Shown one piece after another: positions 1 through 24,670 of a stretch of DNA of 24,670 nucleotides. Numbering within the stretch: the first letter of the stretch is position 1; each line of letters opens with the position of its first letter. The notes beneath the pieces were generated by a model, which did not search any database, had not been told where the DNA came from, and saw nothing but the letters and a program-made list of their open reading frames with translations. The DNA is from a virus, in IMG/VR virus record IMGVR_UViG_3300008448_000607, positions 1-24,670 of that record. One strand, written 5' to 3'. The translations under genes were made by a program, and so were the position numbers.

Positions 1-1
1 C

Positions 2-355
2 TATTGGGGCTTCATCCGCTCTGCCCTGCGGCGTGCCTTCACTCGCTACCCCGTCAATTACCAATGCCGCAATGCGGCTAAACGCCCCTACAAGGGGCCA
101 AACAAACTACAGAAGAACGAATATCAATGCGGCGTGTGCGGGGGATGGTTCATTCAGAAGAACACCCAAGTGCATCACGTCGTGGAGTGTGGCTCTCTAA
201 AGAGCTATTCAGACCTCCCCGGCTTCGTTGAACGCCTGTTCTGCGAGGCTGACAATTTGCAGGTCGTCTGCAAGACCTGTCATAGTAGAATAACACATAC
301 AACAGATGCTAAACCTAGACCAGCCAGAAGACCAAAAGCGAGTCGATTGGATTGA
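2..355 (+). CDS. HNH endonuclease (5' end outside window)
   Basis: The frame is open from the left window edge, so only the last 117 codons are visible. The fragment has a CxxC knuckle (Cys43, Cys46), a His-His pair (His58-His59), Asn85 and a second CxxCH (Cys90, Cys93, His94). This is the zinc-stabilised HNH (beta-beta-alpha-metal) nuclease layout. The preceding FIRSALRRAF and RPYKGPNK segments are typical of the compact phage HNH family. Proteins of this kind nick or cut DNA, and in phages they either assist packaging or act as free-standing homing-type nucleases. Sequence alone does not decide which. A basic tail (residues 100-117) follows the domain, and its coding sequence overlaps the next gene by 50 nt in another frame. 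The internal ATG at 134 is not the start, because the conserved N-terminal part lies upstream of it. Confidence 0.85.
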   Translation, partial: YWGFIRSALRRAFTRYPVNYQCRNAAKRPYKGPNKLQKNEYQCGVCGGWFIQKNTQVHHVVECGSLKSYSDLPGFVERLFCEADNLQVVCKTCHSRITHTTDAKPRPARRPKASRLD

Positions 356-521
356 GAAGTACGTTATCGCCATCGACTTTTACATCAAGGACGACGAAGA
401 CCCGCGCTTCGTCATTACGTTCGTGGATGACGGAGAAGAGCACATGATTATGTGCGATGGACCTACGCTGCGAACCGCCCTAGATCGGGCCATGGAAACT
501 ACGCAAGGAGGTGCGTCATGA
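306..521 (+). CDS. Small acidic protein of unknown function (71 aa)
   Basis: I do not recognise this protein. It is short and acidic, with a predicted alternating beta/helix pattern (VIAIDFYI, FVITFVDDG) and no membrane segment. The ATG at 306 is the only usable start near the N-terminus, although it has no clear Shine-Dalgarno site and lies 50 nt inside the HNH gene. That suggests translational coupling to the HNH gene. The stop overlaps the start of the next gene as ATGA. The last four codons (Gly-Gly-Ala-Ser) double as the ribosome-binding site of that next gene, which supports the frame as real. No function is assigned. Confidence 0.6.
   Translation: MLNLDQPEDQKRVDWIEKYVIAIDFYIKDDEDPRFVITFVDDGEEHMIMCDGPTLRTALDRAMETTQGGAS
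505..511 (+). promoter_or_regulatory. Strong ribosome-binding site inside preceding CDS
   Basis: AAGGAGG lies 6 nt before the ATG at 518 and is coding sequence for the C-terminus of the 71-aa protein. It decides the start of the next gene: the longer frame opening at ATG 452 would put this site inside the coding region. Confidence 0.8.
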
Positions 522-688
522 CACTCACAGACAAGCAATATGATGAAATGGTGGATGCCGCAAAGCCACTTATGACATGGATTCGCGAAAACGGCCATCC
601 ACATTGCGTTGTAACGGTAGACACGACTTTTGTTGAACTACTGGAAGGCGTTGCAGCTAGACGCATCAATGAAGGAGGTGCCTCGTGA
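518..688 (+). CDS. Small protein of unknown function (56 aa)
   Basis: The start at 518 is chosen over the in-frame ATG at 452 because it has a strong AAGGAGG site at the right distance and overlaps the previous stop as ATGA. The product begins MTLTDKQYDEMVDAAKPL and looks like an N-terminal helix followed by a short strand-rich part. No family is recognised. Like its upstream neighbour it ends in Gly-Gly-Ala-Ser, because those codons form the Shine-Dalgarno site of the following gene. It sits in a tightly coupled plus-strand operon after the HNH gene. Confidence 0.65.
   Translation: MTLTDKQYDEMVDAAKPLMTWIRENGHPHCVVTVDTTFVELLEGVAARRINEGGAS
672..678 (+). promoter_or_regulatory. Ribosome-binding site inside preceding CDS
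   Basis: AAGGAGG lies 6 nt upstream of the GTG at 685 and is part of the coding sequence of the 56-aa protein. It repeats the arrangement at 505-511 almost base for base and supports GTG as the start of the 203-aa gene. Confidence 0.8.
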
Positions 689-1296
689 GCAACACATCTG
701 AATGGCAATACTATGTCGATGGGCATCCAACGAGTGACCACGATCTTATGAGCCGTGCGAACGAACTAAACAGGCTATACCCGCTTAAGCTGGATTTTCC
801 TGCCAGACTTCCGCTCGAAAATACACCAGCTGAAGCTGCGCGTATTTTGCGTGAGCATGGACATATCGTTGAATCCCGTTCTATTCATACCGATATTGAT
901 AAATCTTCAGAGAACGCCATGAAGATGCCAAAGCTAAGTGAGATCGTAATGCCTACGCCTCAAACCGATCTCTTTGAAAAAAAGCAAAACGACAGCAAGG
1001 CCGACGCACAAGTTCTTCGATCTGAACTACTGGAGTTTGCTCGCGCACTAGAGCGTGAAAAACGAGAATTAAGATCTAGACTCAATGTTGTTTTCCAAGC
1101 TCCATTTAACAAGGAATTGCGCATTGATATGTCCTTCTTTGAGGGCAACGATGTAATCCATGTAATGTCGTCAATAGATCAATGGGAGGTTAACACCAAG
1201 GGCGTAGAACATATTAAGTGGAAGGCAGAGGGACTTTACTTCTCCCTGATGAGCCATGTTGAAAACAAACGCCGTGAACTAGAAAAACTAAGTTAA
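685..1296 (+). CDS. Protein of unknown function with central coiled coil (203 aa)
   Basis: The GTG start is supported by the AAGGAGG site at 672 and by the GTGA overlap with the previous stop. Residues 1-60 are mixed. Residues 100-135 are rich in Leu, Glu, Arg and Lys with a heptad-like pattern (ELLEFARALEREKRELRSRL) and are probably a coiled coil. The C-terminal 60 residues are mixed alpha/beta. There is no signal peptide, membrane segment or catalytic motif I can name. The gene lies between two coupled small genes and the phosphoesterase, 15 nt before the latter. A DNA-metabolism or host-modulation role would fit its early-type neighbours, but this is only context. Confidence 0.7.
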   Translation: MSNTSEWQYYVDGHPTSDHDLMSRANELNRLYPLKLDFPARLPLENTPAEAARILREHGHIVESRSIHTDIDKSSENAMKMPKLSEIVMPTPQTDLFEKKQNDSKADAQVLRSELLEFARALEREKRELRSRLNVVFQAPFNKELRIDMSFFEGNDVIHVMSSIDQWEVNTKGVEHIKWKAEGLYFSLMSHVENKRRELEKLS

Positions 1297-1311
1297 GATT
1301 AGATACACAAT

Positions 1312-2298
1312 ATGAGCACACAAAACCCCATTGGATCAGCCATCGTTGACGAGATGCTGGCTAAGTACCCCGAACTCCCAAGCGCACAGTTGGCTCGCAT
1401 GATCTACGAGAACAACCCAACTGTCTTCACCAACCAAGAGGTGGTGCGGAGTGCAATCCGCTACCGTCGTGGAGCTAACGGCGACAAGAAGCGACAGGCC
1501 GCAGGGCTGGATGAGAACATCACTCCTAAGTACAAGATCCCGAAGTCCTGCACTCGCGCTTGGTCGCCATTCGTTATGGATGGCGTGGACAAGGTGGCTA
1601 TCCTCTCCGACATCCATGTCCCCTACCATACAGAGGAAGCCATTGAGTGCGCGGTGAAGCGTGCTAAGAAGCAGGAGGTTGATGGCATCATTCTCAACGG
1701 CGACACCATCGACTGCCATGCTCTTTCCCAGTTCATCCGTGACCCCCGCGCCCGATCATTCAAGCAAGAGCGGGAGACCACGAACGAGCTACTGGCCTAT
1801 CTACGGGAGCAGTTTCCTCATCAGCGCATTGTATGGCGCGACGGCAACCATGAGGACCGTTTCAAGGCTTACATGATGCAGAAGGCTCCCGAGGTGTATG
1901 ACGAGAAGTTCTTCTCTATCGACAAGCTACTCAACTTTGAGGATCTCGACATTGAGTATGTCACCGACAAGCGCATCATCATGCTGGGCGGCTTGGCCGT
2001 GATGCATGGGCATGAGTTCCACAAGGGATTCGCACCCCCGGTGAACCCTGCTCGCGGAGCCTACCTCAAGGCCAAGCAGAGCGTCATGGTTGGCCACCAC
2101 CACCGCACCTCAGAGCACACGGAAACGGCCCTAGACGGGACGATGACCACCACTTGGAGCGTAGGGTGCCTCTCGGACCTGCACCCCGCTTATAGCCCAT
2201 ACAACAGCTATAACCACGGGTCTGCCATCGTCACCCTAGACGGCAGCTATTACGAGGTGGCTAACTACCGTATCGTTAACGGACGAGCGTTGAACTAA
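1312..2298 (+). CDS. Calcineurin-like metallophosphoesterase with N-terminal helical region (328 aa)
   Basis: All metal-binding blocks of the calcineurin-like (Metallophos) fold are present in order: DIH (Asp100, His102), GDTID (Asp131), GNHED (Asn179, His180), MHGHEF (His232) and GHHH (His262, His264). The active site therefore looks intact with a two-metal centre. Residues 1-60 (ELPSAQLARMIYENNP, then an Arg/Lys-rich stretch) resemble a small DNA-binding-like helical domain ahead of the catalytic part. Phage members of this family hydrolyse phosphomonoesters or phosphodiesters, including nucleic-acid ends. The substrate cannot be read from sequence. It is the last gene of the plus-strand operon, and its stop overlaps that of the converging minus-strand gene. 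The ATG at 1312 has no strong Shine-Dalgarno site. Confidence 0.88.
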   Translation: MSTQNPIGSAIVDEMLAKYPELPSAQLARMIYENNPTVFTNQEVVRSAIRYRRGANGDKKRQAAGLDENITPKYKIPKSCTRAWSPFVMDGVDKVAILSDIHVPYHTEEAIECAVKRAKKQEVDGIILNGDTIDCHALSQFIRDPRARSFKQERETTNELLAYLREQFPHQRIVWRDGNHEDRFKAYMMQKAPEVYDEKFFSIDKLLNFEDLDIEYVTDKRIIMLGGLAVMHGHEFHKGFAPPVNPARGAYLKAKQSVMVGHHHRTSEHTETALDGTMTTTWSVGCLSDLHPAYSPYNSYNHGSAIVTLDGSYYEVANYRIVNGRALN

Positions 2299-5200
2299 CG
2301 GGGCGGATTCATCAAGAGGTTAAGCTGTGCGTTAACCACGGGCGTGATGATTCGCTTCTTGCGTAGATCTTCCAAGTAGGCAGTACGAACTAAGTCGTCT
2401 GGAAGAGTTTGTAGCTTCTGAAAGATAAAGCGGGCGCGGTCTCCGTCCGCTTCATCTTGAGCCAAGATTAGCTTATCTACAGCACTAATGTTTAGTGCCT
2501 TTGCTCGTAGTTCTGCACGGTAGCGGCTGGTTATTGCGCGAGCAAGGGTTGGGTTCTCTCGCGCAGCCTTTTCAACGGCAGCAGTTCGTTGACTTTCGGG
2601 GGTAGCTTCAATCCTCTCGTAGATGGTTCTTACTGGATTTGTGTCCTCGGTCGCTGGCGGAGTGTAGACCCCCGAAATTGCGGCCAGAACAATAGAACTC
2701 GGCACGCCCCCATCGGTCTTCATTAGTTTGACCAAATCATCATCCGTCATGCCAAGCGCACGACCATCTGCAACTAACTCAGATGCGCGACGGTAGGTAT
2801 TCTTGTAGCGTTCCTCAAAGGTCCTATAAGCATCTTGGGCATCTTTTTCGGTAAGAGCATTCTTACGAGCCGAAGAATACGAAATGCTATCGCTGGTGTG
2901 GTCGCGAGAAAGAATGGATGCGCCGACTCGCATACGGTTCCTGAGATTTACAGTCTTCTCACGGACGCCCATGAAGTTTTCCTTAAGCAAATCTCCAACG
3001 CCATAAACATCGCCAGAGGATGTCGTAACCTTGCGATCCTTGCTTTCAAGTACCTTGAAGAATTTATTCATCTCCCGGACAGCAAGAGGGGTAACGGTCT
3101 CTCCAAGGAACAAAGAAGAACGGGCAAATGCCTGTTTGTAGAGCGGGGCGTTTTCGCTGGATATGGGAAGGCCATAGCGATTCTTCCCGGTTGTAACCTC
3201 AGCAAGTGGTTCAAGCAACAGGTTCAGTCCAAGGGCTTGGCTTGAAACACTCTTCATGAGGTTGGTAAATGCTTCCTCTGGATTCTGTCCACGCATAGCA
3301 GCCTGCATTGCCTCAATCGAGGCGGCATGTGGTAGCAAATAATTAAGGTTCTGATATTTGAAAGTCCCGTCGGCAGATGGCTTAGAGATAGCAACAAGAC
3401 TGTTCTTGTCCCAGTCAGGCATACGATTGCGAAGTGCCTTTTCCTCTTCTTGAGTAAGGTGGGTATTGGCACCAAGATAGCTAGCAGAACCAATTACAGA
3501 ACTCATGCTAACCAACCGCTTGGCACCAGCCTTCATCAATGCCGGATTGCCAGATGCTAGTTCCTGCATTCCAAGGCGGTATGTGTTGTAGACAACACGA
3601 AAACGATCTGCGGTATAGGCTACAAATGGATCAAGGAATCCAATGCTAGAGGCATCCTTGATAAACTTGGGAAGCGCATTGTAGTTTGAAGAAACCATCT
3701 TGGTTTCATCTGCGGCGCGCTTCATCAAGACATTGATACTTTGATCGGGATAAGCCTCTCGTAGCTTACGCAGTTCCCCTTCAAAGATAAATACCTTCGC
3801 CATATTGTCTGGCGTAGAATAAATCTTGCCGAGCTTTTTAGTGACCGTCTTGAACCCAGACACAATATTGCCCTGCAATGCTTTGGGAATAGACTTTTCA
3901 CCAAGCTCCCAAGTGCGAAGAAAGTCGGCGTAAGAGGTATTGTCCGGCTGGAGCCCCTCACGAAGAAAGAACTTGTAAAGCTCTTTCATCTCTTTCCCAT
4001 CAACGCTACCATCTGGACGAACAACTCCTAGGTTATATCCTGTCAGTTTAGCCGCGCGGCCCCAGTTGCCAGTATTAAACAATTCCGAAACGTGTCCTTG
4101 GGCAAGTGGCTCAAGCGTGCCACCAATTACGTTGGTTGCATAAGCCTTCATCGAGCCAAGGGTTTTGAATGCCTTGAGAAAGCCAGAAGCTGCCGCAACA
4201 GGAGCCATATGCTGAGCCAGCTTGCTGACCATGCCAGAGTTGACGGACGCTAATGCATCGCGGATTTCTGGCGTGGTGTAAAGAGGCTGTCCCGTATTAG
4301 GATCCTTAAATGGATTAAAGCTCGACGTGTCCTTAGAGATGGGAACATCTCCACGCACAGAGTTAACGCGGAACAAACCTTCGCTAAGACCAATGTCTCG
4401 CATCTCACTAAGCACGTTATAGGTCGCTTGAGAGCGAGTCATCATTCCAAGAGTATTGCTAGCGACAAACACCGGATCGCGAATCTCTCCCAGCAATGCG
4501 CGGGTTTCGTCGTCAATATCCTTGCGACGCCTAAATGGATCTTTGCTTACGCGTACAGACTGTCCAGTTAAAAAGCGTTCCGCCTCTCCACGATCAAGCA
4601 GTTCATTTGCCCTATTGATGTACTTCTGGCGAAGATCAGCTCCGGTTTCTCGCCGTAGCTGTTCAGCGTAACTATTGGCATCAAAGGATGTTCCGGCAAT
4701 AGAGCTAGACACCTGACGCTCACGAACCTTTTCAGCAATCTCCTTTTCAACCTTGGTGTTTACGAAGTCATTAAAAATCTTCTCGCTTGGGGTGTAGTCA
4801 GTTTCAAAAACCCTATACGAGCGGCGATTGTAACTGCCAAGATTATCAAGAATTGCCTGATATAGCAGAGAGTCCTTATCAACCAAGCCACTCTCTCCGT
4901 GGTAAATACCAAGTTCGGCAATAGCAGTTTTAATCTTATCTACAGCAGAGCCAATTTCTGGAGGTAGGTCAGTTGGGGCGATCTCACCACCAAGTGCCAT
5001 CATTGCTCGCTCACCAATCGTATCTCTTTGAACCTTGTCCTTAATGTTAGAAAGACCGCGCTGCAATTCATTGATGGCAATATCTCCATCAACTGAAAGA
5101 GCAGCTTGCTCACCAGAAATGCGCTTCATATAGCCAGCCAACTTACCAAGTTGAGCTTCGGGAGTTTTGGCAATAGCTCCCGTAACAGCCTTCTCCGCAC

Positions 5201-5795
5201 CACCCAATAGTCCGCCAGTAGCTGCACCAAAAACAGTAGCCTTCAGGAACTCGTCTGGAGTTGGAAGACGATGCTCATCAATAACTGTCTTAGCGACCTC
5301 AGAAGCACCAGCAAGTCCGGCACCTTGAGCAGCACGAAGTCCCATGTTTTTAACAACAGAGCTTCCGGTCTTTGCAAATGTACTGCCGGGAATGGCAGAC
5401 AATCCGACGCTAGCAGCTAGTTCTCCGTATGAGAAGTCGGGGCGTTCGCCGCGCTGAATCTGTCCGCGTTGCACAATGACATTGCCAGCAGTTCCACCAA
5501 TGATGCCGCCAACCAACGCTCCAATGGGGATAGACGCGCCAAAGGTAGCGGGAGCTAAAGCTGCGCCAATGGCAGTACCAGCAATAGCACCGCCAGCCTC
5601 AATGCCCACATCTGCGGCAACCCGTGCCAAGCCTGACATTTCTTCGTCGGCTTGCTCGGCAGGCTGAGCTACTTGCTGAGAAACTGGAGAAACTTGTGAG
5701 AAGATTTCATTCATCTCCTCCTGTGTAGGCTCTCTATCTGCCGTTATTTCAATCGTTCGCCCAGTTCTATTGTCCCTAATTTCATAGGTTGGCAT
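2295..5795 (-). CDS. Very large internal-virion (ejection-type) protein candidate (1166 aa)
   Basis: This is the last and longest gene of the minus-strand operon. The N-terminus (PTYEIRDNRTGRTIEI, then PTQEEMNEIF) matches a short leader I have seen at the start of several large phage virion proteins. Residues 63-107 are a Gly/Ala-rich hydrophobic stretch that could insert in a membrane. The remaining 1000 residues are mostly helical and charged, with no obvious lysozyme, protease or polymerase motif. Size, last position in the structural operon and the membrane-active-looking N-terminus fit a protein ejected with DNA to form the trans-envelope channel in short-tailed phages. That role is inferred. 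The ATG at 5795 follows AAGGG about 9 nt upstream and lies 5 nt after the preceding stop. Confidence 0.7.
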   Translation of the reverse strand: MPTYEIRDNRTGRTIEITADREPTQEEMNEIFSQVSPVSQQVAQPAEQADEEMSGLARVAADVGIEAGGAIAGTAIGAALAPATFGASIPIGALVGGIIGGTAGNVIVQRGQIQRGERPDFSYGELAASVGLSAIPGSTFAKTGSSVVKNMGLRAAQGAGLAGASEVAKTVIDEHRLPTPDEFLKATVFGAATGGLLGGAEKAVTGAIAKTPEAQLGKLAGYMKRISGEQAALSVDGDIAINELQRGLSNIKDKVQRDTIGERAMMALGGEIAPTDLPPEIGSAVDKIKTAIAELGIYHGESGLVDKDSLLYQAILDNLGSYNRRSYRVFETDYTPSEKIFNDFVNTKVEKEIAEKVRERQVSSSIAGTSFDANSYAEQLRRETGADLRQKYINRANELLDRGEAERFLTGQSVRVSKDPFRRRKDIDDETRALLGEIRDPVFVASNTLGMMTRSQATYNVLSEMRDIGLSEGLFRVNSVRGDVPISKDTSSFNPFKDPNTGQPLYTTPEIRDALASVNSGMVSKLAQHMAPVAAASGFLKAFKTLGSMKAYATNVIGGTLEPLAQGHVSELFNTGNWGRAAKLTGYNLGVVRPDGSVDGKEMKELYKFFLREGLQPDNTSYADFLRTWELGEKSIPKALQGNIVSGFKTVTKKLGKIYSTPDNMAKVFIFEGELRKLREAYPDQSINVLMKRAADETKMVSSNYNALPKFIKDASSIGFLDPFVAYTADRFRVVYNTYRLGMQELASGNPALMKAGAKRLVSMSSVIGSASYLGANTHLTQEEEKALRNRMPDWDKNSLVAISKPSADGTFKYQNLNYLLPHAASIEAMQAAMRGQNPEEAFTNLMKSVSSQALGLNLLLEPLAEVTTGKNRYGLPISSENAPLYKQAFARSSLFLGETVTPLAVREMNKFFKVLESKDRKVTTSSGDVYGVGDLLKENFMGVREKTVNLRNRMRVGASILSRDHTSDSISYSSARKNALTEKDAQDAYRTFEERYKNTYRRASELVADGRALGMTDDDLVKLMKTDGGVPSSIVLAAISGVYTPPATEDTNPVRTIYERIEATPESQRTAAVEKAARENPTLARAITSRYRAELRAKALNISAVDKLILAQDEADGDRARFIFQKLQTLPDDLVRTAYLEDLRKKRIITPVVNAQLNLLMNPPR

Positions 5796-5800
5796 AGCTA

Positions 5801-7516
5801 TTAACCCTTGGACGGCTTAATCGTAGCGGAATATTGAAGGCCAGATGATGTTCTGCCAGATGCTTGATTAGCGGCAGATGGTGTAATTGGAACAACAAGG
5901 CCAGCATTCTGCTGCCGTCTGCTAGCTGGACGAAGCGAATTGATGTACTCTTCAAAGTTCATTACGGTTCCAGTAAGAGTATTGGTCTGAGGGCGCGTAA
6001 TGTAAGCCCTGCGAGCGCGCGCAACAACTTCGGGGTCAAAACTCTCAAGGGAATCTCCCTGAGAGAGCGCATCAACTAGCAAAGCAAATTCCTGAGTATC
6101 GTCATACTTAAGCTGCGAAACGCTAGGCGCGTTACTCTTAACCATTTCAAATGGAGCTCCGCCAACACTCACAAAAGTAAGGTTACCAGACTTAATGACG
6201 CGAACCTGATCCTGCGTCATCTTTTCGACATCAGCAATTACCTTGGGAGTAATCTGGCCCCCGCCCTTTTCATAAGCCAATAGAATCTTCTGGGCCTTTT
6301 CTGCTCCGGTTAGTGGGCGGTTAACCTTCTCTTCATAGCTGCGAAGCTCCGTCTTGTACTCTGGCTCAATAACAGAACGAACATTTCCTTCGCTTCGACC
6401 AGTAGCTTTAGCAATAGCACCGGAAATTTCATCAATGGGTTCAGCACCACTAGGCAGCTTACCAGCAGGAACTTCAAGCGGAGCACCAGCAAGTTTGCCT
6501 GCCTCAGCACTAAGTTGACTGAATTTTTTCTTGTCATCGACAATAGACTGATAATCAGCCTTAGCTTTATCATACTCCCTAAGAGTCATTTCGTACTCTG
6601 TTGAAGATAGTGGAACACGCTGTGGTGTCTTTGCGGCAAAGTCTCCACCAGCAGGACGGAGGTCTAGAGGATTAACAAACTTGCCAGTCTTAAGCGGTTG
6701 TTCCAATGCATCCATGCGACGCTTGGCTTCAAGTTCAGCAGTATTAAGTCGCTGCGTAGTTTGGTCGATCAAATCGGTGCGCAACGCATATTGACCTTTA
6801 ATAGTATCTGGAAAAAGGAATGGATCAAGGTTCGCAGGAATTTTGTTAGGCACATTGCCAACGGGAGTAGCTTGACTCGGTTGAGCCATTGGCTGTTCAC
6901 GCAAAAACGGAAACAGTTCAGGGCTCTGATTCATCATTGCCTCACGCTGCGTAACAACAGGACGTTCGACCGTTCGTGTATCTGAAATCGTAGTCGGAAG
7001 CCCTGAGATAGCAATACTCATTGCCTCAAGGTTTTTGCGCTCTTGCTTCTGTTGTGCCAATGCGTTCTGAGCGGACTCAAACTGAATATTACGAAGCGCG
7101 GCAATCGGAGCCTCCTTAAAGCCCTGATTGATTGTTGATAGTTCAACAATAGCTGCCTTGCGCTCGGCTGGGTCGGAACTATTAACTCGGCGATTTAGTT
7201 CGTCTATCTTGGCCTGATCTACCTTGGGAGCATTAATGTATAGATCCTTGGTAGTCTCATTTTTGGACTGTGCAATGTTTGTTTTAAGAGTGTTTATTTC
7301 TACGTTACCCAAGTTCTTCTCTAGTTTTTCCTCTTCCTTGTACTTTTGAAATCCTTGAATTGTTGAACCAGCAATTTGACCAAGGTTAGAGATGCTTTGA
7401 GCCAAAGCCGCATTGCCCTGTGCAGCAAACTGCTGGGCATTACTCATGCCTTGAAAAAGCGGTGAATAATCAATCCGGCCAAGATTTGCTTGAATGTTTG
7501 ATCCGATGCGTGCCAT
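5801..7516 (-). CDS. Internal-virion protein candidate (571 aa)
   Basis: The N-terminus contains GMSNAQQFAAQGNAALAQSI and SNLGQIAGSTIQGFQKYKEE, an Ala/Gln-rich amphipathic helix running into a charged coiled coil. This is a common opening of phage internal-core or ejection proteins. Residues about 185-260 are Pro/Gln-rich and probably a linker. The C-terminal half is helical, with a Ser/Thr-rich tail. There is no catalytic motif. It is encoded 5 nt ahead of the 1166-aa gene, so the two are likely co-translated and may form one complex. No convincing Shine-Dalgarno site precedes the ATG at 7516, and the preceding 71-nt gap holds no clear promoter. A role in the inner core or in genome delivery is inferred from context and composition. 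Confidence 0.68.
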   Translation of the reverse strand: MARIGSNIQANLGRIDYSPLFQGMSNAQQFAAQGNAALAQSISNLGQIAGSTIQGFQKYKEEEKLEKNLGNVEINTLKTNIAQSKNETTKDLYINAPKVDQAKIDELNRRVNSSDPAERKAAIVELSTINQGFKEAPIAALRNIQFESAQNALAQQKQERKNLEAMSIAISGLPTTISDTRTVERPVVTQREAMMNQSPELFPFLREQPMAQPSQATPVGNVPNKIPANLDPFLFPDTIKGQYALRTDLIDQTTQRLNTAELEAKRRMDALEQPLKTGKFVNPLDLRPAGGDFAAKTPQRVPLSSTEYEMTLREYDKAKADYQSIVDDKKKFSQLSAEAGKLAGAPLEVPAGKLPSGAEPIDEISGAIAKATGRSEGNVRSVIEPEYKTELRSYEEKVNRPLTGAEKAQKILLAYEKGGGQITPKVIADVEKMTQDQVRVIKSGNLTFVSVGGAPFEMVKSNAPSVSQLKYDDTQEFALLVDALSQGDSLESFDPEVVARARRAYITRPQTNTLTGTVMNFEEYINSLRPASRRQQNAGLVVPITPSAANQASGRTSSGLQYSATIKPSKG

Positions 7517-7587
7517 AGATAGAAAAATAGTCTAAAACGCCATTAGGACGCCGTAGACCGGGTTAAAGCCATTCCCCCTATCTTACA

Positions 7588-7977
7588 CTAAGATTTGGCT
7601 TTGCCTAGCTTCTGGGAGCAGAGAACATCGCTCTCTTGGCAGATAAGAAGCTCTTCTCCAACCGCTATATCCCTAGTGGCTACAATAACGGGTTCGCCAT
7701 TAAGAATGGCCTCAGATTCAGCCGCATTGGTTTCAGATTCGTTATCCGAAAAATTCCACCACCTAGCCAAGTCTCCGCAAATTGTTAGCGTCTTTGGTTT
7801 AAGACGGCAAACGTACCCAAAGTGGATTTGGGCTGGGGTAGCCTCGGCCAAATCAACCGATTGGTCTACTTCGGGGTTGAAGTAGTAGACAATCGTGTTC
7901 TTAGGAATTGGATCTAAAGCAAACAGCCCATTGCCATGCTTAGGGCTTTTCTTGGCCTCAACCCTTACTGTTATCAT
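7588..7977 (-). CDS. Divergent SET-domain protein (lysine-methyltransferase fold, 129 aa)
   Basis: The protein is essentially one SET domain. A GxG block (KHGNGLFALDPIPKNT, residues 13-28) is followed by WWNFSDNESETNA (73-85), in the place of the RFxNHSxxPN motif, and by ATRDIAVGEELLICQ (100-114), in the place of the xDIxxGEELxxDY motif. SET proteins transfer a methyl group from S-adenosylmethionine to lysine. Here the conserved His of NHS is Phe, and the Tyr that normally follows GEEL is missing, so activity may be altered. ATG 7977 is preferred; the frame also offers a TTG two codons earlier (7983). The start lies 20 nt inside the upstream PP-loop gene, so the two genes are coupled. It is the second gene of an accessory pair set between structural genes. 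The target is unknown. Confidence 0.72.
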   Translation of the reverse strand: MITVRVEAKKSPKHGNGLFALDPIPKNTIVYYFNPEVDQSVDLAEATPAQIHFGYVCRLKPKTLTICGDLARWWNFSDNESETNAAESEAILNGEPVIVATRDIAVGEELLICQESDVLCSQKLGKAKS

Positions 7978-8779
7978 CGCCAAAGTAGTCAGCAGCTATA
8001 CCTTGATACGGAATTTGGTCTGAGATGTTGCTGACTTGGCACTGTAGTTTAGGGCAGTAGACTGATTTTTCCTTACTGCGGCGATCAATGCATCTAATGC
8101 ACACATTGGCATAATCGCTATTAGTCCATTTGTCGTCCCATTCCTTCCTTGTGGACTGGTTGTATCTGTCCCATTGCTGAGGAATGGAATTGGCCTCCGT
8201 GTATGCCCAAATATCGTCATCCGTCCAATGGCGAAGCGGAAAGGCAAAATCTGGAATGCCGGGAGCATTCTTCTTAATGTCAACGTGCAGCTTAACGCTG
8301 CCAGCAATCTGGTCTACATCGCTCGACTTGTGACCAACAAACATCACGTCCCAAGGGAAGGCAAAAGAACCCTTAGGTCTATTAAGTACGTCTAAGCCGC
8401 AAACCCACTTCCTGCCAGCCTCAGGCTCTAAGATGTTCTTAGGCAGATTAAGAATGGCATTGTTTGCACTTCCAACCTGATAATGGTTGGTAAACGCCAT
8501 GATTTCCTTGCCTTCCCACATCGTGATTTGAGAGGGCGGATAGTCATACACTTCAAGACCCCAAGCATTGATTACCGAGTCAGCAAATTGGTACTTCTGA
8601 GGCCACCAAGGATCTCGATAGAAAACGATCTTTGGCTTAAATCCGTGTGAAACAAGAATGTGCAGCAACACCATGCTGTCTTTCCCAAAGGAACACAACA
8701 TGGCCGGATTTTTGTAATTAGCCAAAACCTTGCTAATTAAAGAAACGCTATCCTTAACTAAGTAGGGAGTGTCAGACAT
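7958..8779 (-). CDS. PP-loop ATPase of the PAPS-reductase-like family (273 aa)
   Basis: A PP-loop (SFGKDS, residues 30-35, variant of SGGKDS) opens an ATP-pyrophosphatase fold, and WTDDDIWAYTEANSIP (186-200) is typical of the phosphoadenosine-phosphosulfate-reductase domain. A four-Cys set (Cys227, Cys230, Cys242, Cys247) near the C-terminus could hold zinc or an Fe-S cluster. The ECGLH motif of genuine PAPS reductases is absent, so simple sulfate assimilation is not supported. Relatives activate substrates by adenylation, as in thiolation or phosphorothioation (DndC-like) chemistry. ATG 8779 is preferred, with an adjacent in-frame GTG at 8782. It overlaps the SET gene by 20 nt and starts 35 nt after the 857-aa gene, behind a possible TTGACA box. 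Confidence 0.78.
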   Translation of the reverse strand: MSDTPYLVKDSVSLISKVLANYKNPAMLCSFGKDSMVLLHILVSHGFKPKIVFYRDPWWPQKYQFADSVINAWGLEVYDYPPSQITMWEGKEIMAFTNHYQVGSANNAILNLPKNILEPEAGRKWVCGLDVLNRPKGSFAFPWDVMFVGHKSSDVDQIAGSVKLHVDIKKNAPGIPDFAFPLRHWTDDDIWAYTEANSIPQQWDRYNQSTRKEWDDKWTNSDYANVCIRCIDRRSKEKSVYCPKLQCQVSNISDQIPYQGIAADYFGDDNSKG

Positions 8780-8785
8780 CACTAT

Positions 8786-8814
8786 CTACTAGTGATTCCT
8801 AATCTTACTGTCAA
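8786..8814 (-). promoter_or_regulatory. Weak promoter candidate ahead of the PP-loop/SET pair
   Basis: TTGACA (8809-8814, minus strand) is a perfect -35 hexamer and begins immediately after the TAA of the 857-aa gene. A -10-like TAGTAG follows at 17 nt spacing (8786-8791) but matches TATAAT at only three positions. It would let the accessory pair be expressed apart from the structural operon. This is a motif match only. Confidence 0.3.
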
Positions 8815-11388
8815 TTAGAAAATCCAAGCGGCTGCAACCATGCCTGTAGCAGTAAGTCCAGCACCAAGCAGACTCTTGTTGCCAGCCGACCTCTGAGCGG
8901 CGGCACTAATGTTTGCTCCTTGGATGCCTGCTTGGTAGTTAGCCAGATTCGTAGCATTGGCAAGGGCCAGATTGATGCCAGCGTCAGGATTAAAGACGTT
9001 ACCGCCAAGACCCTGCTGAGCCATACCAGTCAGATTCTGGCCCATAGCTACAGCGTTAGACGGGCGACCCAAGACAACAGACATCGGGTCAAACGCCGCA
9101 CCGTACATACCAACAAGGTTTTGCTGGTAGCCGCGATTCGCCGCCAACTCGCCCTGACGAGCCTGACCAAGAAGGGCAAGATTAGAAACGCCCCGTTGCT
9201 GTTGATCGGCTTGGAAGCCACGGTTTTGAAGGCCGAGGTTCGCCATCATCTCCTGATTGGTAAGGCCAACCTGCGTCTGCGTAGCCTGATTGGCTAGGGC
9301 AGTACGCATCGCAGCATCCAAGTTAGCTTGTCCAGCGACGTTAGTAGCCTGAGCACCAAACTGTGAGGCTTGGTTAAGGGCATCTAGGTTTGCCATGCCC
9401 ATCTGCTGCTGTGCTTGTTGGTTGGCAGCGGCCTGCTGCAAGAACGCCTGCTGATTGGCAAGGGTAGCTTGGTTGGCCGCGCTGGCCCCAAACTGAGCAG
9501 CGGCCTGCTGGGCCTCAAGATTGGCTAGGCCAAACTGGTTAGCAGCCGACTGATTGGACAAGCCGTACTGACCAAGCAAAGCCTGATTGGCTAGGTTGGC
9601 CTGCATCTGCGCTTGCTGGTTGGCTAGGGCAAACTGTGCTGCCTGCTGGGCGTTAAACTGTCCTGCCTGCATTCCGGCCTGCTGATTAGCTAGGGCAAAG
9701 CGAGCGGCTTGTTCGGCGTTAGCCATAGCCGCAGCGTTCTGCGCACCCGCACCAAACTGCGCTGCCTGATTGCCAGCAGCCATGTTAGCCAAGTTGGTCT
9801 GGGAGAGAACCCCCTGATTAGCCAAAGCAAACTGCGCTGCACGGTCAGCGTTTGCCATAGCAGCAGCATTCTGAGCCGAGGCACCAAACTGACCAGCCTG
9901 ATTGAAAGCAGCCTGATTAGCAGCAGCAGCCTGCATTTGAGCCTGCTGGTTCGCCATTGCGAATTGAGCCTGCTGTTGGGCGTTAGCCATAGCAGCCGCA
10001 TTACCAGCACTAGCACCGAATTGCGCTGCTTGGTTCATGGCAGCTTGGTCAGCCAGAGAAAGCTGACCAGCCATTTGCTGATTGCCCATAGCAGCCTGCA
10101 AGTTGGCCGCTTGGTTAGCCTGTTGCAGACCAAGATCCTGCCCATAGACGCCCGTAGCAAAGCCACGGCTAGCAGAAAGGTCGGCAAGGTAGGCTTGGTT
10201 GAGGGCCGAGGCTTGCTGGATGTCCTGAGCTTGACGTTCACGCACGGCACCCGCACGGGACATGGCTTCAGCAGCAATAGCCTGATTGCTCATCTCTAGG
10301 CCACGCGCAGCAAAGGCTTCACGGGTGGCTTGCTGGGCATTACGAAGCTCCTCTGGGGACAGTTGACCCGTAGAGGTAGCCATCTGCGCTGCACGCTGCC
10401 GGAAGGTTTCAGAGGCAGAGGTGGGCGCGGCGGTAAGAGCCTGTCCGTACAGCGACTGACCCAAAGCACCCTGAGCCACCTGTTGAGCAGCAACGTCAGC
10501 AACGCTACGAGCCTGAGCAGCTTGATAGCCCTGAGCGGCAACCGTGGGCGCAGCACCCAAAAGGGACGCCTGCATCTGCGCAGCCGTATACCCCTGCTGT
10601 TGAACAGTCGGAGCGGCACCAAGCGTAGCAGCAGCCGCACGTTCAGCACCAAAACCTTGCTGTTGCACCAAAGGAACAGCACCAGCCGATACTGCCTGCA
10701 TCGTCGGAGCAGCACCAGCCAAAGCAGCCTGAGCTTGCGGAGCAGCCCCAGCCATAGTGGCCTGACCCTGCGCTGCTTGAAATCCGCCAAGCGTTACAGG
10801 CTGAGCAGCCTGCTGAAGATTGGCCTGACCTTGAGCAGCCGTATAACCCTGAGCCTGCATGGTGGGGGCAGCACCAATAAGAGCAGCTTGCGCTGGCGTG
10901 ATGTTTACATCACCAAAAATGCGTGTATTGCTAAGAGCCGTCTCAAGGTCTTTAAAGGAATCCCTCTCTCCACCCATCGCCCGTGCAGCCTCAAGCTGGG
11001 CAAACATCTGGGGGTTGGCCTGCATGAGCGCAGACAGATAACCGCCACTCTGGCTCTGGAGGGCGCGGATGTCTGCATCACGCTTAAGCCGATCAGCCGT
11101 TTCCTGCGTAGCACTAAGCTGGGGAGTAATTTGGTTGATGATGTCAACCATTCCAGCCTGACCGGGGGTTCCACGCAGCGTCTGTTCAATCTCTTGAAGC
11201 GTTAGACCAGTAAACTGGGGACGATACTGCTGCTCCGCACCGAGCAACTTGCTCATGAAAGCAGGGTCAGACATGGCCGTGATGTAGGCCATCGACGCCT
11301 GTGCCGGATCTACTTGAAACGGATTGGCCGAGGTAGCTGGAGCACCCCTGTTGATGTTTTCAATCGGAATATCAAAGAGTTCGGCCAT
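8815..11388 (-). CDS. Ala/Gln/Asn-rich repeat protein, probable virion protein (857 aa)
   Basis: Residues 1-165 are ordinary mixed sequence (IPIENINRGAPATSANPF, then a helical part). Residues about 171-300 hold one repeat family, with variations of GAAPTVQQQGYTAAQ. Residues about 420-715 hold a second, with QAAQFGASAQNAAAMANA and FALANQQAQMQA-like units rich in Ala, Gln and Asn. Such spacing suggests long amphipathic helices or a rod. The last 20 residues (GAGLTATGMVAAAWIF) are hydrophobic and may touch a membrane. Cysteine and catalytic motifs are absent. It lies between the nozzle-like protein and the internal-virion candidates, so an ejected or tail-interior component is likely, though unproven. 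An extended -10 box lies just upstream. No Shine-Dalgarno site precedes ATG 11388. Confidence 0.72.
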   Translation of the reverse strand: MAELFDIPIENINRGAPATSANPFQVDPAQASMAYITAMSDPAFMSKLLGAEQQYRPQFTGLTLQEIEQTLRGTPGQAGMVDIINQITPQLSATQETADRLKRDADIRALQSQSGGYLSALMQANPQMFAQLEAARAMGGERDSFKDLETALSNTRIFGDVNITPAQAALIGAAPTMQAQGYTAAQGQANLQQAAQPVTLGGFQAAQGQATMAGAAPQAQAALAGAAPTMQAVSAGAVPLVQQQGFGAERAAAATLGAAPTVQQQGYTAAQMQASLLGAAPTVAAQGYQAAQARSVADVAAQQVAQGALGQSLYGQALTAAPTSASETFRQRAAQMATSTGQLSPEELRNAQQATREAFAARGLEMSNQAIAAEAMSRAGAVRERQAQDIQQASALNQAYLADLSASRGFATGVYGQDLGLQQANQAANLQAAMGNQQMAGQLSLADQAAMNQAAQFGASAGNAAAMANAQQQAQFAMANQQAQMQAAAANQAAFNQAGQFGASAQNAAAMANADRAAQFALANQGVLSQTNLANMAAGNQAAQFGAGAQNAAAMANAEQAARFALANQQAGMQAGQFNAQQAAQFALANQQAQMQANLANQALLGQYGLSNQSAANQFGLANLEAQQAAAQFGASAANQATLANQQAFLQQAAANQQAQQQMGMANLDALNQASQFGAQATNVAGQANLDAAMRTALANQATQTQVGLTNQEMMANLGLQNRGFQADQQQRGVSNLALLGQARQGELAANRGYQQNLVGMYGAAFDPMSVVLGRPSNAVAMGQNLTGMAQQGLGGNVFNPDAGINLALANATNLANYQAGIQGANISAAAQRSAGNKSLLGAGLTATGMVAAAWIF
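9289..10071 (-). repeat. Degenerate coding repeats, family B of the 857-aa protein
   Basis: The region encodes residues 440-700, a series of units built on (Q)AAQFGASAQNAAAMANA followed by AAQFALANQQ. Consecutive units differ by substitutions and small length changes. On the plus strand the recurring DNA word is tgattggctaggg and its variants. This is coding expansion, not a CRISPR or intergenic array. Confidence 0.8.
10489..10878 (-). repeat. Degenerate coding repeats, family A of the 857-aa protein
   Basis: The region encodes residues 171-300 with recurring GAAPT(M/V), QQQGY/QAQGY and TAAQ(G/M)QA elements, about 26-30 residues apart where best preserved. The family is unlike family B in motif and spacing, so the gene probably grew by two separate expansions. 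Confidence 0.7.
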
Positions 11389-11414
11389 TGTTAAAAGTAG
11401 TTAGCAGTAGTTTG

Positions 11415-11423
11415 ATTATAGCA
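11415..11423 (-). promoter_or_regulatory. Extended -10 promoter candidate upstream of the 857-aa gene
   Basis: The minus strand reads TGCTATAAT, a perfect TATAAT preceded by the TGn extension, 26 nt upstream of ATG 11388 in the short gap after the nozzle-like gene. No TTGACA-like box is present at 17 nt spacing, which extended -10 promoters do not need. It could give the ejection-protein block its own transcript. Confidence 0.45.
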
Positions 11424-11430
11424 TCCTATC

Positions 11431-13617
11431 TCAGCTTGCCTCGGTAACAGAGCGGAATGCTTGATAGGCTTCTAGCTTCACCATACGGAGCTTAGGACGG
11501 CCCTTGGTGGGGACAAACTTAAGCTGCATTCCATAAGCGCGGATGTTGCCAATGCGGCCACGGACAGAGCTATCCTCGCCAATAGGCAGGTCTTCCTCAA
11601 GGCTTTCAGCCAATGAGTACATCGGGGCTTCTTTGTCGATGTTCTCAGAAATCATGGTGATGTCGCCATCGCTTGGCTCGTACTCAGAGCTTTCAACGTG
11701 AACCTCGTAGGAATTGAAGCTCTTGCGGCCAACGTCGTCAAAGACATACTGGCGGGTAACTACCTCTGACTCAATCGGGTACGGGATAGAGTCGCCGCCG
11801 GGAACCGTGTAGATGTAGTCGAATCCATCCACACGCTCATCAATGGTATGCACGCCACCAAAGCGGTTAACGGCATAGAGCTTGTTGATGCCGCCAGCCC
11901 CAGACACGATGAAGTTGCTGATGTCCCAGCCCTCTTGGTCGATAAGGTCCAAACTCTCCCAGCCCTGATTCAACAGGTTGTAGACGAGGATGGCATTGTT
12001 GCGCGGACTGTTATCTAGTGGTACTGCAATCCAATAACGATTGTCGTGATAGACCGCCACAGCGTTGTGGGCGTAGTCTGGATTGATCCGCTTGATGAGC
12101 GGGTTAATCGGGTCAGACAGGGGTAGCCCCGCGCCACGAAGGTTGTACAAGTCTTGGAAGGACGTGGAGTAGACGCCGTTGTCGGACAGGAAAAAGATGC
12201 GGTCGCCAATCGTAACCACACTCTTCTGCGCCACCAACCCAGCCTCGCGGGTGATTTCCTTCAAAGAAATATCCGCAATAGATCCGCTTAGCCCAAGCAT
12301 TAGATGGATCGAATTGCGGTTGAAGATAACAGCGTTATCCTCAGTAAATGGGTGAACATACTGGAGATAGTCCGCAATGCCAGCCGTAACCTTTAGCTGG
12401 TTCTGGATGCGGTCATAGGTGTCAGAGTCGAATACGTCCGATAGGAGGATTTCATCCCTGACGTTCCGGTCCGTAATTGTTTCGCTGCCGCTGCTGCCCG
12501 TGGTGTCGTAGTAATAGGGGACGATCAAACGCCGCTGATGATAGACGCCCCACGCCGGGGCGGGCATATGCGTGAAGCCAAGCTGGGACGGCTGCTTCTT
12601 GGCGTACACCACCTTATGCGAAGTTAGATCGGGAACTTCAGCGTAGAAAGTAAAGGTATTGGCGTTTGCTACCGTAGCAATAACATACCCCTCCTCTTGC
12701 TCAACAAGGGTGGAGCTTCCTTTATCAACAACATAAACCCTGTCGCCAACCGAAAAACCGTGAGCCGTTTCGCTAACCGTTACAATACCGTCTGCAATTA
12801 CGGTGTTGTTGCTTGAATCCAAATAGGTGGTTGCAGCGTAGTCTCCATTAGCCACCTTCGTGAAGGCAGGCGTGCCGCTAAAGCTGCCATTCCATTGCAG
12901 AGCCGTAGCCCCGTCGCGGAATATCAAAACCTTGTTGAAGGTTTGCAGCATATTCACGGGTTGTGAAATGAAGATGCCAGAAGGGTAGGCAATCGTCGTC
13001 GTTGCCTTGGTCGCCATGTTGATAGCGATGGCGTTCGAGAACAGAGCGAGGATGATGTACTCGTCGTTATTCGATGCGGGATTTGAGAACAGGCATGAGC
13101 CGAAAGCTCCGTTGATGCTGCTGGTTCCGAGGATAGCTCCACCAGCCTTAGAGCTAGCAGTAACTGAGTAGGTCTCGCTTCCGGTGGCACCAGCAATCGT
13201 GTAGGTAAACGTATCAAGACCAGTAACGGTGATGGTTTTGTTGCCGTTGGGATCCACCGTGCCGGGGCCAACAGCTACAATAGCAACAGCGTAGGACGAC
13301 GAGAAACCGTGATTGGTTGACGTAGTGATGGTTACCGTCGTGCCGCTGCGGGTGGCCGAGCTAATAACCACTTGCGGCCACAGATAGAACGGCAGAGCAA
13401 GCGTCTCGTCCTTCGTTCCAATAACAGGGCCAAACGTATCTACGCCGGGACGCACCTGCCACGTCCCATCCACGTTCATCCGTCCATTGACGGACATAGC
13501 AAGCTCCCCGGCCTTTAACTGGTCAGGACGGAGGCGGTTGTTAAATCGGGAAAAGCCAATATCTGCCGTCTCGGCAATAGGCGTATCCCGGCCACTAAAG
13601 CTGCTGTAACGTGCCAT
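11431..13617 (-). CDS. Tail nozzle / tail-stabilisation-type protein (728 aa)
   Basis: The protein opens with MARYSSFSGRDTPIAETADIGFSRFNNRL and continues with a long all-beta body including YHQRRLIVPYYYD, RDEILLSDVFDSDTYD, GDRIFFLSDNGVYS and NDRYWIAVPLD-like propeller strands. This pattern fits the phage stabilisation or tail-nozzle (gp10- or tail-tubular-B-like) proteins that form the distal tube of short tails. Residues about 86-154 are an inserted beta-rich domain also found in the adaptor. Residues about 277-328 (TAHGFSVGDRVYVV to ANTFTF) look like a third, more distant copy. A moderate AGGG lies 9 nt before the ATG at 13617. It is encoded far from the adaptor with which it would assemble, the receptor-binding module lying between. 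The exact family is inferred from memory. Confidence 0.72.
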   Translation of the reverse strand: MARYSSFSGRDTPIAETADIGFSRFNNRLRPDQLKAGELAMSVNGRMNVDGTWQVRPGVDTFGPVIGTKDETLALPFYLWPQVVISSATRSGTTVTITTSTNHGFSSSYAVAIVAVGPGTVDPNGNKTITVTGLDTFTYTIAGATGSETYSVTASSKAGGAILGTSSINGAFGSCLFSNPASNNDEYIILALFSNAIAINMATKATTTIAYPSGIFISQPVNMLQTFNKVLIFRDGATALQWNGSFSGTPAFTKVANGDYAATTYLDSSNNTVIADGIVTVSETAHGFSVGDRVYVVDKGSSTLVEQEEGYVIATVANANTFTFYAEVPDLTSHKVVYAKKQPSQLGFTHMPAPAWGVYHQRRLIVPYYYDTTGSSGSETITDRNVRDEILLSDVFDSDTYDRIQNQLKVTAGIADYLQYVHPFTEDNAVIFNRNSIHLMLGLSGSIADISLKEITREAGLVAQKSVVTIGDRIFFLSDNGVYSTSFQDLYNLRGAGLPLSDPINPLIKRINPDYAHNAVAVYHDNRYWIAVPLDNSPRNNAILVYNLLNQGWESLDLIDQEGWDISNFIVSGAGGINKLYAVNRFGGVHTIDERVDGFDYIYTVPGGDSIPYPIESEVVTRQYVFDDVGRKSFNSYEVHVESSEYEPSDGDITMISENIDKEAPMYSLAESLEEDLPIGEDSSVRGRIGNIRAYGMQLKFVPTKGRPKLRMVKLEAYQAFRSVTEAS
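13156..13362 (-). repeat. Inserted beta-domain in the nozzle, shared with the adaptor
   Basis: The region encodes residues 86-154 (SSATRSGTTVTITT ... DPNG ... TITVTGLDTFTYTIAGATGSETY). The same order of motifs occurs in the adaptor at 21668-21874. The DNA start of the domain is nearly identical in both genes (complement of gcagcgggac-type sequence encoding SATRSGTTVT). Confidence 0.82.
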
Positions 13618-13649
13618 AGATGAATCCCTAACCAGCGGTTAAGGTTCAA

Positions 13650-13793
13650 CTATGATACCTTACGCCGCTTGAAATCTACGCCCTTAATTGTACCTTTGTT
13701 TCGGGAAGCATAGAACACCTGTTCGCCTCGCTTAGCCCCATATTCCTCGGTCATGGCGGCTTTAATCTTCTTACCCTTCTTTGTGAGTGGCAT
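13650..13793 (-). CDS. Tiny basic conserved phage protein (47 aa)
   Basis: Found by reading the gap between the nozzle-like gene and the 77-aa gene. The product begins MPLTKKGKKIKAAMTEEYGA and continues KRGEQVFYASRNKGTIKGVD, ending in a basic tail (FKRRKVS). This signature (KKGxKI...YGxxxGExVFYAxxNKGTIKG) recurs as a short protein in many tailed phages, with no established function. The start is 2 nt after the TAA of the upstream gene (junction TAACCATG), which indicates coupled translation. It is the last of a run of tiny genes before the nozzle-like gene, 32 nt downstream. A structural or packaging-related role is only suggested by position. Confidence 0.85.
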   Translation of the reverse strand: MPLTKKGKKIKAAMTEEYGAKRGEQVFYASRNKGTIKGVDFKRRKVS

Positions 13794-13795
13794 GG

Positions 13796-14029
13796 TTATC
13801 GGTAGTTAGAGGTTTTCTTAGCAATCTTCTTGGGCTGCTTAACAAACTGCTTCCCGGCCTTCATGCCCTTACGCTTGGCCCTATTGGTGGCGGCGCGTTC
13901 AGCAGGGCTAAGAGCCTCCCAAGCAGCCTTGGGTAGATAGCGTTCGCCAGTCTTGAGGCTAGGTTTGCCGGATAGGGTGCGCCATTCCTGACGGGTCCAA
14001 TTGGCTAAGCTGCGCTGTTGTGGCTTCAT
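13796..14029 (-). CDS. Small basic conserved phage protein (77 aa)
   Basis: The start at 14029 is chosen over the longer frame from 14101 because it overlaps the preceding stop as ATGA and begins the conserved part (MKPQQRSLANWTRQEW). The C-terminal half (LSPAERAATNRAKRKG, then GKQFVKQPKKIAKKT) matches a small, very basic phage protein I have seen repeatedly beside capsid or tail genes. Its function is unknown. High Lys/Arg content would permit nucleic-acid binding. It is followed 2 nt later by the 47-aa gene. Confidence 0.8.
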   Translation of the reverse strand: MKPQQRSLANWTRQEWRTLSGKPSLKTGERYLPKAAWEALSPAERAATNRAKRKGMKAGKQFVKQPKKIAKKTSNYR

Positions 14030-14211
14030 TTGGCCGTCTTGTACCCGCCACCCTTCTTCTTGTACTTGAGGGCTAGAAGCTGTGCCTTTCTCGCGGACCA
14101 TTGGCCCGGCTTGCCGCCCTTGCCACCAGACTTAATAGACTCAAAGAGACGCTTCCTCATGCCGGGCTTTGTGTAAACCCCGGCTGAGTTAACTGTTGAG
14201 CGGCGTTTCAC
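14026..14211 (-). CDS. Small basic conserved phage protein (61 aa)
   Basis: The sequence contains KPGMRKRLFESIKSGG, then GGKPGQWSARKAQLLALKYK and a Gly-rich end (KKGGGYKTAK). This strongly conserved block occurs in many phage genomes, always as a protein of about 60-75 residues and without known function. Both ends overlap neighbours by 4 nt (ATGA): the 58-aa gene upstream and the 77-aa gene downstream. The net charge is strongly positive. The tight coupling argues for stoichiometric expression with the other small proteins. Confidence 0.85.
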   Translation of the reverse strand: MKRRSTVNSAGVYTKPGMRKRLFESIKSGGKGGKPGQWSARKAQLLALKYKKKGGGYKTAK

Positions 14212-14384
14212 TTGCAGGGCTTACGCTTGCCCATTTCACACTTACGTTTTCCACATTTCATTTTATTGTCCTCCTTGTATTCCATCATGTCCTCCGCAGC
14301 TTCGATGGCCTCGTCGGCCTCCTTCATGCGGCGGTAAAGCATACGCTCTTGGTTCTTATAACGACGTTCGTTGCGGTCTTTCAT
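14208..14384 (-). CDS. Small charged protein with Cys-rich tail (58 aa)
   Basis: The start at 14384 is preferred to the upstream ATG at 14414 because it follows the previous TAA by 2 nt (TAACCATG), the same junction as seen before the 47-aa gene. The product begins MKDRNERRYKNQERMLYRRM, then has an acidic helix (EADEAIEAAEDMMEYKED) and ends in a basic, Cys-containing tail (MKCGKRKCEMGKRKPCK, three Cys). It could form a helix with a metal-binding or crosslinking tail, but I recognise no family. Confidence 0.65.
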   Translation of the reverse strand: MKDRNERRYKNQERMLYRRMKEADEAIEAAEDMMEYKEDNKMKCGKRKCEMGKRKPCK

Positions 14385-14386
14385 GG

Positions 14387-14629
14387 TTAGCAGTCCCAAG
14401 CTCGGCGGGACCAATAGTTGGCAGACAGTTTATTGGTCTTTCCCTTAATGCCGCCAGAACGAGCACAGTAGCTCTTCTTACGGGCAGGCTGGTTTTTCTT
14501 GATGGTCATGTTGGCATCGCCAAAGCGGACAATGCGCTCCTGCCCATTCTGGCAGGCTTTTACCACAAACTTCTTCCCGCCCTGCACATCACGGCGCGGG
14601 ACGTTGCACTTCATGGCCTTCTTATTCAT
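14387..14629 (-). CDS. Small conserved phage protein (80 aa)
   Basis: The segment ERIVRFGDANMTIKKNQP, followed by ARKKSYCARSGGI and LSANYWSRRAWDC, is a signature found in small phage proteins that usually read RFG...R(K/R)xFxARH...ARYWSxxxW. The conserved Cys and Trp suggest a compact fold. No function is established to my knowledge, and genes of this type lie among head and tail genes. Its start overlaps the end of the 55-aa membrane protein gene by 8 nt in another frame, and its stop is 2 nt before the next start. Confidence 0.82.
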   Translation of the reverse strand: MNKKAMKCNVPRRDVQGGKKFVVKACQNGQERIVRFGDANMTIKKNQPARKKSYCARSGGIKGKTNKLSANYWSRRAWDC

Positions 14630-14789
14630 CGCCTTTTAAAAGCTTAATCAACTTTGTAACTGTGTATGCAATAGAAACTAGGACCAGAATAAAGGCGGCG
14701 ATTTCATTCACTTGAGTAAGTGTAATCGTTCCCAAGGAGCCTCCTACGGTTACAGCTACCACTTTAACGATGTCGTTATCGGCAATCAT
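14622..14789 (-). CDS. Small membrane protein next to holin-like gene (55 aa)
   Basis: Read directly from the gap downstream of the 3-TM gene. The ATG at 14789 overlaps the preceding stop as ATGA, and the stop lies 8 nt inside the next gene. The product begins MIADNDIVKVVAVTVGGSLG. It has one clear transmembrane helix (EIAAFILVLVSIAYTVTKL, residues 29-47), a weaker hydrophobic stretch at 9-22 and a basic end (LIKLLKGDE). A small membrane protein immediately downstream of a holin-type gene could be a second holin, an antiholin or a spanin-like accessory. No lipobox is present. The role is inferred from position. Confidence 0.72.
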   Translation of the reverse strand: MIADNDIVKVVAVTVGGSLGTITLTQVNEIAAFILVLVSIAYTVTKLIKLLKGDE

Positions 14790-15208
14790 TTGCGGATCAG
14801 GCTGGTCATCCGGCTACCAAACCACCAAGCCACGGCGGTTCCGGCCAACATCATAAAGCTCTGGATAGCTTCGACCTTCAGGTATTGGTCTTCGATCAGG
14901 AAAAAGCTGATGAATGAGCCAAGTACCAAACCAATAGTCAGGAAGGGACGGGTGACGGCGCGGACGTTAGCTGCCCACGGAGACACCTTCTCGGTCATGT
15001 CGGCAGCAGATGCGGACTGTGATGCCGCAAATGCGTTCCATGCCGCAAGTGCTTCAGCACTAGCAGCTTGCTTATCAAGCATATCTAGGGCGAACTTGTT
15101 ATCCTGCCGCTTTTCCCAGATGCGGATAACGCTCGTTGCCACCGAGCCAAAGAGACCAAACAGACCTCCCGTTCCGGCGTTGAAGAGGAGTTCGCTAATT
15201 ACGCTCAT
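14786..15208 (-). CDS. Holin-like protein with three transmembrane segments (140 aa)
   Basis: Hydrophobic segments lie at about 8-29, 87-105 and 112-131. A charged, Ala-rich helical stretch follows the first one (WEKRQDNKFALDMLDKQA). The layout and the motif pattern RIWEKRQD ... VRAVTRPFLTIG ... AWWFGSRM match the 3-TM holin family associated with gene-transfer-agent release. Holins make the membrane lesions that start lysis. No endolysin gene is visible in this window, so the lysis set is incomplete or split. The start lies 1 nt after the preceding TAA (TAACATG), and the stop overlaps the 55-aa gene. Confidence 0.72.
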   Translation of the reverse strand: MSVISELLFNAGTGGLFGLFGSVATSVIRIWEKRQDNKFALDMLDKQAASAEALAAWNAFAASQSASAADMTEKVSPWAANVRAVTRPFLTIGLVLGSFISFFLIEDQYLKVEAIQSFMMLAGTAVAWWFGSRMTSLIRK

Positions 15209-15209
15209 G

Positions 15210-15479
15210 TTAGGTAACGTAATTTACTTGGGCCACACCACGCCAACGGCTACCGCTATCGTCCGTGATGAACACGAAAACATGGGTCTTGCCCGTGCTA
15301 AGGGATGGCGCGGTGTCATTGGGAAACTTAACCGCAGCAGGCCAAGTGATCGTTCCGGACGTATTCTCGATCTCCACAATCATCCCATAGGCACCGCTGG
15401 GTACGTTGCTGAACGTAAAAGTGGAGTTGCCACTAATGGTCTTCGTGAAGTAGTTACCCTGCGAACAATCAATATCTAG
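15210..15479 (-). repeat. C-terminal fibre domain, copy 1
   Basis: Codes for residues 107-195 of the short fibre. The copy at 19174-19446 has the same motifs in order (NYFTKTI, STFTF, SGTITWPAAVK, DTAP, TGKTH, RWRG). By hand about 58 of 89 residues are identical. The variable stretch lies in the middle (after VP, before SGTITW). Confidence 0.88.
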
Positions 15480-15797
15480 CAGGGATACCGCCGTAACCGA
15501 CCCCTTGTACTGCCCAGTAGTCTCAAGACTCGTAAACTTGCCGGAATTGGCCGTAGAAGAGCCAATAGGCAGGGGGCTGGCAAACACTTGAGCCGCCGTA
15601 GTCTTTCGCAGGGCCGTATCGGCTGAGCTATGGACTAGGAGGGTGTCGGCAGAAGCAAGGACGGTCTTGGCCGTCTGGTCCGTAATGGCTCCCGGCAAAA
15701 GCACCGCATCATCAACGTGGTTGTTGAGATTGGTCGAAGTAACTAGGTTCGACGGCGAGGTCGTCCCGTAGGTGGTGCCTTTTTGAATTTGAGCCAT
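15210..15797 (-). CDS. Tail fibre-type protein sharing C-terminal domain with the 477-aa fibre (195 aa)
   Basis: Residues 1-105 are Thr/Ser/Ala-rich and low in complexity (SNLVTSTNLNNHVDDAVLL, then SGKFTSLETTG), as in trimeric fibre shafts. Residues 107-195 (DIDCSQGNYFTKTISGNST to WRGVAQVNYVT) match the end of the 477-aa fibre at about two thirds of positions by my hand alignment. This is therefore a short fibre or tip with the same terminal, probably receptor-facing, domain. It follows the tail-assembly chaperone gene by 11 nt, which fits a chaperone-assisted fibre. The function as a receptor-binding protein is inferred. Confidence 0.75.
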   Translation of the reverse strand: MAQIQKGTTYGTTSPSNLVTSTNLNNHVDDAVLLPGAITDQTAKTVLASADTLLVHSSADTALRKTTAAQVFASPLPIGSSTANSGKFTSLETTGQYKGSVTAVSLLDIDCSQGNYFTKTISGNSTFTFSNVPSGAYGMIVEIENTSGTITWPAAVKFPNDTAPSLSTGKTHVFVFITDDSGSRWRGVAQVNYVT

Positions 15798-15808
15798 GAC
15801 TTAGTATA

Positions 15809-16252
15809 TCAAGGCTTTGTGGGCCAAACTACATTATGCGGAAACCCTGCCTGAGAGGGAACATCGCGGAGAGCCTGACGGTAGGCCGTCCATTGAATCT
15901 TGGCGGTGTTGTCCAACGGCGTGTCGTTAAGCTGGGTCCAATCACACTCGGCCAACTTGGTATTGCGCTCGCGGCGCACTTGATCCGCCTTTTGCCTATC
16001 AATCTCGGCCTGCTCTTCGGGGGTATACGAACGCCAGAGCTTAGTCTCTACCACCTCGCTTGGAAGGATGGCAAATACCGAGCCGACAAACTTCTCTTGA
16101 ACATCACCTTCCTCTAAGCGGACGGGGAGCCAACCAAGCTCACGCAGGCTGTCATTGTCCAGCATATCGAGGCCAGAGATGTTTCGCCACGACTTAGGAA
16201 GTGCGCGGGGGCCATCGGTAATGACGCCGTTCTCAACAAGACAGTAGTTCAT
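15809..16252 (-). CDS. Phage tail-assembly chaperone-type protein (147 aa)
   Basis: The C-terminal 50 residues (CDWTQLNDTPLDNTAKIQW, YRQALRDVPSQAGFPHNVVW) are the hallmark of the phage tail-assembly chaperone family: RNxxLxxxDWTQ, WxxYRQxLRD and PxxVxWPxxP. The N-terminal half (MNYCLVENGVITDGPRALPK, then LGWLPVRLEEGD) matches the usual lead-in of the same proteins. These chaperones help fibres fold and attach. The start lies 20 nt inside the end of the sulfotransferase-fusion gene, so it is coupled to it, and it precedes the short fibre, its likely client. Confidence 0.85.
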   Translation of the reverse strand: MNYCLVENGVITDGPRALPKSWRNISGLDMLDNDSLRELGWLPVRLEEGDVQEKFVGSVFAILPSEVVETKLWRSYTPEEQAEIDRQKADQVRRERNTKLAECDWTQLNDTPLDNTAKIQWTAYRQALRDVPSQAGFPHNVVWPTKP

Positions 16253-18005
16253 GGGAATAGTTTAGGCTCTTAATCTGTTCAAAAGGGTGGGTCCAGTCGC
16301 CGTACTTCTGCTGGCGAAACAACCGCATAGAGTTGTAATAGGGCGTCTGGTCGCCGGGTTCGGCATACAGATAATACCCCATAATTGGAATGACAACCCA
16401 AGTGGGGATACCCATTGCTGCGGACAGGTGGCTTACGGACGTGCAGCTACTGATTACGAGGTCGCAGGAGCTTACCGCCTTGTGCGTGTCGTGCCACGTC
16501 TGAAGGGGTACGTCCTGCACCCAGCTAGGCTTGTGCTCTAGGTCGGCATCCCGCTGGAGGGAGATAAACTCCACGTCGTCTCGCTTGACGGCATCAAAGA
16601 ACAATTGGGCCGGGAACAGCTTGTGGTGCTGGGCCTCAAACTGCTTGTTGCCCGACCAACGAAGCCCTACCCGTAGCTTCTTACCGGGAACATTGAAGTC
16701 GGTGTTGATGTATGCATCTCCTCGGATGGATCTGCGGTTTAGCCCAAGGTAGACAGGACCGGACATCCCAGCCATCCAGTAGTCGTGATAGACCCCGTAC
16801 TCTGCCCCATGCTGCACTACGGCATCGGCTAGATCCGTAGACGCAATAAACGAAACAAGCTCCCCAGAGCAGCTAACAATCGGACTGAAGCCGTTGGAGC
16901 GGAGTTCGCGGGTGTAGCGCACCTGATGCAGTTGATCGCCCAAGCCGCCCTCTAGGTGAAGCAGGATAGTTTTGCCGCTGCGCCCATCCCACTCAGCCTG
17001 CGGGGTATTAGGCTGGCTGTTGCCAAAGACGCCTACCTTGCGCCCACGGTGGAGGAGCTTGTAGCCCTCTTGGATGTTGCCGTCTCGCAGTTCGTACCAA
17101 CCTCGGTTGTAGGCTGCGCGGTGGTCATTGGGGCGTTCCACCTTGAGCTTATCGGCAATGCGCTTACCATCGTCGAATTTGCCCATTGTTGACGCTGCAA
17201 GCTGTACGTCGAGGTCGTCTAGTGGTGCAATGGTGCGCGGCTTAGGAAGCCAAAACTCAGGCTGACAGAACTGACTGTAGTGGTAGCCGAGAACATCCTT
17301 GGCTGACTCATTGTGCTGCCGAGCCAGCTTAGGCTTAATGTCGTGCAAGCCAGCTACGCCATGAATGCCCTCGTCATCCTCCTTGACAGTAGAGCCGTCA
17401 ATGCGCTCTAGATCGTACTCAAACGGATCAAGACCAAGGAAGTCATGGATGCGGTTAAGCTGGGTGCGCGGATTGGCGAGGAGGTCTTCGTACTCTACAA
17501 ACAGAAAGCACTCTGGCCGAAATGAGTAACCATCGTGCAGCGATTGATACGCTGCCTTCAGATGCTTCACTAAGCCGTCGTTGTTAACAAACTCATCCAA
17601 ATTGGTTGGCTTGGCTACACGGACAAATGAAGCCATGCAGTCTGGAATGCTGCGAACGGTTGCTACGATGCGAGGAGGTTGTCCAAGCACTTGTTCCATT
17701 GCCGACAGAACCTCTGGCATCGGCCACCCACGTCCCTTGTCAATCACTACTGGCTTATCCGTATCAAAGAACGAATCAATGACTGAGCGCATTGCCAAGA
17801 CTAGCTTGGCGCGGCTCGGATCGTTTTTCCCAAGAAGCTCATGCTTATGCCAGCCAACGGCTAATGACTCAAGCGCAAGGCCAAGCCCAGAGGTCGTCGT
17901 GACATGAGCTTGCGGATTCTGATTAAGAATCGCAGCTAACACCGTTGAGCCAGAGCGTGGAAGGCCAGAAAGGAAGTGAAGTTTCCTAGACAAGTTGTTG
18001 CTCAC
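16233..18005 (-). CDS. Sulfotransferase - TPR - glycosyltransferase (GT9-like) fusion (590 aa)
   Basis: Residues about 8-250 form a PAPS-dependent sulfotransferase: GLPRSGST (14-21) is the 5'-phosphosulfate loop, and VRSIPDCMASF (117-127), with Arg118 and Ser126, is the 3'-phosphate site. Residues about 265-325 resemble a TPR pair (HRAAYNRGWYELRDGNIQEG). Residues about 345-575 look like a heptosyltransferase-type glycosyltransferase: LHLEGGLGDQLHQVRY, VGLRWSGNKQFE, CDLVISSCTSVSHLSAAMG, then YNSMRLFRQ and YGDW. One chain could thus add both a sugar and a sulfate to a glycan or protein. The GTG start has an AAAGG site 5 nt upstream, inside a possible hairpin. It sits between fibre genes, so decoration of the fibre or of the host surface is the natural hypothesis. 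Confidence 0.85.
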   Translation of the reverse strand: MSNNLSRKLHFLSGLPRSGSTVLAAILNQNPQAHVTTTSGLGLALESLAVGWHKHELLGKNDPSRAKLVLAMRSVIDSFFDTDKPVVIDKGRGWPMPEVLSAMEQVLGQPPRIVATVRSIPDCMASFVRVAKPTNLDEFVNNDGLVKHLKAAYQSLHDGYSFRPECFLFVEYEDLLANPRTQLNRIHDFLGLDPFEYDLERIDGSTVKEDDEGIHGVAGLHDIKPKLARQHNESAKDVLGYHYSQFCQPEFWLPKPRTIAPLDDLDVQLAASTMGKFDDGKRIADKLKVERPNDHRAAYNRGWYELRDGNIQEGYKLLHRGRKVGVFGNSQPNTPQAEWDGRSGKTILLHLEGGLGDQLHQVRYTRELRSNGFSPIVSCSGELVSFIASTDLADAVVQHGAEYGVYHDYWMAGMSGPVYLGLNRRSIRGDAYINTDFNVPGKKLRVGLRWSGNKQFEAQHHKLFPAQLFFDAVKRDDVEFISLQRDADLEHKPSWVQDVPLQTWHDTHKAVSSCDLVISSCTSVSHLSAAMGIPTWVVIPIMGYYLYAEPGDQTPYYNSMRLFRQQKYGDWTHPFEQIKSLNYSHELLSC

Positions 18006-18007
18006 TT

Positions 18008-18043
18008 AGCCTTTCTTGCAGCTAACAACGTAAGGTAAAGGCT
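18008..18043 (-). promoter_or_regulatory. Hairpin enclosing the Shine-Dalgarno of the fusion gene
   Basis: AGCCTTT (18008-18014) and AAAGGCT (18037-18043) are complementary across a 22-nt loop in the gap before GTG 18005. In the transcript the second arm contains the AAAGG ribosome-binding site, so pairing would hide it. No U-run follows on this strand, so it is not a terminator. Confidence 0.35.
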
Positions 18044-18049
18044 TTTATC

Positions 18050-19171
18050 TTATGACTTTAAACCCCAAGATGAACCCGGTGTCCCAGCAGCAACAAAACT
18101 CCATGTTGCTAGTGCGCCAACTTGAACTGGAGAAGAACGATTAGATGCAACGCCAGATCCAAGCGCACCACCTGTTCCTAGGCCCCAAGACCACAACGTA
18201 TTGTCTGTTTTTACTGCAAGTACATGATTTGGGCCGCAAGCAATGTTTGAAGACCAGTTCGTCAGTAATCCAATTTGTTTTGGAGAAGAATAGTTTGTGG
18301 TATTTCCTAGTCCAAGCTGACCATACCCATTGTATCCCCAAGCGTAAAGTCTTCCAGAGTTTCCTACTGCTAATGAATAACCATCTCCTCCAGCAAAACA
18401 ATGAGTCCAGTATGTTTGAGTTCCAACTTGGACAGGAGATGATCTATTTGTTGTGTCGCCAAGACCAAGTCGTCCATCACTGTTTTTTCCCCAAGCCCAA
18501 AGCGTTCCATCTGTTTTAATTGCAACAGTATGCGCCTCGCTGCAATCTATTTTAGACCAATTAGTTAGAGAACCAATTTGTTTTGGAGAAGAGTAGCTTG
18601 TAGTGTTTCCTAGCCCAAGCTGACCAATACCGTTAGCACCCCAAGAATAAATTGCTCCTGCCGTTGTAATTGCAAATGCACCTGCACTCGACGCAGCAAT
18701 GTTTGCCCAATTCGTATTCGACCCAATTTGTACAGGAGATGAGCGATACGTTGTATTGCCTTGCCCAAGTTGCCCAGATGCGTTTTGACCCCAAGCCCAA
18801 AGGGTTCCGTCTGTTTTTAAAGCCAATGTCCAGTTGCTTTCACTAGCAACAACCTTGGCCCAGTTTGTAAGTGCTCCTACTTGTACTGGCGAAGAATAAT
18901 AGGTTTGATTAGAAGTTCCAAGCTCCCCTTGGCTATTTCTTCCCCAAGCCCAAAGAGTTCCATCGTTTTTTACAGCTAAAGCAAAATACAGCCCTCCAGT
19001 AACACTTGACCAGTTAGTCAATGAACCAACTTGCGCAGGAGATGAACTAGAAGTAGTTGTACCATTTCCAAGTTGTCCAAATTGGTTGTTACCCCAAGAC
19101 CAAAGCTGGTAACCGGGAACACCACCAGCCCCAGCCGCACCCATCGCAAGTTTGATAACGTACGGGTCCAT
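18050..19171 (-). CDS. Seven-blade RCC1-repeat beta-propeller protein (373 aa)
   Basis: After a Gly/Ala-rich leader (MDPYVIKLAMGAAGAGG) the protein is made of seven RCC1-type repeats. Each has the form LW(A/S)WGxNxxGQLGxGNTT, then SSPxQ(V/I)G, then a strand ending in (L/V)A(L/V/I)K(T/N)DGT. Seven repeats are the number needed to close one propeller. The start is 2 nt after the TAA of the 477-aa fibre gene. RCC1 propellers bind proteins or other ligands; here the position between two fibre-module genes suggests a virion or host-binding component. The base composition is much lower in GC than the adjacent fibre gene (two counted 60-nt lines 35-37% against 62% in one fibre line), which suggests recent acquisition. 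Confidence 0.9.
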   Translation of the reverse strand: MDPYVIKLAMGAAGAGGVPGYQLWSWGNNQFGQLGNGTTTSSSSPAQVGSLTNWSSVTGGLYFALAVKNDGTLWAWGRNSQGELGTSNQTYYSSPVQVGALTNWAKVVASESNWTLALKTDGTLWAWGQNASGQLGQGNTTYRSSPVQIGSNTNWANIAASSAGAFAITTAGAIYSWGANGIGQLGLGNTTSYSSPKQIGSLTNWSKIDCSEAHTVAIKTDGTLWAWGKNSDGRLGLGDTTNRSSPVQVGTQTYWTHCFAGGDGYSLAVGNSGRLYAWGYNGYGQLGLGNTTNYSSPKQIGLLTNWSSNIACGPNHVLAVKTDNTLWSWGLGTGGALGSGVASNRSSPVQVGALATWSFVAAGTPGSSWGLKS

Positions 19172-19173
19172 GA

Positions 19174-19446
19174 TTAGTTAACGTAGTCTACGAGGGAAGC
19201 ACCGCGCCAGCGCGTGCCACCATCGTCAGTTACAAAGATAAAAATGTGAGTTTTGCCCGTGGTTAGGGTGGGAGCCGTGTCCTTGGGCCACTTTACAGCG
19301 GCAGGCCAAGTGATGGTGCCGGAAGTATGAGTGAGTTCAAGCGCAAACGCAAATGAACGGCTTGCTGGAACGCTATCAAACGTAAACGTACTGGCCCCGT
19401 TGATGGTCTTGGTAAAGTAGTTGCCAGCGGAACAGTCGATACTCAG
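19174..19446 (-). repeat. C-terminal fibre domain, copy 2
   Basis: Codes for residues 388-477 of the 477-aa fibre. It is paralogous to 15210-15479 in the short fibre. Both run to the very last residue (YVN against YVT), so whole terminal domains were copied. Confidence 0.88.
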
Positions 19447-20607
19447 GGCCGCGACAGCTACAATATTCTGACCATAGTTGCCAGATAGGTCAAACTTGGT
19501 GGCCGGGGAGGTTTGTCCAAGTCCCAAACGGCCATTAGACTCAATACGGAAGACTTCTACGCCACCTTCCGTAAAAGCCATGTTGTCAGCCGCCGGGAAA
19601 AAGATGCCCGTGTTGGTGTCGCCAGTTGTAGTGATGGCTGGGGCCGAAACGGTGCCAGCAGAGACGGTGGTAACACCCGTAGCCTCAAGCGTCGTGAACT
19701 TACCAGCCGCAGCCGTGGTTGCTCCGACGGTGCCATTGATGTTGATAGAGGCCGTTCCCGTAAGATTAGTAACCGTTCCCGAGCTAGGCGTACCCAAGGC
19801 ACCACCATCGACCACAAACGCGCCAGCGGTGCCTGTATTGACCCCTAGAGCCGTTACAACGCCAGTACCCGTAGTGATGGTGGATGGCGCGGCTCCAGCA
19901 CCGCCGCCAACAACAATGGCATTAGACGCCAATGCGCTGGACGAGGCCAAGGTTCCGCTTGCCGTAAAGGCCAAAACACCGCCAGACGTGCCAGAGGTTA
20001 GGCCCGTGCCGCCATTAGCTACAGCCAACGTACCAGCGAGGGTAATCGTACCGCTTCCGGTGACAGGACCGCCCGAGGTGGTTAGGCCCGTAGTCCCACC
20101 AGATACGTCAACACTTGTAACGGTGCCCGTGTATTGATCGGCAGACGAAATTGTAAAATTGGGGTAGGTTCCCGAGATGGTGGTGGTACCGCCCTGCGTT
20201 AGAACCACCGTCTGATCCGGCGCAGAGTTGGTAATCGTGAAGTTGGGATAAGTCCCAGAAGTCGAGATGCCCGTTCCAGCCGTAAGCACCACCGTCTGGT
20301 CAGGTGCAGAATTGGTTACCGTAATGCTACCGCTAGACGTAATCGGGCCACCCGAAACGTTGATTCCCGTACCAGCCGTAAGATCGACACTCGTTACGGT
20401 GCCAGCACCGTTCGTAGTCCACTCGACATCCGTTGCCCCAGAGTTAAGGCTAAGCACCTTATTTGCATTACCCGTATAAGAGGGCAGCAAATTAACTCGC
20501 GCATTGGCGGCAGTAGTAGCTCCGGTGCCACCTTGACTGACGGCTACGGTGCCACTAATTGCCGTGGACACGGGAGTGTCCAACAACAGCGTCTTGAAGA
20601 TGTCCAT
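19174..20607 (-). CDS. Tail fibre / receptor-binding protein (477 aa)
   Basis: The shaft is built from Gly/Thr/Ser-rich short repeats typical of phage fibres: VSQGGTGATTAANARVNLLP, TAGTGISTSGTYPNFTITN, APDQTVVLTQGG and further VxxGGTGLTSGTSGG-like units. The segment GKFTTLEATG occurs before the terminal region and also in the 195-aa fibre. Residues 388-477 are the shared C-terminal domain. No enzymatic or peptidase tip motif is visible. It follows the two tandem paralogues by 2 nt and precedes the RCC1 gene by 2 nt. The protein probably forms a trimeric fibre with the terminal domain at its tip. Confidence 0.82.
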   Translation of the reverse strand: MDIFKTLLLDTPVSTAISGTVAVSQGGTGATTAANARVNLLPSYTGNANKVLSLNSGATDVEWTTNGAGTVTSVDLTAGTGINVSGGPITSSGSITVTNSAPDQTVVLTAGTGISTSGTYPNFTITNSAPDQTVVLTQGGTTTISGTYPNFTISSADQYTGTVTSVDVSGGTTGLTTSGGPVTGSGTITLAGTLAVANGGTGLTSGTSGGVLAFTASGTLASSSALASNAIVVGGGAGAAPSTITTGTGVVTALGVNTGTAGAFVVDGGALGTPSSGTVTNLTGTASININGTVGATTAAAGKFTTLEATGVTTVSAGTVSAPAITTTGDTNTGIFFPAADNMAFTEGGVEVFRIESNGRLGLGQTSPATKFDLSGNYGQNIVAVAALSIDCSAGNYFTKTINGASTFTFDSVPASRSFAFALELTHTSGTITWPAAVKWPKDTAPTLTTGKTHIFIFVTDDGGTRWRGASLVDYVN

Positions 20608-20609
20608 TA

Positions 20610-20936
20610 TTAGAGGTAGTTGAGTTCCTGCGCCTCAATTACAGCATCAGTAGAAGCTTCGCGGATTGCGCGGGCTTTAAGGGCCATAGTGCGCGTCCAA
20701 TAGGCCGAGCTATTGGCTGGCATACGGAAGCCCTTGGTGGCCGTAGGATCGGTGGTTCCATCGAAGGTAACACGAATATCCGCTCCCGTCACCTGTACCA
20801 GAAGATGTTCCGTATCGGTAGCCAGCGTCCAATCAAGGAAAGCTACAGCCGATGAGCTAACTGTGCGCTGCTTGTGCGTCGTGCCATTCTGCGGAATAGC
20901 TTGCGACGGGGTATTGACGATGCGTGCGTTAGGCAT
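20610..20936 (-). CDS. Small beta-rich virion protein, tandem paralogue B (108 aa)
   Basis: The core (QRTVSSSAVAFLDWTL, then DIRVTFDGTTDPTATKGFRM and ASTDAVIEAQEL) aligns throughout with the adjacent 104-aa protein, indicating tandem duplication. The fold looks all-beta, with an xVTFDGx(D/N)P loop. Similar small proteins appear in phages next to fibre genes, but no role is established. It is coupled to both neighbours (TAAGCCATG before, TAATAATG after). Possible roles are a fibre-attachment or neck decoration subunit. Confidence 0.7.
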   Translation of the reverse strand: MPNARIVNTPSQAIPQNGTTHKQRTVSSSAVAFLDWTLATDTEHLLVQVTGADIRVTFDGTTDPTATKGFRMPANSSAYWTRTMALKARAIREASTDAVIEAQELNYL

Positions 20937-20939
20937 GGC

Positions 20940-21254
20940 TTAGACGGAGAAGGGGGTTGCCTGTACGGCGGCGTCACTCGCGCCTGCGCGGATGAACTTA
21001 GCCAATCGCGCCGTCTCCTTGTTCCAAAGGAAGGGCTGCACACCAGCCTTGAACAGATGGCCGTTCGTAGACGACGGATTGCTACCGTCAAACGTCACCA
21101 TCACGTCGTTCGTCTGCACATCGACCAGAATGTACTTGGTCTTGGAAGAGGTCCAATTCGCATCAAGCGAAACGACTGCGGTGCTAACCGTCAGACGCTG
21201 ATCGGCTTCGCCAGTCGGCTGGGGGTAGAGATTGACTACGAGTGAGTTATTCAT
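20940..21254 (-). CDS. Small beta-rich virion protein, tandem paralogue A (104 aa)
   Basis: The protein shares with its downstream neighbour the series QR.TVS.AVV.LD, a V.VTFDG..P loop, F.A....W....A.....IRA.ASDAAV and the total length. The N-terminus (MNNSLVVNLYPQPTGEADQ) is unrelated between the two. The start is 2 nt behind the adaptor gene stop (TAAACATG). A heteromeric pair or two specialised copies of one ancestral subunit are the likely explanations. The function is unknown. Confidence 0.7.
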   Translation of the reverse strand: MNNSLVVNLYPQPTGEADQRLTVSTAVVSLDANWTSSKTKYILVDVQTNDVMVTFDGSNPSSTNGHLFKAGVQPFLWNKETARLAKFIRAGASDAAVQATPFSV

Positions 21255-21256
21255 GT

Positions 21257-22105
21257 TTAGCGGAACTGGCGTGAGGTGTAGGTAGAGATGCGGCGGAACA
21301 GGTTGTTCATATTACGCTGCTGGCTGGCCTTGGTAAGTTCGGTGTCGAGGTACATCTGCGCAACAGCCTCTTCAGCCATTGCCTTGTCCACTTGACCGTC
21401 CATACGAAGGAAATCTGCATAGGTGGCGTGCCCGACGTAATAAAACCACTCTTGAGGAATGGTAGCAGATGCCGTCGTATAAGGACCATCCCAAATAGCT
21501 TTATAAGTAACAAAGAAGCCATCAAGCTCAGGATAGTTGCCAACGATGTTGGCTCCGTTGCTATCAACAAAGAAGTCGTATTCCCATCCGCCAACACCCT
21601 GCACGGGGTTGCGGTCATGCAGGCGCATAAAGATTTCTACGTCAGGCATCGTAACGGGGGTAAGTAGTCCCGTGCCTGTGTAGGTTTCGGTGCCTGTACC
21701 AGAGGCTAGTTCGTAGGTTACGGTCTGACCATCAACAGAAGTGATTGAGTATGTGCCGTTTGGATTAGTGCTACCACTTAGCCCAGACACTGTGACATTT
21801 TGTCCCACTACAACATCGAAGTCCACACCGCCCGTAACGAAGGTAACGGTGGTCCCGCTGCGGGTAGCAGAGGAAGCCATGCGGGTGCCGTTAGCAGAAT
21901 CGTAGCTGTACGGCACAATGCCATTAGGGGCCGGGCGAGCATCCAGCCGCATATAGCGCGGCCAGACATCGCATGAGTCGTAGGCTTGCCGCAGTCGCCT
22001 GTTAGCCATCGCCAGAATCTTCGTGGATTCTGTAGGCGCAAATTCATCAACTCCCGCAAGGGACTCGATAAGGTCGAACAGGTCGGTGTAGGTGCGGTTG
22101 GTCAT
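21257..22105 (-). CDS. Head-tail adaptor (gp11/gp4-like) with inserted beta-domain (282 aa)
   Basis: The outer parts look like a helical phage adaptor: TYTDLFDLIESLAGVDEF, then KILAMANRRLRQAYDSCDVW at the N-terminus and IPQEWFYYVGHATYADFLRM, AEEAVAQMYLDTELTKA and RRISTYTSRQFR at the C-terminus. Residues 78-146 (SSATRSGTTVT to TETYTGTG) are a beta-rich insert closely similar to one in the 728-aa nozzle protein. Adaptors of this class bind the portal and receive the nozzle. The start overlaps the preceding stop by one base (TAATG). Assignment rests on pattern and on its position between capsid and tail genes. Confidence 0.68.
   Translation of the reverse strand: MTNRTYTDLFDLIESLAGVDEFAPTESTKILAMANRRLRQAYDSCDVWPRYMRLDARPAPNGIVPYSYDSANGTRMASSATRSGTTVTFVTGGVDFDVVVGQNVTVSGLSGSTNPNGTYSITSVDGQTVTYELASGTGTETYTGTGLLTPVTMPDVEIFMRLHDRNPVQGVGGWEYDFFVDSNGANIVGNYPELDGFFVTYKAIWDGPYTTASATIPQEWFYYVGHATYADFLRMDGQVDKAMAEEAVAQMYLDTELTKASQQRNMNNLFRRISTYTSRQFR
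21668..21874 (-). repeat. Inserted beta-domain in the adaptor, shared with the nozzle
   Basis: Codes for residues 78-146. Shared order: SSATRSGTTVT, (D/N)PNG, (Y/T)(S/T)IT.V, T(V/F)TY.(L/I)A, TG(T/S)ETY. See 13156-13362. The copy differs mainly in the stretch after SGTTVT, where the nozzle copy has NHGF. Confidence 0.82.
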
Positions 22106-22413
22106 TACGCTTTATTGGGCGAAAGCTCTGGCATCTTCTTGTTGAAATAGGACATGAACTCGCGGCTATGCACCGTCTCATGGCCGTACTTCTTCACCAG
22201 CCGGAAGTACTCGCGGGCAGGCATAACGCCCACACACTTACCCAAACCGGGAATGGCCTTGTGGCCCTTCATTAGAGAAGCCTGCGCCTTAGCTACATTA
22301 ACACGCTCCGCCTCCGTAGCCTTCTCAAAATCTAGGCTGCGGATGATTTCTTTACGAAGCTCGTTGTCGATTTCTTCCCGTGTAATTTCGGGTGAAGCTA
22401 CTTTGATATGCAT
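22105..22413 (-). CDS. Conserved phage protein of unknown function (102 aa)
   Basis: The C-terminal half (GLGKCVGVMPAREYFRLVKK, then YGHETVHSREFMSYFNKK) is a recurrent signature of small phage proteins encoded between capsid and adaptor. A head-completion role would fit, but nothing is demonstrated. The N-terminal half is a charged helix (ITREEIDNELRKEIIRSLDF). The ATG at 22413 touches the T-run of the terminator directly, so there is no room for a normal Shine-Dalgarno site. The next possible Met is residue 48, which would remove a conserved helical part. Confidence 0.72.
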   Translation of the reverse strand: MHIKVASPEITREEIDNELRKEIIRSLDFEKATEAERVNVAKAQASLMKGHKAIPGLGKCVGVMPAREYFRLVKKYGHETVHSREFMSYFNKKMPELSPNKA

Positions 22414-22445
22414 AAAAAAGCCACCCCCAGTTAAGAGGGTGGCTT
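22414..22445 (-). terminator. Rho-independent terminator after the capsid genes
   Basis: On the minus strand a perfect 9-bp stem AAGCCACCC / GGGTGGCTT (plus-strand arms 22437-22445 and 22418-22426) encloses a 10-nt loop and is followed by a run of six T that leads straight into the next start codon. It lies 19 nt after the stop of the capsid-associated protein gene. Partial termination here would make capsid transcripts more abundant than those for downstream genes. Confidence 0.88.
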
Positions 22446-22464
22446 ATTCTAACACAAGAAGTGT

Positions 22465-22935
22465 TTACGAGGTGGGGACTTCCATCTGACGCCAAGCCAG
22501 CACCCAGCTACCAGCCGTGAGGCTAGACACCGTGCCATTGAACTCAACCAACAGGTCAACCGCCGACGCCGTGTTATTGGCGTAGCCGTTCACAACATTG
22601 GAGGTCGTGGCCGCGCCCGAGTCGGTGCCAACGAAGGCATCGCCCGTGTTCCAGATGACCTGCGTCATCGCGTCAACGTCGCCAGCATCAATGAACTCGT
22701 CCGGATCAGCAGCCGTGACACCGAAGTCGATGGTCAGGTTGGACGCGCCAGCCGGATCAACAATCTGATAGAGAACAGCCGTATCAATGATACCGCCGGG
22801 ACCGAGCTTGCCAGCCTTGAACTGGTTCGCCGCACCGATGGTGCTAAGGAACCCCGTGCGCTGGAGATCGACGTAATCGAACGCAACCTTGTGCGTGAAG
22901 CCCGCCGCTGCTTCGTTAATCGTAAGTTTAGCCAT
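22465..22935 (-). CDS. Capsid-associated (decoration-type) protein candidate (156 aa)
   Basis: The protein has short strands and acidic or polar loops (MAKLTINEAAAGFTHKVAFD, then SNLTIDFGVTAADPDEFIDA and SLTAGSWVLAWRQMEVPTS). There are no Cys residues and no membrane segment. Its placement right after the capsid gene and before the terminator, its size and its beta-rich look suit a head decoration or capsid-stabilising protein. It has the best Shine-Dalgarno site of the minus-strand operon, AGGAG with 9 nt spacing, which would support high expression. I do not recognise the family with certainty. Confidence 0.65.
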   Translation of the reverse strand: MAKLTINEAAAGFTHKVAFDYVDLQRTGFLSTIGAANQFKAGKLGPGGIIDTAVLYQIVDPAGASNLTIDFGVTAADPDEFIDAGDVDAMTQVIWNTGDAFVGTDSGAATTSNVVNGYANNTASAVDLLVEFNGTVSSLTAGSWVLAWRQMEVPTS

Positions 22936-22944
22936 GTGAGTAGA

Positions 22945-22949
22945 CTCCT
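22945..22949 (-). promoter_or_regulatory. Ribosome-binding site AGGAG of the decoration-type gene
   Basis: The minus strand reads AGGAG 9 nt before ATG 22935. It is notable because most other genes on this strand lack a recognisable site. Confidence 0.75.
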
Positions 22950-22958
22950 AGTTAGTGT

Positions 22959-23942
22959 TTAGCTGAGCGTGGTGATCTTACCATGCGCACCCGGATGCTT
23001 GACCAACAGGGTGAGGGCGCAATCAACATAGCCGCGCTCGCCACCGCCGAGATTCGGCAAGCGGGTTGATCCGAGCGGAATAAGTTCCGCAACACCGTAG
23101 AACTCAGGATTGACGAGGTAACCCGTGTCCTTGTTCGTGGTATCCGGCGCGCAGTCCGGGTTCATGTTAACGATGGACACGATGCCATGGTCGGACTCAT
23201 AGAGTTCAACCGACAGCTTGATCGTGGCCTCGCCACCCTCGTAAGCCACGCGGCGAACGGAGTAGTCCGAGCTACCCGAGGTACGGGCGAAGTCGCTGAT
23301 GACGCGGCGGAGGGCCGTGTCAGCAACCAGCGTCAGACCATTCGACGTACCCGTAACGCGGTAGATCGAGGTGATGAGGTTGTTGAACACCGTCTCGTTG
23401 AACGTGCCGGAGCCATGGATGGAGCCAGCCGGGGTACGGTAGGTGGACGGAACATCCGACGGACCAGCCGAGTCAATCCAGTCGCCGAGGCCGCGCAGGC
23501 CGTAGGGCGTGCCAGCACCATCTTCAACCGTGCGGTCGTTGTTGGAGCACAGGGTGGCCTCGATGTCGCGCTTGATCTCGCGGACAGCCTTGGCCTCCGC
23601 CTGAGCGATCTTGGCAGGACCAACGCTATCAACAGCGTTCTGGAGGTCGCTCACCATGAAGTCGCGGCGGAACTTCTGGATGTAGTTACCCAGACGAGCG
23701 CGGTTAGCGAACTTGTCCGTGAACACGGTGACATCGCTACCCTCGGCAACGCCCGTGGTCACGGGAGATGAGAGGCTGTCAACGGTCCACTCCACGAAGG
23801 TAGCGGACGCCTTGGACTTAGCAGCGGAAGAGAGAACCGGAGTCTCCTCGGGGGCGAGGATCGTCAGGACATCGAGAAGGTCTTCGCGATTGGAAACCGC
23901 GGAACCCGGATTGGTCGTATCGTAAGTATTTGCAAAAGCCAT
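22959..23942 (-). CDS. Major capsid protein, SU10/DUF5309 type (327 aa)
   Basis: The N-terminus has FANTYDTTNPGSAVSNREDL, then LTILAPEETPVLSSAAKSKA, FVEWTVDSLSSP and GNYIQKFRRDFMVSD. This is the characteristic series of the SU10-type major capsid family (NREDL, (D/A)PEETP, HEW/VEWxxDSL, RLGN). It continues with an ExKAVREIKRDIEATL helix and a beta-rich end. The length of 327 residues is normal for the family. It assembles the icosahedral head with the HK97-type fold. It starts 12 nt after the scaffold-like gene and has no Shine-Dalgarno site, which is surprising for the most abundant virion protein. GC is high here (two counted 60-nt lines 60% and 73%). Confidence 0.9.
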   Translation of the reverse strand: MAFANTYDTTNPGSAVSNREDLLDVLTILAPEETPVLSSAAKSKASATFVEWTVDSLSSPVTTGVAEGSDVTVFTDKFANRARLGNYIQKFRRDFMVSDLQNAVDSVGPAKIAQAEAKAVREIKRDIEATLCSNNDRTVEDGAGTPYGLRGLGDWIDSAGPSDVPSTYRTPAGSIHGSGTFNETVFNNLITSIYRVTGTSNGLTLVADTALRRVISDFARTSGSSDYSVRRVAYEGGEATIKLSVELYESDHGIVSIVNMNPDCAPDTTNKDTGYLVNPEFYGVAELIPLGSTRLPNLGGGERGYVDCALTLLVKHPGAHGKITTLS

Positions 23943-23954
23943 TGTAGTAGTAGG

Positions 23955-24670
23955 TTATTTACGTTTAGAGAGTTGTGCTGCACGAAGGGCGATGAAGTCG
24001 CTAACGCTACCTGTGTCCGCCAACCGCTTAGACACTTCCTTTACGTTGCGCTCACCCGAAGAAGGCGTCCGATCACCCGCAGCCGCTGTAGCGGAAGGGG
24101 AGCCGGGAGGCGTCAACTTGGGAGAGGGCTTGTTGTCCATCGGAATTGTTTTTCGCGCAAACATCGAATTGGCAGCATGGGCCAAGATGTAGGGCAACTG
24201 AGGAGCAACATCCGGCAATGCTTCTTCCATGCCCTTGAGGCGCGGATCATTAAGCATCGCAAAGAACTGGCGTTTCATGTCATTGTCTTCTTGGGTGGAA
24301 AGCCACTCAAGCTCTTTGACCGCCTGCATCTCAAAAGCAGAACGGAGACCCTTGCGCTGCATACCAGCTTCAATCTCCTTTTTCTGCGCTGGGAGAAACT
24401 TGTCGCGAGCCTTTCGAGCGTTGCGAAGCGTCTCCTTTACCTGAGCCTTAGTCAGTTCGCGCCCATCCACCGTTGCGGCAATATCTTCAAAGCCGAGGTG
24501 TTCAGCGCGATCCAGAATATCTTCTGCCCACTCAACAACATCAGCTACCTCTTGGACTTTCTTCCCAAGATCCTCAATAGAGGAGATGCTGGCGTAGGGA
24601 TTATTCTCGACCTTCGGCTCAAGGGGCTTGTTGTTCTGCTGTTGGGCCATGTAGGCTTCCAACTGCGCTG
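23955..24670 (-). CDS. Scaffold-like protein (5' end outside window)
   Basis: The frame stays open to the right edge, so the start is not seen. The TTG at 24662 is not needed as a start. The visible 238 codons encode an Asn/Gln-rich segment (MAQQQNNKPLEPKVENNPYA), long charged helices (ISSIEDLGKKVQEVADVVEW, KETLRNARKARDKFL), a Pro/Ser/Thr-rich linker near residue 185 (PSPKLTPPGSPSATAAAG) and a basic C-terminus (ALRAAQLSKRK). Helical, charged proteins with basic ends directly upstream of the capsid gene are typically internal scaffolds. Assignment rests on position and composition. Alternatively it could be another head protein. Confidence 0.62.
   Translation of the reverse strand, partial: AQLEAYMAQQQNNKPLEPKVENNPYASISSIEDLGKKVQEVADVVEWAEDILDRAEHLGFEDIAATVDGRELTKAQVKETLRNARKARDKFLPAQKKEIEAGMQRKGLRSAFEMQAVKELEWLSTQEDNDMKRQFFAMLNDPRLKGMEEALPDVAPQLPYILAHAANSMFARKTIPMDNKPSPKLTPPGSPSATAAAGDRTPSSGERNVKEVSKRLADTGSVSDFIALRAAQLSKRK

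Follow-up and report, generated by a model that had tools for sequence, protein, structure and literature searches.

Among the described systems closest to the locus studied here, DndC is an Fe-S protein of the PAPS-reductase family with an analogous cysteine set (PMC12193691), and CysH-like proteins without the catalytic cysteine have been proposed to adenylate a substrate (PMC8175902). Mobile elements carry PAPS-like genes of unknown role (PMC11437467), and in Burkholderia Lessievirus a more distant PAPS-like gene lies in a comparable slot, between virion proteins and near a giant DarB-like gene; the mass-spectrometry virion list of JC1 has both flanking proteins and not the PAPS-like protein (PMC9144972). 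In MW202711, a 'reductase' adjoins an internal virion protein. For SET enzymes, the final Tyr of the ELxF/YDY motif is catalytic and the NHS histidine contacts SAM (PMC6054832). No SET partner was seen in the annotations of the Lessievirus, MW202711 and mobile-element (PMC11437467) PAPS-like cases, and our literature search found no paper combining SET domain, PAPS reductase and phage, nor any that describes a PP-loop/SET pairing, as the original prediction had supposed. Searching the cultured phages of INPHARED (tblastn) gave no match to either protein of the pair reported below, with only weak matches for diverged members of their families.

The window, a 24,670-nt stretch of the IMG/VR record IMGVR_UViG_3300008448_000607, encodes both proteins on its minus strand as an overlapping pair. 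A 273-aa PAPS-reductase-like PP-loop ATP-pyrophosphatase gene runs from an ATG at 8779 to a stop at 7958 (a GTG is present at 8782) and matches PF01507 PAPS_reduct (E=9e-10, 39.3 bits against a curated Pfam cut-off of 22.5), while a 129-aa SET-fold gene runs from an ATG at 7977 to a stop at 7588 (a TTG is present at 7983) and matches PF00856 SET (E=1.9e-6, 28.7 bits against 22.4). Their overlap, as predicted, is 20 nt (7958..7977, minus strand); its length varies in relatives (20, 14, 14, 8, 8 and 4 nt) and its presence is kept. Both genes are under purifying selection, with dN/dS of ~0.05 for the PP-loop gene and 0.05-0.27 for the SET gene, and therefore neither is a chance ORF. Between the window and its near relative L004, dS is 0.72 for the PP-loop gene and 0.18 for the SET gene, with the opposite trend against L001; this discordance across 7588-8779 is a sign of recombination inside the overlapping pair, and thus of alleles that recombine separately.

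The pair sits, as had also been proposed, between a repeat-rich 857-aa protein and internal-virion candidates. The upstream gene (8815..11388, minus strand) encodes the 857-aa protein, homologous to the upstream genes of both PP-loop+SET and PP-loop-only phages and, judging from its position, ejection-protein-like; its Gly-rich hydrophobic end, mostly closing in A/I plus L/F, recurs in PP-loop+SET, PP-loop-only, Lessievirus and P22-like contexts. The repeat-rich middle of this protein (window 9427-10820) is hypervariable in close relatives, at ~70-80% identity with differing repeat matches between flanks that are ~90-96% identical on both sides. Downstream on the same strand, position again suggests probable internal virion proteins of 571 aa (5801..7516, with homologous downstream genes in L008, L010 and L068) and 1166 aa (2295..5795, with a weak LPD38 match only). 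An overlap of 1-4 nt between the stop of the upstream gene and the gene that opens the slot is common.

To evaluate how widely the pairing is conserved, we drew on IMG/VR. Single-protein scans returned 12 PP-loop and 7 SET relatives, and in five more distant PP-loop relatives (57-61% identity) an overlapping SET gene came next in all five. Profile scans extended this to 80 PP-loop contigs, and additional SET queries brought the distinct SET contigs to 34, every one of which has the PP-loop gene adjoining SET (in L167 the PP-loop gene is cut by the contig end), although the SET query patterns were drawn from paired members and very diverged unpaired SETs would be missed. The order is PP-loop then SET in 17 of these contigs and SET then PP-loop in the other 17, always inside the virion block, and the linkage holds across PP-loop identities down to ~40% and through the order change. 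The predicted co-occurrence of both genes in other phages is hence well founded, in both orders. The implied strictly coupled two-step system fared worse: no SET hit lies nearby in 54 of the 80 PP-loop contigs, many of them fragments (18 of 28 clusters at 85% identity), and a PP-loop-only gene is found in the same slot between homologous virion genes. Since most PP-loop relatives do without SET, the core function does not depend on it.

We then asked how the SET gene came to this position. A maximum-likelihood tree built from 32 PP-loop proteins has a branch that separates the 13 rows with SET from all others (support 85/84, not starred). The SET-first group is strong (100/99), and two changes account for all tree labels; the SET gene was thus probably acquired once, with one later gene-order change. 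A single acquisition would make the pairing one lineage's long-kept linkage rather than repeated convergence. In one lineage the content of the slot has been exchanged. L010 (PP-loop+SET) and L068 (PP-loop only, placed elsewhere on the tree) are 76-86% identical in DNA on each flank of the slot, reaching into about the first 107 nt of the PP-loop gene, with no identity detectable across the remaining cassette. Just past the SET stop, L011 carries SEQLR*AARMDLVYMRQ*, in which the C-terminus of a PP-loop protein of the L068 type (SEQLRWAARMDPVYMRQ*) is recognizable in decayed form, L068 being the best match among 27 C-termini (score 68 against a maximum of 44 in 200 shuffles); this scar (L011:7001-7090) is the decayed 3' end of the replaced PP-loop gene. 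From the flanks and the scar together it follows that a two-gene cassette replaced a one-gene version in that lineage. After SET in the window, no replacement scar rises above shuffles.

In the PP-loop protein, the motif SFGKDS (residues 30-35; 8675..8692, minus strand) falls at an SxGKDS that is invariant in all 27 relatives of alignment A3, as are four candidate Fe-S ligands on the same strand, namely Cys127 (8399..8401) and the cysteines of Cys227-x2-Cys230-x11-Cys242-Pro243 (8054..8101). All four cysteines, Cys127 included, are retained in the distant bacterial relatives L115 and L116. Sequence and fold matches extend to CysD/ATP sulfurylase, APS/PAPS reductase, FAD synthase and the Fe-S tRNA thiolases TtuA and NcsA. 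From these motifs, we interpret the protein as resembling Fe-S sulfur-transfer or adenylating enzymes rather than PAPS reductase, and as probably carrying out an ATP-dependent adenylation, with sulfur transfer on an Fe-S cluster likewise probable. In the structure model the N-terminal domain alone is reliable, and the putative cluster geometry falls in a low-confidence C-terminal half (mean pLDDT 61).

Turning to the SET protein, the fold is clear and the active site is altered. The structure model (pLDDT 86) matches solved SET domains at E ~1e-7 in Foldseek and at Z ~10 in VIA-align (~100-115 residues at 2.4-3.2 Å in most rows), and PF00856 matches 19 of 19 SET relatives. In a joint alignment of 20 phage members with 40 SET proteins from Pseudomonadota genomes, Asn75-Phe76 (7750..7755, minus strand) stands where the NHS motif has Asn-His, with N-F in all 20 phage SETs and N-H in all 40 bacterial ones. 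The Tyr of the EE[LI]xxxY motif, present in 40 of 40 bacterial SETs, is found in none of the 20: the window reads GEELLICQESD (7627..7659, minus strand) where the canonical form is GEELTxDY, and GEELTI-xx-ESD-like ends replace the Tyr motif in most phage SETs. The Asn of NHS and the GxG region near the N-terminus are mostly retained (HGNG in the window and GxG in most members; HNQG in L033, L035 and L094). The anticipated resemblance to a lysine methyltransferase therefore applies to the fold and fails at the active site, so that we rejected a canonical lysine methyltransferase as the identity of this protein. Loss of His and Tyr in every member, with the fold under purifying selection, argues for a non-canonical SET role.

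Other enzymes occasionally take the neighboring position. In L087 the gene that overlaps PP-loop encodes a class I methyltransferase, and in an apparently chromosomal locus of a gammaproteobacterial MAG (L115:3980-5882) another begins 4 nt after the PP-loop relative. Together with SET, these methyltransferases hint at a methyl-transfer theme, each being a single case. The L115 methyltransferase has an Rv2258c-like winged helix, and a sodium:solute symporter adjoins that locus. In L040, the PP-loop gene shares 4 nt with the gene of a 343-aa protein (L040:4768-5799) that resembles Sulfotransfer_4 weakly. Evaluating 53 neighbors of PP-loop-only genes against Pfam revealed no recurrent partner, the one methyltransferase found being that of L087. 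Further along the window, a 590-aa protein between tail-type genes (16233-18005) carries a sulfotransferase domain at its N-terminus (Sulfotransfer_3, 3e-15) and looks glycosyltransferase-like by eye in its C-terminal part, and in the tail gene region a 373-aa protein of RCC1-like repeats (LWSWGxNxxGQLG; 18050-19171) is possibly a receptor-binding protein.

For the pair in the window, the constant association of an altered SET protein with its PP-loop partner suggests an undescribed molecular modification. The explanation that we favor, held tentatively and at somewhat less than an even chance, is a swappable late modification module in the virion operon of uncultured podovirus-like phages, with the PP-loop enzyme as its core and the SET-derived protein as an accessory. 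The core would bind ATP at SFGKDS, adenylate its substrate and probably transfer sulfur via a cluster on the four invariant cysteines. That substrate would be a late product of infection, be it the nucleic acid of the progeny or the ejection proteins encoded on either side. The SET gene, which a subset of these phages presumably gained in a single event and which now invariably accompanies the PP-loop gene, would encode a protein that has kept its fold, lost its lysine-methylation residues and more likely assists the PP-loop enzyme, whether as a substrate-specificity or SAM-binding subunit or as a methyltransferase for a non-lysine acceptor such as the PP-loop product. A specific form of the last option, in which the Tyr-less SET methylates a non-amine acceptor, e.g., a thiol or thiocarbonyl installed by the PP-loop Fe-S enzyme on phage nucleic acid or an ejection protein, we consider improbable; if true, it would amount to a sulfur-then-methyl modification with a SET-fold S-methyltransferase, and we know of no described enzyme of that kind.

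Other readings place the pair in different biology. A two-step anti-restriction modification, in which phage DNA would be thiolated or altered in some other way by a PP-loop protein working like DndC, with the SET-like protein completing the reaction so that progeny DNA escapes host nucleases, is possible though on the unlikely side. DndC itself is an Fe-S protein that belongs to the PAPS-reductase family and has similar cysteines (PMC12193691), 3 of the 27 family members match the DndC model TIGR03183 weakly (best 1.2e-5), the exchange of cassettes at one fixed position looks like diversification driven by defence, and the more distant PAPS-like gene of cultured Lessievirus lies close to the DarB antirestriction gene. 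However, those DndC scores are far under the model cut-off (290.4 bits), the hhalign match between DndC and the PP-loop family spans only 42 columns, and PADLOC gave no defence-family match. The cysteine spacing differs as well. Alternatively, SET could be a working protein methyltransferase, acting on lysine or another residue of the ejection proteins, with the PP-loop protein separately activating the same protein. The coupling of both genes to ejection-type virion genes, the clear SET fold (Z ~10) and the mostly retained GxG region and NHS Asn would fit, but the NHS His and catalytic Tyr, both present in 40 of 40 bacterial relatives, are gone from all 20 phage SETs, and we think this quite unlikely. 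An unlikely reading too, though less remote, is that there is no functional link, SET having landed by chance beside a moron gene and stayed by inheritance. The single acquisition on the tree, the lack of SET beside most PP-loop relatives and the separately recombining alleles would all be expected on that account; linkage that persists in all 34 contigs despite wide divergence (PP-loop identity down to ~40%) and an order change speaks against it, as does purifying selection on the SET gene.

The two readings drawn from sulfur metabolism have far less in their favor. Genes such as this are often catalogued as cysH AMGs (PMC12713726), and the Pfam and PHROG labels of the PP-loop protein would likewise suggest an auxiliary gene for sulfur assimilation, a true PAPS/APS reductase feeding host cysteine synthesis. 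Yet the C-terminal motif ECGxH, which holds the catalytic Cys of CysH, occurs in 0 of 27 phage PP-loop proteins and in 8 of 8 bacterial CysH compared, and the NCBIfam CysH score is 30.7 bits against a cut-off of 154; CysH was accordingly rejected as its identity, and with the catalytic cysteine missing the sulfur-assimilation reading is already contradicted and very improbable. Hardly more credible is a CysD-like sulfate activation supplying the phage-encoded sulfotransferase (16233-18005). CysD is indeed the best NCBIfam match and the window does encode a sulfotransferase-domain protein, but the CysD scores are far under their cut-offs (43 bits against 195; 40.5 against 396.6), and CysN occurs in 0 of 39 records searched, some of which may be fragments, with control genomes positive. 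Of 48 relatives searched, just 2 have the phage sulfotransferase itself; a link between it and the PP-loop gene was rejected, and the absence of co-occurrence leaves the CysD reading already weakened.

The locus has wider relevance. The 'sulfur-assimilation' label of phage PAPS reductase genes is probably wrong for this PP-loop family, which has no catalytic Cys and sits in an ejection-protein block. The remodelled SET partner offers a concrete handle, in that the system is small, with two genes, and phages with PP-loop alone in that slot provide a natural control. And should DNA or the ejected proteins be its target, the system would give phages a new means of altering what enters the next host.

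Compared with known systems, the phage SET protein is nearest to minimal SETs (PBCV-1 vSET and the ~125-aa bacterial L172 and L173) in fold and in its similar size, whereas the bacterial minimal SETs compared retain NHS and the catalytic Tyr; in the phage family the NHS site reads N-F and the Tyr is missing. DndC, like the phage PP-loop protein, belongs to the PAPS-reductase superfamily and has a comparable motif (SGGKDS), with four cysteines holding a 4Fe-4S cluster (PMC12193691); it differs in length, the two DndC proteins compared having 409 and 588 aa, in Cys spacing and in giving a weak profile match. The Cas-associated CysH-like protein of type IV-B CRISPR systems, likened here by its description, also has no catalytic cysteine and a proposed adenylation (PMC8175902), but works beside a Csf ribonucleoprotein, unlike the phage PP-loop protein. 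The PAPS-like 'moron' of Lessievirus (DC1 gp65, JC1 gp65, BcepIL02 gp67) is only weakly related in sequence, at ~23 bits to the A3 profile, and differs in its CC...CxxC arrangement and in having no SET partner in the annotated neighborhood, but, like the pair in the window, it occupies a slot upstream of the giant internal protein.
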